64,000 nucleotides of DNA from Barnesiella sp. An55 (GTDB lineage: Bacteria; Bacteroidota; Bacteroidia; Bacteroidales; Barnesiellaceae). The first letter of the stretch is position 1; each line of letters starts with the position of its first letter. The notes below the pieces were generated by a model. It saw only the letters and a list, made by a program, of their open reading frames with translations, was not told the origin of the DNA and did no database searches. The translations under genes and the position numbers were made by a program. Where the stretch lies: NCBI RefSeq assembly GCF_002161555.1, contig NZ_NFHZ01000007.1, positions 1-64,000 of the forward strand, written 5' to 3'. Of this stretch, positions 1-64,000 are shown one piece after another.

Positions 1-193
1 CCTCTTGATGGCTACCGCAAAGTTACTGATGTTCTAATCGAAAAATTTTCTGATGTTTGTAACTTATTGATGTTTAATAATTAAAACATTGTCGGAGAAT
101 TTTTTTCCGGACACTAGTGTTTGCGCATCATAATTTACAATGGCGCCTCCGAAAACCATAGACAGAGTAGGAAAAAACGAAAAAAATGAAATC
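1..193. other. Non-coding lead-in, no gene seen
   Basis: AT-rich sequence before the first gene. The short open frames here are shadows. No clear TAnnTTTG promoter element is visible, only a near match around 113-121. The left neighbour lies outside the window. Confidence 0.4.
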
Positions 194-877
194 ATGAAAA
201 AGATTCTCTTCGCAGCCGCTGCAACGGCCTTGGTACTCACCAGCGCACAAGCACAAGAAAAGTTCAAACCCGATGCCATGACCGTATCCACCGAATTGAG
301 TTACTCGCCCGGCGGTGCTACCGATGGCGGCTTCAGCCTGCCCGGGTATGGTGCCAAAGTGTGCCTGCACCTCAACGAAAAGATGGCCGTACGCTTGAAT
401 CTGGGATTGAACACAACGTCTTCGAAGACAACCGACTTTACGGCCAACGGCACTAACGAAGAAACCGAGACCTATCATCGAAACACACAAACGAAATTCT
501 CGATCATGCCTGGCTTTGAATATCACTTTACCAAATACGAAAGAATATCGCCTTATGTTGGTGGCGAAATCGGGATACTCACCTCTATGACCAAAGAGAC
601 AGACAGCAGTTCGAACAGCGACATCAAAACCGTGACCAAAAGACCAGGATTGGGGTTTGGCATCAACGCGTTCACCGGTGTGGATGTGTATCTGTGCAAA
701 GGCCTCTATCTGGGTTTTGAACTGGGTCTGGGATATGAATCGATGGATAACAAGCGTACACGGACTATCCACACGACAGAAACCGGAACTACCGAAGACA
801 CGGGAAATCAGGCTATACTGCAAACCGATTTCGGTTTCCATGCCACCCCGTCGCTACGCGTAGGCTGGTGCTTCTAA
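194..877 (+). CDS. Outer-membrane beta-barrel protein
   Basis: Predicted secreted outer-membrane barrel of 227 residues. An N-terminal signal peptide (MKKILFAAAATALVLTSAQA, cleavage before Q) is followed by alternating polar/hydrophobic strands with Gly and aromatic residues. The protein ends in Phe (GWCF), as outer-membrane barrel proteins often do. The ATG at 194 is chosen because the open frame upstream (from 140) adds 18 charged residues that would bury the signal peptide. The middle (roughly residues 85-150) has Thr/Ser/Glu-rich segments that look like extracellular loops. It stands alone, 214 bases before the next gene. It is not closely similar to the paired barrels at 35.5-37.1 kb. 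The exact ligand or role cannot be read from the sequence. Confidence 0.75.
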   Translation: MKKILFAAAATALVLTSAQAQEKFKPDAMTVSTELSYSPGGATDGGFSLPGYGAKVCLHLNEKMAVRLNLGLNTTSSKTTDFTANGTNEETETYHRNTQTKFSIMPGFEYHFTKYERISPYVGGEIGILTSMTKETDSSSNSDIKTVTKRPGLGFGINAFTGVDVYLCKGLYLGFELGLGYESMDNKRTRTIHTTETGTTEDTGNQAILQTDFGFHATPSLRVGWCF

Positions 878-1091
878 TCGGCCATAAAGAGTTTATCTAC
901 TTGTATATCAACAGCGAGGCATATCACCACGGTATGCCTCGCCTCTTTAAAAATGTATTGCCCTCCCCTCAACGGCCGACAACTGCCGAAATATAAATGT
1001 CGGCCCCTATATTTTTACAGGCATTATTTGGTAAGCGAAAGTTTTTTACTACTTTTACATATCCAAAAAAAGAACTTAATTACACAACATC

Positions 1092-1643
1092 ATGATCTAT
1101 AAATTCAGAATTGTTTCGGACGAAGTTGACAATTTCAAACGGGAAATCTGCATAGACTCCGATGCCACCTTTCTCGATTTGCACGATACCATACTCGACT
1201 CGGTGGGCTTCACCAAAGATCAAATGACCTCGTTTTTCATTTGTGACGACGATTGGGAGAAAAAGACCGAAATCACGCTCGTGGATATGGGTAAGGATTC
1301 CGACGAAGATACCTGGATTATGTCTTCGACGCGGCTGAGCGAGCTGATCGAAGACGAGGGACAACGGCTGGTTTTCGTATTTGACTACATGACCGACCGT
1401 ATGTTTTTCATGGAATTGAAAGAGATCGAAACAGGCAAAGACCTCGACGCCCCCATCTGCACGCGCAAAGAGGGAAATCCCCCGCAACAGACCATGGACT
1501 TCGACGAGCTGGAGAAGAAGAACGCAGCCAACAGCACATCGGATCTCGACGAAGATTTCTATGGCGACGAGACCTACGACCCCTCGGAACTCGACGACGA
1601 AGGCTTTGCCGACCTGAACATGGACGACGATTACACCTTGTAA
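1092..1643 (+). CDS. pRiA4b ORF-3-like family protein
   Basis: A 183-residue cytoplasmic protein whose N-terminal half resembles the plasmid pRiA4b ORF-3 (IS1096 TnpR-like) domain: a short beta/alpha start (MIYKFRIVSDEVDNFKREI), then a FLDLHDTILDSVGF segment and an FFICDDDWEKKTEITLVDMG segment typical of the family. The function of the family is not established. The last 45 or so residues are very acidic and low in complexity (Asp/Glu-rich, ending DDDYTL), which is unusual and may be disordered. There is no signal peptide or membrane segment. It is monocistronic, with a strong terminator 26 bases after the stop. A near match to the promoter element (TACTTTTA, about 1051-1058) lies upstream. 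Confidence 0.75.
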   Translation: MIYKFRIVSDEVDNFKREICIDSDATFLDLHDTILDSVGFTKDQMTSFFICDDDWEKKTEITLVDMGKDSDEDTWIMSSTRLSELIEDEGQRLVFVFDYMTDRMFFMELKEIETGKDLDAPICTRKEGNPPQQTMDFDELEKKNAANSTSDLDEDFYGDETYDPSELDDEGFADLNMDDDYTL

Positions 1644-1668
1644 CACACATACACAGTAAAAACGGGAA

Positions 1669-1703
1669 GAGGCCCTCACATCAATGTGATGGCCTCTTTT
1701 TTT
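1669..1703 (+). terminator. Intrinsic terminator
   Basis: An inverted repeat with arms at 1669-1680 and 1685-1696 (GAGGCC and TCACA pairing with TGTGA and GGCCTC) is followed by seven T. It ends the transcript of the pRiA4b ORF-3-like gene. Convergent yjbQ is just beyond it. Confidence 0.85.
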
Positions 1704-1724
1704 CATTCCTTAGCTGTTATCTCG

Positions 1725-2135
1725 CTACTCGACAATGGTGGCTGTAATGCGACGCGAGCCTCCGTCGTTGCGAAACTCACACAGGTAAATGCCCTGCCAG
1801 GTTCCCAAATCGGGACGCCCATTACGGATGGGAATAGTCAGCGAAGCGCCCAACAGCGAAGCCTTGATATGGGCCGACATATCGTCGTCGCCCTCGCAGG
1901 TATGCAGGAAATACGAGGCCCCGTCGGGTACGGCCCGGTCGAAAAACGAGGCGAAATCGCGACGCACATCGGGATCGGCATTCTCGTTAATGGTGAGAGC
2001 TGCCGACGTGTGCCTCATGAAAAGATGGAGCAGTCCCGCCTGTGGCAATTCGGGCAAACGGGTAAAAATCTCTTTTGTAACCAAATGGTATCCCCGCTCA
2101 TAATGGGGTAACGTTATCTCTATCGATCGAACCAT
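1725..2135 (-). CDS. YjbQ family protein (UPF0047)
   Basis: A 136-residue member of the YjbQ/UPF0047 family, whose members have weak thiamine-phosphate synthase activity in some bacteria; the physiological role is uncertain. Family features seen are LLHLFMRHTSAALTINENAD (His and Asn conserved), an HTCEGDDDMSAHIKASLLG segment in the middle, and GRPDLGTWQGIYLCEFR near the end. The start is set at 2135 because MVRSIEITLP matches the usual N-terminus; the longer frame back to 2213 overlaps the upstream gene and is not family-like. Its true upstream neighbour on the same strand ends at 2177, so the two may be co-transcribed. Confidence 0.85.
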   Translation of the reverse strand: MVRSIEITLPHYERGYHLVTKEIFTRLPELPQAGLLHLFMRHTSAALTINENADPDVRRDFASFFDRAVPDGASYFLHTCEGDDDMSAHIKASLLGASLTIPIRNGRPDLGTWQGIYLCEFRNDGGSRRITATIVE

Positions 2136-2176
2136 AGCTGCATCTCTTTTATTTTGTCTCCCCTGCAAAAGCAGAG

Positions 2177-2545
2177 TCAGGAATTGTCTTTGCGCATAAG
2201 ACGATATTTGCACCAGTCATAAAACCTTTTTATCCAGTTGGTAGATTCGGGTTTGAAGTGGACGGTTACATCAACTTCGTCTCGATTGAAAAACAGAATA
2301 TACGACGATGAAACAAGAGCCATATGATACTCAAATTTTTCAATACCATAGATATTGCGCAACAAAATGGTACGGAACGGATTGTCGTTGCTCATTTGAG
2401 AAAATGTGATGGTATCGTCGGTCAAAACGACCTGGTACAACTCGCCGCATATAGCCATAAACTCATCAAGGTTCAGGCTGACCGGTGATTTGGGCGGCTT
2501 CGAATATTTCTTATACAAAGCCTTGATTACTCGTTTCGATATCAT
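2177..2545 (-). CDS. Conserved hypothetical protein
   Basis: A 122-residue basic cytoplasmic protein with no signal peptide. The sequence has a helical Lys-rich N-terminus (MISKRVIKALYKKYSK), a central beta-rich part, and a Trp/Tyr-rich basic C-terminus (WIKRFYDWCKYRLMRK). I do not recognise the family. It lies 41 bases upstream of yjbQ on the same strand, with no terminator seen between them, so co-transcription is likely. The ATG at 2545 is the only good start. Confidence 0.6.
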   Translation of the reverse strand: MISKRVIKALYKKYSKPPKSPVSLNLDEFMAICGELYQVVLTDDTITFSQMSNDNPFRTILLRNIYGIEKFEYHMALVSSSYILFFNRDEVDVTVHFKPESTNWIKRFYDWCKYRLMRKDNS

Positions 2546-2860
2546 AGCACATTAAAATATAAACATAAGCACTCTTAATTTCTGGATAAATATACATATG
2601 AATAACTATATAATCTCGTCCCCATTAAGTTTTTTTCTTAAAGTTAATATATCGGCACAACTAAATACAAACATTAACGCACAAATAGTTAATATCATAA
2701 CACTCTCACTCCAAACAATTTAGTCCCCTTCGAATTGGTCCAGGACATTACCCCGACTATCGAGAAACCGTACTATTCCATACTCTGGTTTCAATAAAAA
2801 TTACCAATCACTATCCTACCAAGCAAGAAGTAACACACTACACAAACGGTTGCCAAGACA
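2546..2860. other. AT-rich intergenic region, possible coding remnant
   Basis: This 315-base gap is much richer in AT than its surroundings. No complete gene is seen. On the minus strand 2794-2720 a 24-codon frame without an ATG reads like a natural protein tail (contains YGIVRFLDSRGNVLDQFEGD before a stop). It could be the decayed end of a lost gene; this is weak evidence. Confidence 0.3.
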
Positions 2861-4108
2861 TCACGACAAATGGTCTTTCAATGTTTGAAAGTCGTAACTG
2901 CCCGGCGACTGATAGATGCGCAGGCCAAACTCCCGAGTCATACCCAAGGTGTGATCCATCAAGTCGGCAGCCACACCTTCATAAGCCTTCCAGGTTTTCT
3001 CGGTCGAGAAGAGGTACAACTCCACAGGTAGTCCCTTCTCGGCCATGGGCAGATAGCGCACCATATACAGCAAATCGGGATTCGACTTACCCATTTGCCT
3101 GATATAATTCTCGAGATAAATTCTAAACAACATGCTGTTTGTCACCCGCAGTTCCTCGGCTCGAAACAGATTTCCCTCATCGCGGGCCTCGGCCATAGCC
3201 TGCAAGCGCTGCGAAACAAACTCGCCCAGCAAGAAGTTCGATTCAAACCGGCGAAGTTCCTCTTCGCTCAGAAACGCAATGCTGTTTACATCGAGTAGAA
3301 TCTGCCGCGAAATACGGCGCCCCCCACTCTCGAACATGCTGCGCCAGTTGGTAAACGACCCCGACACCAGCGCATAGGGCGGAATGGTCGTAGTCGTATT
3401 GTCAAAGTTCAAGACCTTCACCGTGTTGAGCGTCACATCCTGCACGATACCATTGGCATTGTGGGCCGGAGCCGTAATCCAGTCGCCCTTGTGCAGCATG
3501 TTGTTGGCCGAAAGCTGTATGCCGGCGACAAAACCCAGAATCGTATCTTTGAAAATCAACATGAGCACGGCAGCCGAAGCTCCCAAGCCGGCAAACAACC
3601 GGGCCGGCGACTCATCGATAATGGTACCTACAATGGCTATGAAACCCACCGAAAAAATAATCACCTGCAACGTCTGTACCCCACCTTTTATGGGATAATG
3701 CCGCAAATCTTCCCGCTCGTTGAGGATATCGAGGAAGGCATTCAGCATACCGTTCAGGAAACGGAGTATCAAAGCAATAATATAGACTTTGCAGATGCGC
3801 TCGGCCAAGATAAACCAGCTGCTTCCCAGCTCAAAAGCCGAGGGCAAAAAGGCATACAGAATAAAAGCCGGAGCCAGGGCTGCCAACCGGGCCACCACGT
3901 TTTTGTCATACAGGTGATCGTCCCACTCAAATTTGGTGCGGCGAATAACCGGTAGCAGCAACTTATTGATGAGCAGCTTACAAAGAATATCGCACACGAA
4001 GGCAATCAGCACAATCAACGCCACATAGATGAGGGTATGCCACACCACCGTGTCGTCAAAAAAGAGGCCGGCAGCCGAGTGCAAAATATTTTCTATCGAT
4101 TCCAACAT
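2861..4108 (-). CDS. MscS/YbdG-type mechanosensitive ion channel
   Basis: A 415-residue inner-membrane protein with about five N-terminal hydrophobic helices (roughly residues 20-45, 75-90, 100-120, 145-165, 170-190) followed by a soluble MscS-type beta domain. The segment GDWITAPAHNANGIVQDVTLNTVKVLNFDNTTTTIPPYALVS is the hallmark of the family, with the KGDW and the IPPYAL pore-proximal motifs. Length and layout match the E. coli YbdG class better than the short MscS. Family members open on membrane tension to release solutes during hypo-osmotic shock; YbdG-like channels have low conductance. The gene is separated from the DUF6048 gene by only 12 bases and may be the last gene of that minus-strand group. 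Confidence 0.9.
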   Translation of the reverse strand: MLESIENILHSAAGLFFDDTVVWHTLIYVALIVLIAFVCDILCKLLINKLLLPVIRRTKFEWDDHLYDKNVVARLAALAPAFILYAFLPSAFELGSSWFILAERICKVYIIALILRFLNGMLNAFLDILNEREDLRHYPIKGGVQTLQVIIFSVGFIAIVGTIIDESPARLFAGLGASAAVLMLIFKDTILGFVAGIQLSANNMLHKGDWITAPAHNANGIVQDVTLNTVKVLNFDNTTTTIPPYALVSGSFTNWRSMFESGGRRISRQILLDVNSIAFLSEEELRRFESNFLLGEFVSQRLQAMAEARDEGNLFRAEELRVTNSMLFRIYLENYIRQMGKSNPDLLYMVRYLPMAEKGLPVELYLFSTEKTWKAYEGVAADLMDHTLGMTREFGLRIYQSPGSYDFQTLKDHLS

Positions 4109-4120
4109 AACCTTTGCTTT

Positions 4121-4915
4121 TTATTCCACGGCAGGAGTAGTCTCGACACCCTTCTTCTCTTTTTTCTTGTCGAAGGAGAAACGATACCCTACCGTATAGG
4201 TAAACCCAAACGGCGACCCTTCGGGCCCGAATCCCGGGATAAACCAAGGTTGGGAGCGCTCATTCTTTTTGTAACCAAACATCATGCGGTAACGCACCGT
4301 CCAACCCATGTAAAAGTTTTTATAGACCTGCACACGCAGTCCGCCCAACAGTTCGCCCCAGTGGGCCCACGACTTCTGACCGGCGATGCGCAGTTGCTCG
4401 GTCTCCTCCCAATACGACGACTCCATCGTCACGTTGTCGATATCGTAGGTAAAGACCGAGAATCCATACCTGAGACCAATATAGAAGAAACTCATCGCCT
4501 CCTTGTTGTAGCCAAAGTTGTAGTTCATACCCACGCGGTTGTAGAGCGAAGGTTTGGTGCGATAGGTAAAATTCAACTCCTCGGGAGTATTGTCGGCATA
4601 GCCCACACCAATCTCCCACACCGGGAAGAATCGGTTGTGCAGGTCGAGTTCGGCTGCGATTTCATAATTGCCATAGCTCTGGCCAAACAGTTTGGTCACT
4701 CCGTCGATAATGTTCACATTCAACGTGAGGCCGTTGAAAAGCGGATAGAGATATCCCTTGATCTCGGGCTCCTCAGGCTGAGGAGCGGCCACACTATCGG
4801 GCTGCTGGGTAGTCACCGTGTCGCGCCGGGCCGTGGGATCGACCGGCGTAATGCGGCGCTGAGCCATCGACGAGAGTACCGTCAGCAAGAACAATATGAA
4901 TAGTTTACTCCTCAT
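4121..4915 (-). CDS. DUF6048 family outer-membrane-type protein
   Basis: A 264-residue secreted protein with signal peptide MRSKLFILFLLTVLSSMAQ, a disordered Pro/Thr/Glu-rich segment (about residues 20-50), then a beta-barrel-like body rich in Tyr and Gly. It matches what I know as the DUF6048 family, found next to DUF6452 lipoproteins in Bacteroidales. The start at 4915 is chosen for the signal peptide; the open frame extends to 4954 but those residues are not signal-like. It overlaps the upstream gene by 11 bases (4905-4915), pointing to translational coupling. The function is unknown. The pairing suggests a barrel and lipoprotein complex in the outer membrane, which is inference. Confidence 0.75.
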   Translation of the reverse strand: MRSKLFILFLLTVLSSMAQRRITPVDPTARRDTVTTQQPDSVAAPQPEEPEIKGYLYPLFNGLTLNVNIIDGVTKLFGQSYGNYEIAAELDLHNRFFPVWEIGVGYADNTPEELNFTYRTKPSLYNRVGMNYNFGYNKEAMSFFYIGLRYGFSVFTYDIDNVTMESSYWEETEQLRIAGQKSWAHWGELLGGLRVQVYKNFYMGWTVRYRMMFGYKKNERSQPWFIPGFGPEGSPFGFTYTVGYRFSFDKKKEKKGVETTPAVE

Positions 4916-5441
4916 CGGGTTCGGTGGTTTGAACGGTATAGAACAGGCGTACACTCTCCACGTCCTTATTGGTAATCTCGGGCACAGTCACAGCCACCGA
5001 GTCGAGCACATTGCGGGTGTAGCGGCAAGTCTCAATGTTGAAGTTGTACATGGCGCCACAATCGATCGACTCGAAATAGGGATAGGCCTGATAAACGAAA
5101 GTGAGCGTGTCGTTGTAGCGGGGTGACGAGAGCGAGTGCTGCAAATACTGGATGACATATTGCGTGGAGTCTTGCGTAAAGCGCAAGGGCAGATAGACCT
5201 GAGTCACGGCAACAGCCGAATCGAGCAGCATAGAGTCGTTGGGCTGCCCTATCCCGTAAATCGAAATCGAGTCAACCACCAGGGCCAACTCCTGACCTCC
5301 GTAGGAATAGAACTGTGCCAGAGGTATGCTGTTGCGGTTTTCCACACAGCCATCGCTGCCGCAGCTGCCCAACAAGAGCAGCCCGACACCCAGGCACAAG
5401 CCTCCGGCCACACGGGAAACTTTCGTCAGAAACGATCCCAT
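4905..5441 (-). CDS. DUF6452 family lipoprotein
   Basis: A 178-residue lipoprotein: hydrophobic signal, then lipobox LLGSC with Cys27. The mature part begins with a Cys-bearing GSDGCVENRNS segment and is beta-rich, ending in an acidic tail. It resembles DUF6452, the usual partner of DUF6048. It overlaps the nitroreductase gene upstream by 16 bases (5426-5441) and the DUF6048 gene downstream by 11 bases, so the three are probably one transcript. The function is unknown. Asp after Cys-Gly-Ser is compatible with a surface-export signal but is not decisive. Confidence 0.75.
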   Translation of the reverse strand: MGSFLTKVSRVAGGLCLGVGLLLLGSCGSDGCVENRNSIPLAQFYSYGGQELALVVDSISIYGIGQPNDSMLLDSAVAVTQVYLPLRFTQDSTQYVIQYLQHSLSSPRYNDTLTFVYQAYPYFESIDCGAMYNFNIETCRYTRNVLDSVAVTVPEITNKDVESVRLFYTVQTTEPDEE

Positions 5442-5959
5442 TTCACTACATCGTTAAGCGGTTTGCGCTTACGCTCCGTCTCGGTTGCATCGGCCGGATA
5501 GCCTACCGGCAAGAGTACCACAGGCTCCCACGACACAGGCAGATTCAGCACCTCGCGGCAACGAGCCACATCGAAGTTGCACACCCAGCAAGCGCCCAAT
5601 CCCTGCTCGACAGCAGCCAGAGCCAGATGCTCGGTAGCAATAGCTACATCGACATCGCAGAAGTCTTTGCCATCGGAGGCCCGTTTCCACGAAGCCTCGT
5701 GATTGCCACAAACGACAATACAGGCCGGAGCCGAGGCGAACCACTCGCGCGGATAGCACCCGTTGAGAGCCTTCAACTGCTCGGGATCACGCACGACCAC
5801 AAAGCACCACGGCTGGAAGTTCACGGCCGACGGTGCCAACCGGGCCACCTCGAGCATATATTCGAGTTTGGCGCGCTCTACTGGAGCAGGAGCAAAAGCG
5901 CGCACCGACTTGCGCGCCTTTACCAACGCCATCAAATCGGGATATTTCTTTTCGTTCAT
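5426..5959 (-). CDS. Nitroreductase family protein
   Basis: A 177-residue FMN-dependent oxidoreductase of the nitroreductase fold. Seen are KARKSVRAFAPAPV near residues 15-28 (FMN phosphate-binding RxS/R), ARLAPSAVNFQPWCFVVV (35-52), and GLGACWVCNFD (about 120-130) for the flavin pocket. The length fits the short nitroreductase subfamily. The natural substrate cannot be predicted; family members reduce nitro-compounds, quinones or flavins with NAD(P)H. The 3' end overlaps the DUF6452 lipoprotein gene by 16 bases. The next gene upstream (glycosyltransferase) ends 25 bases away on the same strand. Confidence 0.88.
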   Translation of the reverse strand: MNEKKYPDLMALVKARKSVRAFAPAPVERAKLEYMLEVARLAPSAVNFQPWCFVVVRDPEQLKALNGCYPREWFASAPACIVVCGNHEASWKRASDGKDFCDVDVAIATEHLALAAVEQGLGACWVCNFDVARCREVLNLPVSWEPVVLLPVGYPADATETERKRKPLNDVVKWDRF

Positions 5960-5984
5960 ATGAGTCCGTATCTTGGTTTCACAA

Positions 5985-6938
5985 TTATTTCAGTTCGGTC
6001 TCTATCTGGTAGTTGTTGCGCTCGCTCGAGTTGCGCGAGATAAGCTCGCCTACAAAGCCAGCCAGGAACAACTGAGTACCCAGAATCATGGCCGTGAGGG
6101 CCAGATAGAAATAGGGCGAATCGGTCACCAACCGGTAAGGCAGCCCGTTGTAGAGGCAATAGAGTTTGTTGGCACCCACAACAATCACGGCAATAAATCC
6201 CAGCACAAACATCAAGCTGCCCAGCAGTCCGAAGAAGTGCATGGGTTTCACCCCGAAACGCGAGAAGAACCACAGTGTGATGAGGTCGAGATATCCATTT
6301 ACAAAACGATCCAGACCGAATTTGGTTTTGCCATACTTGCGGGCCTGGTGGTGCACGGCCTTCTCACCTATCTTGTTATACCCGGCATTCTTGGCCAGGT
6401 AGGGAATATAGCGGTGCATATCGCCATAGACCTCGATATTCTTCACCACCTCTTTCTTGTAGGCCTTCAGTCCGCAGTTGAAGTCGTGCAGATTTTTGAT
6501 GCCCGACACCTTGCGGGCCGTGGCGTTGAAAAGTTTGGTAGGTATCGTCTTGGAGAGCGGGTCGTAGCGTTTCTTCTTCCACCCCGACACCAGGTCATAG
6601 CCATCGACCGTGATCATGCGGTAGAGTTCGGGAATCTCGTCGGGACTGTCCTGCAAGTCGGCATCCATGGTAATGACCACGTCGCCTTCGGCACGCAGGA
6701 AGCCCGTGTAGAGGGCCGGCGACTTGCCATAATTGCGACGGAACTTCACCCCCTTGATGCAGGGATTCTTCTCCCGCAACGACTCGATTACCTGCCACGA
6801 GTTATCGGTACTGCCGTCGTTGATAAACCATATCTCGTATGTAAACTTGTTGGCGGCCATCACCCGCTCGATCCACGCTGCCAGTTCGGGCAGCGATTCG
6901 GCCTCGTTATACAAAGGTACGATTACCGAAATATCCAT
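5985..6938 (-). CDS. Family 2 glycosyltransferase, membrane-anchored (DPM/GtrB-like)
   Basis: A 317-residue GT2 enzyme of the polyprenyl-phosphate sugar transferase type. The N-terminus MDISVIVPLYNEAESLPEL is the classic GT-A start, and the DADLQDSPDEIP segment carries the DxD-like metal site with the DLQDxPE motif of DPM1/GtrB enzymes. Two C-terminal hydrophobic segments (about residues 225-250 and 265-290) anchor it in the inner membrane. The likely reaction is transfer of a hexose from a nucleotide sugar to undecaprenyl phosphate, by family knowledge. The start at 6938 is preferred; the frame runs to 6983 but overlaps the DUF4199 gene. Only four bases separate it from that gene, so the pair is co-transcribed. 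Confidence 0.88.
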   Translation of the reverse strand: MDISVIVPLYNEAESLPELAAWIERVMAANKFTYEIWFINDGSTDNSWQVIESLREKNPCIKGVKFRRNYGKSPALYTGFLRAEGDVVITMDADLQDSPDEIPELYRMITVDGYDLVSGWKKKRYDPLSKTIPTKLFNATARKVSGIKNLHDFNCGLKAYKKEVVKNIEVYGDMHRYIPYLAKNAGYNKIGEKAVHHQARKYGKTKFGLDRFVNGYLDLITLWFFSRFGVKPMHFFGLLGSLMFVLGFIAVIVVGANKLYCLYNGLPYRLVTDSPYFYLALTAMILGTQLFLAGFVGELISRNSSERNNYQIETELK

Positions 6939-6942
6939 ATTC

Positions 6943-7494
6943 CTATTGTTTTGTAAGATTTGACTTAGCACGCTGTTTGACAAGCCAGGCTATCGCAGCC
7001 GACAGCAACGACCCGAAAAACATATTCACCCACATACGCTCTACCACGACCGACATCGGCGAGGGCACATTGCCTTTCTCGACTCCCTCTTTGAGGGCTT
7101 CGAGCAGCGAGGGGTCTTTGGCCATGAGGTTCAACGACTCCATGAGCGCAACGGCCGACTGGAACTGCACCTTGATGTACTCGGGGTTGATATAGACGTA
7201 ATAGATATATTGGGCCAGACTGCTGATGAGCGACGTGAAGAAAAAGAGCATGATGCCCATCATCCACAACTGGGCGAAGTAGCACTTCAAGCCGTTCATC
7301 ACATCATACTTGCGCATTGCACGATAAACCACGATCGGGATACACAGCAACATGAGCAAAGAGACTGTGTTACAGAAAAAGGAGTCCATGCTCCACACCT
7401 CGAACACAAACTTTACCACAAAGTAGAGTCCCATATATACACCCCACTCCATCGCAAATTGCACGATACTTTTCTGCTCTTCGTTTTTTACCAT
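6943..7494 (-). CDS. DUF4199 family membrane protein
   Basis: A 183-residue integral membrane protein with four hydrophobic segments (about residues 15-30, 38-58, 72-98 and 155-172) and a soluble stretch between the third and fourth. It resembles DUF4199, commonly found directly upstream of a DPM1-like glycosyltransferase in Bacteroidales, as here. The function is unknown; it may assist the neighbouring lipid-linked sugar transferase (inference from linkage). The ATG at 7494 begins MVKNEEQKS; the frame continues upstream to 7656 but those residues look non-coding. Confidence 0.78.
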   Translation of the reverse strand: MVKNEEQKSIVQFAMEWGVYMGLYFVVKFVFEVWSMDSFFCNTVSLLMLLCIPIVVYRAMRKYDVMNGLKCYFAQLWMMGIMLFFFTSLISSLAQYIYYVYINPEYIKVQFQSAVALMESLNLMAKDPSLLEALKEGVEKGNVPSPMSVVVERMWVNMFFGSLLSAAIAWLVKQRAKSNLTKQ

Positions 7495-7672
7495 CCGATA
7501 CTCTTTTTCTGCATATACATTAGCGTACAAAGGTATCACTTTTACCGCAATATTCATATGCGGCAGGGGCAAAATCGTTGCTCGTGCCACAAAATAAATA
7601 TCACCCGACCGGGACAAAACAGGAAGAGTCGTGAAAAAAGAGCGATAAATTACCATTCTCGAAAAAAAGTAT

Positions 7673-7680
7673 TACTTTTG
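7673..7680 (+). promoter_or_regulatory. Bacteroidota -7 promoter element (TACTTTTG)
   Basis: A perfect TAnnTTTG element lies just upstream of the cobalamin aptamer, so the transcript would start at about 7685. The -33 region is not a good match (ATTA at about 7649). Confidence 0.55.
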
Positions 7681-7682
7681 CA

Positions 7683-7855
7683 GACGATTGGTTCCAACAG
7701 GCCCTTCGGGTCTCGAGGATTAAAAGGGAATCGGGTGAAAATCCCGGACAGTCCCGCTGCTGTGAAGCTCTACCAACCACTCGAATTCTACACGCCACTG
7801 ATCCATGTATCGGGAAGGCATCGAGTGGGGAGTCAGTCAGAAGACCTGCCATCGA
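7683..7855 (+). promoter_or_regulatory. Cobalamin riboswitch
   Basis: This stretch contains the conserved core of the B12 aptamer in order: AAAAGGGAATCGGGTGAAAA (7721-7740), the CAGTCCCGCTGCTGTGA block, GCCACTG (7794-7800), GGGAAGGC (7812-7819) and AGTCAGAAGACCTGCC (7835-7850). It would repress or terminate expression of the downstream genes when adenosylcobalamin or a related corrinoid is plentiful. The expression platform must lie between 7855 and the gene at 8119. That leader contains several short hairpins (for example CCGAC pairing with GTCGG near 8014-8026) but I could not settle the switching structure. Confidence 0.93.
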
Positions 7856-8118
7856 TTTTTATTTTTAATCGAGCCCGCGGACAGGACGGTTAAATGTACA
7901 AGGTTAAACGCTTTATAATTTTTGTAGGTTTTTCAGGCCGTTCATAACTCCTCACGGAGTATGAAGCTTCTTGTATCTGCCCAGGCATCCATCGACACGT
8001 CCCCGACTTTGGGTCGGAAGAGTGACGAGAGGATTTACATTGCCTGCCCCTCCCAAGTCTCTGGCTCACAAGTTATCAACAATAGAGCTGAACCATAAAC
8101 ATTTACATAAAGAATAAG

Positions 8119-9580
8119 ATGAAGACAGTAAGAAAAACTTGGGGGGGGGGTGCTGCTGGTTGCAGTAGCTCTGGTAATGGGCAGTTGCTCGAAAGAGAAG
8201 GATGAACCTATTCCTGCTCCGAAATTTGAATGGACGACAGATATCGCGACCGATATGCCGGTATTTGTCGTTCCCGATACCAAAGTCGAGATTGGCTATG
8301 CCGCCGAATATGTGCAATCGGTTACAACAGGATCCTTGCCCAACGGGTGGAACGTAAAGGTGAATGAAGGAACTCAAAAGATTGAAATCTCAGCAACAGC
8401 CGACGCCGAAACCAAAGCCACACTGGAGGTTACGATAACGGGTAACGACGGGAAGCCTCTCTCGCAGCATGTGGAACTTTATTGCTTGAATACGTTTGAC
8501 GATCCGGCCGGAGTCTTCGTTCTTAACGAAGGAAACATGACCACCGAGAACGGTTCGCTCACCTGGATTTCGCCCGAGGGGTATGTGCTGGACGATGCCT
8601 ACAAAACGGTCAATGGCTCCGAGCTGGGTAATGTGGCTCAAGACATGGCCATCTATGACGGACAGATTTATATCATCTCGCAAAATGGCAACAAGAACCC
8701 GAACGGCACAACGTTCGAGAACGACGGCATGCTGGTGATTGCCGATGCCCATACCTTGAAACGGACGGCCGCTTTCACCAACGACGACCTCCAAGGGCTC
8801 GACTGGCCTACACATATCGCAGTACTCGATGCCCAGCATCTATACATTCGCGACAACGCCGGCATCTATCGCTTCGACCCGACGACCAAGACGCTGACCT
8901 TCATAACCGGCTCCGACGGTGCTCCCAAAAGCCGTTTCGTCACAATGGGAGGTAAAGCCTATACCTTCAAGTCGGGCTATTCGAGCAAGCTTCTCGAGAT
9001 TTCGACCGAGAGCGATGCCGTGACTTCAATTTCGTTCCCTTACAGCATCCCCTGCATGATCAACCGGGTGCTGGGTATTCAAGGTGCCGATGATGGCCGC
9101 ATGTGGGTAATGACCTCTACTTCGACTACTGTCGGCTCGGGACAGACGGCCATCGGGAAATTCAACCTCTCGGACCGCTCGATGATTCAGCGGCGAATCG
9201 GGGTTGAGCCGGGTGTAGGCTCATCGGGCGAGGCTTTTGCCGCCTATGGCAACAACCTCTACTATGCCGATGGCGTGACCGTCTATTGCCTGCCCTTCGA
9301 CGAAAGCGAAGACCTCAAAGCCGATTCGGGTCTCGAGGCCGAGCAATGGATGGTAGATCTTTCGGCTTTGGACAAGAACGCCGGGCTGCGCTACAACGGG
9401 CTGGGAGTACATCCCACATCGGGACGTGTCTATATCAATACCATCAAATCGTATGCCCTCTTTGGACAGAATCAGATCTGGGGCTTCGACTTCGCCACCA
9501 GTACCAAGGCTCCGGCCGTCAAATATGAGAATTATACCAATTTCCCTGCCGGCTTCTATTTCCCTGCCGGTCGTCAATAA
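8119..9580 (+). CDS. BtuG-like DUF5074 beta-propeller lipoprotein, out of frame through a G10 tract
   Basis: A surface-type lipoprotein with an Ig-like N-terminal part (about residues 30-130) and a C-terminal DUF5074/YncE-like beta-propeller; repeats start at a VFVLNEGN motif and an NGSLTWISPEG segment. Close relatives include BtuG, which binds cobalamin at the cell surface in Bacteroides (established for that family). ATG 8119 starts MKTVRKTW and then enters a run of ten G (8141-8150). As written, this start hits a stop at 8167. Removing one G, or adding two, joins it to the long frame and gives a complete lipoprotein signal with lipobox MGSC at residue 23, followed by acidic residues. The long frame otherwise has only a GTG at 8150 with half a signal peptide. 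So the gene is either phase-variable and OFF, or the base count is wrong. The riboswitch controls it. Confidence 0.8.
8141..8150 (+). repeat. Homopolymeric G10 tract in a signal-peptide coding region
   Basis: Ten consecutive G lie 22 bases after the ATG at 8119. Tract lengths divisible by three (9 or 12) restore the lipoprotein frame; ten, as read here, does not. Runs of this kind are known slipped-strand phase-variation switches in other bacteria. They are also sites of sequencing error. Confidence 0.9.
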
Positions 9581-9601
9581 ATCTTGTAAAATATTTGAAC
9601 G

Positions 9602-10576
9602 ATGAAAATGAAATGGATAACAGCCCTCCTGGTGGGGGCCATGATGGTGGCGAGCGGATGCACGTCCGATCCGGAAGGTATCAATAACCCGGGTGGGAAC
9701 TCGGGTGGAGGCCAGTCGCAACCCCTCGGCGGATATGCGGCACCCGACGGTGTGCTCATTCTCAACCAGGGGGCTCCGCGCCTGGAAAACGGATCGGTGA
9801 CCTGGATTTCGCCCGAGGGTATAGTTGAACAAAATGTCTATCGCACGGTCAACGGTTCGGCGTGCGGAAACACGTCGCAAGACCTCTACCTCTGCGGCAA
9901 CAAGATTTACATCATGAGCAACAATAACGAAGTCCCCGATTTGGGAAACAGCGAGCCGGGCGATGGCTCGATTGTCATCGTCGATGCCGAGACCTTCCGT
10001 CGTGAAAAAGCGTTTCAATTCTCAGACTTGAAATTCCACAAGCCCGAAGGCTCGCTCGAAGTGGTCGATTCACTATCGCTGGCTACTCCGTTTGAGAATA
10101 TGGCCGTCATCGACGAGCACAATCTCTTCTTTGCCGACGGACAGGGTATGTTCCGCCTCGACACCGAAACAGGTAAGTTGAACCTCGTCGAAGGGGGATA
10201 TCACTTCGGTAACCAGGGAAACACCATTGAGACCGTCGTAGCCACACGGGGCATGACTGTCATAGGCGACCACCTCTACTTTGCGGCCGGCACCCTGACC
10301 GTAAGCCGCATCTCGCTCAAGACCTGGAAAATCGAAGAGTATATCCACGTGGAAAACGATGCTCCGCAAGCCCGGTACCTCACTTGCAACGTCGTGGCCG
10401 ATTCGAAGAAGAATCTGCTTTATGTATCGGTATCGAACGACTTGAACGAAGCTCGAACCTCCGACGGGAATATTCTGGTCTATAACTGCAGCGGCGACGA
10501 ACCGCAACTGGTCATGAACATCGAGAACAAGGCCAGCTACCCGATAAACATCTATCCAATGTCGAAATTCTATTGA
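9602..10576 (+). CDS. BtuG-like DUF5074 beta-propeller lipoprotein
   Basis: A 324-residue lipoprotein: signal peptide with lipobox VASGC (Cys20), then a Gly/Asn-rich linker (about residues 28-45) and a DUF5074 propeller beginning GVLILNQGAP and NGSVTWISPEG. It is paralogous to the preceding gene (shared VNGS, SLTWISPEG-like, NTSQDL/NVAQDM and MAVIDEHNLF-like repeats), but lacks the Ig-like N-terminal domain. It starts 21 bases after the preceding stop and ends before a strong terminator, so it is the second and last gene of the B12-riboswitch transcript. By family it is expected at the cell surface binding a corrinoid or handing it to a TonB-dependent transporter; the partner BtuB is not in this window. 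The reading frame is intact, unlike its neighbour. Confidence 0.82.
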   Translation: MKMKWITALLVGAMMVASGCTSDPEGINNPGGNSGGGQSQPLGGYAAPDGVLILNQGAPRLENGSVTWISPEGIVEQNVYRTVNGSACGNTSQDLYLCGNKIYIMSNNNEVPDLGNSEPGDGSIVIVDAETFRREKAFQFSDLKFHKPEGSLEVVDSLSLATPFENMAVIDEHNLFFADGQGMFRLDTETGKLNLVEGGYHFGNQGNTIETVVATRGMTVIGDHLYFAAGTLTVSRISLKTWKIEEYIHVENDAPQARYLTCNVVADSKKNLLYVSVSNDLNEARTSDGNILVYNCSGDEPQLVMNIENKASYPINIYPMSKFY

Positions 10577-10626
10577 GAAATCGAACCGAGACCACTACCA
10601 CACCTTCTCGTGTAATGTCTGCAAAA

Positions 10627-10666
10627 GAGACCGACCTCACAAGACTCTGAGGCCGGTCTCTTTTTT
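10627..10666 (+). terminator. Intrinsic terminator
   Basis: The stem GAGACCG/CCTCA pairs with TGAGG/CGGTCTC and is followed by six T. It ends the B12-regulated transcript. Confidence 0.88.
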
Positions 10667-10768
10667 GTATCCGGCATTTTTCTCTCATAGTCCCATAGAC
10701 GCACTCGGTTCCTCGATACCAAGAGTAACTATTTTTTGTTAATGCACAAACCTAAAACCGGTAAACGA

Positions 10769-10800
10769 TTTGGCAAATCACCGCTTTCTCGTTACCTTTG
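10769..10800 (+). promoter_or_regulatory. Bacteroidota promoter (TTTG-N20-TACCTTTG)
   Basis: TTTG at 10769-10772 and TACCTTTG at 10793-10800 are 20 bases apart, a full consensus match. It lies 23 bases before the ATG of the endonuclease gene. Confidence 0.7.
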
Positions 10801-10822
10801 TGGCCCCTTTTACAGAAAGAGT

Positions 10823-12223
10823 ATGAACAAACGATATGTAATGATTATCACCGCTCTATGCGGTATCTGCTTCTCGCTGCTGGCCGATATGCCCCGGGAC
10901 TACTACCCCAATACTCTCGAGGGAAAAAGTGGCGCCGAGCTCAAAACCGAACTGCATAACCTGCTCAAGAATCATACCCGCATCGCCTACGGGTCGCGCA
11001 ACTACGACGGGGCCTGTACCTGGACGGTATTCAGGGAGAGCGACAAACGTGACAACGGCAAAGTGTGGGACATGTACTCCAACTACACCTATAGTTTCCC
11101 CAACAGTGGCGCAGCCAAAGGCATGAACATCGAGCACAGCGTGCCCAAAAGCTGGTGGGGCGACAGCAACTACGACGACACCACTCCGGGTTATCCCTAC
11201 CAGTACGATGCCTCCTACGACCTGCAGCACCTGGTGCCTGCCGATGCCAGTGCCAACTCGGCCAAAAGCAACTACCCGCTGGGCGAGGTGGTTACCGCCT
11301 CGTTCGACAACGGAGTGAGCAAGGTGGGTACCGGCTATGCCAATGGCAAGGCAACCAACCTCTTCGAACCGGCCGACGAATACAAAGGCGACTTTGCCCG
11401 CATGTATCTCTATTTCGTCACCTGCTACCAGGATTATGCCTGGAAGTCACTGGCAACCACCATGTTTGCCCAGAATTCCTACCCCACCCTCAACGCCTAC
11501 GGCCAATCCCTGCTGCTGAAGTGGCACCGCCAGGATCCCGTGAGTCAAAAGGAGATCGACCGCAACAACGCAGTATATAGTTTCCAGGGCAACCGCAATC
11601 CCTACATCGACTACCCCAATATGGTAGAATACATTTGGGGCGACTCGATCGGCTACGAGTTCAGCTTCTCGGGGGCTCACTCCACAACCCCAAGCATCAC
11701 GGTATCGAGCAACCTCATAGACTTCGGCTACATCGCCGACGGCACCTCGAAACAGACCGAGATATACATCAAAGGGCGCAACCTCACTTCGACCGTTACG
11801 GTTCAAATTCTCAACGACAACCGTGGCGAGTTCTCGGTAACCCCAACCTCGCTGACGGCCGACGAGCTCAACACGACGGGTATCAACCTCACCGTTAGCT
11901 TCTCGCCCCAGACCACCGGCTCACACAACGCCACCCTGCGGCTCACCAGCAACGATCTCGAATCGGCTACCGACATCGCACTCTCGGGATCGGTACTCTC
12001 GTCGCAAGTCAGCTATCTCGAGATTGTAGGGCTGAAATCGACCTATAAAAAGAGCGACAGCCCCGTATTGTTGCAACTGAACAGCGACGTGGCCGTCAAA
12101 TGGACCGTCGATGGAACCAGCGCCACACACTTCACTCCCTCCAATCTCTCGCCGGGACTTCACACCGTTAAGTTCACCACGGCAAACGGGAGCGGGAAAA
12201 TGCGAGTACAAATTATCGAATAA
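10823..12223 (+). CDS. Secreted endonuclease I family protein with C-terminal Ig-like domain
   Basis: A 466-residue exported nuclease. It has a signal peptide (MNKRYVMIITALCGICFSLLA). The endonuclease I core (about residues 25-285) carries MNIEHSVPKSWWG (His105, the expected metal/catalytic His region) and DLQHLVPADASANSAKSNYPLG (the HL-P-D and N motifs). Residues about 290-400 look like an ASH/HYDIN-type immunoglobulin domain (IDFGYIADGTSKQ followed by beta strands and FSPQTTGSHNATLRLTSND). The last 60 residues are another small beta module. Family enzymes cut single- and double-stranded DNA outside the cell or in the periplasm. The start at 10823 is chosen for the signal peptide and the promoter just upstream. 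The lipoprotein gene 14 bases downstream is probably co-transcribed. Confidence 0.88.
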   Translation: MNKRYVMIITALCGICFSLLADMPRDYYPNTLEGKSGAELKTELHNLLKNHTRIAYGSRNYDGACTWTVFRESDKRDNGKVWDMYSNYTYSFPNSGAAKGMNIEHSVPKSWWGDSNYDDTTPGYPYQYDASYDLQHLVPADASANSAKSNYPLGEVVTASFDNGVSKVGTGYANGKATNLFEPADEYKGDFARMYLYFVTCYQDYAWKSLATTMFAQNSYPTLNAYGQSLLLKWHRQDPVSQKEIDRNNAVYSFQGNRNPYIDYPNMVEYIWGDSIGYEFSFSGAHSTTPSITVSSNLIDFGYIADGTSKQTEIYIKGRNLTSTVTVQILNDNRGEFSVTPTSLTADELNTTGINLTVSFSPQTTGSHNATLRLTSNDLESATDIALSGSVLSSQVSYLEIVGLKSTYKKSDSPVLLQLNSDVAVKWTVDGTSATHFTPSNLSPGLHTVKFTTANGSGKMRVQIIE

Positions 12224-12237
12224 CCTTTTAATGACAA

Positions 12238-12939
12238 ATGTTTATGAACGCAACCCAATATATACGTTACATTGTCGCCTCCCTTTTAGCCCTGTCGCTG
12301 CTCTGCGGCTGCAAAGAGGAGAAAGAGGAGAACCAACTTACCGATTTTGCCCTGCGGGTCGATGAGTCGGTCACAATCAAGTTGCCCAACTCGACCACCT
12401 ACACCCTCACCGTCAACAACCCCATTATCGATTATACCCAAGCAGGCAGCACGCTCACCGTCACGGCTATCAAAGAGGGAAAAGCCACGCTCACCGTCGT
12501 GCTCGACTCGGGCGAAAGCCGCAACTACACCTTCACCGTCACAGCCAACGCCTACCAAATAGGATTCACTATCGACTCCACACCGCGCGTGGAATCGTGG
12601 ACAGGCACGAGCCTCAAGACCGAAGAGACCACCGGGCTGCAGGTTAGCTACGAACCGGGGCTCGACATCACCGGTTCGACGACCGGCAACTCGACCCGCT
12701 CCTACGCCTTCCTCTACCCCGAGACCGGCAAACTGCTGCGCTTCTCGGCCGAAGGAGACTTCACTCAAAAGGGTACCTTGAACAACGGTATCGCAGCTAC
12801 CCGCGAGAGCCACAACGACCCGGTACAATACGAGGCCTGCACCGTCACCATCGAAAAGGTGAACAGCGAGGGCAAAATCTGGTTCACCCTGCAATTTGCC
12901 AACCGCAGCGACATCCGCATCGTCACCGAGGTCTTCTAA
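12238..12939 (+). CDS. Ig-like domain lipoprotein, unknown function
   Basis: A 233-residue lipoprotein with lipobox LLCGC (Cys25) followed by a strongly charged stretch (KEEKEEN), fitting the Bacteroidota surface-export signal. Residues about 30-105 form a bacterial Ig-like (BIG_2-type) fold with the usual TVTAIKEGKATLTV pattern. The remaining 125 residues are beta-rich and unrecognised. The ATG at 12238 or the in-frame ATG two codons later (12244) are both possible. It follows the endonuclease gene by 14 bases. It could anchor or present that nuclease at the surface, which is inference from proximity only. Confidence 0.7.
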   Translation: MFMNATQYIRYIVASLLALSLLCGCKEEKEENQLTDFALRVDESVTIKLPNSTTYTLTVNNPIIDYTQAGSTLTVTAIKEGKATLTVVLDSGESRNYTFTVTANAYQIGFTIDSTPRVESWTGTSLKTEETTGLQVSYEPGLDITGSTTGNSTRSYAFLYPETGKLLRFSAEGDFTQKGTLNNGIAATRESHNDPVQYEACTVTIEKVNSEGKIWFTLQFANRSDIRIVTEVF

Positions 12940-12964
12940 GGAAATTATCTATCCCTATCATACA

Positions 12965-12998
12965 AGCGGCCCCGGCGATTGATTTCGTCGGGGCCGCT
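12965..12998. terminator. Shared intergenic hairpin between convergent genes
   Basis: A GC-rich stem of about 14 pairs (AGCGGCCCCGGCGA with TCGTCGGGGCCGCT) lies between the lipoprotein gene and the convergent nan operon. There is no long T run on either side, so it is a less certain terminator for both. Confidence 0.6.
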
Positions 12999-13061
12999 CC
13001 CTTTATATAACTGCCTCTCTCTAAGCGGTTATCTTTATGAAATTAAAATCAAAATCAGCCA

Positions 13062-13517
13062 TTACTTCTCCTCTATCTTCACCTTGCCAATCATCTTGCG
13101 AATCTTACCCTCGCCGATAATCGGGGCATGGGCGTCCTCGGGGAAAAAGACGGCCACCTGGCCAGGCACGAGATGCAGCCACGAGGTGGGACGATCGGCA
13201 TAGAGCGCACAGTCGCCTTCGGGATCATAGGGTTTCACTTCGTCGGTCACATCTTCGAGTGCTTTCCATCCCATGGTTTCGCGACCCTCCAGCAAAATCT
13301 GCACGTCGATATAGTCGCGATGCACCTCCAGCACCTGTTTCTCGGCCGGCATACACTCGGGATTGGCGTTGTTGATAAAGAGATTGTCACCGTCGAGTTC
13401 GATGCGTCCGCACTCCATGTGCAGGATATCGTGGCTCTTGACATAATCAAACAACTGTTTGAATCGCGGATGAAGCGCCTCGATGCGGGCGGTATTCTGT
13501 AAGTTGGTAAGTATCAT
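13062..13517 (-). CDS. YhcH/YjgK/YiaL family protein (NanQ-like sialic acid anomerase)
   Basis: A 151-residue cupin-like protein of the YhcH/YjgK/YiaL (DUF386) family. Seen are EVHRDYIDVQILLEG (about residues 68-82, metal-binding His/Glu) and FFPEDAHAP (about 127-135), both family hallmarks. E. coli YhcH (NanQ) has been reported to speed anomer interconversion of N-acetylneuraminate for the lyase. Here it is the last gene of an operon with neuraminate lyase and N-acylglucosamine 2-epimerase, 44 bases after the transporter gene, which supports the same role. No signal peptide, so cytoplasmic. Confidence 0.88.
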   Translation of the reverse strand: MILTNLQNTARIEALHPRFKQLFDYVKSHDILHMECGRIELDGDNLFINNANPECMPAEKQVLEVHRDYIDVQILLEGRETMGWKALEDVTDEVKPYDPEGDCALYADRPTSWLHLVPGQVAVFFPEDAHAPIIGEGKIRKMIGKVKIEEK

Positions 13518-13561
13518 GGTTCTTTCTATTTGATATGCTGTTTTTATCGAGTTGAAACAAG

Positions 13562-14803
13562 TTATTTCATATTATCGGTCTTGGGCCGCAGGAAATAGAG
13601 TTGCAGCACGAGGGCCACAGCCACTACCCCGGCCAGCATGGCAAAGCCGCCCCCCAGATTACCGTCGTCGGTCCACTGGCCCAACAGACTGGTAATAAAG
13701 GCTCCGGCAAAAACGCCCACCATATTCATGATGCCATAGGCGGTAGCCCTCTGCCGGGCCGATACGAACTGACAAAGGATGGGCATATTGTTGGTGTCGA
13801 ACATGCCATAACCGATGCCGAAAAGGAGGCCGGCTCCTACCACGGCCACGATGCTGTGCCCATAGCCCAGCAGAAGCAGCGACGGGATGGTGAGTCCCAA
13901 CCCGATGGCTCCGATATAGACCCGACCGCGCAGATTTTTCTGCACCCAACGGTCGGAAAGCGTACCCCCGATGACGACTCCCAGGAACGACGACACCGCA
14001 ATGGTGATGGTCGAGAGTGGCCCGGCCTCGGACATGGGCATATCGAGGTTCTCCTCAAAGAGCGTGGGCAACCAGTTCTTGGTAGCCCACCCGGGGAGAC
14101 TGGGGGCGGCAAAATAGAGCAGAATGACCCAGAAGGCCACATTGCTGAAGAGGGTCTTCAGGCTCACCCATACCGGTTCTTTGGCGGGAGCGGCAGTCTC
14201 GGGAACCGGGTGCTCCAGATTCTCATCGGGCTTCTTATCCCGCAAAAAGAGGGTGAGCAGCAGAGCATAGGCAATGCCGATGATACCAAACCAGTGAAAG
14301 GTCGTATGCCACGAATAGGCGGCAGCCACCGTGGCACCAAAGCCTCCGATGGCCTGGCCGGTATAGAGTCCCGTCATGTGGATTCCCACGGCCAGCGAAC
14401 GGGACTTGCCCGTGTGATAGTCGGCAATGAGCGACAGCCCTGCCGGGATATAGAGAGCCTCGCTTACCCCCATAAGGGCCCGAAGCCAAAATATCTGATT
14501 AAAGGTAGTGGCTATACCCATGAGATAGGTCACGGCCGACCACACAAACAGACTGCCCACGATGAGCCACTTGCGATTCAGGCGGTCGGCTATAATCCCC
14601 GATATGGGACTCATACAGCCATAGATGTAGAGGAAGATGGCCATGAGCCAACCAAAATTGGTAGCCGACTGCAACTCGACAATATCGATCTGCATGGCAT
14701 CTTTCATGGTACTCAGCATCTGCCGGTCCATATAATTGAGCAGAGCTACTCCCCACAAAAGGGCAACCACAACCCAGGGATATATTTTAGAGGGTCTTTT
14801 CAC
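13562..14803 (-). CDS. nanT: MFS transporter, probable sialic acid uptake (NanT-like)
   Basis: A 413-residue major facilitator protein with 12 predicted membrane helices. The N-terminal WVVVALLWGVALLNYMDRQMLS and the first-loop GIIADRLNRKWLIVGS (the DRxxRR-type MFS signature) fit the anion:cation symporter/glucarate group. It sits between the 2-epimerase and YhcH genes of the nan operon, so N-acetylneuraminate (or a sialic acid derivative) is the likely cargo. This agrees with Bacteroidota nan loci, which use an MFS NanT in the inner membrane. The start is a GTG at 14803: an in-frame stop lies four codons upstream and no ATG precedes the first helix. Confidence 0.88.
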   Translation of the reverse strand: MKRPSKIYPWVVVALLWGVALLNYMDRQMLSTMKDAMQIDIVELQSATNFGWLMAIFLYIYGCMSPISGIIADRLNRKWLIVGSLFVWSAVTYLMGIATTFNQIFWLRALMGVSEALYIPAGLSLIADYHTGKSRSLAVGIHMTGLYTGQAIGGFGATVAAAYSWHTTFHWFGIIGIAYALLLTLFLRDKKPDENLEHPVPETAAPAKEPVWVSLKTLFSNVAFWVILLYFAAPSLPGWATKNWLPTLFEENLDMPMSEAGPLSTITIAVSSFLGVVIGGTLSDRWVQKNLRGRVYIGAIGLGLTIPSLLLLGYGHSIVAVVGAGLLFGIGYGMFDTNNMPILCQFVSARQRATAYGIMNMVGVFAGAFITSLLGQWTDDGNLGGGFAMLAGVVAVALVLQLYFLRPKTDNMK

Positions 14804-14886
14804 GATACAAGATTATGGATTAAAGATTAAACGGAGCCACGGCCGGGAAGGACAAGTAGTCCCCTCTTGCACTCCCGGCCGGGCAC

Positions 14887-16071
14887 TCAATAGCCATTCA
14901 GCATTTCCCGGCACAGTTCATACCCCTTGGTCATCATGCGGGGGATATGAAACGGTCCCTTGAAGAGATTCCCCTTGGCCGGCTGGGCCACACTACCGTC
15001 GCGATGCAGGTATCCAAACCATTCACCATATTGTGCATCGGGGAAGTGTGCATAGGTCCAGTCGCTTATTTGGGTGTGCATGTTCAAATATTTCTCATTC
15101 CCGGTTACCTTGTAGGCATAGAGCGTGGCGATGATAGCCTCGGTCTGCGGCCACCAGAATTTCATGTCCTGCGAATAGTCCTGAGGCGGATAGTTCTTGC
15201 AGTCGCGGAAGTTAATGATGCCGCCATACTGCTTGTCCCAACCCCACTCCCACGACCAGTCGAGAATCGTGAGAGCCATGCGGGTTATCGCTTCGTCGCC
15301 TCCCCGGTCGGCAGCCACGTCGAGCAGGAACCACGAGGTCTCGATGCAGTGCCCGGGATTGATTAAACGCCCGTTGATGGTGTCGATAAATTCGCCGCGA
15401 GGTCCCACCATCTCGAGCAGGGCCTTGAACTCGGGATGCATGAAGTAGTGCTCCAGAGCATAGAGCGACGTCGATATCTGCTCGTCGAGTTCGGGATCGG
15501 CAATCACCTTCTTGATGCGCGAAGCCACGTTAATCATAATCATCGTGATGGAGTGTCCCTGCGCTTCTACCGTGGGCAGATACTTGGGCTCGAGCAGCCC
15601 CGGAGTCGAGAGGAATCGACGCATCGCCTTAAAGAGGGCAAGTGCTTTCTCGGCATACTCCCGTTCGCCTGTGGCCAACGCATACTCGGCCATGGCTATG
15701 GCGGCAAAACTTTCGCTAAAGACATAACGACGTTTCCGCAAGGGAGTACCGTCGGCAGCCACCTCGAAGTACATGCGCCCGTCGTTGTCGAAACAGTGAG
15801 CCTCGATGAAGTCGAGTGTACTCTTGGCGGCATCGAGCCACGTCTGGCGCTTCTCTACCTGATTATAGGCATAGCAGCAGGTAAAGGCAAACCGACCTTG
15901 AAACCACACCGACTTGGTAGTGTCGATGAGGCTCCCGTCACGATCGACACAGGTATATACCCCGCCATGATCCGTGTCGAGACCATGCTCGAGCCAGAAG
16001 GGCAAGATGTTGTTTACCAGGTCGTCTTTATATCGCTCGGCCCAATAGCCGAGATACAGTTGGGTATTCAT
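14887..16071 (-). CDS. nanE: N-acylglucosamine 2-epimerase (NanE-type, AGE family)
   Basis: A 394-residue (alpha/alpha)6-barrel enzyme of the renin-binding protein/AGE family. Seen are WFQGRFAFTCCYAY near residues 55-68, an Arg/His-containing GHCIETSWFLLDVA around 245-258, and LFKGPFHIPRMM near the C-terminus, which position the catalytic His residues of the family. In Bacteroidota sialic acid loci this AGE-type enzyme converts N-acetylmannosamine to N-acetylglucosamine, replacing the ManNAc-6-phosphate route. The start at 16071 (MNTQLYLGYWAERY) is preferred because the longer frame would overlap the lyase gene. The lyase stop is 22 bases upstream, so the order is lyase then epimerase then transporter. 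Confidence 0.9.
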   Translation of the reverse strand: MNTQLYLGYWAERYKDDLVNNILPFWLEHGLDTDHGGVYTCVDRDGSLIDTTKSVWFQGRFAFTCCYAYNQVEKRQTWLDAAKSTLDFIEAHCFDNDGRMYFEVAADGTPLRKRRYVFSESFAAIAMAEYALATGEREYAEKALALFKAMRRFLSTPGLLEPKYLPTVEAQGHSITMIMINVASRIKKVIADPELDEQISTSLYALEHYFMHPEFKALLEMVGPRGEFIDTINGRLINPGHCIETSWFLLDVAADRGGDEAITRMALTILDWSWEWGWDKQYGGIINFRDCKNYPPQDYSQDMKFWWPQTEAIIATLYAYKVTGNEKYLNMHTQISDWTYAHFPDAQYGEWFGYLHRDGSVAQPAKGNLFKGPFHIPRMMTKGYELCREMLNGY

Positions 16072-16093
16072 TGTGGTCTTCCTCCGATTAGAA

Positions 16094-17011
16094 TTAAAAT
16101 TTGTTGCAACGCTCAAAGAAACCGATGGCCTCCAACTCGGCCTTCATGCGGGCCTCTTCTTCATCGGTCATGTTTTGGAAGGGCGTGCGGTTCTTGCCCA
16201 GGTCGAGACCTATCAACTTCATAATGCGTTTACCGGCCACGATATTGCCCCGGTAGTGGCAGATTACGTTGATGACAGCCTGAGCGAAATTCTGGAGTTC
16301 GCGAGCCTTCTCGATATCGCCGGCGTTCCAGGCATCGATGATACCTACCAGATTGACGCCGTTATAGTTGGTCGTACCGCCTATTCCCCCCTGAGCGCCA
16401 CCCATGGCCAACGAAGGAAGTATGGTTTCGTCCTGCCCGTGCAACATATCGAATTTGCCGTTTTTGTAGAGACGGCACTGATTGTACTCATAGATACTTT
16501 CATAGGTATATTTGATACCGGCAAAGTTGGGGATACGCCCATCCACGGCCTCGAGAAAGGCGGTCATGGGCAGATAGGCCCCATTGAAAGCGGGGATATG
16601 ATAATAGTAGAAGGGCAACTGCGGGGCTCCGGCGGCAATCTCTTCGCAGTACTTCACCAGCTCCTCGATACGACCCACCTTGGGAAAGGGAGGCGCCATG
16701 GCTCCGATACCCCATGCGCCTATCTTCTGGGCATGTTCGGCCAACCGTCTGCTCTCTTTCACACAACAGCTACCTACGTGCACAATCACCTTGAACCCGG
16801 CGGGAGCCACTCGCACCCACTCTTCGGCCAGTCTCATGCGCTCCTCCTCGGTGAGCATATAGCCCTCGCCCGACGAGCCATTGATAAATACACCTTTCAA
16901 TCCATTCTTGACCAACATGCGGGCATAGGCCTCTATCGGCTCAAGATTCACCTCACCATTTTCATAGAACGGTGTAAACGGCGCATCAATCAATCCTATT
17001 ATCTTTTTCAT
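16094..17011 (-). CDS. nanL: N-acetylneuraminate lyase
   Basis: A 305-residue class I aldolase of the DHDPS/NAL family. Seen are GSSGEG (residues 45-50, carboxylate binding), FYYYHIPAFNG (Tyr135-137 region, catalytic Tyr) and FAGIKYT with Lys167 as the Schiff-base lysine. It splits N-acetylneuraminate to ManNAc and pyruvate in the cytoplasm. The YYYHIP sequence is the NAL-type version of the motif, and the neighbours (epimerase, MFS carrier, YhcH, NanM) make the sialic acid assignment strong. It is the first gene of the operon, with a consensus promoter 38 bases upstream of the ATG. Confidence 0.94.
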   Translation of the reverse strand: MKKIIGLIDAPFTPFYENGEVNLEPIEAYARMLVKNGLKGVFINGSSGEGYMLTEEERMRLAEEWVRVAPAGFKVIVHVGSCCVKESRRLAEHAQKIGAWGIGAMAPPFPKVGRIEELVKYCEEIAAGAPQLPFYYYHIPAFNGAYLPMTAFLEAVDGRIPNFAGIKYTYESIYEYNQCRLYKNGKFDMLHGQDETILPSLAMGGAQGGIGGTTNYNGVNLVGIIDAWNAGDIEKARELQNFAQAVINVICHYRGNIVAGKRIMKLIGLDLGKNRTPFQNMTDEEEARMKAELEAIGFFERCNKF

Positions 17012-17048
17012 CTTCGCTGCGTTTATAAATTGTTTTATTAACTACCCG

Positions 17049-17080
17049 CAAAAATAGGATTTTATATTTATTAATACAAA
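17049..17080 (-). promoter_or_regulatory. Promoter of the nan operon (TTTG-N20-TATTTTTG)
   Basis: On the minus strand TTTG (17080-17077) and TATTTTTG (17056-17049) are exactly 20 bases apart, a full match to the Bacteroidota -33/-7 consensus. It drives nanL and the genes after it. Confidence 0.75.
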
Positions 17081-17129
17081 TGAAACCAAGAAAAAATATC
17101 GACTCCTCGAAAGCCTGCCGAGAGCGCAT

Positions 17130-18260
17130 TTAGTTCAGAGGCTCAACCTGTATATTTCCCTCATTCTCACTTAACACAAAAGCTCCTATCTGCGAGCTTC
17201 TTATCCCCGGCTTCACCTCGCCGCAAATCATGAAAAGCCTGTCGCCAAAGTGCAGCAGCGCACCCCCAGCTCTATCCATTCCTGTCACAGAGTCGCAAAC
17301 CGTCCAACGGGCAAGGGCCGGGTCGTAAACAAGCACATCGCTATTAAACCGATACCACTCGACCGGCTTTTCCAGATAATCGGGAGGTACATTCCCCTCC
17401 ATGGCTTCCTTAAATATTTTATAATCTACGCCCCCGGTCAACAGCAATTTGCCATCGACTGCCACACCACTTCCCCCCGAGAGAGCATACTGCCCGCCAT
17501 CGGCTCTGGAGGGAAAAGGTATAGGTTCGCCCCACTCGCGCGTGACGATATCGTAGGGTACCATATCGGCTGGAATCGTACAGGTATTGGTCGGACGGTC
17601 GTCGCAGAAACCACCGGCCAAATAGAGTTTTCGCCCTACCGCCAGCAAGACGGGTTGTACCCGGACGGGGTCGGGATAATCGGGCAATCGGCTCCAGACC
17701 GTATCGCCTGGAGCAAGGGCATACAGCGCGCGACCGCCATCAGGCTGGTTGCCACCGGTCACATAAACAACCCCTTGGACCGATGCGGCAGCCCCATTGT
17801 CGATCGGCGAAGGTAATGCGGGCAGGTCGTTTAGCGTGAAATGCACCTCACCGGCAGGCCCCGCCTGCCGTTCCATACGAAATACACGGGTCACGGCCGA
17901 GTCGGCACCAAGGCCACCCACACACACCAACCCCTCGTCGGTCACGGCCGAGGCGCCATAGGCCAACGACTCAGGCATATCGGGGAGCGACTGCCACCCA
18001 CTATCGACCCGATTCAGATCGAGGGCATAAAAGCGATTGCAAAAACGTTTGGCCCCGCCCCGGGCAGCAGGCACATCGGGGAAATTGCAACCGCCGCCCA
18101 CCACCATATAACCGTCCAGCACACCGGCAAAGGGAGCCGAAACACCGCCCGGTACAGGATAATCGGGCAACTCACCCACACCCCTTGTGCCGCTTGCCGT
18201 GCAGCCACACATCATCACAAGGACTGTGCCGAGAATTATCAAACATTCTGTCGCTTTCAT
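17130..18260 (-). CDS. nanM: Cyclically-permuted mutarotase family protein (NanM-like)
   Basis: A 376-residue lipoprotein or exported protein with a six-bladed Kelch-type propeller. It has a signal with lipobox MMCGC (Cys20). Blade motifs are VVGGGCNFPD, YVTGGNQPDGG, LYLAGGFC and LLTGGVDY, plus the conserved MEGNVPPDYLEKPVEWYRFNSD-type segment of the cyclically permuted mutarotase family (positions about 285-310). NanM converts the alpha anomer of released sialic acid to beta outside the cytoplasm (known for E. coli NanM). It is upstream of nanL with its own -7 element, so it is probably a separate transcript that may read into the operon. The start at 18260 is chosen for the signal peptide. 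Confidence 0.88.
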   Translation of the reverse strand: MKATECLIILGTVLVMMCGCTASGTRGVGELPDYPVPGGVSAPFAGVLDGYMVVGGGCNFPDVPAARGGAKRFCNRFYALDLNRVDSGWQSLPDMPESLAYGASAVTDEGLVCVGGLGADSAVTRVFRMERQAGPAGEVHFTLNDLPALPSPIDNGAAASVQGVVYVTGGNQPDGGRALYALAPGDTVWSRLPDYPDPVRVQPVLLAVGRKLYLAGGFCDDRPTNTCTIPADMVPYDIVTREWGEPIPFPSRADGGQYALSGGSGVAVDGKLLLTGGVDYKIFKEAMEGNVPPDYLEKPVEWYRFNSDVLVYDPALARWTVCDSVTGMDRAGGALLHFGDRLFMICGEVKPGIRSSQIGAFVLSENEGNIQVEPLN

Positions 18261-18288
18261 AAAAACAGATAAAAAGGTTACCGACAGC

Positions 18289-18296
18289 CAAATGTA
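18289..18296 (-). promoter_or_regulatory. -7 promoter element for nanM (TACATTTG)
   Basis: A perfect TAnnTTTG on the minus strand 29 bases upstream of the nanM ATG. No clear -33 match. It faces the identical octamer of the regulator gene, giving a divergent arrangement. Confidence 0.5.
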
Positions 18297-18336
18297 ACGA
18301 TAAAGCTTCAGCTTCCTGCACTTATTGTCCGAAAAA

Positions 18337-18368
18337 TTTAGCAACTTGAGAATTAAATCCTACATTTG
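18337..18368 (+). promoter_or_regulatory. Promoter of the ROK regulator (TTTA-N20-TACATTTG)
   Basis: TACATTTG (18361-18368) with TTTA at the expected 20-base spacing lies 28 bases before the ATG. Confidence 0.6.
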
Positions 18369-18396
18369 CATAAACGAAAAACCCCTTATACAAGCC

Positions 18397-19608
18397 ATGA
18401 GCCTGCTCTCCGAAATAGAAAAAGGCACCCGCAGTGCCGCCATGAAGAAAAAGATTATAGGTTTCTATCTCTACAACCAGTCGGCCACCCTGCCCGACCT
18501 GGCCAAAGAGCTGAACATAAGCGTCCCCACCGCCACCAAGTTTGTTACCGAAATGCTCGACGACGGCTACATCATCAGCTATGGCAAGATGGAGACGGCC
18601 GAGGGGCGCCCGCCCACGCTGTACGGGTTGAATCCCGAGTCGGGCTATTTCATTGGCGTGGACATCAAAAAATTCTCCATAAACTTTGCCCTCATGAACC
18701 TCATCGGTGGAATCATCGAGACCCGCATGGGAGTCGAATGCCAGTTGGAGAATACCCCCGAGGGGCTTGAGATACTGTGCAACCACATACGCGATTTTCT
18801 GGAGGCCATCAGCATCGACAAAAGTAAGATACTTAACATTGGCATCAACATCTCGGGGCGGGTCAATCCCGAGTCGGGGTTCAGTTTCTCCCAGTTCAAT
18901 TTCGAAGAGCGCCCGCTGGCCGAAATCCTGACCGAGCGGATAGGCGTCGAGGTAAGTATCGACAACGACACCCGCGCCATGACCTATGGCGAAATGGTCA
19001 AAGGGGTGGTCAAGGGCGAGAAAGACATTATCTTCATCAACCTCAGTTGGGGGCTGGGTAGCGGATTGATATTCGACGGCAAACTGTATAAAGGCAAATC
19101 GGGATTCAGCGGCGAGTTCGGCCACTTCGGCGTGTTTGACAACGAGCGCATCTGCCACTGCGGCAAGCGGGGATGCCTCGAGACCGAAGTCTCGGGCGAG
19201 GCGCTCTATCGGGAGTTGCTGCGATGTGTACACGAAGGGAAACAGTCGATACTCTCGGATCGCATCCAACACGACGAAGCCTCGCTTACCCTGCTCGACA
19301 TCATAGACGCCACCAACAAGGAAGATTTGTTGTGCATCGAACTCACCGAAGAAATCGGTCAGAAACTGGGACGATACCTGGCCAGCCTCATCAACCTGCT
19401 CAACCCCGAGCTGGTCGTTATCGGGGGTGTACTCGCCCAAACCGGCGACTACATACTGCAACCCATCAAGAGTGCCGTACGCAAATACTCGCTCAACCTG
19501 GTCAACAAAGACTCGGCCATCGTCCTCTCTAAGCTCCAGGATAAGGCGGGTGTGGTGGGTGCCTGCATGCTTGCCCGCTGCAAAATGTTCGATTGCGACA
19601 AAAGCTAA
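18397..19608 (+). CDS. ROK family transcriptional regulator (probable nan repressor)
   Basis: A 403-residue ROK protein. Residues about 15-85 form a winged helix-turn-helix (ATLPDLAKELNISVPTATKF and a GRPPTLYGLN wing). The rest is the sugar-kinase-like ROK fold with VDIKKFSINFALMNL, SIDNDTRAMTYGE, EFGHFGV and the zinc motif CHCGKRGCLE (about 252-261). The HTH makes it a regulator of the NagC/Mlc/NanR-like kind rather than a plain kinase. Divergent from nanM and next to the sialic acid operon, it most likely senses ManNAc, GlcNAc or a phosphorylated form and represses the nan genes (inference). The start at 18397 fits the promoter; the open frame extends to 18325 but crosses the promoter. Confidence 0.87.
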   Translation: MSLLSEIEKGTRSAAMKKKIIGFYLYNQSATLPDLAKELNISVPTATKFVTEMLDDGYIISYGKMETAEGRPPTLYGLNPESGYFIGVDIKKFSINFALMNLIGGIIETRMGVECQLENTPEGLEILCNHIRDFLEAISIDKSKILNIGINISGRVNPESGFSFSQFNFEERPLAEILTERIGVEVSIDNDTRAMTYGEMVKGVVKGEKDIIFINLSWGLGSGLIFDGKLYKGKSGFSGEFGHFGVFDNERICHCGKRGCLETEVSGEALYRELLRCVHEGKQSILSDRIQHDEASLTLLDIIDATNKEDLLCIELTEEIGQKLGRYLASLINLLNPELVVIGGVLAQTGDYILQPIKSAVRKYSLNLVNKDSAIVLSKLQDKAGVVGACMLARCKMFDCDKS

Positions 19609-19645
19609 GCGGCCAGGCACGTTCAACCGGCAACCACTGCGAGTG

Positions 19646-19909
19646 TCAACCCTGTATATACGAGGGATGACGTTTCAACCACGCGGCCGCGTATTCGCAC
19701 GAGGCACACGGAGTGAGGCCCTGTGCAAGTGCATAGTCATACGCCTCCTTGACCAAAGCGGCTGCAATGCCACGACCTCCAATCTCGGGAGGAACAATGG
19801 TATGTTCTATATCAAGGCAATCATTGTCAATCACATACGACACATAAGCTCTCACGCCATCGACCACGGTCTCGAACAGGCAGTGCGACATATCATGTAC
19901 AATCTCCAT
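19646..19909 (-). CDS. Small GNAT N-acetyltransferase (YjdJ/NATD1 type)
   Basis: An 87-residue minimal GNAT-fold protein. The CoA-binding segment VPPEIGGRGIAAALVKEAYDYA (about residues 39-60) and the following PCASCEYAAAWLKRHP (67-82) are typical of the YjdJ/NATD1 group (Pfam Acetyltransf_CG). The acceptor substrate is unknown. The ATG at 19909 is set by the family start (MEIVHDMSHCLFE); the frame runs further upstream only as a shadow across the tspO gene. It follows tspO by 13 bases on the same strand, so they are co-transcribed. Confidence 0.85.
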   Translation of the reverse strand: MEIVHDMSHCLFETVVDGVRAYVSYVIDNDCLDIEHTIVPPEIGGRGIAAALVKEAYDYALAQGLTPCASCEYAAAWLKRHPSYIQG

Positions 19910-19922
19910 AATCCGGCATATT

Positions 19923-20384
19923 TTAGTTATACAAATATATATATCCGTTGAGGTAGGTTGCAAACAAAAGCCACACAAAATAGGGCACAAACAGCCAAGC
20001 CGCCGCCCGATCGCGCCGATAGGCCCCCACCATATAGACCAGCACCAACACATCGAGCAACAAGATATCGACCAGCCCCAGCAGCGGATACCGGAAAGTA
20101 AAAAAGCACAGGCTCCACAAGAAATTGAGAACCAGCTGCGCCCCCCATATTCCAAAGAGAATACGATCACGACAACGCCCAATCAACCGTCCCAACGAGA
20201 CTCCCATACACACATAAAGCAGACTCCAGGCAATGGGGAAAGCTATACCGGGAGGCGTGAGCACCGACTTGTCGAGAAACGGATACCATTCGACCATCGA
20301 CCGGGTTTGAAAAAAACTGGCCGAGAACCCTACTCCCAGACACAACAGTGTGGGCAGCAGATAATACAAGATTTTTCGCATCAT
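19923..20384 (-). CDS. tspO: TspO/MBR family protein
   Basis: A 153-residue integral membrane protein with five predicted helices, the size and layout of TspO/peripheral benzodiazepine receptor homologues. The conserved PPGIAFPIAWSLLYVCMGVSL (about residues 43-63) and the NFLWSLCFFTFRYPLLGLVDI segment carry the family Trp and aromatic positions. Family members bind porphyrins and related tetrapyrroles and act in stress responses. Two adjacent ATG codons are possible (20384 or 20381). The gene overlaps nothing and lies 13 bases before the GNAT gene. Confidence 0.88.
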   Translation of the reverse strand: MMRKILYYLLPTLLCLGVGFSASFFQTRSMVEWYPFLDKSVLTPPGIAFPIAWSLLYVCMGVSLGRLIGRCRDRILFGIWGAQLVLNFLWSLCFFTFRYPLLGLVDILLLDVLVLVYMVGAYRRDRAAAWLFVPYFVWLLFATYLNGYIYLYN

Positions 20385-20763
20385 GGTTTTCTCTATTTTA
20401 AATATAACTTTCCAACAACTGGAGCACGTGTAAAGTTTATCGCTCCCCCAAAGCAGATACCCAATATATCCTCCATCCACGAGACAGGCCACTCAAAACG
20501 GCAATACCGAGTTTTTCGCCATCCGGGCTTTGGAATATTGCCACAATGGTTGTATTTTTGAAGCCAAATGAAGAACCGATGCAGGACGTTGAAAGAGGAT
20601 ACACTACCGGTGAAGTGGATATAAGCCCGGCAAACCATTGGCTGTCAAATATCAAGGGAAGCCACCTGTCTCTCGAAAAAGTTACCTGCATTTCAAATTC
20701 ATTTCAAATTTGAAATTCATTTTTGTGGCATGAAACTTTAATCATGACAAAAAACAGTACGCT
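20385..20763. other. Intergenic region with an open but unsupported frame
   Basis: This 379-base gap holds no recognised gene. On the plus strand a frame is open from 20408 to a stop at 20711-20713; from the ATG at 20546 it would give a 55-residue peptide of natural-looking composition (begins MVVFLKPNEEPMQDVERGY). A minus-strand frame (20691-20437, 84 codons) is also open. Neither matches a family I know. A decayed gene or a small unknown protein are both possible. Confidence 0.3.
20701..20716. promoter_or_regulatory. 16-bp perfect palindrome upstream of the porin gene
   Basis: ATTTCAAATTTGAAAT is its own reverse complement, preceded by a direct copy of ATTTCAAATTC (20690-20700). It lies 48 bases before the porin ATG and could be an operator. 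Confidence 0.4.
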
Positions 20764-22041
20764 ATGAATCCTCTACGACTCTTTTTATCGGCATTATCTT
20801 TCACGCTGCTTGCCTGGCCCGCATCGGCCGATACACAAGCCTTCAAAAACGATTCACTCAACATCACGCTCCCCAACACCAATTATGCCGACGAATTGAG
20901 AGACATACGCATGCACATGCCCGATATCGAAGTGGGCAACGGCATATCGTTCCAACCCAAAAACAAAAGCTATAAACTCACCATGCGCATCCGCATGCAG
21001 AACATAGTCGATGTAGGGTTCAACGACAAGTTCGAAGCTCAAGACATCGATGCCCGGGTAAAACGGCTGCGACTGCGCTTCGACGGCTACATCTACACTC
21101 CCAAACTCACCTACCTCGTGCAATTGGGATTCACCCCCTACGACATGAAAACCCTGCCCAACGGCAACAGCAATATCGTGCGCGACGCCATGATTTATTA
21201 TGTGCCCAACGCCACATGGAACATCGGGTTCGGTCAAACCAAGATTCGGGCCAACCGGGCACGCGTCAATTCGTCGAGTGCCTTGCAGTTTGTCGATCGC
21301 TCCATCGTCAACTCCGAGTTCAATCTCGACCGCGACTTCGGTCTGTTCGGCGAGTACAACCAGCACCTGTTCGGGACATTCGACCTGGCCGCCAAAGCCT
21401 CGATTACAACCGGCGAAGGCCGTAACTGGGGCAACAGCAAAGGAAGCGGACTCGCCTATACCGGCCGTGTGGAATTCTTCCCTTTAGGCCGGTTCAAGGG
21501 TAAAGGCGACGCCATCGAGGGAGACTTCGAGCGCGAGTCCACCCCCAAGATTCTGCTGGCCGGAGCATATAGCTACAACGACCGCGCCATGCGGGCCCAA
21601 GGCTCCAACGGCGATTGGCTAATCTCCAACCAAACCCGCAACCTGTCGTCCTACTTCGTCGATTTCATTCTCAAGTACCGAGGTTTTGCCTTCTATACCG
21701 ATTTCATGGGACGCGCATGTACCACCTCGCCCCTTATCAAATCGGGTGAAACGGTAGAGCAATACATCCTCACCGGCATGGGTATCAACGTGCAAACAAG
21801 CTATCTGTTCCCCTCCAACTGGGAGATTGCCCTGCGCAACTCCATCATCCTGCCCGACCGTGAGGTGCAACCCCATGCCAATTACCGCAAATACAACCAA
21901 TCGACGCTGGGCGTGACTAAATACCTCATCGACCACCGGCTCAAAGTACAGGCCGACCTCTCCTACAACTACAAGGATGAGTTCACCGCCACCAACTACA
22001 ACCGCTGGCAACTGCGATTCCAGATCGAGCTCGGGTTTTAA
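20764..22041 (+). CDS. OprP/OprO-like outer-membrane porin
   Basis: A 425-residue protein with a signal peptide (cleavage near PASA-D) and a long beta-barrel resembling the phosphate-selective porin O and P family. Seen are an N-terminal linker, KNKSYKLTMRIRMQNIVDVGFND (first strand), VKRLRLRFDGYIYTPKLTYLVQLGF and the IGFGQTKIRANRARVNSSSALQFVDRSIVNSEF region typical of this family. It ends with Phe as expected of an outer-membrane barrel (IELGF). The substrate is uncertain; the family name does not prove phosphate transport. It is followed 46 bases later by a MalY-type aminotransferase on the same strand, which may be co-transcribed. Confidence 0.85.
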   Translation: MNPLRLFLSALSFTLLAWPASADTQAFKNDSLNITLPNTNYADELRDIRMHMPDIEVGNGISFQPKNKSYKLTMRIRMQNIVDVGFNDKFEAQDIDARVKRLRLRFDGYIYTPKLTYLVQLGFTPYDMKTLPNGNSNIVRDAMIYYVPNATWNIGFGQTKIRANRARVNSSSALQFVDRSIVNSEFNLDRDFGLFGEYNQHLFGTFDLAAKASITTGEGRNWGNSKGSGLAYTGRVEFFPLGRFKGKGDAIEGDFERESTPKILLAGAYSYNDRAMRAQGSNGDWLISNQTRNLSSYFVDFILKYRGFAFYTDFMGRACTTSPLIKSGETVEQYILTGMGINVQTSYLFPSNWEIALRNSIILPDREVQPHANYRKYNQSTLGVTKYLIDHRLKVQADLSYNYKDEFTATNYNRWQLRFQIELGF

Positions 22042-22087
22042 ACCGGCTCAACAGACTCCGATAACCTAATACCTAAACAACACACAT

Positions 22088-23272
22088 ATGGCTATTCAGT
22101 ATGATTTTGACACCATCATCGATCGGCATCACACCGGTGCCATGAAAACCGATGTGCTGAGCGAACGATACGGACGCGAAGACCTTATCCCCCTGTGGAT
22201 TGCCGACATGGACTTTGCCGTAGCGCCTCCCATTACCGAAGCGCTTGTGCAACGCCTGCATCACCCCGTTTATGGATATGCCGAGGCTCCCGCCAGCTAT
22301 TGGCAATCGATTATCGACTGGCTCAAATATCTGCACAACTGGGACGTAAAGCGCGAGTGGATTACCTATATCCCCGGTATCGTCAAGGGCATAGGGCTAG
22401 CCGTGAACGTATTCAGCGACCCCGGTGATAAAATCATTATACAAACCCCTGTCTATACCCCCTTCATGGCAGTGCCCGAGGGTAACGGACGGCAAGTGGT
22501 ACACAACCCCCTCAAGTGGAACGGTACCCACTACGAGATGGACTTCAACCACCTCGAGTCGATTATCGACCCGCAGTGCAAACTGTTTATCCTCTGCAAC
22601 CCCCACAACCCAGGTGGTGTCGTGTGGCCGCTCGAGACTCTGCAACGGGTAGCCGAGATATGTGCCCGCCACCACATCCTCATCATTGCCGACGAGATTC
22701 ATGCCGACATGCCGATCTTCGGCTCCAAGCATCACCCCTTTGCCTCGGTATCGGAGACAGCCGCCCAAAACAGTATTTCGTTCGGGGCACCCTCCAAGAC
22801 CTTCAACATCGCCGGTCTGGTGAGCTCCTATGCCATCGTGCCCAACCCCACGATACGCCAGCGCTTCTTCGACTGGCTCACCGCCAACGAGCTGAACGAG
22901 CCCACCTTCATGGCCACCATCGCCACCGAGGCCGCCTATAACCATTGCCGCGACTGGCGCGAACAGATGCTGGCCTATGTCGAAGGGAATATTCTCTTTG
23001 TCGAGGATTTCCTCAAGCAACACATCCCCGCCATCAAAGCCATACGCCCGCAAGCCTCGTTTATCGTGTGGCTCGACTGCACCCGTCTGGGACTCGACCA
23101 CGACGCCCTCATCGACCTCTTTGTCGATAAAGCCCGGCTCGCCCTCAACGACGGCGAGATGTTCGGGCCCGAAGGCAAAGGACACATGCGACTCAACGTG
23201 GGCACACCGCGAGCCGTGCTACAAAAAGCACTCGAGCAACTCGCAACGGCAGTGAGCCTTTTCAACCGATAG
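22088..23272 (+). CDS. MalY/PatB family PLP-dependent C-S lyase
   Basis: A 394-residue fold type I aminotransferase. Seen are PLWIADMDFAVAPPI (about residues 35-49), NPHNPGG (about 173-179), IADEIHADM (about 198-206) and GAPSKTFNIAGL with Lys237 as the PLP-binding lysine. The ADMDF and IHADM motifs are those of the MalY/PatB group, which cleave cystathionine or cysteine conjugates (beta-lyase) to a thiol, pyruvate and ammonia. Cytoplasmic. The length is typical. It lies between the porin gene and the valS promoter. Confidence 0.9.
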   Translation: MAIQYDFDTIIDRHHTGAMKTDVLSERYGREDLIPLWIADMDFAVAPPITEALVQRLHHPVYGYAEAPASYWQSIIDWLKYLHNWDVKREWITYIPGIVKGIGLAVNVFSDPGDKIIIQTPVYTPFMAVPEGNGRQVVHNPLKWNGTHYEMDFNHLESIIDPQCKLFILCNPHNPGGVVWPLETLQRVAEICARHHILIIADEIHADMPIFGSKHHPFASVSETAAQNSISFGAPSKTFNIAGLVSSYAIVPNPTIRQRFFDWLTANELNEPTFMATIATEAAYNHCRDWREQMLAYVEGNILFVEDFLKQHIPAIKAIRPQASFIVWLDCTRLGLDHDALIDLFVDKARLALNDGEMFGPEGKGHMRLNVGTPRAVLQKALEQLATAVSLFNR

Positions 23273-23323
23273 GTTACGAGCCACTTTAGCGACAAAGAAA
23301 TATCTTTTTCGGAAAATATTTTA

Positions 23324-23331
23324 TACTTTTG
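23324..23331 (+). promoter_or_regulatory. -7 promoter element for valS (TACTTTTG)
   Basis: A perfect TAnnTTTG, 74 bases before the valS ATG. No good -33 match at the 20-base spacing. Confidence 0.55.
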
Positions 23332-23404
23332 CACCCAATTGGTACAAGGGCCGATACCCTTGTACCGCTTAACGCTAAGAAAGAATATCAGAATAAATCG
23401 CTTT

Positions 23405-26029
23405 ATGAACGAACTTGCCACAAAGTACAATCCCGCCGACGTAGAGGAGAAATGGTACGCCTACTGGTTGAAAAACGGGCTCTTCAAATCGAAGCCCGAC
23501 GGTCGTGAACCCTACACCGTAGTCATCCCGCCCCCCAACGTCACCGGTATTCTGCACATGGGGCACATGCTCAACAACACGATACAGGATATCCTCGTGC
23601 GCCGCGCCCGCATGGAGGGCAAGAACGCCTGCTGGGTACCCGGCACCGACCACGCCTCGATTGCTACCGAAGCCAAAGTGGTAAACAAACTCGCCGCCCA
23701 AGGCATCAAAAAGAGCGACCTCACCCGCGAAGAGTTCCTCAAATATGCCTGGGAATGGAAAGAAGAGCACGGCGGCATCATCCTCAAGCAACTCCAGAAA
23801 CTGGGAGCCTCGTGCGACTGGGACCGCACCGCTTTCACCATGGACGAAATCCGCTCCAAGAGTGTGCTGAAGGTATTTGTCGATTTGTACAACAAAGGGC
23901 TCATCTATCGCGGTGTGCGCATGGTCAACTGGGACCCCAAGGCACTCACCGCCCTCTCCGACGAAGAGGTTATCTACAAAGAGGAACACAGCAAACTCTA
24001 CTACCTGCGCTACTACATCGAGGGTGAAGACAAATACATCATCGTGGCCACAACCCGTCCCGAAACCATTTTGGGCGATACGGCCGTGTGTGTAAACCCC
24101 AACGACCCCCGCTATACGTTCCTCAAGGGGAAGAAGGTAATCGTGCCGCTGGTCAACCGGGTCGTACCTATCATCATGGACGACTACGTCGATATCGAAT
24201 TCGGTACCGGCTGCCTGAAGGTAACTCCCGCCCACGACGTAAACGACTATATGCTGGGCGAGAAATACAACTTGCCCACAATCGATATCTTCAACGACAA
24301 CGGCACCATCAGCGAAGCCGGTGGCCTCTACATTGGCATGGACCGCTTCGATGTGCGCAAACAGATTGCCAAAGACCTGCAAGCTGCCGGCCTGCTCGAG
24401 AAGGTCGAAGACTATGACAACAAGGTGGGTTACTCGGAGCGTACCAACGTAGTCATCGAGCCCAAGCTCTCGATGCAATGGTTCGTCAAGATGGGCAAAC
24501 TCGCCGAGCCTGCCCTCAAGGCGGTCATGAACGACGATATCAAGTTCCACCCCGACAAGTTCAAGAATACCTACCGCTACTGGATGGAGAACATCAAAGA
24601 CTGGTGTATTTCGCGTCAGTTGTGGTGGGGACACCGCATCCCGGCCTACTACCTGCCTCAAGGCGGATTCGTGGTAGCCGAGACTCCCGAAGAGGCCCTG
24701 ACCCTGGCTCGCGAAAAGAGCGGCGACAACTCACTTCAACTGAGCGACCTGCGTCAGGACGAAGATTGCCTCGACACCTGGTTCTCTTCGTGGTTGTGGC
24801 CCATCTCGCTCTTCGACGGTATCAACAACCCCGGCAACGAAGAGATCAAATACTACTATCCCACAAGCGACCTGGTAACGGGCCCTGACATCATCTTCTT
24901 CTGGGTGGCCCGCATGATCATGGCCGGTTATGAATACACGGGTGAAAAGCCCTTCAAGAATGTCTATTTCACGGGTATCGTGCGCGACAAAATCGGACGG
25001 AAGATGTCGAAGTCGCTCGGCAACTCGCCCGACGCACTCGAACTGATAAAGACCTATGGCGCCGACGGTGTGCGCATGGGCCTCATGCTGGCCGCTCCTG
25101 CCGGTAACGACATACTCTACGACGATGCCCTGTGCGAGCAAGGACGTAACTTCAACAACAAGATCTGGAACGCCTTCCGTCTGGTCAAAGGGTGGAGTGT
25201 CGATGACAAGCTCGAGCAACCGCAAACGGCACAAATCGCCGTCAAATGGTTCGATGCCCAGCTCAGCCGCACCCTTGCCGAGGTGAAAGACCTCTTTGGC
25301 AAATACCGCCTTTCCGAGGCTCTCATGGCCATTTACCGTCTCTTCTGGGACGAGTTCTCGTCGTGGTATCTCGAGATGATCAAACCGGCCTATCAGCAGC
25401 CTATCGACCGAGCTACCTACGAGGCTACGCTCACCTACTTCGACGCTCTGCTGCGCATGCTGCACCCATTCATGCCCTTCATCACCGAGGAGTTGTGGCA
25501 ACACCTCTATGAGCGCAAAGAGGGCGAAAGCATCATGTATGCCCGCATGCCCGAAGCTCACCCGGTCGATGACGAAATCATTGCCCGGTTCGAGACCACC
25601 AAGCAGATTGTAGCCGGTGTGCGCACCGTGCGTCTGCAAAAGGGTATTGCCAACAAAGAGCCGCTCACGCTGCAGATTATCGGAGCGCACGACCACACCA
25701 ACGACTGCGTGCTTACCAAGATGACCAATCTCGCTGCTATCGAGACCATCGACGAGAAAGACCCCGCCGCTGCATCGTTCCGGGTTCATGCTACCGAATA
25801 TGCCATACCGCTGGGCAACAACATCGACGTTGAGGCCGAGCTGAAGAAACTCGAAGGTGAGTTGAAGTATGCTCAAGGATTCCTCAAAACCGTAATGGGC
25901 AAACTGAACAACGAGCGCTTTGTTCAAAACGCCCCCGAGGCCGTCGTAGCCATGGAACGTAAGAAAAAAGCCGATGCCGAAGAGAAGATCAAATCGCTCG
26001 AAGAGAGCATCGCCGCCCTCAAGAAATAA
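23405..26029 (+). CDS. valS: Valyl-tRNA synthetase
   Basis: An 874-residue class Ia aminoacyl-tRNA synthetase that charges tRNA-Val. Motifs are [13 protein letters not shown] (HIGH-type motif at residues 51-54) and KMSKS at 533-537. The [13 protein letters not shown] segment and the editing (CP1) domain with [15 protein letters not shown] mark the Val/Ile/Leu group; the [10 protein letters not shown] stretch is valyl-specific. The C-terminal coiled-coil arm (about residues 810-874, Lys/Glu-rich) is complete. The start is set at 23405 because the upstream 22 residues of the open frame cover the leader. The gene has its own promoter and a strong terminator. Confidence 0.97.
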
Positions 26030-26051
26030 CGATTGATCGGTTGCAATACAC

Positions 26052-26090
26052 ACAAGGGCCGTGTCGAGGAATTTTCGACACGGCCCTTGT
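26052..26090 (+). terminator. Hairpin terminator after valS
   Basis: A 16-pair stem (ACAAGGGCCGTGTCGA with TCGACACGGCCCTTGT) starts 22 bases after the stop. The following T run is weak, but position and stability fit a terminator. Confidence 0.7.
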
Positions 26091-26175
26091 CGTATAATCA
26101 AGGCGCCATCTGTTCCCCAATACGCCTCATAGACTCGGGTACGAAACAGAACCTCCCCACCCCAAACAAAGGTCT

Positions 26176-26210
26176 AAAAAAAGGCCAGCTCGGCAGATGG
26201 CCGAGCTGGC
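26176..26210 (-). terminator. Intrinsic terminator (minus strand)
   Basis: A stem of GCCAGCTCGGC with GCCGAGCTGGC is followed on the minus strand by seven T. It ends the barrel protein transcript that starts at 26724. Confidence 0.85.
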
Positions 26211-26226
26211 TATATCAGAGATGAAA

Positions 26227-26724
26227 TCAGAATTTGTAATAGAGACTGAAGCTCAAGTCATTTCCGCTCAGCGACAAGCCCGAAACGCTGTTGCCGTTGT
26301 ATTGATTGCGATAACCCAGGAATCCATAGTGTGCTACCAAAGAGAACTCTTCGGTAAGGTTAAAGGCAATACCCGGTTTGAAACCGATTTCAAATCCATT
26401 CTCGGCTTTGAATCCTTTGTGTTTTCCAGTAGAGAAACCAAAACCACCATCGACCAACAGGCTCAGAAAATCTTTCGTGAAGAAAGTCCAACGAGCATAC
26501 GGAGCAATGTAAAACGAATTGTAGTTGTCCATGTGAGTATAACCGATGGTCCCGGCTACCGTCCAAGCATCGTTAAAAGCATAACCAAACTCGGGTGCAA
26601 TGCGGAAAGTCGTATTCTCGGTGTCGGTGTCATAAGTCAAGCCAAACTGACCACCCACAAAAAACTGTGCATTGGCTGTCAACATACCAAACACAAGAAC
26701 TAAGGTTAACACTAATTTTTTCAT
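26227..26724 (-). CDS. Outer-membrane beta-barrel protein
   Basis: A 165-residue protein with a signal peptide (MKKLVLTLVLVFGMLTANAQ) and eight or so amphipathic strands, of the small OmpA/OmpX-like barrel size. The sequence includes FFVGGQFGLTYDTD, FGYAFNDAWTVAGTIGYTHMD, APYARWTFF, and ends LYYKF with a terminal Phe. It may be a porin or a structural barrel; no specific function can be read. The start is at the signal peptide; the frame extends 10 codons upstream. It is monocistronic, with its own terminator. Confidence 0.75.
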   Translation of the reverse strand: MKKLVLTLVLVFGMLTANAQFFVGGQFGLTYDTDTENTTFRIAPEFGYAFNDAWTVAGTIGYTHMDNYNSFYIAPYARWTFFTKDFLSLLVDGGFGFSTGKHKGFKAENGFEIGFKPGIAFNLTEEFSLVAHYGFLGYRNQYNGNSVSGLSLSGNDLSFSLYYKF

Positions 26725-26857
26725 TTTACTTATATTTTTAGTTTGTTTCAACAAATATAATAATTTATTTGAAACAAATTCGCTTTTTCCTAAAAATAAT
26801 AAGCTCCAGAGGCAAATTTACCGCTTTCTTTCACCGAATGAGTATGGCTTCCCGAGA

Positions 26858-27478
26858 CTACTGCTTGGTCAACTCAAACCCCATCAGCACGCCGTCATAC
26901 CCCGACAATAGGCTGCTAATTGTCTGTAACGTAGAGTTCTGCGTTTTCGAGGCTATCGTGGTCAACACATTGATCAACTTCTCTACGTCAAAGAGAATCT
27001 CCATCGTATTACCGGTTTTGGTTATTGTGGCATCCATCACCATCACCGGGATGCGGCCACCCACCAAGGCAAAGGTTACTACAAACTTGCCACTCGGCTC
27101 ATCCTTCACAATATAACCATTCAACTTGGCACTACCATAATTCATGACCATCGTCGTGTCGGCAAACGAGAAGGAGACCCGCGACGAGGTGATACCCGCT
27201 TTCTGATAATAGGTAGCCAACTTATTCTCGAGTGTTGAGGCAACCATCTCTCCTCCGGCCGATTTCAAAAGATCTTCACTCTCAAACTTGCATGCCGGAG
27301 CCGAATAACGCCATGTGCCAGCCAAATCGGCCACCGTGAGCGTAGCATCTTTGTTGGTTATTGCACCCACCACCTTATTGACGGTCGATGAATTTAACAG
27401 ATTGTCCAGCGAAAATTGTGCTTGGGCACTACTCCCAAATAAACATAGCCCACACAAGGCCAATACCCAGCTTTTCAT
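26858..27478 (-). CDS. DUF4923 family protein (lipocalin-like)
   Basis: A 206-residue exported protein, signal peptide MKSWVLALCGLCLFGSSAQA. The body matches DUF4923: DLAGTWRYSAPACKFESEDLL (about residues 60-80), AGGEMVASTLENKLATYYQKAGI (84-107) and a repeated lipocalin-like beta domain to the end. The family is common in Bacteroidales and of unknown function. The lipocalin-like description suggests binding of a small hydrophobic ligand, but this is not established. The start at 27478 is set by the signal peptide. Confidence 0.8.
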   Translation of the reverse strand: MKSWVLALCGLCLFGSSAQAQFSLDNLLNSSTVNKVVGAITNKDATLTVADLAGTWRYSAPACKFESEDLLKSAGGEMVASTLENKLATYYQKAGITSSRVSFSFADTTMVMNYGSAKLNGYIVKDEPSGKFVVTFALVGGRIPVMVMDATITKTGNTMEILFDVEKLINVLTTIASKTQNSTLQTISSLLSGYDGVLMGFELTKQ

Positions 27479-27918
27479 ACTTAATCTTTTTTTATCTTTT
27501 ACTCTGCCACAACAGGGACAAGCCACGGGGCTATTATTTATAGCCAAAGCAGTCCACCGTTATGCAATTAATCACATGCAAATATACATCCAAAATGAGA
27601 AAAAATGGTGTTCCATCTCTCTATTTTTCGGCTCTGTTACAAAGAGAAAAACCAAAACCCGATAAAATATTGGGCATAAAAACATCTCATCATCGAACCA
27701 AAACCGGGCTGCCATGTTATTATAGGCAGAAAGGGCGCTCGAGAGAAATTCCAAGCACAGTAACGGTAAAAGGAGGAGCAGCCATTGCGAGCAGACGAAT
27801 ATTCCACCGGCCCCTTTCCCTACTAAAAAAGGCAGGTATCCGTCCAGGGATAGGGCGCATACCTGCCTTACCTTTTTCCAGTGATTTATAAACCTTATGC
27901 TTCGTTGGGGCAACTGCC
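27479..27918. other. Intergenic region, promoter and terminator only
   Basis: This 440-base stretch holds a candidate -7 element for the DUF4923 gene (minus strand TATATTTG at 27586-27579) and the terminator of the ugd gene. The open frames here do not look coding. I see nothing else. Confidence 0.5.
27825..27870 (-). terminator. Intrinsic terminator of ugd
   Basis: On the minus strand AAGGCAGGTAT pairs with ATACCTGCCTT around a loop of about 20 bases and is followed by six T. It lies 48 bases after the ugd stop. Confidence 0.75.
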
Positions 27919-29241
27919 TTAATGCAACGGCCGGCCTATGCTGCGATAGACAAATCCAAGTTCTTTCATCTCGGCCGGGTCGTAGATGTTGCGGCCATCG
28001 AATATCACGGGCGACTTCATGGCTCGACGCACGGCATCCCAGTCGGGCATGCGGAACTCTTTCCACTCGGTAACGATGAGCAGAGCATCAACCCCGGCCA
28101 CCGCTTCATAAATATTCTCGGCATACTCTACCCGGTCTCCTACCCGACGCCGACATTCGGGCATGGCCACGGGGTCATACACCCGCACACTGGCCCCTGC
28201 CCCACACAACCGGTCGATGAGAATCAAGGCCGGAGCCTCGCGCATATCGTCGGTCTCGGGTTTGAACGAGAGTCCCCACACGGCAAACTTGCGTCCGGCG
28301 AGATTACCCTCGAAATAGTCGTTCAACCGACGATAAAGCAACTCTTTCTGCGACTCATTCACCCGCTCTACAGCCTCCAGAATCTGCATATGACAGTTGT
28401 TCTCCTCGGCCGTCCTTATCAAGGCCTTCACATCCTTGGGGAAACAAGAGCCTCCGTAGCCGCAACCGGCATAGAGGAAGCGGCTGCCTATGCGATCATC
28501 GGCACCGATGCCTTTGCGCACCGCACCCACATCGGCCCCCACCTCGTCGCACAACAGCGCAATCTCGTTCATGAAACTGATGCGCGTCGCCAGCATGGCA
28601 TTGGCAGCATACTTGATCATCTCGGCCGAAGGTATATCGGTAATGATAATACGATACTTGTTAATCATGAAAGGTTTGTAGAGCTTCTGCATCAAGGCCT
28701 CGGCCCGTTTGCTCTCCACACCCACCACCACACGGTCGGGGCGCATGAAGTCGGCAATGGCATTTCCCTCTTTCAGGAATTCGGGGTTGGAAGCCACATC
28801 GAAATCGATCTTCACCCCACGTTTGTCGAGCTCGCTCTGTATGGCAGCCTTCACCTTGCGGGCCGTGCCCACCGGCACGGTACTCTTGGTCACCACCACC
28901 AGATAGTCGTTCATGTAGCGGCCCACGCTGTGAGCCACATCGAGCACATAGTGCAAGTCGGCCGAGCCATCCTCGTCGGGAGGTGTGCCCACGGCACTGA
29001 ACAGAATCTCCACCCCGTCGAGGCAGGTCGATAAATCGGTGGCAAAACGCAACCGTCCTGCCTTCATATTCCGGATAACCATCTCGTCGAGACCGGGCTC
29101 ATAAATGGGGATATCGCCCTGTTTGATGCGGGCAATCTTCTCTGCGTCGATGTCCACACACACTACATCTACACCTATCTCGGCAAAACAAGTTCCTGTA
29201 ACCAGGCCTACATAGCCTGTACCCACTACCGCTATTTTCAT
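27919..29241 (-). CDS. ugd: UDP-glucose 6-dehydrogenase
   Basis: A 440-residue NAD-dependent UDP-sugar dehydrogenase. The N-terminus MKIAVVGTGYVGLVTGTCFAE holds the GxGxxG NAD site. TKSTVPVGTARKV and NPEFLKEGNAIADFMRPDR are family blocks, and GYGGSCFPKD carries the catalytic Cys266. It oxidises UDP-glucose twice to UDP-glucuronate, a precursor for capsule and other polysaccharides; related 6-dehydrogenases for UDP-GlcNAc or UDP-ManNAc are less likely because the sequence follows the Ugd form. It is a single gene with a minus-strand -7 element (TATTTTTG at 29269-29262). Confidence 0.93.
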   Translation of the reverse strand: MKIAVVGTGYVGLVTGTCFAEIGVDVVCVDIDAEKIARIKQGDIPIYEPGLDEMVIRNMKAGRLRFATDLSTCLDGVEILFSAVGTPPDEDGSADLHYVLDVAHSVGRYMNDYLVVVTKSTVPVGTARKVKAAIQSELDKRGVKIDFDVASNPEFLKEGNAIADFMRPDRVVVGVESKRAEALMQKLYKPFMINKYRIIITDIPSAEMIKYAANAMLATRISFMNEIALLCDEVGADVGAVRKGIGADDRIGSRFLYAGCGYGGSCFPKDVKALIRTAEENNCHMQILEAVERVNESQKELLYRRLNDYFEGNLAGRKFAVWGLSFKPETDDMREAPALILIDRLCGAGASVRVYDPVAMPECRRRVGDRVEYAENIYEAVAGVDALLIVTEWKEFRMPDWDAVRRAMKSPVIFDGRNIYDPAEMKELGFVYRSIGRPLH

Positions 29242-29563
29242 ATATTTTACACTTTATAGCGCAAAAATATAAACATTTTTCGAGCCTGCCCTCTTTTTTG
29301 TCGAAATCGTCGAAAAAAGCGACCAACAACTCCGCTTCAAGAGGAAGAATGTGCATACCAAAGTCCTCACTCCAAATCTCTTATCTACTTAATTTATATT
29401 GTTATACCTAACAAAAACCGGCCGTCGGCTGTTCTATGTGCAGATTTTTTCTTATCTTTGGAGCGATTTTCGACTTATGCGAAAGTGTATCAGATACATT
29501 CCAAGGTTACTTCTTATACACTTTACTCCCCTTTTTGATAGAAGGGACTTAAAACGGACAAGC
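29242..29563. promoter_or_regulatory. Divergent promoter region of ugd and the DUF4493 operon
   Basis: This 322-base region has a -7 element for ugd (minus, 29269-29262) and TATCTTTG at 29453-29460 for the operon on the right, about 104 bases before its ATG. A near-perfect inverted repeat (CTTTTTTGTCGA facing TCGAAAAAAG, 29292-29319) lies between them and could bind a regulator. Confidence 0.45.
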
Positions 29564-32173
29564 ATGAAAATAAAAGATATTCTCTTATACGGCGCAACCA
29601 TGCTATTGTTAGTATCTTGCGCAAAGGAAGACCAACAAGTCGATTCGGGATATGGGACCATAGATGTACAGGTTTCGGCCGATTATCAAGTAGTGCCTGT
29701 CACCCGATCGAGTGCCGAGACGACCGAGACGACCGAAACTCCGCAGAATCCCGATGTCAGTGAATTTGCCCTGAAACTGGTCTCCACCGATGGGAGCTTC
29801 TCCCGCTCGTGGGATAGCCTGGCCGACTTCGACCCCGCCGAAAAAATACCCGTGGGCTCCTACACGATGAGTGCATATTATGGCGACCTCGAAGACGAGG
29901 GATTCGACAAGCCTTACTATTTGGGTCAAAGCGAAGTATCGGTGCGCTACCGCGAGAACTCGCCCGTCGAGATACACTGCACGCTGGCCAACGTGAAGGT
30001 GACCGTCGAATATTCCGACGCCTTCAAGAAATATTTTGCCGACTATGCCACCACCATACATGCCGCCGAGGGTGACTATGTGAAATTTGAAAAAGAGGAG
30101 ACGCGGGCTGCCTATGTGAAACCTGGCAAGATAACCATACAGACCTATCTGAAGAAACAGAACGGTATCGAATCGACCTTCGAACCGGCGGCCATCGAAG
30201 ATGCCAAACCACGGCAGCACTACCGCATCAAACTCGACATTGCCGACAATGCCGCCGGCGAGGCCCAACTCAACATCAGTTTCGACGAAACCACCGAGAC
30301 CCAACCGGTCACCATCAATATCTCCGACGAAGTGATGGAGGCCCCTGCGCCGTCGTTCCTGCCGACCGGGTTCGTATCGGGTACCCCCCTCGAAGTTAAA
30401 GAGAACAGCTACCCCGACAACAAGCAGGTAAACATTTCGCTCACAGCCAAAGCCGGCATTGCCGCCTGTACCCTCACCACCTCGTCGGCCAGCCTCGAGA
30501 GCGAAGGTTGGCCTCGCGAAATAGACTTGATGGGCATGAGCCAAGAGAACAGCGCCCTGCTTTCGCGTCTGGGATTGAAACTGAAAGGCTTCTCCGGGAT
30601 GGGCAGCAAGATGGGATTCATCGACTTCTCCGAGGTCTTTGCTCACCTGCACACCACCGATGGGAGCGACCAGCACACCTTTACCCTCTCGGCCAAAGAC
30701 ACCTATGGCAAAGTGAGCGAAACGCCTATCACCCTCTCGGTCAAGAGCATACCCATCACCTTTGCCCTGCACACCCCCAAAGCCGTATTTGTGGGCAGCA
30801 AGAGTGCCACCATTCCCGTAGAATTCGACGGAGCCTATATCGACCAGATCAAATTCAGCTACCTCAATGCCTCGGGATCGAGGGTAAACAGCACCTCGTC
30901 GGTCGTATCGAACGAAGGCAACCTCTACCAGATAAAGATATCGATCGAGGCAACCGACAAGCCCGTAGAGGTAGAGGCCTCGTATGCCAATGGCGCCAAA
31001 ACGGCCACCACCTCGATACCGGTCAAGACGCCGGCCTTTACCATCACGGCCGAGGAGTATGACATCTGGGCCCGCCGGGCCACCGTCAAACTCACGGCCA
31101 CCGATCCCCAGTATCAGGATGCCGTGAACCGTTATGCGACACTCTTTGCCAACAGCACCGGCCAATGGGAGCCTGTAGCCTCGACCTTCAGCCAAGGGCT
31201 GCGCACTATCACCGGGCTCACCCCCGACACCCGTTACCAACTGCGGGGCTCGTGCAACAGCGGGCAGGACAACGTCAATTACAGCGGCGACTGCACCCTG
31301 CGCACCGAATCGGCAGCTGCCGTGCCCAACGGAGACTTCGAAACCCTTGTACAAACCATCTCGATACAAGATATGAAACAGGGTGGCGAATACTCGGTAT
31401 GGCCCGTCAACTACCAGAACACCTGCAGTTTCACCATACAGGAACCCACAGGCTGGGCCAGCGTCAATGCCAAGACCTGCAACACCAGTGCCGCCAACCA
31501 AATGACCTGGTTTGTCATCCCCTCGACCTACAACACCACCCTCACCTGGGACGCTTATCGCAGCTTTGCATCGAGCACCGTGACCCCCGATCTCTATCGC
31601 GACCTCACGGCTCAAAACGGCAGCAATGCCATGGTGGTGCGCAACGTGGCCTGGGATGCCAACGGTACCACACCAGCCACCTCGGGCGGAGCCTTCAATA
31701 CCACCTACTACAACACCAACGTGCCCAACATTGCCAACCGCTCGGCCGGCAAACTGTTCCTGGGCAGCTATACCTATAACGGGGGCACCGAGACTTACAA
31801 CGAAGGGGTCAACTTCGCCTCGCGACCCTCGGTATTGAAAGGTTGGTACAAATATGCCAACGACAGCAACGACCCCACCGAGACGGGTGTAGTAACCGTG
31901 ACCCTGCTCAACGGGCAGACGGTTATCGGCACGGGCTCGACCCACCTCTCGGCCGCAGCCGACTACACCGAATTTTCGGTGCCGGTAACCTACTCGGTTA
32001 CCAATCGAAAGGCTACCTCGCTGCGCATCATGATCACCTCGTCGAACCACGCCTCCTACAACCAGAGCGAAGAGACCGCCGCGATAAAAACCTCCGTCTC
32101 GAACGGCCAGTACGAATCGGCCTCGCGTGGTGCGACACTTACTATCGATAACTTAACGTTCACCTATGAATAA
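29564..32173 (+). CDS. DUF4493 lipoprotein with PCMD-like C-terminus
   Basis: An 869-residue lipoprotein: lipobox LLVSC (Cys19) with acidic residues after it, fitting surface export. Residues about 25-300 match DUF4493 (the EFALKLVSTDGSFSRSWDSLADF start and PVGSYTMSAYYGD segment). The middle is a series of beta-sandwich modules with Ig/Fn3 flavour, including an EEYDIWARRATVKLT motif shared with the third gene. The last 280 or so residues (from PNGDFETLVQ) resemble a PCMD (putative carbohydrate metabolism domain), a lectin-like beta fold. It is the first gene of a six-gene operon and overlaps the next by eight bases. Function unknown; glycan or surface binding is inference. The ATG at 29564 is chosen for the signal peptide. 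Confidence 0.8.
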   Translation: MKIKDILLYGATMLLLVSCAKEDQQVDSGYGTIDVQVSADYQVVPVTRSSAETTETTETPQNPDVSEFALKLVSTDGSFSRSWDSLADFDPAEKIPVGSYTMSAYYGDLEDEGFDKPYYLGQSEVSVRYRENSPVEIHCTLANVKVTVEYSDAFKKYFADYATTIHAAEGDYVKFEKEETRAAYVKPGKITIQTYLKKQNGIESTFEPAAIEDAKPRQHYRIKLDIADNAAGEAQLNISFDETTETQPVTINISDEVMEAPAPSFLPTGFVSGTPLEVKENSYPDNKQVNISLTAKAGIAACTLTTSSASLESEGWPREIDLMGMSQENSALLSRLGLKLKGFSGMGSKMGFIDFSEVFAHLHTTDGSDQHTFTLSAKDTYGKVSETPITLSVKSIPITFALHTPKAVFVGSKSATIPVEFDGAYIDQIKFSYLNASGSRVNSTSSVVSNEGNLYQIKISIEATDKPVEVEASYANGAKTATTSIPVKTPAFTITAEEYDIWARRATVKLTATDPQYQDAVNRYATLFANSTGQWEPVASTFSQGLRTITGLTPDTRYQLRGSCNSGQDNVNYSGDCTLRTESAAAVPNGDFETLVQTISIQDMKQGGEYSVWPVNYQNTCSFTIQEPTGWASVNAKTCNTSAANQMTWFVIPSTYNTTLTWDAYRSFASSTVTPDLYRDLTAQNGSNAMVVRNVAWDANGTTPATSGGAFNTTYYNTNVPNIANRSAGKLFLGSYTYNGGTETYNEGVNFASRPSVLKGWYKYANDSNDPTETGVVTVTLLNGQTVIGTGSTHLSAAADYTEFSVPVTYSVTNRKATSLRIMITSSNHASYNQSEETAAIKTSVSNGQYESASRGATLTIDNLTFTYE

Positions 32174-33452
32174 GACAATGCACAACTCTATGAGAAATAT
32201 ATTGGGCATCTCGCTCGCCGTAATTTTGGCCGTGACTACGGCCTCATGCGACCGAGAGAAATTTACCTACGACCTGGGTACCGAGACCCCTTCGGGAAAA
32301 ACCGGCACCCTCGACCTATCGACCTTCGAGGCCGTTCCCAACAACGACACGCAAATAGTAGAGAAGACGCCCGTGAGCCGAGCCGTCGATACTGGCGATT
32401 TCACCGTACAGATATATCCGGCACAAGGGCACGACACCCTCACCTGGAAATACCGCGAAATGCCCGAAATTGTCACCCTCAACATAGGGGAATACAAGTT
32501 GGCCGTATTCTCACACAAAGTGCTGCCGGCCGAATGGGAACACCCCTACTACTATGCCGACAAGGCCTTCAACATCGAAGAGAATCGGGTAACCCAACTC
32601 GACACGGTGGTATGCACGCTACAGAATATAAAAGTTACGGTCACCTACTCCGAAGATCTGAAGTCGTTCATGGGCAGCGACTGCAAAGTGACCGTCGATA
32701 TAGGCTCGGGGACACTCGACTTCTCGCAGACCGAGACCCGGGCGGGTTACTTCCGCTCCGACAGCGAGAGCAATCTGCTCATCGCCACCTTCACCGGCAC
32801 CATCGACGGATACGAAGAGGTGAACCGCATCCAGGTCGATAATGTAAAAGCCGGCGAATGGCGCAAGATACACTACGATATCAAACGGCCCGAACCGGGT
32901 AGCGAAACGGGTGGAGTAACCCCCTCGGTAACCCTTGATGCCTCGTGCGAGACCATCGACCACGAGGGTAACGTGACTGTCGAGGAGGAGATTATTCCCG
33001 ATCCCAATCCCGTCGATCCGGGTTCCGACCCCGATCCAGACCCCGAACCGGGCGAAGCTCCCCAAATCACCAGCGAGACCATCCAACTGGGCACCCCCGT
33101 CACCATTACCGACGGCATGAAAGTGGTAGTCGATATTACCAGTTCCGACCCGGCCGGACTCACCGGACTCACTGTCGATATCGACTCGCCCACCCTTACC
33201 CCCGACGAACTTTCGGGCATGGGGCTTTCGGCCCATCTCGACCTGGTAAACCCCGGAGCCTTGAAAGAGGCTATCGAAAGTCTGGGCTTCCCCACCGAGA
33301 GCAATGTGCTGAACCAACCGAAAGTAACCTTCGACATCAGCGACTTCATGCCACTGCTGGGGCTGCTGGGTGCCGGCACGCACAACTTCATCATCAAGGC
33401 GACCGATGCACAAGGCACCACCACCGAATCGCTAATCCTCGTAACCGAATGA
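32166..33452 (+). CDS. DUF4493 lipoprotein, short form
   Basis: A 428-residue lipoprotein with lipobox TTASC (Cys28) followed by Asp-Arg-Glu. Residues about 45-250 match DUF4493 (FTVQIYPAQGHDTLTW, GEYKLAVFSHKV, PYYYADKAFNIEENRV). An Asp/Pro-rich linker (about residues 275-298, DPNPVDPGSDPDPDPEPGE) leads to one beta module that ends at the stop. It lacks the Fn3-like and PCMD modules present in the genes on both sides, so it is a shortened relative rather than a full copy. It overlaps the first gene by eight bases and is one base from the next. The unknown partner proteins of this operon probably act together at the cell surface (inference). Confidence 0.8.
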   Translation: MNKTMHNSMRNILGISLAVILAVTTASCDREKFTYDLGTETPSGKTGTLDLSTFEAVPNNDTQIVEKTPVSRAVDTGDFTVQIYPAQGHDTLTWKYREMPEIVTLNIGEYKLAVFSHKVLPAEWEHPYYYADKAFNIEENRVTQLDTVVCTLQNIKVTVTYSEDLKSFMGSDCKVTVDIGSGTLDFSQTETRAGYFRSDSESNLLIATFTGTIDGYEEVNRIQVDNVKAGEWRKIHYDIKRPEPGSETGGVTPSVTLDASCETIDHEGNVTVEEEIIPDPNPVDPGSDPDPDPEPGEAPQITSETIQLGTPVTITDGMKVVVDITSSDPAGLTGLTVDIDSPTLTPDELSGMGLSAHLDLVNPGALKEAIESLGFPTESNVLNQPKVTFDISDFMPLLGLLGAGTHNFIIKATDAQGTTTESLILVTE

Positions 33453-33453
33453 T

Positions 33454-35565
33454 ATGAAATACGATATAAAAAAATACTTGGCTTGCGCACTCCTCCTCAT
33501 GGTACTCTTCACCGCCTGCAAGGAGGAGGAGATGGCCTTGGGCGAAGGGGCGGTGCGGCTGAGCGTAAACGTATCGGGCGACGTGTCGGTAGTCACGAGA
33601 GCCGTTGACCCCGGCATCTCGGCCTCCATGCAAACCCGCATTTACAGCAGCAAAGGGCTCATCCGCTACTACGATGCGACGACCCCCATGCCCGAAACCC
33701 TCAACCTGGCCAGCGGTCAATACCACGCCTTTGTACTGGCCGGCGACTCGGTTCCTGCAGCGTTCAATACCCCCTATTACACGGGTTCGACCGACTTTAC
33801 CGTGCGTAGCGGCGAAACTACCTCGGCCAGTGTAACCTGTACCATAGCCAATACGCTGGCCACCGTCGCCTTCGACCCCGCCCTGGACGAAGTGGTTACC
33901 GACTGCAAAGTAAAGATATTCACCACGACGGGCGAGCTCTACTTCACCGAAGCCACTACCGACTCGGTGGGATACTACATGTTCAGTGGCAAGGAGCGTA
34001 ACCTGGCCTGGACCTTCGAAGGGAAGAAGACCGACGGGAACAGCTACACCCAATCGGGGGTGGTCGAGCATGTAAACCCTGCCACCAAATATGCCTTTAC
34101 CTTTAACTTCGATCCCGACGGTGCAGCCACCGGCGGTACCTTCCTCGACGTGAAGGTAAACGAGGCCACCATCGACTCGACCCACAACGTAGTCATCACC
34201 CTGCGGCCGCAGATCGTAGGCGACAAGTTCGACCTGAACGAACCGCTCTACTACGAGACCAACGGTGGCAGCGAGACCTCCCTGTGGGTAAATGCCGCCA
34301 CCAAACTGCAACGGGTATGGCTCTCGTGCGACAAACTCACAGACCTGGGATTCCCCACCGACTCGATCGACTTCCTGGCTGCCAACGGTAGCCTGGCTGC
34401 CGACTTCCAGTCTCGAGGCATTTCGTGCAAGCATACCTACCAGGAGGATAAAGACCTCTCCAATGCCAAGATTACTTTGTCCGAAAGTTTTGTACAATCA
34501 CTCCCCGGCGACGAATATACCTTCACGATAAACGCAATCGATGCCGCCGGTAAAGACAACACCGCCACTCTGTCGCTTGTCGTGTCGGATGCCATCGTGG
34601 TGACCGAAGAGGCCGAACGGTCCAGCATTTGGGCTCGTCGGGCCACCCTGCTGGGCTCCGTGGTGAAAGAGACCTCCGAGCCCCTCTCCTTCCAATTCCG
34701 CGAGGCAGGCACCGACAGTTGGACTTCGGTTCCGGCCAGTCGCTCGGGCATGACTCTCTCGGCCCAGTTGACCGACCTCACCCCGGGCACTACCTATGAA
34801 TACCAGGCCATGGCCGGTACACAGGCATCGGTAAAGACAGCCACCTTCACCACCGAAGCGGCTACCGCTTTGCCCAACAGCAGTTTTGAAAACTGGCAGA
34901 CCCTCTCGTCGAGCGCCATGGTCATGTATGGGCCCGGCGAAGAGATGTTCTGGGACAGCGGCAACCACGGGTCGGCCACCCTGAACAAGAATGTGACTTC
35001 GCCCGACGAGACCTACAAGCACAGCGGTCGCTACTCGGTAAAACTGCAATCGCAGTTTGTGGGTGTGCTGAGTTTCGGCAAGTTCGCGGCCGGTAACCTC
35101 TTTGCCGGTCAATACCTGCGCACCGACGGTACCGACGGCGTGCTCAGTTTCGGACGCCCCTTCACCTCGCGTCCTACCAAGCTGAAAGGGTATATCAAAT
35201 ACACCCCTGGGACCGTCGATTACTCCAGCACCAGCGACTTACCCACCGGAGCCACCGACATCGGTAACATCTATATCGCCATCGGCGACTGGAGCGAACC
35301 CATAGAGATACGCACCAAAGACAAAAAGCTCTTCGACAAGAACGACGAGAAGATTATCGCCTATGGTGAAAAGGAACTCACCAGTATAACGCAGGGAGCC
35401 GACGGCGGCCTGCTCGAATTTGAAATACCGCTCGACTACCGCTCGCTCGACCGAATTCCCAGCTACATCGTTATCGTAGCCTCGGCCAGCAAGTATGGCG
35501 ACTACTTTACCGGCAGTACCGGCAGTACCATGTGGATCGACGACTTAGAATTGATTTATGAATAA
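33454..35565 (+). CDS. DUF4493 and PCMD domain lipoprotein
   Basis: A 703-residue lipoprotein with lipobox LFTAC (Cys22) followed by KEEE, a strong acidic surface signal. It has DUF4493 from about 25 to 260, a beta module, then an Fn3-like module with the SSIWARRATLLGSV motif (about 388-401), and a C-terminal PCMD domain from about 470 (PNSSFENWQ, FWDSGNHGSATL, GKFAAGNLFAGQYLRTDG, ASASKYGDYFTGS). The PCMD domain is strikingly similar to that of the sixth gene of the operon. Family members solved structurally have carbohydrate-binding-like folds; no catalytic function is known to me. It overlaps the following barrel gene by eight bases. Confidence 0.85.
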   Translation: MKYDIKKYLACALLLMVLFTACKEEEMALGEGAVRLSVNVSGDVSVVTRAVDPGISASMQTRIYSSKGLIRYYDATTPMPETLNLASGQYHAFVLAGDSVPAAFNTPYYTGSTDFTVRSGETTSASVTCTIANTLATVAFDPALDEVVTDCKVKIFTTTGELYFTEATTDSVGYYMFSGKERNLAWTFEGKKTDGNSYTQSGVVEHVNPATKYAFTFNFDPDGAATGGTFLDVKVNEATIDSTHNVVITLRPQIVGDKFDLNEPLYYETNGGSETSLWVNAATKLQRVWLSCDKLTDLGFPTDSIDFLAANGSLAADFQSRGISCKHTYQEDKDLSNAKITLSESFVQSLPGDEYTFTINAIDAAGKDNTATLSLVVSDAIVVTEEAERSSIWARRATLLGSVVKETSEPLSFQFREAGTDSWTSVPASRSGMTLSAQLTDLTPGTTYEYQAMAGTQASVKTATFTTEAATALPNSSFENWQTLSSSAMVMYGPGEEMFWDSGNHGSATLNKNVTSPDETYKHSGRYSVKLQSQFVGVLSFGKFAAGNLFAGQYLRTDGTDGVLSFGRPFTSRPTKLKGYIKYTPGTVDYSSTSDLPTGATDIGNIYIAIGDWSEPIEIRTKDKKLFDKNDEKIIAYGEKELTSITQGADGGLLEFEIPLDYRSLDRIPSYIVIVASASKYGDYFTGSTGSTMWIDDLELIYE

Positions 35566-36289
35566 ACTTATCTATCCCATACTTGCCCTGTTCCTGTTGA
35601 TTCCCGGCCTGGCCAAGGCCGAGGAATTCGACCGGGGCATTGTGCTCAACACCTTCATTCCCAAAGGTCAGTGGGTAGTGGGCAACTCCATCTCCTACTC
35701 GGAGTACAGCAACAACAACTACCAGTTCCTCGTCATCGAGGGTATCGACGGCATAGGCTACAACTTCAAGGTGAGCCCCATGTTCTGCTATATTGTCAAA
35801 GACAATCTGGGACTGGGCGGGCGATTTGCCTATGAGCGTAGCCTCACCAAACTCAACAGCGCCTCGATACAGATTGGCGACGACCTCAACTTCGACGTAA
35901 ACAATGTCTATAACCTCAGCCACACCTACTCGGGCATGGCCATCATGCGCAACTATATCAGTATAGGAAACAGCAACCGGTTCGGGCTCTTCAACGAACT
36001 GCAACTCAACCTGGGTGGCGGCGAGTCGAAGATGGTAAACGGCTCGGGCGATGCTCTCACCGGCACATTCGAACGGTCGTTCAACCTCAAGATTGGTATT
36101 GCTCCGGGACTGATGGCCTTTATCAACGACTACACGGCCATCGAGGTAAACGTGGGCGTGCTGGGTTTCAACTACAGCCATGTGAAACAGACGACCGACC
36201 AGGTTTATACCGGCAAACGGTCGCAGAACCTGGCCAACTTCAAAGTAAACATTTTCTCCTTGGGATTAGGCATCGCATTTTATTTATGA
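35558..36289 (+). CDS. Outer-membrane beta-barrel protein (first of a pair)
   Basis: A 243-residue protein with signal peptide MNKLIYPILALFLLIPGLAKA and a barrel-like body. It is a clear paralogue of the next gene: both share IPKxQW (about residue 33), a long first loop, an FI/YxxKDN segment, NNVYNLSH versus NMRYLGET, NSNRFGLFNELQLN versus RNKRFGFFNETELAF, and the closing KVNIFSLGLGIAFYL-like strand. The terminal residue is Leu rather than Phe. It overlaps the lipoprotein gene before it (8 bases) and the paralogue after it (ATGA, 4 bases), so expression is coupled. The role is unknown; it may be the membrane partner of the DUF4493/PCMD lipoproteins (inference). Confidence 0.75.
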   Translation: MNKLIYPILALFLLIPGLAKAEEFDRGIVLNTFIPKGQWVVGNSISYSEYSNNNYQFLVIEGIDGIGYNFKVSPMFCYIVKDNLGLGGRFAYERSLTKLNSASIQIGDDLNFDVNNVYNLSHTYSGMAIMRNYISIGNSNRFGLFNELQLNLGGGESKMVNGSGDALTGTFERSFNLKIGIAPGLMAFINDYTAIEVNVGVLGFNYSHVKQTTDQVYTGKRSQNLANFKVNIFSLGLGIAFYL

Positions 36290-37149
36290 AACACTGGAAA
36301 TATATACTCATCGCCATAGGTCTCGCCCTCCCTGGTCACACGCTTCTGCAGGCTCAGGAGCTTGACTCGACAGCCGTAGCGACTCCCATACAGGAGTCGG
36401 CTCCTGTGGTTTCAATCGAAAAAGAGACTCCCGTGACACAACCCGACACGATTGTGAGGAAACGAGGCTTCAACCGAAAAAAATACACGCGAGGGTTGAA
36501 GAACTACTTGTTTATTCCTAAGAAACAGTGGATTATGGGCCTTACCCTCTCGCACGGCGAGTTTGACAGCAAAGACAACAACCTGTTTATCTTTGTCAAG
36601 GATTTCAATTTCAAAGGCAATATCACCACACTCAATCCTTTTATTGGATACTTCATCAAAGACAACGAGTGTATTGGTATCAAACTGGGATACAGCCACC
36701 TGAGTGCCAATCTCGACAATCTCAGCATCGATATCGACGAAGATATGCAATTCAACCTGAGCAACATGCGCTACCTGGGCGAGACCTTCTCGGCCTCAAT
36801 CTTCCACCGGGCCTACATCGGTATCGACCGCAACAAGCGGTTTGGCTTCTTCAACGAAACCGAGCTGGCCTTCTCGAGCGGCTCGAACCGCTTTGTGAGA
36901 GGCAGCGACGAAAACCTGCGCAATACCAAGACGACTACCTCGGAAATCAAGTTGGGATTGAACCCGGGATTCTGTGTCTTCATCATGAACAACATCAGCA
37001 CCAGCGTGTCGTTTGGCGTGGCCGGTCTGCGCTACGGCACCATCAAACAGACCACCAACAACGTAGAGACCGGTAGCCGCCGGTCGAGTGGTGCCGACTT
37101 CAAACTCAACCTCTTCAACATCAACATTGGCATGTGCCTGCATATATAG
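36286..37149 (+). CDS. Outer-membrane beta-barrel protein (second of a pair)
   Basis: A 287-residue paralogue of the preceding protein, with a signal peptide (first 24 residues) and an extra disordered N-terminal stretch (about residues 25-65, Glu/Thr/Val/Pro-rich, then a basic RKRGFNRKKYTRGLKN). From IPKKQWIMGLTLSHGEF onward it follows the first barrel strand for strand. The basic patch right before the barrel is absent in the other copy and is a distinct difference. The stop is one base before the ATG of the next gene. Function unknown. Confidence 0.75.
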   Translation: MKHWKYILIAIGLALPGHTLLQAQELDSTAVATPIQESAPVVSIEKETPVTQPDTIVRKRGFNRKKYTRGLKNYLFIPKKQWIMGLTLSHGEFDSKDNNLFIFVKDFNFKGNITTLNPFIGYFIKDNECIGIKLGYSHLSANLDNLSIDIDEDMQFNLSNMRYLGETFSASIFHRAYIGIDRNKRFGFFNETELAFSSGSNRFVRGSDENLRNTKTTTSEIKLGLNPGFCVFIMNNISTSVSFGVAGLRYGTIKQTTNNVETGSRRSSGADFKLNLFNINIGMCLHI

Positions 37150-37150
37150 A

Positions 37151-38725
37151 ATGAAAACGATGCGAAAACATATCATCTCTCTCTTCCCGCTGCTCGCGAT
37201 GCTCCTGCTCGCAGGGTGTATCCAGAACGATATTCCCTACCCCCGCATCAAGGCGCAGATACTCGCTATCGCCGCCAAAGGTCAGGTGGGGAGTGCCACT
37301 ATCGACAACGAAAACCGCACCGTGCGGATAGAACTGGCCGACACCATAGACCTGCGTCATGTGCGCATCGAGTCGCTCACGGTTACCGAAGGGGCTACGA
37401 CCACCCTGCCGGCCGACTCGACCATCGACCTCTCCAGCAACTACACACTCACCCTGTCGATTTATCAAGACTACACATGGACCATACAGGCTACCCAGAA
37501 CATAGCCCGTTCGTTCAGTGTCGAGGGGCAGATTGGTTCCCCGGTATTCGATGCCTACAACCACCGGGCCATCGCCTACGTCAACAAGGATGCCGACCTC
37601 TCGAACATACACATCACCGAACTGGTACTGGGCCCGGCAGGAATAACGACCTACTCACCGCAGATCGAGAACATCACCGACTTCTCCCTGGGATTCCAGA
37701 AGGTCGTGGTGGTCTATCACGACATCATGGAGGAGTGGACTCTCTACATCGTGCCCTCGGAGAGCGAAGTCTCGACCGACGGAGTCGATGCCTGGACCAA
37801 CGTGGCCTGGCTGCACGGCAGTGGCAAGGAGGGAGCTCAAAACGGATTTGAAATCAAGGAGGCTACCGCCGATACCTGGGAGAAGGTGCCCGACGAATAC
37901 ATCACCCACGACAAGGGCTCTTTCACCGCCCGCATGATCCACCTCAAGGCCAACACCACCTATGTGTGCCGTGCCGTATCGGGCGACCTCGTGGGCAACG
38001 AGGTAACCTTTACCACCGGAGCCCTGGCCGAACTGCCCAACGGCAGTTTCGACTACTGGAATTTGGCCGGCAAAGTGTGGAATCCCTGGCCCGAGGGCAG
38101 CGAGAATTTCTGGGACACCGGCAACAAGGGGGCAACCACCCTCGGCGACAGCAACACCCAACCGACCGACGACACCTGGTCGGGCACCGGACAGGCGGCC
38201 AAACTGGCTACCAAGTTCGTGGGCATCGGTTCGCTGGGCAAACTGGCTGCCGGTAACATGTATGTGGGTAACTACATCCGCACCGACGGTTCCAATGGCG
38301 TGCTCAACTTTGGCAAACCCTTCACCCAGCGGCCTACCCGCCTGAAGGGATACTTCAAATACACCACAGCGCCTATCAACAAGACCAACAGCGACTTCAC
38401 CTCGCTCATGGGTCAGCCCGATACTTGCCAGATATATATTGCCCTGGGCGACTGGAGCGAACCGGTAGAGATTCGCACCAAACCCAGCGACCGCAAGGTA
38501 TTCGACAAGAACGACCCGCATGTGATTGCCTATGCCGAGATGTCGTCGGGAGAGTCGGTACTGGAATACACCCCCTTCACCCTCGAACTCGAGTACCGTG
38601 ATACGGCCCGCATCCCCTCCTACATCATTGTAGTAGCCTCGGCCAGCAAGTATGGCGACTACTTCACGGGCGGCGACGGCAGTGTGCTCTTTATCGACGA
38701 CTTCTCGCTCGAGTACGACTACTGA
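37151..38725 (+). CDS. PCMD domain lipoprotein
   Basis: A 524-residue lipoprotein with lipobox LLAGC (Cys23). The N-terminal part (about 30-215) is made of two repeated beta modules (each with an xVGSATIDNENRT or GSPVFDAYNHRA pattern) instead of DUF4493. The rest is an Fn3-like module and a PCMD domain from about 290 (PNGSFDYWN, FWDTGNKGATTL, GKLAAGNMYVGNYIRTDG, ASASKYGDYFTGG). The PCMD copy is clearly duplicated from, or a donor to, the third gene; even DNA is shared locally (the codons for ASASKYGDYF). The start at 37151 is chosen for the signal; the frame runs back to 37088 inside the previous gene. It is the last gene of the operon, followed by a strong hairpin. Confidence 0.85.
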   Translation: MKTMRKHIISLFPLLAMLLLAGCIQNDIPYPRIKAQILAIAAKGQVGSATIDNENRTVRIELADTIDLRHVRIESLTVTEGATTTLPADSTIDLSSNYTLTLSIYQDYTWTIQATQNIARSFSVEGQIGSPVFDAYNHRAIAYVNKDADLSNIHITELVLGPAGITTYSPQIENITDFSLGFQKVVVVYHDIMEEWTLYIVPSESEVSTDGVDAWTNVAWLHGSGKEGAQNGFEIKEATADTWEKVPDEYITHDKGSFTARMIHLKANTTYVCRAVSGDLVGNEVTFTTGALAELPNGSFDYWNLAGKVWNPWPEGSENFWDTGNKGATTLGDSNTQPTDDTWSGTGQAAKLATKFVGIGSLGKLAAGNMYVGNYIRTDGSNGVLNFGKPFTQRPTRLKGYFKYTTAPINKTNSDFTSLMGQPDTCQIYIALGDWSEPVEIRTKPSDRKVFDKNDPHVIAYAEMSSGESVLEYTPFTLELEYRDTARIPSYIIVVASASKYGDYFTGGDGSVLFIDDFSLEYDY

Positions 38726-38756
38726 CGCCTTGCCAGCCCACGGCGGTAAAAAACAT

Positions 38757-38798
38757 AACAAAGGCCCCCGATGCTCGTTTCTGCATCGGGGGCTTGTG
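38757..38798 (+). terminator. Terminator of the DUF4493/PCMD operon
   Basis: A very stable stem (GCCCCCGATGC with GCATCGGGGGC, extended by ACAA/TTGT) starts 31 bases after the stop. There is only a weak T run. Confidence 0.7.
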
Positions 38799-38830
38799 TT
38801 ACTACTCATCTGCCCGACAAGGAATCCCCC

Positions 38831-38870
38831 CAAAAACGAAGAGCTATACCCTTAGCGGATACAGCTCTTC
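38831..38870 (-). terminator. Intrinsic terminator of lgt
   Basis: On the minus strand GAAGAGCT pairs with AGCTCTTC around a 17-base loop and is followed by GTTTTTG. It lies 108 bases after the lgt stop. Confidence 0.65.
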
Positions 38871-38978
38871 GCGATCATATATATGACCGCCTCTCTCTTC
38901 AAAATTCATGCGACTTCGCATAAGCCGCTATCGTCAATGGGGATACTCAAGGCATATCCCCGACTCAAATATGACGAC

Positions 38979-39839
38979 TCACTTCTTGCCCTTGGCCCGG
39001 GCCGGAGCATATTTTATGGGAACTCGGTCGCGCGACATGGCCCGTACCACCAGCCACACACCGGCTATCACAAACGGGATACTCAACCATTGCCCCATAT
39101 TGAGCGACATCGAAGCCTCGAAAGCCACCTGGTCGTTCTTGATAAACTCGATCAGGAATCGCGACAGGAAAGTACCGATGAGGAAGGTACCGAAAATGAG
39201 CCCCTCACGCTCCTCGGCATTGCGACGCCAATACATGTAGAGCAACAGCCCGAAGAGCAGCAGATAGCACAGAGCCTCATAAATCTGTGTCGGGTGCGAG
39301 GGTGCCGAGAATACGGGAGGTGCACCGGCCATCCACTCGGGCAGGTTCACGACAAAACGGAATCCCCACGGCAACGAAGTCTCGTGCCCGTAAATCTCGT
39401 GGTTCATCAGGTTACCCGTGCGGATGAGAGCCGCCACCAGAGCCACCGGGACCACCAGCCGGTCGAGTGTCCACAACATGCTGCGGTGAGTCACCCGACG
39501 CGAATAAATCCAGATAGCGATGAGAATACCGATAGCCCCACCATGACTGGCCAAGCCGCCTTTCCATATCTTCAGAATCTCAATCGGATGCTGCGAATAG
39601 AGATCCCATTCATAAAACAGGCAGTGCCCCAAGCGGGCGCCTATGACCATGGCCACCACCACATAGATAAACAGCGAGTCGAGCCACTTCACATTCAGTT
39701 GCTCGTGACGGAACATGCGATCCATCATGCTGTAACCCACGATAAACCCGATGGCAAAAAACAAGCCATACCAACGGATCTGGATAAACCCGTCATACAG
39801 GGCCGGGCTGGCTGTCCAAGTAATAAAATCGGTAATCAT
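38979..39839 (-). CDS. lgt: Prolipoprotein diacylglyceryl transferase
   Basis: A 286-residue inner-membrane enzyme with about seven helices that transfers diacylglycerol from phosphatidylglycerol to the lipobox cysteine of prolipoproteins. Seen are the HGGAIGIL segment (about residues 99-106, conserved His and Gly) and RTGNLMNHEIYGHETSLPWG (about 140-159), the Lgt signature with Arg and the Asn/Glu pair. The ending FIKNDQVAFE and GQWLSIPFV are also family-like. It is essential for the many lipoproteins in this window. It has its own promoter with a leader hairpin. A lysine-rich tail (ARAKGKK) ends the protein. Confidence 0.95.
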   Translation of the reverse strand: MITDFITWTASPALYDGFIQIRWYGLFFAIGFIVGYSMMDRMFRHEQLNVKWLDSLFIYVVVAMVIGARLGHCLFYEWDLYSQHPIEILKIWKGGLASHGGAIGILIAIWIYSRRVTHRSMLWTLDRLVVPVALVAALIRTGNLMNHEIYGHETSLPWGFRFVVNLPEWMAGAPPVFSAPSHPTQIYEALCYLLLFGLLLYMYWRRNAEEREGLIFGTFLIGTFLSRFLIEFIKNDQVAFEASMSLNMGQWLSIPFVIAGVWLVVRAMSRDRVPIKYAPARAKGKK

Positions 39840-39853
39840 ATCTATAAAACAAT

Positions 39854-39887
39854 GCTCTGTCTATGAGAGATAGACAGAGCAAAGATA
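39854..39887 (-). promoter_or_regulatory. lgt -7 element and 5' leader hairpin
   Basis: On the minus strand TATCTTTG (39887-39880) is followed at once by a perfect 11-pair stem (GCTCTGTCTAT with ATAGACAGAGC, loop of five). The mRNA would start in or next to this stem, 15 bases before the ATG. It may protect or regulate the lgt mRNA. Confidence 0.55.
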
Positions 39888-40013
39888 GTGAAAGTCGGAA
39901 GCAGAAAAAACAAGTTCGCTCGATTTTTTATGCCCAACCACCTCCTTCCTACAGAAAAGAGATCGGGCAATCGGCGAAAACATACCCGCTTCGCCTCAAT
40001 TACAAATGGGACA

Positions 40014-40910
40014 TCAAACCAGGCGACGCACCAGTTCGTCGCGGTCGCCATAGAGCAAATCGATAACCGGAATCTCGATGAGCGTGTAGCAACCGGGACG
40101 CTGCAACATGGCGGCACGGGCCGTACCCACCAAGATCTGAGCCGTCAGAGCCGGGTTGTTGATGGTCATGTCGAACTCGAAACGCTGGTTCTGCGTCTTG
40201 CCCGAGACACCCTTGCGCACCATGTTCACGCCATGGCCCATATCCTTGAGGGCATCGACACTATCGACCCGAATCACATGAGTCTCGTCGTGAGCAAAGT
40301 AGTCGTCGCTCTTGATGGCGCGCTCTACCTCGTCAAACTTATACCCCTCCTCGAGTTCGATGTAAACCATGCGGCGATGGATGCCCGTGCCCAGAGGTAT
40401 CGTCATCGACAAGGCCGCTTTCACACCGGCAATCGCCTTCACGGCCACCGTGTGACCCATGCTCATGCCGGGGCCAAAGTTGGTATAGGTAATCCCCTTG
40501 GGCGCGCAAGCCTCCATGAGGGCACGCACCACCGAGTCGGTGCCCGGGTCCCAACCGGCCGAGATAATCGCTACCGAGTTGTGAGCCTTGGCCTGGGCAT
40601 CGAGCGTCTTGCGCAGGTCGCCTATCTGGGTGTGAATATCAAAACTATCGACCGTGCGGATGCCCTTCTCGAGAGCCTTCAGGGCATAATGCTCTACCTC
40701 GCGGGTAGGCGTACAGAGAATAGCCACATCGACAGCCTCGAGTTCGTCGAGCGAAGTAACCACCCGATAGTCGGCCAACTCCCGGGGAATATCGGTAACA
40801 CGACGACGCACCACACCCGCAACTTCAAAGTCGGGCGCAGCCTGCAAGGCCTCCAAAACAAAATGACCAATATTGCCATAACCCACGATGGCAGCTCTAA
40901 TTTTCTTCAT
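40014..40910 (-). CDS. ddh: meso-Diaminopimelate dehydrogenase
   Basis: A 298-residue NADP-dependent enzyme that makes meso-diaminopimelate from tetrahydrodipicolinate, for lysine and peptidoglycan. Seen are AAIVGYGNIGHFVLEAL (nucleotide fold, GxGxxG), VVRRR (NADP phosphate contact), SFDIHTQIGDLRK, AIISAGWDPGTDSVVRALM (the SAGWDPG family signature) and NFGPGMSMGHTVAVKAI. The single-step dehydrogenase route is usual in Bacteroidales. The length matches the family. A TATCTTTA near-match promoter lies 29-36 bases upstream on the minus strand. Confidence 0.95.
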   Translation of the reverse strand: MKKIRAAIVGYGNIGHFVLEALQAAPDFEVAGVVRRRVTDIPRELADYRVVTSLDELEAVDVAILCTPTREVEHYALKALEKGIRTVDSFDIHTQIGDLRKTLDAQAKAHNSVAIISAGWDPGTDSVVRALMEACAPKGITYTNFGPGMSMGHTVAVKAIAGVKAALSMTIPLGTGIHRRMVYIELEEGYKFDEVERAIKSDDYFAHDETHVIRVDSVDALKDMGHGVNMVRKGVSGKTQNQRFEFDMTINNPALTAQILVGTARAAMLQRPGCYTLIEIPVIDLLYGDRDELVRRLV

Positions 40911-41010
40911 AACTTATTCATTTTTAAAATTTGGGGTATAAAGATACAAAAAAATCACCAAATACAATTCTATGGAATCACTTTCCAATCCACAGTCTCT
41001 GCCACATGAT

Positions 41011-44000
41011 TCAATGACTATCCGACCACATCTCACACTGCTCCATGATGGTATTCAATGCATCTTCCTGCCCTTCGGGCGGATAGTGATACTTGCGTAG
41101 TAATCTTTTCACAAGCCGCCTCATCCCGGCTCGGGCACTCTCCTTCAGGTTCCAGTCGATGGTCTTGTTGCGCCGCAGGGCATCGGTAAGTTCTCGGGTA
41201 ATGGCCAGCAGCTGGTCATTTGTATAGAAGTCGCGCACCGCCTCGGGCTTGGTCAAGGCATCGTAGAAGGCCAGCTCCTCCGACGTCAGATTCAACGCCT
41301 CGCCCACCTTCTCGCCATCGATAATTTCGCGTGCCGTCTTCAACAGCTCCTCGATCACCTCCTCGTTGGTCAACATCCCCTTCAGATAGTTGCTCATGGC
41401 TCGAGCGAGAATCTCCGAAAACTTGGCCGCCCGCACCGTATTCGTGCGGCGATAAATCTGCACCTGCTCGGCAATGAGTTTGCGCAGTAACTCCACAGCC
41501 AGATTTTTCTCCTTCATGCGGCCTATCTCTTCGAGAAATTTCGGGTCAAAGAGCGAGAATTCCTCCTTTACATCCGAGAAGAGATTGATAACCCCTTCGC
41601 TCTGAATACTCTGCTTGAGCAACTCGTTGATGCGTGCGTTAATCTCGCGGAATGAAATCTTGCCCTTCCCCTCGACTCGAGTCAACAACGTGCGCACCGC
41701 CTCGAAATAGGCCGCCTCGAGCCGCTGCTCACTATTCAACATACTCTGACACAACGACAGGGCCTGTCTGAGCAAAAGCGACTCCTTCACGTAACGCTCC
41801 TTGACTTCAGCCCGCTCGGGAGCCTGCAGAAAGTCGGCACCGCCACTGATGGCCCGGGCCCGCTCCAGATCCGACACCTCGCGGAATCCACCATAATCAA
41901 ATCCATGCAACAAATCGCGGCACACCTCCAGTTTCTGCTCAAACTCCGGATAAGCGGTCTTGGCAATATCCGGATCCCCATAGTTGCGACGGTCGCGCTG
42001 CGTATAGTCGTTCATTGCCTGCTTCAAGGCTGAGGCAATGCCCACATAATCGACCACCAGTCCGCCCTGCTTGTCGCCAAAGACCCGGTTCACCCGAGCG
42101 ATAGCCTGCATCAGATTATGCCCTGCCATAGGCTTATAGACATACATCGTAGCCAGTGAGGGTACATCAAAACCCGTTAGCCACATATCTACCACAATCA
42201 CAATCTTCAGTGGCCCGTCGTTATCCTTAAAGCGCCGTTCCAAATCTTTTTTGTGGGCATCGTTGCCTATAATCTCGCGCCACTCCTCGGGGTCCTTGTT
42301 GCTCGAGGTCATCACCACGGCCAACTTCTCGCTCCAGGCCGGGCGCATGGCCAGCAGCCGGCGGTAAATCTTCATTGCAATAGGCCGCGAATAGGCCACA
42401 ATCATCGCCTTACCGGTCTGTTCCCACTGGCGGAACTCCTCGTAGTGTTTCACGATATCCTCACACAGCGACTCCAGCGTTTCGTCGGCACCCAGTATCG
42501 AGTCGATGCGGCCCAACTCGCGTTTACTCTTTTCGATGGCATACTCCTCGGCCTCTTCGGCCATGGCATCATACTCGGCATCGATACGGCGCAGCGTCGC
42601 CTCATCGAGCTTGAGGTTAATCACGCGGCTCTCATAGAAGACGGGACGCGTAGCGCCATCCTCCACCGCCTGGGTCATATCATACACATCGATATAGTCG
42701 CCAAACACCTCTCGAGTCGAGCGGTCTTTCTGCGAAATCGGTGTCCCCGTGAAACCGATGTAGGTCGCATTGGGCAACGCATTGCGCACCAACCGGGCCG
42801 CACCGATGCGTACCCGTCCCGTGTGCGGGTCGATATGCTCTTCCAGCCCATACTGGCTGCGATGTGCCTCATCGACCATCACCACAATGTTACGCCTATC
42901 TGAGAGAGGACCGTCACTCTCCTCAAACTTCTGCATCGTCGAGAAGAAAATGCCGTTGGCCTCGCGCCCGGCCAGCAACTCACGCAAATGGGCACGGCTC
43001 TCGGCCTGCACAGGCACCTGCCGCAAAAAGTCGCTGCACTGTGCAAACTGTCCATATAGCTGACCATCAAGGTCGTTGCGATCGGTCAGTACCACAATCG
43101 TAGGCGAGGTCATAGCCCGCTGCAACCGCTTGGCAAAAAAGACCATCGACAGCGACTTGCCACTGCCCTGCGTATGCCAAAACACCCCGCCACGGCCGTC
43201 GGTCTCGGCAGCACGAAGGGTCGATTCCACCGCCTTGCGCACCGCATAGAACTGGTGGTAGGCACTCAATATCTTCATCTGCCGGCCATCCTTCACCGGG
43301 CAGCAAATGAAACCACCCAGCAACTCGACGAAGCGACTCTTCTCAAACATACCTCGAAAGAGCACGTCGAAATTGGCATATCGCCTGTCCTCTTCCCCAC
43401 CGTCCACACTCTTCCACTCCATAAAGCGGTCCTCGCCCGCCGTGATGGTTCCAGCCTTCGTGATAGCCAGATCGCTCATCACACAGAAAGCATTGTACAC
43501 AAAGAGCGAAGGTACCTCCTGCATATAGTTACGCAGTTGGGCATAAGCCTCCGACACGTCGGTCCCCTCGCGCGAAGGCGACTTCAGCTCGACCACCACC
43601 AGTGGCAGACCGTTTACGAAAACCACCACATCGGCCCGTCGCACCGACCGCTCCTCGACCGTCCACTGGTTGGCCACCATAAAGCGGTTATGCAAGGGCA
43701 AATCATAGTCTATGAGCCTCACCAGAGCCGATTGTGGCTCACGCCCGTCGAAGTAGTTGACCGCCACACCATTCTGAAGCATATCGGTAAAGCAGGCGTT
43801 TTTCTGCACCAGCGACCCGCTCTCGTGGTTGCGGATGCGGGCGATGGCCTCGTCGATAGCCTGCTGCGGAAGCCCGGGATTGAGCCGGGGCAACACCTCG
43901 CCAAGTATATCGAGACAGAGCGGCTCACTGTAGTCGCGCTCTACATCGGGACCGTAGAGATATTCATACCCGAGCAGGTCGCGGAATATCTCGAGTATCG

Positions 44001-44031
44001 CATTTTCAAAATGAGCTTCGGTAAAAGGCAT
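41011..44031 (-). CDS. hsdR: Type I restriction enzyme, R subunit
   Basis: A 1006-residue motor and nuclease subunit. The N-terminal PD-(D/E)xK nuclease has ADVVVFVNGLPLVVVELKSP (Asp134, Glu148, Lys150). The helicase part has TQGSGKSLSM (Walker A, about 287-294), VVMVDEAHRSQYG (DEAH, 387-390) and the later motifs TGFDVPSLATMYVYKPMAGHN and QAIARVNR. It pairs with HsdM and HsdS to translocate and cut unmodified DNA. The start at 44031 (MPFTEAHFENAIL) fits the family; the frame extends 10 codons. It is GC-rich, in contrast to the AT-rich genes before it in the locus (44042-46869). The preceding gene overlaps or abuts by a few bases, so it belongs to the same transcript. Confidence 0.95.
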   Translation of the reverse strand: MPFTEAHFENAILEIFRDLLGYEYLYGPDVERDYSEPLCLDILGEVLPRLNPGLPQQAIDEAIARIRNHESGSLVQKNACFTDMLQNGVAVNYFDGREPQSALVRLIDYDLPLHNRFMVANQWTVEERSVRRADVVVFVNGLPLVVVELKSPSREGTDVSEAYAQLRNYMQEVPSLFVYNAFCVMSDLAITKAGTITAGEDRFMEWKSVDGGEEDRRYANFDVLFRGMFEKSRFVELLGGFICCPVKDGRQMKILSAYHQFYAVRKAVESTLRAAETDGRGGVFWHTQGSGKSLSMVFFAKRLQRAMTSPTIVVLTDRNDLDGQLYGQFAQCSDFLRQVPVQAESRAHLRELLAGREANGIFFSTMQKFEESDGPLSDRRNIVVMVDEAHRSQYGLEEHIDPHTGRVRIGAARLVRNALPNATYIGFTGTPISQKDRSTREVFGDYIDVYDMTQAVEDGATRPVFYESRVINLKLDEATLRRIDAEYDAMAEEAEEYAIEKSKRELGRIDSILGADETLESLCEDIVKHYEEFRQWEQTGKAMIVAYSRPIAMKIYRRLLAMRPAWSEKLAVVMTSSNKDPEEWREIIGNDAHKKDLERRFKDNDGPLKIVIVVDMWLTGFDVPSLATMYVYKPMAGHNLMQAIARVNRVFGDKQGGLVVDYVGIASALKQAMNDYTQRDRRNYGDPDIAKTAYPEFEQKLEVCRDLLHGFDYGGFREVSDLERARAISGGADFLQAPERAEVKERYVKESLLLRQALSLCQSMLNSEQRLEAAYFEAVRTLLTRVEGKGKISFREINARINELLKQSIQSEGVINLFSDVKEEFSLFDPKFLEEIGRMKEKNLAVELLRKLIAEQVQIYRRTNTVRAAKFSEILARAMSNYLKGMLTNEEVIEELLKTAREIIDGEKVGEALNLTSEELAFYDALTKPEAVRDFYTNDQLLAITRELTDALRRNKTIDWNLKESARAGMRRLVKRLLRKYHYPPEGQEDALNTIMEQCEMWSDSH

Positions 44032-44041
44032 AAGGCTGTTT

Positions 44042-44920
44042 TTATTTATCCGATGTATCACAAAAATACTGATCTATTTTCTCTTTAACACTTGTATAAA
44101 ACTCTTTGTCTTCAGAACTAACGTCTTTATCAGTTAAATAATATGCTATCTCTTTATTGATGTTATCTTTAAGATTATGATCATATGAATCAACTGAAAC
44201 ATATAACAAATTATCCTCAACAATCAACTGAACCTCTATGTAATTGATACAAGAAGTTGCTATTAAATATCCTGCGCAATAAGATTCATTTTGATTTTGC
44301 CCCAGAACTGAAAGACGGAATTTTTTATTATTATCTTTTGATAAAATCCCTGCGTATAATGCCATTGTTCCCATTTTAGAAGATTGTTTTACAAATCGTT
44401 CCATTTTTGACACAGACTGACTGACTTTTTCATCTGAAACATTATAAAAATTCTGACGTATCTCATTAGTATTTGATTCTACATGATCTATCTTATTCAA
44501 TATTTTTTGAATATTAAATTGCAAACTACCTGCAGATTCAGAATATGCTTTAGTTGCAACTTGAACTTTTTCTGCAGCTTCTCGAATTTTTTCAGCAGCC
44601 TCTTGTGATTTTTCAACTTGACCAGACGAACGGCTATTACTGTAAAATGAATATATTATCGTGATAATGGCTAAAATAATTGAAATCAAAGCAGATGCCA
44701 ATGAAACAAAATCGAGCACATTTCTATCCCCATAAAAAATATAAGATAGAATAATGATTGCCAGAATAGTTAAGATACTGGAGATAAATATATATCCTTG
44801 CCAAGACTGCTCTTGTTGCTTCTTAATTCTATATCCAGAAAGAAGCACAAGCGCAATAACAATAACCGTGCAGCATATAACAATCGTTTGCACAATGCAA
44901 GGGGTAAGTAGTTGGTTCAT
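44042..44920 (-). CDS. Membrane protein with coiled coil, in the hsd locus
   Basis: A 292-residue protein I do not recognise. It has about three N-terminal helices (roughly residues 10-30, 40-62, 70-92), then an Ala/Glu/Lys-rich coiled coil (about 95-160, heptad-like EKSQEAAEKIREAAEKVQVATK), and a soluble C-terminal domain (about 185-292). It is markedly AT-rich (around a third GC by eye) against over half in hsdR and hsdM. It sits between hsdS and hsdR, 10 bases before the hsdR ATG and 21 bases after hsdS. It could be a sensor, a self-protection factor, or an accessory defence protein; these are guesses from position. Confidence 0.7.
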   Translation of the reverse strand: MNQLLTPCIVQTIVICCTVIVIALVLLSGYRIKKQQEQSWQGYIFISSILTILAIIILSYIFYGDRNVLDFVSLASALISIILAIITIIYSFYSNSRSSGQVEKSQEAAEKIREAAEKVQVATKAYSESAGSLQFNIQKILNKIDHVESNTNEIRQNFYNVSDEKVSQSVSKMERFVKQSSKMGTMALYAGILSKDNNKKFRLSVLGQNQNESYCAGYLIATSCINYIEVQLIVEDNLLYVSVDSYDHNLKDNINKEIAYYLTDKDVSSEDKEFYTSVKEKIDQYFCDTSDK

Positions 44921-44941
44921 GATGATAATATTTTAAGTTTT

Positions 44942-46126
44942 TTACTCTTTTATTTCTCCCTTCATTAACTTCGGCAGCAGGGTGTCGCGAAGAGTGGAAA
45001 GATGTTCATTCTCCATACCATTTCTGTAAATCATATCATAAATGGGCTGCAGCATATTATTAAATTCTTGTATTCTATTCTTATCCGGAATAAGAATAGC
45101 TTCTTTATTTAGGAAATCTGTAATATTCAAATTTTTTATCCCTGTTGTTCCATTTTCATAACTGAACATTATATTTTTGTTATAAAGATACTGCCAATAC
45201 AAATAAATAAAAAAAGAATAACCCGAGACAGGTTTCAAAGCACGACAGAAATTCGTACAAATTACATCCTTACCCAAACCACGAATTAACGAATTAGTAA
45301 TTAAGCAGATCCGACCCGTAGATTGAGTTAGACTTCCTCCCGAAATTTCTACAACAAGATCGTTCTCCGACAATTTTTTATTTTGCAAATTCTTTTCCAA
45401 AATAAAACGAGTAGGAAGGTTTCCTTTATCACCACATTTGATATTTGGGATATCAGCACCTCTAATACAATACACCTCTGATAAGTAGTTCCCTTTGGGT
45501 ACTTCTTGCCCCCAATCTCCGCTTAATGTAGTTTGAATAATATCTTTAAAAAATCCAGACTTACTTTTTAGCGATTCATTATCTATGAACCACGACTTAA
45601 AGAGGGCTTGCGCCTGCTCCTCCAGATTTGTATTAATGCGGCGATTCAATTCGATTTTATCGTCCAATGCTCCCAAGATACCTGCAATCTTCCGCTGCAC
45701 GTCAAGAGGTGGCAAATGCAGTATTTGATTTTCAAAATCTTTTTTCGTTAAATGCAACATCACGCTCCCGTGCGTTCCTCCAAGATTGTATTTTGTATGT
45801 ATGATCAAATAATAGTAAAAGAACTGTCTATCTATAATTTCTGTATTCTCTTTTAATTTCCATATATGATAATGATAAATGCATTTCCCCCCTCTCCAAA
45901 TATATGGAGCGAAACCACAGGACCAAGCATATAATAAATCCCCATTATAGCAATATTTATCATCTGGTAGTTCCAAATCGGAATAGTACCAATTATTTCC
46001 TTGAAATATATTACCAACTCTAAGAACAGGATACTCTCCTCGATTTAATAATTCTTCCTGTTTATATGCTCGTCCATTTATAACTTGACATATCTCCCCC
46101 AGCCTGTATGTTTTCCACTCACTCAT
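44942..46126 (-). CDS. hsdS: Type I restriction enzyme, S subunit
   Basis: A 394-residue specificity subunit with two target-recognition domains. The start MSEWKTYRLGEICQVINGRAY is the usual TRD1 opening. A central conserved helix region is LPPLDVQRKIAGILGALDDKIELNRRINTNLEEQAQALFKSWFID (about residues 140-185). TRD2 is followed by the final helix IPDKNRIQEFNNMLQPIYDMI ... LRDTLLPKLMKGEI. It sets the DNA sequence methylated and cut by the complex. It is AT-rich, like the two membrane-protein genes on each side, and unlike hsdM/hsdR. No second hsdS or recombinase is seen, so phase-variable shuffling is not indicated here. Confidence 0.92.
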   Translation of the reverse strand: MSEWKTYRLGEICQVINGRAYKQEELLNRGEYPVLRVGNIFQGNNWYYSDLELPDDKYCYNGDLLYAWSCGFAPYIWRGGKCIYHYHIWKLKENTEIIDRQFFYYYLIIHTKYNLGGTHGSVMLHLTKKDFENQILHLPPLDVQRKIAGILGALDDKIELNRRINTNLEEQAQALFKSWFIDNESLKSKSGFFKDIIQTTLSGDWGQEVPKGNYLSEVYCIRGADIPNIKCGDKGNLPTRFILEKNLQNKKLSENDLVVEISGGSLTQSTGRICLITNSLIRGLGKDVICTNFCRALKPVSGYSFFIYLYWQYLYNKNIMFSYENGTTGIKNLNITDFLNKEAILIPDKNRIQEFNNMLQPIYDMIYRNGMENEHLSTLRDTLLPKLMKGEIKE

Positions 46127-46137
46127 TCCACTTTATT

Positions 46138-46869
46138 TTAATTGATTGAATCATGAAAAGCCATATTATCAATTCTCTTTTGTTCTTTCTGGACAAAAGC
46201 ACATAATTCTTTTTCGAATATGTTTTTCTTCGCTATTAAATAGTTAGAAATCACATGACAAAAGATATTCATTAAATTTATAGCCCTATCCAAATCATTC
46301 GTTTTCATGCTGAGTATCTTTTGAATATCCTCTTCACTCTCTGGTGCAATTTCTCGTGACAGCTTCACCATCGTTGAAATTATATTGGTTAACTCTGAGG
46401 GAAAAATTACGCGGCTTGTATTGTACAAATTGAGAATGGATATATCTCTGACCCATTCTCCATATTTCTGGCGCATCTGACTCAAAACCATCAAAACACT
46501 CTTTACCGATTGGTTATTATCGTACTTTACCAATTGGATGTCAAGCCGATTATTGTCAGACCGATCTTGCGCAGCCAACTGGTCTATAAAATGCCTGTCA
46601 TCTTCAGAAAAAATTCCCTGAATCAGTTTCATAGAATAATCGGCTACAACGATGGGCTGCATTGAATCATTCATTTTCATCAGGTTTTCAACCAACTCAT
46701 CCAATCTTTTCTGTTCAATTTCACGTTGCATCAACAAAAGTTGCAACTGCCGATTTCTTTTATTTTGTTTGTCAGAAACATAAATAGCCCTATAAGCTAT
46801 AAGCATAGCCACAAAAGTAACTATGGAACCTATCGCTGTCCAATCAATAGTATATAAATCGAAACACAT
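46138..46869 (-). CDS. Membrane-anchored coiled-coil protein, in the hsd locus
   Basis: A 243-residue protein I do not recognise. It has one N-terminal membrane segment (about residues 10-28, WTAIGSIVTFVAMLIAYRAIYV), then a charged coiled coil (about 30-68, KQNKRNRQLQLLLMQREIEQK), and a helical domain to the end. The topology (one anchor, long helix) resembles many small membrane proteins of defence loci, but no family assignment is made. It is AT-rich. The start may be the ATG at 46869 or a GTG at 46878, whose GTGA overlaps the hsdM stop. hsdS begins 11 bases after its stop. Position suggests co-transfer with hsdS. Confidence 0.7.
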   Translation of the reverse strand: MCFDLYTIDWTAIGSIVTFVAMLIAYRAIYVSDKQNKRNRQLQLLLMQREIEQKRLDELVENLMKMNDSMQPIVVADYSMKLIQGIFSEDDRHFIDQLAAQDRSDNNRLDIQLVKYDNNQSVKSVLMVLSQMRQKYGEWVRDISILNLYNTSRVIFPSELTNIISTMVKLSREIAPESEEDIQKILSMKTNDLDRAINLMNIFCHVISNYLIAKKNIFEKELCAFVQKEQKRIDNMAFHDSIN

Positions 46870-46874
46870 ACGCC

Positions 46875-48401
46875 TCACCCGATTTTAAACCCAATACTTT
46901 CCAATTGGCGGCGTATCTCGTCTTCCAGTGCGTGCGACCGGTCGAACAGCTGGGAGAGCTCGGTGGTCAACCGCTCCATTTTCTCCTCGAAGGGTTCGCC
47001 GTCGTCCTCGGTGGGGGCTATGCCCACATAGCGGCCGGGGGTGAGGATAAAGTCTTGCGCGGCAATCTCGTCGGTGGTGGCTATGGCGCAGAATCCCGAC
47101 TCGGGCTGGAACCGGCCCTCGGCATAGGCCCAATAGGTATCGGCTATGCGCTGTATATCACCCCGGTGGTCGGGCTGGTCGCAGTCGGTGAGCTCACGTA
47201 GCTTGCGGGTAACCAGGCTGCCGAGGTTGCGGGCGTCGATAAAAAGGGTGTGGCCCGGCTGCGCTTTGGCTTTGCTGAAGAACCAGATGGAGACGGGTAT
47301 CTGTGTCGTGTAGAAGAGTTGCGAGGGCATGGCCACGATGCAGTCCACCAGATCGGCCTCGATGAGCCGACGCCGTATATCGCCCTCGCCGCCACTCTGG
47401 CTCGAGAGCGAACCGTTGGCCAGCACCACCCCGGCCCGCCCCGTGGGGGCGAGGTGATGGATGATGTGTTGTATCCAGGCAAAGTTGGCGTTGCCGTTGG
47501 GCGGTGTGCCGTATCGCCAGCGCACATCGTCGGCCAGCTTGTCGGCACCCCAGTCGCTGAGGTTGAAAGGGGGATTGGCCAGCACGAAATCGGCCTTGAG
47601 CGTGGGATGGCAATCGTGAAAGAAGGTATCGGCACTGTGCGGCCCCAGGTCGGCCTCGATGCCCCGTATGGCGAGGTTCATCTGCGCCATCTTCCAGGTG
47701 GTGGGGTTGGAGTCTTGCCCATAGACCGAGATGTTGTTGATGTTGCCGGCGTGGCTCTCGACGAAGCGGGCCGACTGTACAAACATGCCGCCCGAGCCGC
47801 AACAGGGGTCATAGACACGCCCGCGGAAGGGGCGGAGCACCTGCACGAGGGTCTTGACCACACAGGCCGGGGTGTAGAACTCGCCGGCCAGCTTGCCCTC
47901 GGCCTCGGCAAAGCGCGACAGGCAGTATTCGTAGGTGCGGCCGAGTATATCTTTCGAGTCGCCGTGCTCGTGCATGCGTATATTGGTGAAGAGGTCAACC
48001 ACATCGCCCAGGCGCCGCTTGTCGAGTTCGGGGCGTGCGAAGTTCTTGGGCAAGATGTCTTTGAGTCGCCGGTTCTCACGCTCGATGGCCCGCATGGCAT
48101 TGTCGATAACGGTACCTATCTCGGGGGTGTGTGCCTGGGCGGCAATGGTCTCCCAACGGGCCTCGGCAGGAACATAAAAGATATTATCGGCCGTATATTC
48201 GTCCTTGTCCTCTTCGAACCCTTCACCCTCATCGACCAACTGGCGGAATTTGGTTTCGAACTTGTCGGATATGTATTTCAGGAAGATAAGGCCCAGGACT
48301 ACCGACTTGTACTCCGACGCGTCGATATTGCCGCGCATCTTGTCAGCTGCCTTCCAGATCTCCTTCTCAAAGCCTATATCGGCTGTATTCATGGTTGCCA
48401 T
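46875..48401 (-). CDS. hsdM: Type I restriction enzyme, M subunit
   Basis: A 508-residue N6-adenine methyltransferase. The N-terminal helical domain is typical (EIWKAADKMRGNIDASEYKSVVLGLIFLKYISD). GEFYTPACVVKTLVQVL precedes the SAM-binding motif DPCCGSGGM (about 198-206), and the catalytic motif NPPF is at about 276-279. It modifies the sequence set by HsdS and forms the core of the restriction complex. The start at 48401 (or the in-frame ATG three codons later) is chosen by family alignment. A TACCTTTA near-match promoter lies on the minus strand about 31-38 bases upstream. It is GC-rich. Confidence 0.95.
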   Translation of the reverse strand: MATMNTADIGFEKEIWKAADKMRGNIDASEYKSVVLGLIFLKYISDKFETKFRQLVDEGEGFEEDKDEYTADNIFYVPAEARWETIAAQAHTPEIGTVIDNAMRAIERENRRLKDILPKNFARPELDKRRLGDVVDLFTNIRMHEHGDSKDILGRTYEYCLSRFAEAEGKLAGEFYTPACVVKTLVQVLRPFRGRVYDPCCGSGGMFVQSARFVESHAGNINNISVYGQDSNPTTWKMAQMNLAIRGIEADLGPHSADTFFHDCHPTLKADFVLANPPFNLSDWGADKLADDVRWRYGTPPNGNANFAWIQHIIHHLAPTGRAGVVLANGSLSSQSGGEGDIRRRLIEADLVDCIVAMPSQLFYTTQIPVSIWFFSKAKAQPGHTLFIDARNLGSLVTRKLRELTDCDQPDHRGDIQRIADTYWAYAEGRFQPESGFCAIATTDEIAAQDFILTPGRYVGIAPTEDDGEPFEEKMERLTTELSQLFDRSHALEDEIRRQLESIGFKIG

Positions 48402-48533
48402 AGTTTTTTCTCGCAAATGGAATATTTGGAGTAAAGGTAACAACTTTTACAAAAAAAATACAATTTGTGAAATAAAATAACGACTCAGTACTCCTGGCTA
48501 CCATAGAGACGAACGGTATGTTGGAGGGGGAAT

Positions 48534-48563
48534 AAAAAAAAGAGTTTCTCTCTCGAGAAACTC
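48534..48563 (-). terminator. Terminator after tRNA-Ala
   Basis: On the minus strand GAGTTTCTC pairs with GAGAAACTC (loop of four) and is followed by a run of T. It lies 30 bases after the tRNA 3' end. Confidence 0.8.
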
Positions 48564-48592
48564 ACCTAATACTATATTATGGATAAAAAATG

Positions 48593-48666
48593 TGGAGTAT
48601 AGCGGACTCGAACCGCTCACCTCGACACTGCCAGTGTCGCGCTCTAGCCAGATGAGCTAATACCCC
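48593..48666 (-). tRNA. tRNA-Ala (anticodon GGC)
   Basis: The 74-base minus-strand sequence folds as a tRNA. The acceptor stem GGGGTAT pairs with ATACTCC (one G-U), the D arm contains TAGCTCATCTGGCTAGA, the anticodon stem CGACA/TGTCG holds the loop CTGGCAG with anticodon GGC, and the T arm has GGTTCGAGTCC. CCA is not encoded. The anticodon GGC reads GCC and GCU, alanine. Confidence 0.95.
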
Positions 48667-48684
48667 TTGAGCTGATTTGCGCTG

Positions 48685-48717
48685 CAAAGATAAGCGGTTT
48701 TTTCGAACCGTGCAAGT
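48685..48717 (-). promoter_or_regulatory. tRNA-Ala promoter
   Basis: On the minus strand a -7 element TATCTTTG (48692-48685) lies 19 bases upstream of the tRNA, with CTTG about 21 bases further upstream. Confidence 0.6.
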
Positions 48718-48796
48718 GTATGACAAACTTTTTTCGACCAACCCGAATGACCAGCTTATTCCCAAGCAGTTACACCAAAAAAAATTTTACAGACAC

Positions 48797-48835
48797 AAAA
48801 AAGGCGGAGCGAATGGTATCTCCACTCGCTCCGCC
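48797..48835 (-). terminator. Terminator of the glycan utilisation operon
   Basis: On the minus strand GGCGGAGCGA pairs with TCGCTCCGCC around a loop of 13 bases, followed by six T. It lies about 50 bases after the beta-galactosidase stop. Confidence 0.8.
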
Positions 48836-48884
48836 GGTACTGACTTGACGTCATTTCTACATCTTTCTCTTTTCTTGCTATATG

Positions 48885-52028
<3,144 letters not shown>

Positions 52029-53582
52029 TTACTCAAGCGGGAGCCCCACCCGATTGTCTTTTATCTCGGTCAACTTGCGCGACAGCTCCTCGACTACAGC
52101 GGGATAGCGATCGGCCACGTTTTGCTTCTCGCCCAGGTCGCTGCGCATGTTGTAGAGTTGAGGCTCGGGACTGTTGCCGGTCTCGATGCCCACGTTGCTG
52201 TTGTAGGGGCTACCCTTGCCCGGCTCGATATACTTCCAGTCGGCAGTAATGATCGAGAGGTTGTTTTGCGCATTCTGCTCTACCAGGCAGGGACGTCCCT
52301 GGGTATCTTTGCCCAACCAGGCATCGAGATAGTTTTCGCTGTCGGGAGCTGCACCGGCAGGTATCGACACTCCCAGGAGAGAAGCCAGCGAAGTCATCCA
52401 GTCGAGCTGGCAAACCAGCGCATCGGAGACAGCCGGCTGCACGTGACCGGCCCAACGGAGGATACACGGCACCCGGGTACCGGCCTCGTAGAGGCTGTAT
52501 TTACCCCCACGGAAGGGGCCTCCCGGCTTGTGGTCGCCCAGCAGCTCAACGGCCTGGTCCTGATAGCCATCGTCCACCACGGGGCCGTTGTCGCTCGAGA
52601 GTATCACGATGGTGTTCTGGTCGAGCCCCAACCGTTTCAAGGCCGCCATCACCTCGCCCACACTCCAGTCGAACTGCAACAGCACATCGCCTCGCGGTCC
52701 CATGCCCGACTTGCCGGCAAACCGAGCGTTGGGCACCCGGGGCACATGAGCATCCTGTGTGGCAAAATAGAGGAAAAAGGGGTGGTCTTTGTGCTGCTCG
52801 ATAAAGTCGATGGCCTTGGCCGTCAACACATCGGCTATCTGGTCATCTTTCCACAGGGCCGATTTTCCCCCCTTCATGAACCCGATGCGCGAGATACCGT
52901 TCACAATGCTCTGGTTATGTCCATGCGAGGGGCGCATGGTGAGCAACTCGGGGTTATTCTTGCCCGTGGGCTCGCCCGGGAAATTCTTCTGGTAACTTAC
53001 ATAGATGGGATCGTTGGGATCGAGATTCGCTACTCGCCCGTTCTCTACAAAGACGCAAGGCACCCGGTCGCCCGTGGCGGCCATAATGTAGGAATAGTCG
53101 AACCCTATATCCGACAGGTTGGGCGTGATGAGGCCGTTCCAGTCTTGAGTCCCCTTCTTGTCGCCTAACCCTAAATGCCACTTGCCTATGGCTCCAGTCG
53201 TATAACCGGCCTCGTGAAACATATCGGCCAGAGTATAGCGGTCGGGGCGGATAATGAGGCCGGCATCGCCATCGGCAATGCCCGTGCCCTGCCGACGCCA
53301 GGCATACTCGCCAGTGAGCATGGCATAGCGGGCCGGGGTACTCGTGGCCGCCGCACTGTGGGCATTGGTAAAACGCACCCCCTCGGCAGCCAGCTGCTCT
53401 ACATGGGGAGTGCTGATGGTTTTGGAGCCGTTGCAACTCAAGTCGCCATAGCCTATATCGTCGGCATAAATAAATATCACATTCGGTGTTTGTGACTCTC
53501 CGGCAGCTACACGTCCGGCAGCTTGGCTCACAAAGGGCAACGGCAGAGTCACCAAGGGTAATATCAATGGTATCGATTTCAT
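52029..53582 (-). CDS. Sulfatase, S1 family, Ser-type formylglycine site
   Basis: A 517-residue secreted sulfatase with a signal peptide (cleaved near QAAG). It has metal-binding DD (41-42) and STPAR (81-85) with Ser81 at the formylglycine position, so maturation needs an anaerobic sulfatase-maturing enzyme (anSME), not seen in this window. Other family features are TGAIGKWHLGLGDKKGTQDWNG (about 128-149) and DNGP (about 335). The sulfated sugar cannot be fixed from sequence. Together with GH20 and GH2 genes it fits removal of sulfate from Gal or GlcNAc in host glycans. It lies 45 bases upstream of the galactosidase gene. Confidence 0.9.
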   Translation of the reverse strand: MKSIPLILPLVTLPLPFVSQAAGRVAAGESQTPNVIFIYADDIGYGDLSCNGSKTISTPHVEQLAAEGVRFTNAHSAAATSTPARYAMLTGEYAWRRQGTGIADGDAGLIIRPDRYTLADMFHEAGYTTGAIGKWHLGLGDKKGTQDWNGLITPNLSDIGFDYSYIMAATGDRVPCVFVENGRVANLDPNDPIYVSYQKNFPGEPTGKNNPELLTMRPSHGHNQSIVNGISRIGFMKGGKSALWKDDQIADVLTAKAIDFIEQHKDHPFFLYFATQDAHVPRVPNARFAGKSGMGPRGDVLLQFDWSVGEVMAALKRLGLDQNTIVILSSDNGPVVDDGYQDQAVELLGDHKPGGPFRGGKYSLYEAGTRVPCILRWAGHVQPAVSDALVCQLDWMTSLASLLGVSIPAGAAPDSENYLDAWLGKDTQGRPCLVEQNAQNNLSIITADWKYIEPGKGSPYNSNVGIETGNSPEPQLYNMRSDLGEKQNVADRYPAVVEELSRKLTEIKDNRVGLPLE

Positions 53583-53704
53583 CTCTATTTCAGTATATCA
53601 TATGGTGTTGTCCTTTCTACAAAAAAGAGGAGAAAGGAGCTGTAAAATCAAAGTATATTTTTTCTCAGTAGGCAGTCTCCAGACTTACCTCAGGCTGTTG
53701 GGAA

Positions 53705-56020
53705 CTATCTCACCATCACCTCGTCGAAGTACACCCACGTTTTCTGCCCTTCGCGAATATCGCCTGCCGGGCAGGCTCCCGGATTCTTTATCTCGAACTT
53801 CAGATAGCGGGCTCTCACATCGAGATGATCAAAGCGGGCATCTTCGACAGCCGTACGGTTCTTGAAAATCTCTTCGGTCGTGTAGGTAATCTCGCCCACC
53901 GGCCGGTAGTTTTTCTTGTCGTTCGAGACCAGCAACCGTATCGAGGCAGGCTTGTGAACCGCCATGCCCGAGTTGGTAATGCAACCGAGGGTCACCTCAC
54001 TCACCCTACTCTTCTTGCCGAGGTCGAGTACAAACGAGGCATCCTGGTCGTGCCAGCCGGCCCACTCGAAATCGGTGTGCCGCAAACTACCCCGCACACC
54101 GTTGGTGAGCACATAACTATTCTCGTTGGTGGTGATGACCCGTTTGCCCGTAGCAAGATTCCAGCCCAGGTCCAGTGTCAACGTCTGCCCCATTTGGGCT
54201 CCCTGTGCAAAGGTCGCAGCCTTGATACAGGTAGCGGCATCGACCGTGAAAGGCTTGTCGTATAGCGGCGATGCAGACGTTGGCTCGCTGCCGTCGCTGG
54301 TATAACGTATCTCTACATCGGGCCGTATGCACGAGAAGTTCACCCGCAACTTGTTTTTCTCGGGGATCACCTTGTGGTCGATATTGTACATCGAGCGGGC
54401 ACAAGTCATACCCAAAGCCTCGACATGAGGCAACACACCATCCAGGCGCGTGAGGAACCGAGACCAGTCCTTGGTTCCCTTCTGTGCCCAGGCCACATCG
54501 GCCAAAGCCAGCAGACGGGGGAAAAGCTGATACTCCACGTCGGACGCCGAGCTACAGAACTCGGTCCACATCGAGGCCTGTACTCCCATGAGCAAAGACT
54601 CGTAGGCCGGCTTCCAATCGTCTTGCACCGGTTCATACAGATAGACATCCTTCAGCGTATTGTTGCCGAAGTAGGTCAACGGTTCGAACCACTGGGGGCC
54701 CTGGTAGCGAATGAGGTAGAGTATCCGGGCCGGAGTCATTACAAACCTATGCCCCTGCTCGGCGGCTTTGAGGGCTGCCTTGCCCATGCCCTGCCAGCCA
54801 TAGATGATGGCCCCTTCGGGCAGCGTGCTGTTGGTGAGCTCGTCCCAACCCATCACCTCTTTACCTTTACTGCGCACATAGTTGCTCATGCGGGTCATAA
54901 AGTAGCTTTGCAGCTCCTCGATATGTTCGATGTGCTCGGCTTTCATGCGAGCCTGACACTTGGGACAGCGGGCCCAGTTTACCTTCGAAGCCTCATCGCC
55001 CCCCAGATGGATATACTTCGAGGGGAAGAGCTCGGCCACCTCGTCGATCACATCCTCGAGAAAGGTGAATACGCTGTCGTTACCAGCACAATAGACAATC
55101 TCTGAGTTCTTTCCACCAATGCCCGGCAATACACCGATAAAACGATCTTCTATGGGACAAGCCAATTGAGGATAGGCTGCCAGCGACGAGTTGGTGTGAG
55201 CCGGCATCTCAATCTCGGGAATCACCTCTATTTGCCGTTCGCCGGCATAGCGCACAATCTCCCGAATATCGTCCTGGGTATAGTAGCTCCCTTCGGTAGC
55301 CTCCTCGCCCCGCACTTGATTGCGGCGATTGGGGAAGGGCTCGTCGCGCTTCACGCGCCAAGCTCCTACCTGCGTGAGCCGGGGGTATTTCTTAATTTCA
55401 ATTCTCCAGCCGTTATCATCGACCAGATGCAAATGCAACTTGTTAATTTTTAGAAACGAAGCTACCTCTATGATTTTCAACAGGTCGTCCTTGGGGACGA
55501 AATACCGCGACACGTCAATCATCAGTCCCCGGTATTCGAAGCGGGGCGCATCGTTGACCGTCAATGCCGGGATGCGGCAAAGATTACGTGCTACAGGCTC
55601 CTGCCCCTCGATAGCCGACGGGAGCAGTTGGCGCAGCGTCTGCAAGGCGTAGAAGAAACCGGCATTGCCCGATGCCTCTATCGTCACCCGCTCGGCAGTC
55701 ACCATGAGCCGATAGGCCTCGGGAGCCATTGTCGCTACCGTTGTAAAGCGCACATCGGGCTCGGTAGCCCCCACCTCGATACCCGGCAGGAAACCAACCG
55801 TGTGCCCCAACAAAGCCACAAAATTGGAGGCCAACTGCAGTTGCGACTCATTCTCCACCCCAATTGTTGTCGAAGGAGTAAAGTAGAAGTAGCCGCTATC
55901 GACCTTGCACTCCATGGGCTCCGGTATCAGCGGCAGTGTGGTTTGAGGGACCGACTCACCCGCCCATACCGGGAGGTTCAAGGCAAGAAGGCACGCCATC
56001 CATATGTTTCTCATCTTCAT
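53705..56020 (-). CDS. GH20 beta-N-acetylhexosaminidase
   Basis: A 771-residue exo-hexosaminidase. After a signal peptide (MKMRNIWMACLLALNLPVWA) come an N-terminal GH20b domain (about 30-150), the catalytic barrel with HLGGDEASK (Asp342-Glu343, the substrate-assisted pair) and WQGMG, and after about 520 a C-terminal chitobiase-like domain (VNFSCIRPDVEIRYTSDGSEPTSASPLY) and a discoidin-like module (about 640-771). It removes terminal GlcNAc or GalNAc from glycans. The start at 56020 is chosen for the signal peptide. The upstream sulfatase stop (56035) is 14 bases before it, so the genes are co-transcribed. Confidence 0.93.
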   Translation of the reverse strand: MKMRNIWMACLLALNLPVWAGESVPQTTLPLIPEPMECKVDSGYFYFTPSTTIGVENESQLQLASNFVALLGHTVGFLPGIEVGATEPDVRFTTVATMAPEAYRLMVTAERVTIEASGNAGFFYALQTLRQLLPSAIEGQEPVARNLCRIPALTVNDAPRFEYRGLMIDVSRYFVPKDDLLKIIEVASFLKINKLHLHLVDDNGWRIEIKKYPRLTQVGAWRVKRDEPFPNRRNQVRGEEATEGSYYTQDDIREIVRYAGERQIEVIPEIEMPAHTNSSLAAYPQLACPIEDRFIGVLPGIGGKNSEIVYCAGNDSVFTFLEDVIDEVAELFPSKYIHLGGDEASKVNWARCPKCQARMKAEHIEHIEELQSYFMTRMSNYVRSKGKEVMGWDELTNSTLPEGAIIYGWQGMGKAALKAAEQGHRFVMTPARILYLIRYQGPQWFEPLTYFGNNTLKDVYLYEPVQDDWKPAYESLLMGVQASMWTEFCSSASDVEYQLFPRLLALADVAWAQKGTKDWSRFLTRLDGVLPHVEALGMTCARSMYNIDHKVIPEKNKLRVNFSCIRPDVEIRYTSDGSEPTSASPLYDKPFTVDAATCIKAATFAQGAQMGQTLTLDLGWNLATGKRVITTNENSYVLTNGVRGSLRHTDFEWAGWHDQDASFVLDLGKKSRVSEVTLGCITNSGMAVHKPASIRLLVSNDKKNYRPVGEITYTTEEIFKNRTAVEDARFDHLDVRARYLKFEIKNPGACPAGDIREGQKTWVYFDEVMVR

Positions 56021-56034
56021 GGCTCTACCCTCAC

Positions 56035-57609
56035 TCATTCGTTAATGGGAAACTCGTTCAAGATAGGATCGTCGTATTGTTCCTGCAGCCGCTTCAACTC
56101 TCTCTTCAAGTCGCGTGTAATCTGCTCGGTACCCTCCTGGCCGTAAATGTTGTGCATCTCATAGGGGTCGTTCTGCAAGTCATAGAGTTCCCACACATCG
56201 ATATCGTTGTAGAAGTGGATGAGTTTATAGCGGTCGGTGCGTACCCCGTAGTGGCGTTTTACCATGTGCTCGGCCGGGAACTCATAGAAGTGGTAGTACA
56301 TCGAGGTGCGCCAGTCGGCAGGCGACTCACCTCGCAAGAGAGGCACCATCGAAACGCCCTGCATATCGTCGGGGACAGTGACCCCAGCCAGTTCGAGGAA
56401 GGTAGGTGCATAGTCGATATTCTGTACCATTTGAGGGATATCGCCCCGCTTGTCGAAGCCCTTGGGCAAGTGCATGATGAGCGGTGTGTGCATCGACTCT
56501 TCATACATGAATCGCTTGTCGAACCAACCATGCTCACCCATATAGAAGCCCTGGTCCGAGGTATAGACCACGAGTGTATTGTCGAGCAGCCCCTCCTTCT
56601 CGAGGTAGTCGAGCACCCGACCCACGTTGTCGTCGAGCGACTTCACCGTCTTGGCATAGTCGCGCATATAGCGCTGGTATTTCCAACGAACCAACTCTTC
56701 GCCCTGGAGATTGGCCTTGTAGAATTGATCGATAATGGGATTGTAGAACTTGTCCCAGGCAGCTTTCTGTGCCGAATCCATACGACCGTAGAACTGTTCG
56801 TAGAGCGATTTCAGGCGGCTCTCCTTATCGGGACGCAACATCTTCAAGTCGTAAATCAGGTCCATATCCTTGGCAATACTCATCTCTTGAGCCGCAGCAG
56901 CCAGGCGTCCCTCGTAGGTATCGTTGAAGGTCTCGGGATACGGGAACTCGCGATCTTCATAGAGCGCCAGGTTGCAAGTGTCGGCCATCCAGTTGCGGTG
57001 TATGGCCTTATGGTGAATAAAGAGACAGAAGGGTTTATCCTTGTCGCGCTTGTTCTGCAACCAGTCGAGACTCTCGTCGGTAATGATATTGGTCACATAA
57101 CCATGCTTACGCACGGTATCGTTGTTCTGTGTAATGAAATCGGGGTTATAGTAATCGCCCTGCCCCGGCAGGATTTCCCAGAAATCGAATCCCGTAGGCA
57201 GCGACTCGAGATGCCATTTGCCCACAATAGCCGTTTGATAACCGGCCTGTTGCAACAGCTTGGGCATGGTTTGCTGCGAGCTGTCGAAACGACAGGTGGT
57301 ATTGTCGGTAAAACCGTTTTTATGGCTGAACTTACCGGTGAGCATACAGGCCCGGCTGGGACCACTCAACGAGTTGGTGACGAAGCTGTTGGTAAACCGC
57401 ACACCGTCGCGCGCAATGCGGTCGAGATTGGGAGTCTCGATATAACGGGTGTCATAGCAACTCATCATTTGAGCCGTATGGTCGTCGGTCATGATATAGA
57501 TGATATTGGGACGTTGAACCTCTTTTTTGGAACTCTGGCAAGAAGCCAGGCTGCCCAATACCGTAAAAGAGGCTACGGTGTAAAGCAAATTGGAGTCGAT
57601 CGATTTCAT
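56035..57609 (-). CDS. Sulfatase, S1 family, lipoprotein
   Basis: A 524-residue lipoprotein sulfatase. The lipobox is GSLASC (Cys24) and SSKKE follows, so it may be at the surface or the periplasmic face. Metal-binding TDD (41-43) and SGPSRACMLTGKF (82-94) with Ser82 as formylglycine precursor place it in S1; the SGPSR with DHTAQMMSCYDTRYIETPNLDRI layout resembles GlcNAc-6-sulfatases (S1_11-like), a moderate-confidence guess. The family-typical WHLESLPTGFDFWEILPGQGDYYNPDFI and TDRYKLIHFYNDIDVWELYDLQNDPYEMHN segments are seen. Like the other sulfatase it would need an anSME. It is the first gene after the gap that follows susD. Confidence 0.9.
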   Translation of the reverse strand: MKSIDSNLLYTVASFTVLGSLASCQSSKKEVQRPNIIYIMTDDHTAQMMSCYDTRYIETPNLDRIARDGVRFTNSFVTNSLSGPSRACMLTGKFSHKNGFTDNTTCRFDSSQQTMPKLLQQAGYQTAIVGKWHLESLPTGFDFWEILPGQGDYYNPDFITQNNDTVRKHGYVTNIITDESLDWLQNKRDKDKPFCLFIHHKAIHRNWMADTCNLALYEDREFPYPETFNDTYEGRLAAAAQEMSIAKDMDLIYDLKMLRPDKESRLKSLYEQFYGRMDSAQKAAWDKFYNPIIDQFYKANLQGEELVRWKYQRYMRDYAKTVKSLDDNVGRVLDYLEKEGLLDNTLVVYTSDQGFYMGEHGWFDKRFMYEESMHTPLIMHLPKGFDKRGDIPQMVQNIDYAPTFLELAGVTVPDDMQGVSMVPLLRGESPADWRTSMYYHFYEFPAEHMVKRHYGVRTDRYKLIHFYNDIDVWELYDLQNDPYEMHNIYGQEGTEQITRDLKRELKRLQEQYDDPILNEFPINE

Positions 57610-57802
57610 AAAAGATTAAGCACTATAACGTTGGATAATAACACAGATTTACAAATATAAATAAAATGATACGAATTGTATCACTGCACGACCAAACAAT
57701 ATATTTGCCTCGATGCAAATAGAGAGGAGTCATTGTTTTTGAAGAAGATAATGAATGGTACAGGCTCATGCCTGTCCATTCATTATCCATTCACAATCAA
57801 AA
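57610..57802 (-). promoter_or_regulatory. Intergenic region with hairpin, inverted repeat and -7 element
   Basis: In the susD-sulfatase gap the minus strand has a strong stem (ATGAATGG and ACAGGC arms, 57749-57781, loop 4) that could stop or attenuate susD transcription, an inverted repeat TGATAC-N5-GTATCA (57667-57683), and TATATTTG (57659-57652) as a possible -7 element for the sulfatase operon. Confidence 0.5.
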
Positions 57803-59638
57803 TCAATACCCATAATTTTGATCAGCTGCCGAAAGCCCGTCGTTGGAGCTAAGCTCCGAGTGCGGGATAGGCAGGTGCAGATTTTTCTTCAAGAAGCTCT
57901 CGTCGGTCACCTTACCGTAGAAGGTAGCATCGGGTCCGAAGTAACGGTCGCGGAAACGCTGATCAGGGTTCTGCTGCTGTCTCTCGCCTTCACAGTGCTC
58001 ATAGGTAATGTTGTGACGGTTTACAATCTCAAGGGCCTTCTTCAGCGTTTCGGTGCCTCCGCGGCGAATGTCGATATACATATCGGGCTCAGCGGCCAAT
58101 TCGAACAGACGCTCGTAGAAAATCTTGTCTCTTACCTGGTCTTTCGTGAGGTCGGCAGCAAAGTCGGCAGGCTGTGCGGCAGCCGGCGAAACCGAGTTGC
58201 GGGCACGCGTAAGCACCTCGTTGACCAACGAAATGGCCCGGCCGGTCTGGTCGAGTTCGTTATAGACGTCGGCCATCAGCAAGAGGAAATCGGCATAACG
58301 GTACAGAATAATGTTGTTGTTACTTTGTTGGGCCTGGCAATTGAAATCGATCTGTTTCTTCCACAACGGCCAACCAGCATGGTCGCCCACCGAGGTTGCA
58401 AACTGTCCTACCAGGTTGACTACTGTATGCTCACCCGTAGTGGGATTCTCGGTATAGAACTGCTCTTGCAGAGCGGTCAGTTCCTCGACCGTAGGATTGG
58501 TAGGATCGGCCATCTGGTCATACGGGATGTAAGCTACGGCATCGGCTACACGACTGGTCGTCTTGCTCTTGTAGCTCTTGTAGGGATAGGTATAGACCGA
58601 GTCGCTCACCAAGTGATAGGAGCTGCCGCTCTTCACATCGTACCAACGGGTCAAGAATGTGGCATCGTAACGGGGGTCGCCCGGATAGGTACCCCGGAAG
58701 AGGTCGTGGAATGCCTTGGTGGACCGGATGCGTTGATAGGCCACACCCGGAGTTGCATTATCGGCCGAGAAAATCCAGTTCATACGATTCCACGAATAAT
58801 CTGACGAGGTGGTAAAGTTGATTTGGAAAATCGATTCTGGCGAGTTTTGTACGTGGTTGACAAAGAGGTCGGCATAACGAGTTTGCAAAGAATATTTACC
58901 ATACACCATATCGCACCACGTTTTAGCATCGTTCAAGTATTTCTGGCGCTGAGTCTCATCAAAATCGGGATTGCAGGAGAGCAACCAGTTCAACTTGGCC
59001 AAATAAGCGGCTACACCCATCTTGTCGATGTATCCATCTTCATGCTGACCATCTTCGGGAAGATTGTCATAGGCATATTTCCAATCAATGAAAATCTGCT
59101 CGACCACTTTGGTAAAGGGCGATTTCGGCAACGACACGGCTTCGGAGGTCGATGGGTCGATACGCAGAGGCACATCGCCCCACATCATGGCCAAATAGTA
59201 ATAGCACAAACCACGGATAAACGAAGCCTGAGCCGTATAATTAACTTTCAGTTCATCACTCAGCGTACCGGCATTCATATTCACGATAAAAGAGTTGCAC
59301 TCCTGTATCGTCTTGTACAAGCCCCGCCAAGCCCACAGCAGAGCATCACCGGCAGGCATTGCGTTCAACGAGGCATAACGGTCGGCCTCTGCACCGTTGG
59401 TTTGGCTCCACGACAAACCCGATCCTCCTACCGAAACTTCATAAAGGCCCTGGCCAAAACAATCGGTCGTAGTCAGATAACCATAACAAGCGTCCAAAGC
59501 CTGCTCGGCCGTCTCTTGCGAATCGAAGATCACGGTATTGTCCATCGAATATTTGGGATTCTCTTCGAGCCAGTCCTCACACGACGTCATGGCCAGCCCC
59601 ATAATCCCTGCAGCAAATATATATTTTATCAATTTCAT
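57803..59638 (-). CDS. SusD/RagB family glycan-binding lipoprotein
   Basis: A 611-residue surface lipoprotein with lipobox LAMTSC (Cys20), acidic residues EDWLEE directly after it (Bacteroidota surface signal). It has the helical TPR-like SusD body (DNTVIFDSQETAEQALDACYGYL, then an ASFIRGLCYYYLAMMWGDVPL segment, about 130-150) and the C-terminal RagB/SusD block (ERLFELAAEPDMYIDIRRGG, about 515-535). It binds a glycan and caps the SusC transporter, as in established SusCD complexes. It lies 13 bases after susC and is its partner. The glycan is not determined by sequence; the neighbours point to a sulfated, hexosamine-containing host glycan. Confidence 0.95.
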   Translation of the reverse strand: MKLIKYIFAAGIMGLAMTSCEDWLEENPKYSMDNTVIFDSQETAEQALDACYGYLTTTDCFGQGLYEVSVGGSGLSWSQTNGAEADRYASLNAMPAGDALLWAWRGLYKTIQECNSFIVNMNAGTLSDELKVNYTAQASFIRGLCYYYLAMMWGDVPLRIDPSTSEAVSLPKSPFTKVVEQIFIDWKYAYDNLPEDGQHEDGYIDKMGVAAYLAKLNWLLSCNPDFDETQRQKYLNDAKTWCDMVYGKYSLQTRYADLFVNHVQNSPESIFQINFTTSSDYSWNRMNWIFSADNATPGVAYQRIRSTKAFHDLFRGTYPGDPRYDATFLTRWYDVKSGSSYHLVSDSVYTYPYKSYKSKTTSRVADAVAYIPYDQMADPTNPTVEELTALQEQFYTENPTTGEHTVVNLVGQFATSVGDHAGWPLWKKQIDFNCQAQQSNNNIILYRYADFLLLMADVYNELDQTGRAISLVNEVLTRARNSVSPAAAQPADFAADLTKDQVRDKIFYERLFELAAEPDMYIDIRRGGTETLKKALEIVNRHNITYEHCEGERQQQNPDQRFRDRYFGPDATFYGKVTDESFLKKNLHLPIPHSELSSNDGLSAADQNYGY

Positions 59639-59651
59639 AACCTACTCTATA

Positions 59652-62600
59652 TTAAAATGAAACATTCAGACCAAATATAAACGAGCGGGCATGCGGGAAC
59701 GAACTCATATCTACACCCGGACGCAATCCGTCGAAAGCGAAGGAATCGACCTCGGGATCGTAGCCGCTGTACTTGGTAATCAGGAAAGCGTTCTTGACCG
59801 AAGCAAACACATTGATCGAGTTGAAACCAATCTTCTTCATCAGTTGCTTAGGCAAGTTGTAGGCCAGTGTGATATCGGTGCAACGCAAGAAACTGGCATC
59901 CTCGACATAGCGGTCGAGCACGGCCGGCGTAGGCAACGAATAGTTCACACGCGGATAAGTATTTGAGTGGTTCTCGGCTGTCCAGGCACCTTGCCAGGAC
60001 TCAGTTCGCAAGTTACCGCCCGTGCGGTTGGGAATTGCCTGGTAACGCAGGTTGGTGTTGATGAGGTCTTTGCCATAGACACCGTTGAACTGGGCCGAAA
60101 GGCTGATGCCCCGCCACGAAAGGCTGGTGTGGAAACCATATGTAAAGTCGGGGTTGGGATCGCCTATAATCACACGATCGTCGGTATTGATGATACCATC
60201 ACCGTTCTGATCGACAATCTTGATATCACCGGCCTGAGGAGCGCCACCCGTACTCAAGTCTTGAGTCACATTATACGAACCGCCATTGGCCGGGAGGTCT
60301 GACTCTTGCACGATACCGTCGGTCTCATAACCGAAGAAGAGACCCGGAGCATGTCCTACCCAGAACAGGTGGGCGTTGCCGAAGTGATTGCCCAGCGAGT
60401 TACCCTCGTAGGCCAGGATGTCTTTATACACACCGAAGTCGCCACGCGATACACCCAGGTCGAGAATCTTGGCATTGTTCTTACCGATGTTTCCACCAAA
60501 AGTCCAGGTAAAGTCTTTCGTTTGAATGATATCGGCATCAAGGCTGAACTCAACACCTTGGTTACGCATGTTTCCCGAGTTGTAATAGATGGTCGAGAAT
60601 CCGGCCGACGGAGGCAATATACGCGAGATGAGCAGGTCTTTGGTCTCCTTGTTATAGAAGTCCAAGGTACCTCTGAAGCGATTTTTGAATACCCCGAAGT
60701 CGAGACCTACGTTCCACGACTCGGTCGTCTCCCAGGTGAGGCCTTCGTTTTGCAGTTTATCCACGGCCATGGCAAGCACCTTGTCGCCCACGGCATTGGC
60801 ATAATCGATTATCTGGCTATAGTTATAGAAGCTGCTATACGGGTCAATGGCCGAGTTACCGGTCTGACCGTAGCCTACTCTCACCTTCAATTGGTCGAGC
60901 CACTCGACATTGTCTTTGATGAAATCTTCCTGCTCCATACGCCAGGCCAGCGAGAACGAGGGGAAGTAAGCCCAACGGTGGCCCTTGGCAAAGCGGCTCG
61001 AACCATCGGCACGGAACGAAGCCGTAGCCAGATAGCGGCCCTCGAGGAACGACAGGTTCACACGACCCAGGTATGAAAGCAACTGGTAGTCGCGTTGTAT
61101 AGGCTCGAGGTAAGAGATGCGCTCGGCCATGTGCAGACCGTCGATACCAAAGCTCATGTTGGAGAACTGGCGTCCTTGGGTACGTTTGTTCAGATAGTTG
61201 TAGTCGTCGTAGGTGACGGCACCCGTCACATCGAGATCGAGTAATGTGTCGAACGTCTTGTGATAGTTCAACATGTTCTCGACCGTAATATTGTACTGGT
61301 TCAAATCGGTAATACCCAAGGAACCTTTATCGTTGTTACCGCGGAAGGTCTCGGTACCGAACCAGCGGGCACGATACTCGTCGCGCAGGTTACCGCCGGT
61401 ACGCAGGCTGTAGGTGAGACCATCCCAAATGTTCCACTTCAAATCCATCGAAGCACGGAAGGCATTTTCGTTCGTCTGGTCGTCATAGTCGTTCAACCAG
61501 CTGAACACCGTAATACGTTTCTCCATACCGTTGGTACCGCTCAGCGAGGGGTCGTCGGCAGGATATTCAAACGGTTGTGAAGTGATGGCTGTTACCGATA
61601 CCGAGCCTTGTGCACCACCGTTGGCGTTGCTACCCGACATCATGTCGTTCTTTTTGATAGAACCGCTCAACGAGAGGTCAACCGATACCCGCTTCGAGAG
61701 GTCCATCGACAGGTTGGCACGCAGGTCTCCCTGTTGCAAGCCGGTCTGTTTCACAATACCGTTAATGTTCTTGAAGGCAGCCGATACAAAGTAACGCACT
61801 TTTTCGGAGCCGCCGTTTACCGATACCGAATAGTTCTGCGAGAAAGCCGTGCGATAGATTTCGCGTTGCCAGTCACGCTCTAACAACACCCGATAGGATT
61901 CAGGATCTTCTGCATCGTATTTACCACCCGAGAAGATATAACGTACCTCGTTGCCTTCCTTGAAGAACTGACGGTCGTCGGGGCCCGACTGGGCGTTACG
62001 ATAGTCGGCATAGTCGCTCAAGTTCAACATGTCATACAGACGGGTAGCATTGGCCACCGTAAAGTTGGCATTAACCGTTACCCGAGGTTTGCCGGTCTTA
62101 CCTTTCTTGGTCGTGATAAGGATTACACCGTTGGCACCACGCGAACCGTAAATGGCCGTGGCCGAAGCATCCTTGAGAATCTCGATACTCTCGATATCCG
62201 AGGGGTTCAAGCTGCTCAACGGGTCGGCGGCTGTCTGATAATCATCGTCGCCAAATGCCGAAGCGGCAAATTCGCCGGTCGAGGCCTGAGGTATATTATC
62301 GATTACATACAACGGCTGGTTATCGCCACGCAACGAACTGGCACCACGTATCGTAATTGACGAGGCGGCACCCGGCGTTGCACTGGTAGTTCCTACCACC
62401 AAACCAGCCACCTTGCCTTGCAACAGATTGTCGAGCGAGAGACTTGTCGAGGCATCACGCTCGTCGGGGCGAATCGAGGCAATGGCACCCGTCACGTCGC
62501 TCTTCTTCACGCTACCGTAACCCACAACCACTACCTCGTCGAGCAGCTGAGCGTTATCGCTCATCTTCACGTTTACCACTGTGCGGTTGCCCACGGCAAC

Positions 62601-62855
62601 CTCTTGTTTCTCATATCCGATGTACGAGAACACCAACACCGCCTTCTTGTCGGGCACGGAGATCGTGTAGTTCCCATCCAAATCGGTGGCCGTCGCCTTG
62701 GACGTACCCTTCACCTGTACGGTTACTCCCATGAGGGATTCTTTCCCGTCGCTTACATTACCCTTTATCGTGATATTCTGTGCATACAAAAGGTGCACGC
62801 CCAGCAGCAATACCGTCAAAAGAGTGAATGTTCTTTTGAAAATATTTTTTTTCAT
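59652..62855 (-). CDS. SusC/RagA family TonB-dependent transporter
   Basis: A 1067-residue outer-membrane transporter. Signal peptide (first 26 residues), a carboxypeptidase D-like regulatory domain (NITIKGNVSDGKESLMGVTVQVKG, about 27-115), plug (DEVVVVGYGSVKKSDVTGAIASI and NGVILITTKKG, about 115-255) and a 22-strand barrel that ends SFIFGLNVSF with terminal Phe. The lack of an extra N-terminal extension domain suggests it is a plain SusC rather than an anti-sigma-linked receptor. It imports oligosaccharides that the SusD partner delivers, using TonB energy. The adjacent GH18 gene is upstream, 14 bases away, so susC is not the first gene of the operon. Confidence 0.96.
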   Translation of the reverse strand: MKKNIFKRTFTLLTVLLLGVHLLYAQNITIKGNVSDGKESLMGVTVQVKGTSKATATDLDGNYTISVPDKKAVLVFSYIGYEKQEVAVGNRTVVNVKMSDNAQLLDEVVVVGYGSVKKSDVTGAIASIRPDERDASTSLSLDNLLQGKVAGLVVGTTSATPGAASSITIRGASSLRGDNQPLYVIDNIPQASTGEFAASAFGDDDYQTAADPLSSLNPSDIESIEILKDASATAIYGSRGANGVILITTKKGKTGKPRVTVNANFTVANATRLYDMLNLSDYADYRNAQSGPDDRQFFKEGNEVRYIFSGGKYDAEDPESYRVLLERDWQREIYRTAFSQNYSVSVNGGSEKVRYFVSAAFKNINGIVKQTGLQQGDLRANLSMDLSKRVSVDLSLSGSIKKNDMMSGSNANGGAQGSVSVTAITSQPFEYPADDPSLSGTNGMEKRITVFSWLNDYDDQTNENAFRASMDLKWNIWDGLTYSLRTGGNLRDEYRARWFGTETFRGNNDKGSLGITDLNQYNITVENMLNYHKTFDTLLDLDVTGAVTYDDYNYLNKRTQGRQFSNMSFGIDGLHMAERISYLEPIQRDYQLLSYLGRVNLSFLEGRYLATASFRADGSSRFAKGHRWAYFPSFSLAWRMEQEDFIKDNVEWLDQLKVRVGYGQTGNSAIDPYSSFYNYSQIIDYANAVGDKVLAMAVDKLQNEGLTWETTESWNVGLDFGVFKNRFRGTLDFYNKETKDLLISRILPPSAGFSTIYYNSGNMRNQGVEFSLDADIIQTKDFTWTFGGNIGKNNAKILDLGVSRGDFGVYKDILAYEGNSLGNHFGNAHLFWVGHAPGLFFGYETDGIVQESDLPANGGSYNVTQDLSTGGAPQAGDIKIVDQNGDGIINTDDRVIIGDPNPDFTYGFHTSLSWRGISLSAQFNGVYGKDLINTNLRYQAIPNRTGGNLRTESWQGAWTAENHSNTYPRVNYSLPTPAVLDRYVEDASFLRCTDITLAYNLPKQLMKKIGFNSINVFASVKNAFLITKYSGYDPEVDSFAFDGLRPGVDMSSFPHARSFIFGLNVSF

Positions 62856-62869
62856 AGAATCTATGTAAT

Positions 62870-64000
62870 TTACTGTTTAACCCGAAATTTAAAAACATCT
62901 ATCCCCTCGGTCGATTGTACCCGGGCGATATACACCCCCGAGAGAAGGCCATCGGTCGTCATCACCTGTTGAGCCCCCGATGAGATGGTATCGCGTACCA
63001 TCATGCCCGAGGTCGAGAAGAGCGACACCCGACGCAGTTCGGCATCGCCGGTCGAGGCTACCACAATGTGGCGAGCCTGCTCGTCGTAGATGAGACTGGT
63101 ATTCTTCTGAGGCTCCTTCGAGAGTTCATGCAAAGCCGATTCGCCCGAAGTCGTAGTAATAATCGTATCGACATTGGCCGAGATGACCAGATTGGCTGCC
63201 CGTATCAAACTCAACGGATCGGATACCGACACGTCGTTACCCATATCGAAATACATCACCGTACCGCTGTTCTGCTCGAGAATGAAATTCATCTTGTCCT
63301 TTACACAATCGACCCCGTTGAACGTATAGGTCGAACCCGACATCGTGGCCGTATTCATATCGGGGGTAAGGTCGGGATTGGCGGCCACGATATTTTTGTA
63401 GCCCGATACCGTGCTACCCGTACTGGCCGTCGTGGGGAACGACATGCCTATCTTCTCCTTGGGGAATCCCCAAGCGATGAAATCGTTGTAGGCCGATACG
63501 TAATTGTCATAAGCAAACCAGGTAACTGCCGGCCCGTAAATCTGGAAGGTATAGTAATCGGGCATATTGATGTACTCGGTAGGCAGATAGTAGGCTACCG
63601 GGTGCAGCGACACACTGAACACCTTGTCGGAGGGAATGGCTTCGCGTAACTGCTCCACCATGGGACCATAACCGGTATTCCAGCGGGAGTCGCCGCTGTA
63701 AAGCCACTCAAAGTCGATATCTATGCCATCGCAATAGGGCAACAACTCTTTCACATCGGCAACCAACTGTTCACGCCAGGCAGCTTCCGATATGTGCGAC
63801 AGCCATACTTTATTTCCACTATCGTCCTTGTCCGACGAGATGAGCCCGATGCGTATCTTGTATCCGCGATAGCCCGCGTAAAGCTTGCGAATCTCGCCCA
63901 GCATCTCTTTCCAGCTGCGGGTATCCTTGCCGGGATTCTCGGCATCGTCGAACTTCCAATAAGACAACAGATAGATGGCTCCGTCACTCCCGCCCGGGAA
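62870..64000 (-). CDS. GH18-like protein, partial (N-terminus beyond the window)
   Basis: The C-terminal 376 residues of a GH18-type protein; the frame is open to the window edge (first residues seen FPGGSDGAIYLLSYW). YCDGIDIDFEW carries the DGxDxDxE catalytic motif with its Glu, so hydrolysis of GlcNAc-containing glycans (endo-beta-N-acetylglucosaminidase or chitinase-like) is likely. The last 70 residues (LFSTSGMMVRDTISSG ... GVYIARVQSTEGIDVFKFRVKQ) resemble a type IX secretion sorting domain (type A). If so, the enzyme is exported by that system rather than lipid-anchored. It stands upstream of susC by 14 bases, on the same strand, so it leads the part of the locus seen here. Confidence 0.85.
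   Translation of the reverse strand, partial: FPGGSDGAIYLLSYWKFDDAENPGKDTRSWKEMLGEIRKLYAGYRGYKIRIGLISSDKDDSGNKVWLSHISEAAWREQLVADVKELLPYCDGIDIDFEWLYSGDSRWNTGYGPMVEQLREAIPSDKVFSVSLHPVAYYLPTEYINMPDYYTFQIYGPAVTWFAYDNYVSAYNDFIAWGFPKEKIGMSFPTTASTGSTVSGYKNIVAANPDLTPDMNTATMSGSTYTFNGVDCVKDKMNFILEQNSGTVMYFDMGNDVSVSDPLSLIRAANLVISANVDTIITTTSGESALHELSKEPQKNTSLIYDEQARHIVVASTGDAELRRVSLFSTSGMMVRDTISSGAQQVMTTDGLLSGVYIARVQSTEGIDVFKFRVKQ

Follow-up and report, generated by a model that had tools for sequence, protein, structure and literature searches.

In a Barnesiella draft genome (3.03 Mb, 49 contigs), a gene encoding a BtuG-like lipoprotein carries a tract of ten Gs within its signal-peptide codons, which puts it out of frame by a single G. 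The explanation we prefer, which we hold at about even confidence, is that this tract is young, lineage-specific and prone to slippage, and that it puts OFF, by one G, an accessory gene that follows a cobalamin riboswitch. The window, i.e. the whole stretch of DNA analysed, comprised bases 1–64,000 of contig C47 (148 kb).

The G10 tract and its reading frames

The features of the locus, all on the + strand, were as follows.

7671–7867, +: cobalamin riboswitch aptamer (RF00174, 95.4 bits); the An22 orthologue also has one upstream (L031 5520–5715)
8119–8205, +: short frame with ten Gs, 28 aa and then TGA, from frame computation
8141–8150, +: G10 tract, one G above an in-frame length
8150–9580, +: 476-codon frame for a DUF5074 BtuG-like lipoprotein, N-terminal beta domain and then beta propeller; the frame is open from 8132
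9602–10576, +: second DUF5074 lipoprotein-type gene of the operon, 324 aa, lacking 97 codons found in An22
10265–10282, +: junction of a 291-nt in-frame deletion, at a motif found twice in An22, 291 nt apart

From an ATG at 8119–8121 the order is ATGAAGACAGTAAGAAAAACTT, ten Gs, TGCTGCTGG; the start codon and the tract reported in the first-pass annotation were both seen in the assembly. The early stop that it placed at 8167 in this frame was misassigned: the frame ends at TGA 8203–8205, and a TAG at 8166–8168 belongs to the frame with 8 or 11 Gs. The rest of that observation (tract, frames and lipobox) stood. The 476-codon frame, described there as lacking a normal start, is indeed in another phase, opens after TAA 8129–8131 and has GTG 8150 as its first listed start. 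When the tract length was varied in silico, 7, 8, 10, 11 and 13 Gs were out of frame and 6, 9 and 12 Gs were in frame, yielding lipoproteins of 485, 486 and 487 aa with an MGSC, as had been claimed for 9 and 12 Gs. The in-frame product reads MKTVRKTWG...VLLVAVALVMGSC, and the predicted lipobox MGSC, followed by SKEKDE, appears only when the tract is in frame. The length of the tract thus sets the frame of a conserved gene.

G-run lengths in the window (both strands) drop by a factor of 0.198 per extra G. Extrapolation to genome size gave about 24, 4.8 and 0.95 expected runs of at least 8, 9 and 10 Gs, and 16, 5 and 2 were observed. As these counts are near the extrapolation, a G10 somewhere in the genome is ordinary (0.02 were expected in this 64 kb), and the notable part of the tract is its place 22 nt after the start codon. 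The other G10 of the genome (L089 3981–3990, contig C22) overlaps no open frame of at least 120 aa.

Slippage is frequent in poly-G tracts of roughly 8 or longer; a G10 is inherently prone to error and could turn the gene on and off. The assembled clone would have the gene OFF, translation from 8119 stopping after 28 aa, and loss of one G during replication, or gain of two, would restore the lipoprotein. As either change restores the frame, ON and OFF cells should interconvert, giving a mixed population on top of riboswitch control; mutability, reversibility and mixture are what we infer from the tract.

Gene product, operon and relatives

The window protein was assigned to DUF5074 (PF16819, E 1.8e-46). 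Its AlphaFold2 model (mean pLDDT 90.6) shows a beta domain at the N terminus followed by a propeller, and the best PDB match by Foldseek was the BtuG2 entry 8bn0 (E 2.0e-17, TM-score by target length 0.70). Sixteen of the best 17 matches were chains of BtuG-type entries or BtuBG complexes, including 3dsm, counted as BtuG-type because it serves as the BtuG fold in the relevant part of PMC6143338. A seven-bladed beta-propeller is thus predicted from the model match rather than from individually counted blades. The first-pass suggestion of a BtuG-like product agrees with this independent check, in which a confident model matches BtuG structures. The remaining match was 4r5o, BT1487, which is named BtuK2 in PMC12751083 and, in the part of that paper dealing with it, does not bind cobalamin; B12 binding is therefore not proved by the fold alone.

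Sequence similarity to BtuG was weak (E 8.5e-7; 2.4e-10 with a profile of a 34-sequence alignment). A 390-aa protein on contig C3 of the same genome, directly after a TonB-dependent receptor barrel, matched chains 8ptf/8ptd at E 2.4e-46, and an intact BtuG copy of this type, with about the same profile span, was found in 9/9 Barnesiella genomes. A close orthologue of the window gene was present in one of the eight other Barnesiella genomes (An22, 88% identity). The weak match, the genus-wide BtuG at C3 and the single orthologue together indicate, at the level of sequence, that the window gene is an accessory relative of the genus-wide BtuG. Since the latter is intact elsewhere, losing the accessory copy may be cheap.

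The riboswitch ends 251 nt before ATG 8119, and the riboswitch proposed in the first pass was independently confirmed by the RF00174 match. A riboswitch was present in 8/8 relatives scanned, 0.3 to 4.4 kb before the match. The neighbourhood comprised a DUF4199 gene on the opposite strand, the riboswitch, the two DUF5074 genes and an endonuclease I gene; btuB was looked for beside the window gene, and no receptor directly adjoined it. For the second gene, a motif search located the site in five relatives (L031, L032, L033, L051 and L059), each of which has the segment that follows the repeated motif. The 291-nt deletion points to a relaxation of constraint on this lineage's operon; as it keeps the frame, the gene may still yield a shorter protein.

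The body of the window gene appears, from its substitution pattern, to be under purifying selection. Compared with An22 over 476 codons, dN was 0.064, dS 0.888 and dN/dS 0.072 by NG86, and dN/dS was 0.049 by YN00; no stop or frameshift was found within these codons. When the 56 amino-acid differences from An22 were polarised with five close outgroups, 23 fell on the window branch, 21 on that of An22 and 12 were ties. All 32 outgroups gave 31, 20 and 5, respectively, leaning towards faster change on the window branch in this comparison. Departures at columns at least 90% conserved numbered four in each gene. A conserved body makes the OFF state look recent, reversible or an error.

Barnesiella sp. 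An22 (G003) has the nearest relative of the window gene. A protein search of 393 Bacteroidales genomes gave five matches at E 1e-60, those above 45% identity being confined to the window's own genome (G000) and An22, and no relative was found in the viral contigs searched. At the tract site An22 has ATGATGAAAGTAAGAAAGATG TGG GGC GTG CTG CTG, with no tract. The first-pass annotation had taken relatives without the tract, and with a signal peptide coded by mixed codons, as evidence against a switch, and this is the state of An22 (TGGGGCGTG). Among 58 named relatives scanned from 60 nt before the frame opening to 150 nt past the match start, the longest G run was six (L057 only). A narrower scan, from 90 nt ahead of the match start to 60 nt beyond it and with an in-frame ATG within reach in 41/58, found no run of at least six Gs in the 58. 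These relatives, all of other species, therefore do not keep the tract at differing lengths.

A conserved tract or switch was rejected, as An22 and the 58 relatives have no G run above six; judged from these sequences, the absence speaks against a switch of long standing and not against a young one. Using An22 as a guide, the tract may have begun when GGC, flanked by TGG and GTG, changed synonymously to GGG, giving G6 at the An22 length, and slippage may then have extended it to 9 and 10. In a Candidatus Tidjanibacter MAG, an orthologue with 76% identity (L051 5975–7425) was read by eye as having a start put out of frame at an A run, plus other lesions.

Competing explanations

A sequencing or assembly error, the true tract being nine Gs and the gene ordinary and ON, is an unlikely account that fits several facts: no G run in this draft is longer than ten (two reach that length), one G fewer gives a complete lipoprotein, and the gene body looks functional by dN/dS and the polarised differences. 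Against it, three other coding runs in the assembly keep frame, namely a G9 in L092 (inside a DUF6340 match), a G8 in L094 (inside a beta-barrel match) and a G8 in L101 (a continuous 1320-aa ORF, ahead of a SprA_N match); picked from 14 loci (L092–L105) for ORFs running well past the tract, they serve as a plausibility check, not a rate. A true G9 would also remain a slippage-prone tract. Ordinary decay is just as doubtful. It would make the tract one of several null or damaging changes, not reversibly used, in an accessory B12 operon that is being lost, in keeping with the 291 nt missing from the second gene, the close orthologue in just one other Barnesiella genome, the intact BtuG elsewhere in the genome and the lesions of the Tidjanibacter orthologue. 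The 476 uninterrupted codons with a dN/dS of 0.07, the equal number of conserved-column departures here and in An22, and the frame kept by the second gene's deletion all speak against it.

A maintained, selected phase switch, in which population B12-capture states are a bet-hedging trait, would draw on the location of the tract, the frame arithmetic, the conservation of the gene and the precedents in the genus described below. As the 58 relatives examined lack a long tract, BtuG is intact elsewhere and the partner gene is damaged, we consider it quite improbable. Very improbable indeed is continued expression of the out-of-frame gene, either with initiation at GTG 8150 or by slippage of RNA polymerase or the ribosome along the G run. 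Homopolymers are known to promote slippage, and GTG 8150 does open the 476-codon frame, but the product initiated there begins MLLVAVALVMGSC and lacks the positively charged n-region of a signal peptide. Returning to the young, slippage-prone tract, the phase switch proposed in the first pass is plausible: the out-of-frame G10 in signal-peptide codons, the riboswitch, the conserved body and the genus precedents favour it, and the absence of the tract from An22 and the 58 relatives counts against it, as do the ordinary abundance of G runs, the truncated sister gene and the 31 to 20 split of differences with all outgroups.

Known systems and other poly-G tracts at gene starts

Among systems known to work, the closest parallel is hpuA of Neisseria meningitidis (HpuAB haemoglobin receptor). 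HpuA is a lipoprotein partner of a TonB-dependent receptor, and the account of it in PMC3786947 includes switching via a poly-G tract within the reading frame, ON at every third length (4, 7, 10, etc.); C-to-G substitutions are seen at the tract edge. If its tract slips, the window gene would work like hpuA, having a poly-G inside the reading frame and ON lengths every three Gs. The two differ in ligand, protein family and phylum; moreover, hpuA tract lengths vary among isolates and its predicted states are reported as supported in that account, whereas the window gene is seen in one genome. The window gene resembles Bacteroides BtuG in its DUF5074 protein, predicted lipobox (if in frame), upstream riboswitch and BtuG-type fold matches, and differs in its extra N-terminal beta domain, the lack of a directly adjoining btuB and the weak sequence similarity (E 8.5e-7).

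In the relevant sections of two reviews (PMC11868660, PMC12632263), phase variation in gut Bacteroidales is described through DNA inversion. The window gene would share stochastic surface variation with those systems, but the mechanism proposed here is homopolymer slippage. A frameshift at a run of four Cs in a B. fragilis O-acetyltransferase of a polysaccharide locus, for which PMC3090145 raises slippage as a possibility in the part concerned, is likewise a Bacteroidales frameshift at a homopolymer; it differs in affecting an acetyltransferase, not a vitamin receptor. With slippage already raised in print, the idea for the acyltransferases described below is not without precedent. Among the titles listed from the open-licence PMC literature, none was on slipped-strand switching in Barnesiella or of a Bacteroidales B12 receptor.

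In nine Barnesiella genomes, 55 runs of at least nine Gs were found, and 8/55 followed an ATG by no more than 30 nt, that ATG opening an ORF of 300 aa or longer with one of three tract lengths. The control was 725 of 23,100 positions from the same loci (3.1%; binomial 0.0003 at this strict setting, which was chosen among several tried). Looser settings gave 0.08 (30 nt, 150 aa) and 0.024 (90 nt, 300 aa), and at 90 nt and 150 aa there was no excess (9/55 vs 15.4% in the control). The eight runs were those of L116 (without a Pfam match), L129, L131 (two), L134, L135, L166 and the window gene, and the five acyltransferases among them carry the excess.

Six PF01757 (Acyl_transf_3) genes open with G9–10: two in L131 and one each in L133, L134, L135 (G006) and L166 (G005). 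In all of these except L133, for which no fitting ATG was found, the tract lies 16–29 nt after the ATG. The second copy of L131 was ON, and its first copy, L134, L135 and L166 were OFF by one G; a homologue of L135 in G008 (73% identity) had no tract. As far as their sequences tell, these Barnesiella genes are likely to be slippage-switched. In another Bacteroidales genome (G356), a lipoprotein-like family (L262, L263, L264 and L265) carried G8–9 tracts in signal-peptide codons in 4/4 copies with a start in the assembly, a fifth copy being cut by a contig end; as assembled, 4/4 were OFF. The acyltransferase and G356 loci look like slippage loci and appear to be better candidates than the window gene, because their tracts recur in paralogues or orthologues. 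The many OFF copies among them are a caution about assembly error.

It is a tentative idea, less probable than not, that gut Bacteroidales have poly-G contingency loci of a kind that has drawn little notice, sited in the signal peptides or first codons of surface genes and comprising the window BtuG-like gene, five acyltransferases in two Barnesiella genomes and the G356 family with G8–9. Beside the DNA inversions known for the order, such a class would bring switching by replication slippage, which at this locus would act on vitamin capture controlled by a riboswitch. If the slippage switch is real, single cells would differ in B12-uptake state, and such genes would be missed by inversion finders and listed as broken in consensus assemblies. 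If the locus is decaying instead, it is a record of one Barnesiella lineage losing an additional B12-type receptor.

An AT-then-G9 motif general across the order was rejected, the matches listed from 393 genomes giving 50 places vs about 48 reversed when counted by eye; G006 stood out with 5 vs 0 reversed. OFF copies with one G too many were the window gene, the first copy of L131, L134, L135, L166, L262 (the same as L248), L263 and L264, the exception being L265; they are few, and the paralogues are not independent. In L236 (G055), a G10 lies 18–25 nt after ATGs at the start of a secreted-looking ORF of about 500 aa without a Pfam match. L129 (G006) encodes a CHU_C (type IX secretion signal) protein and has a G10 74 nt downstream of its ATG, in frame in the assembly.
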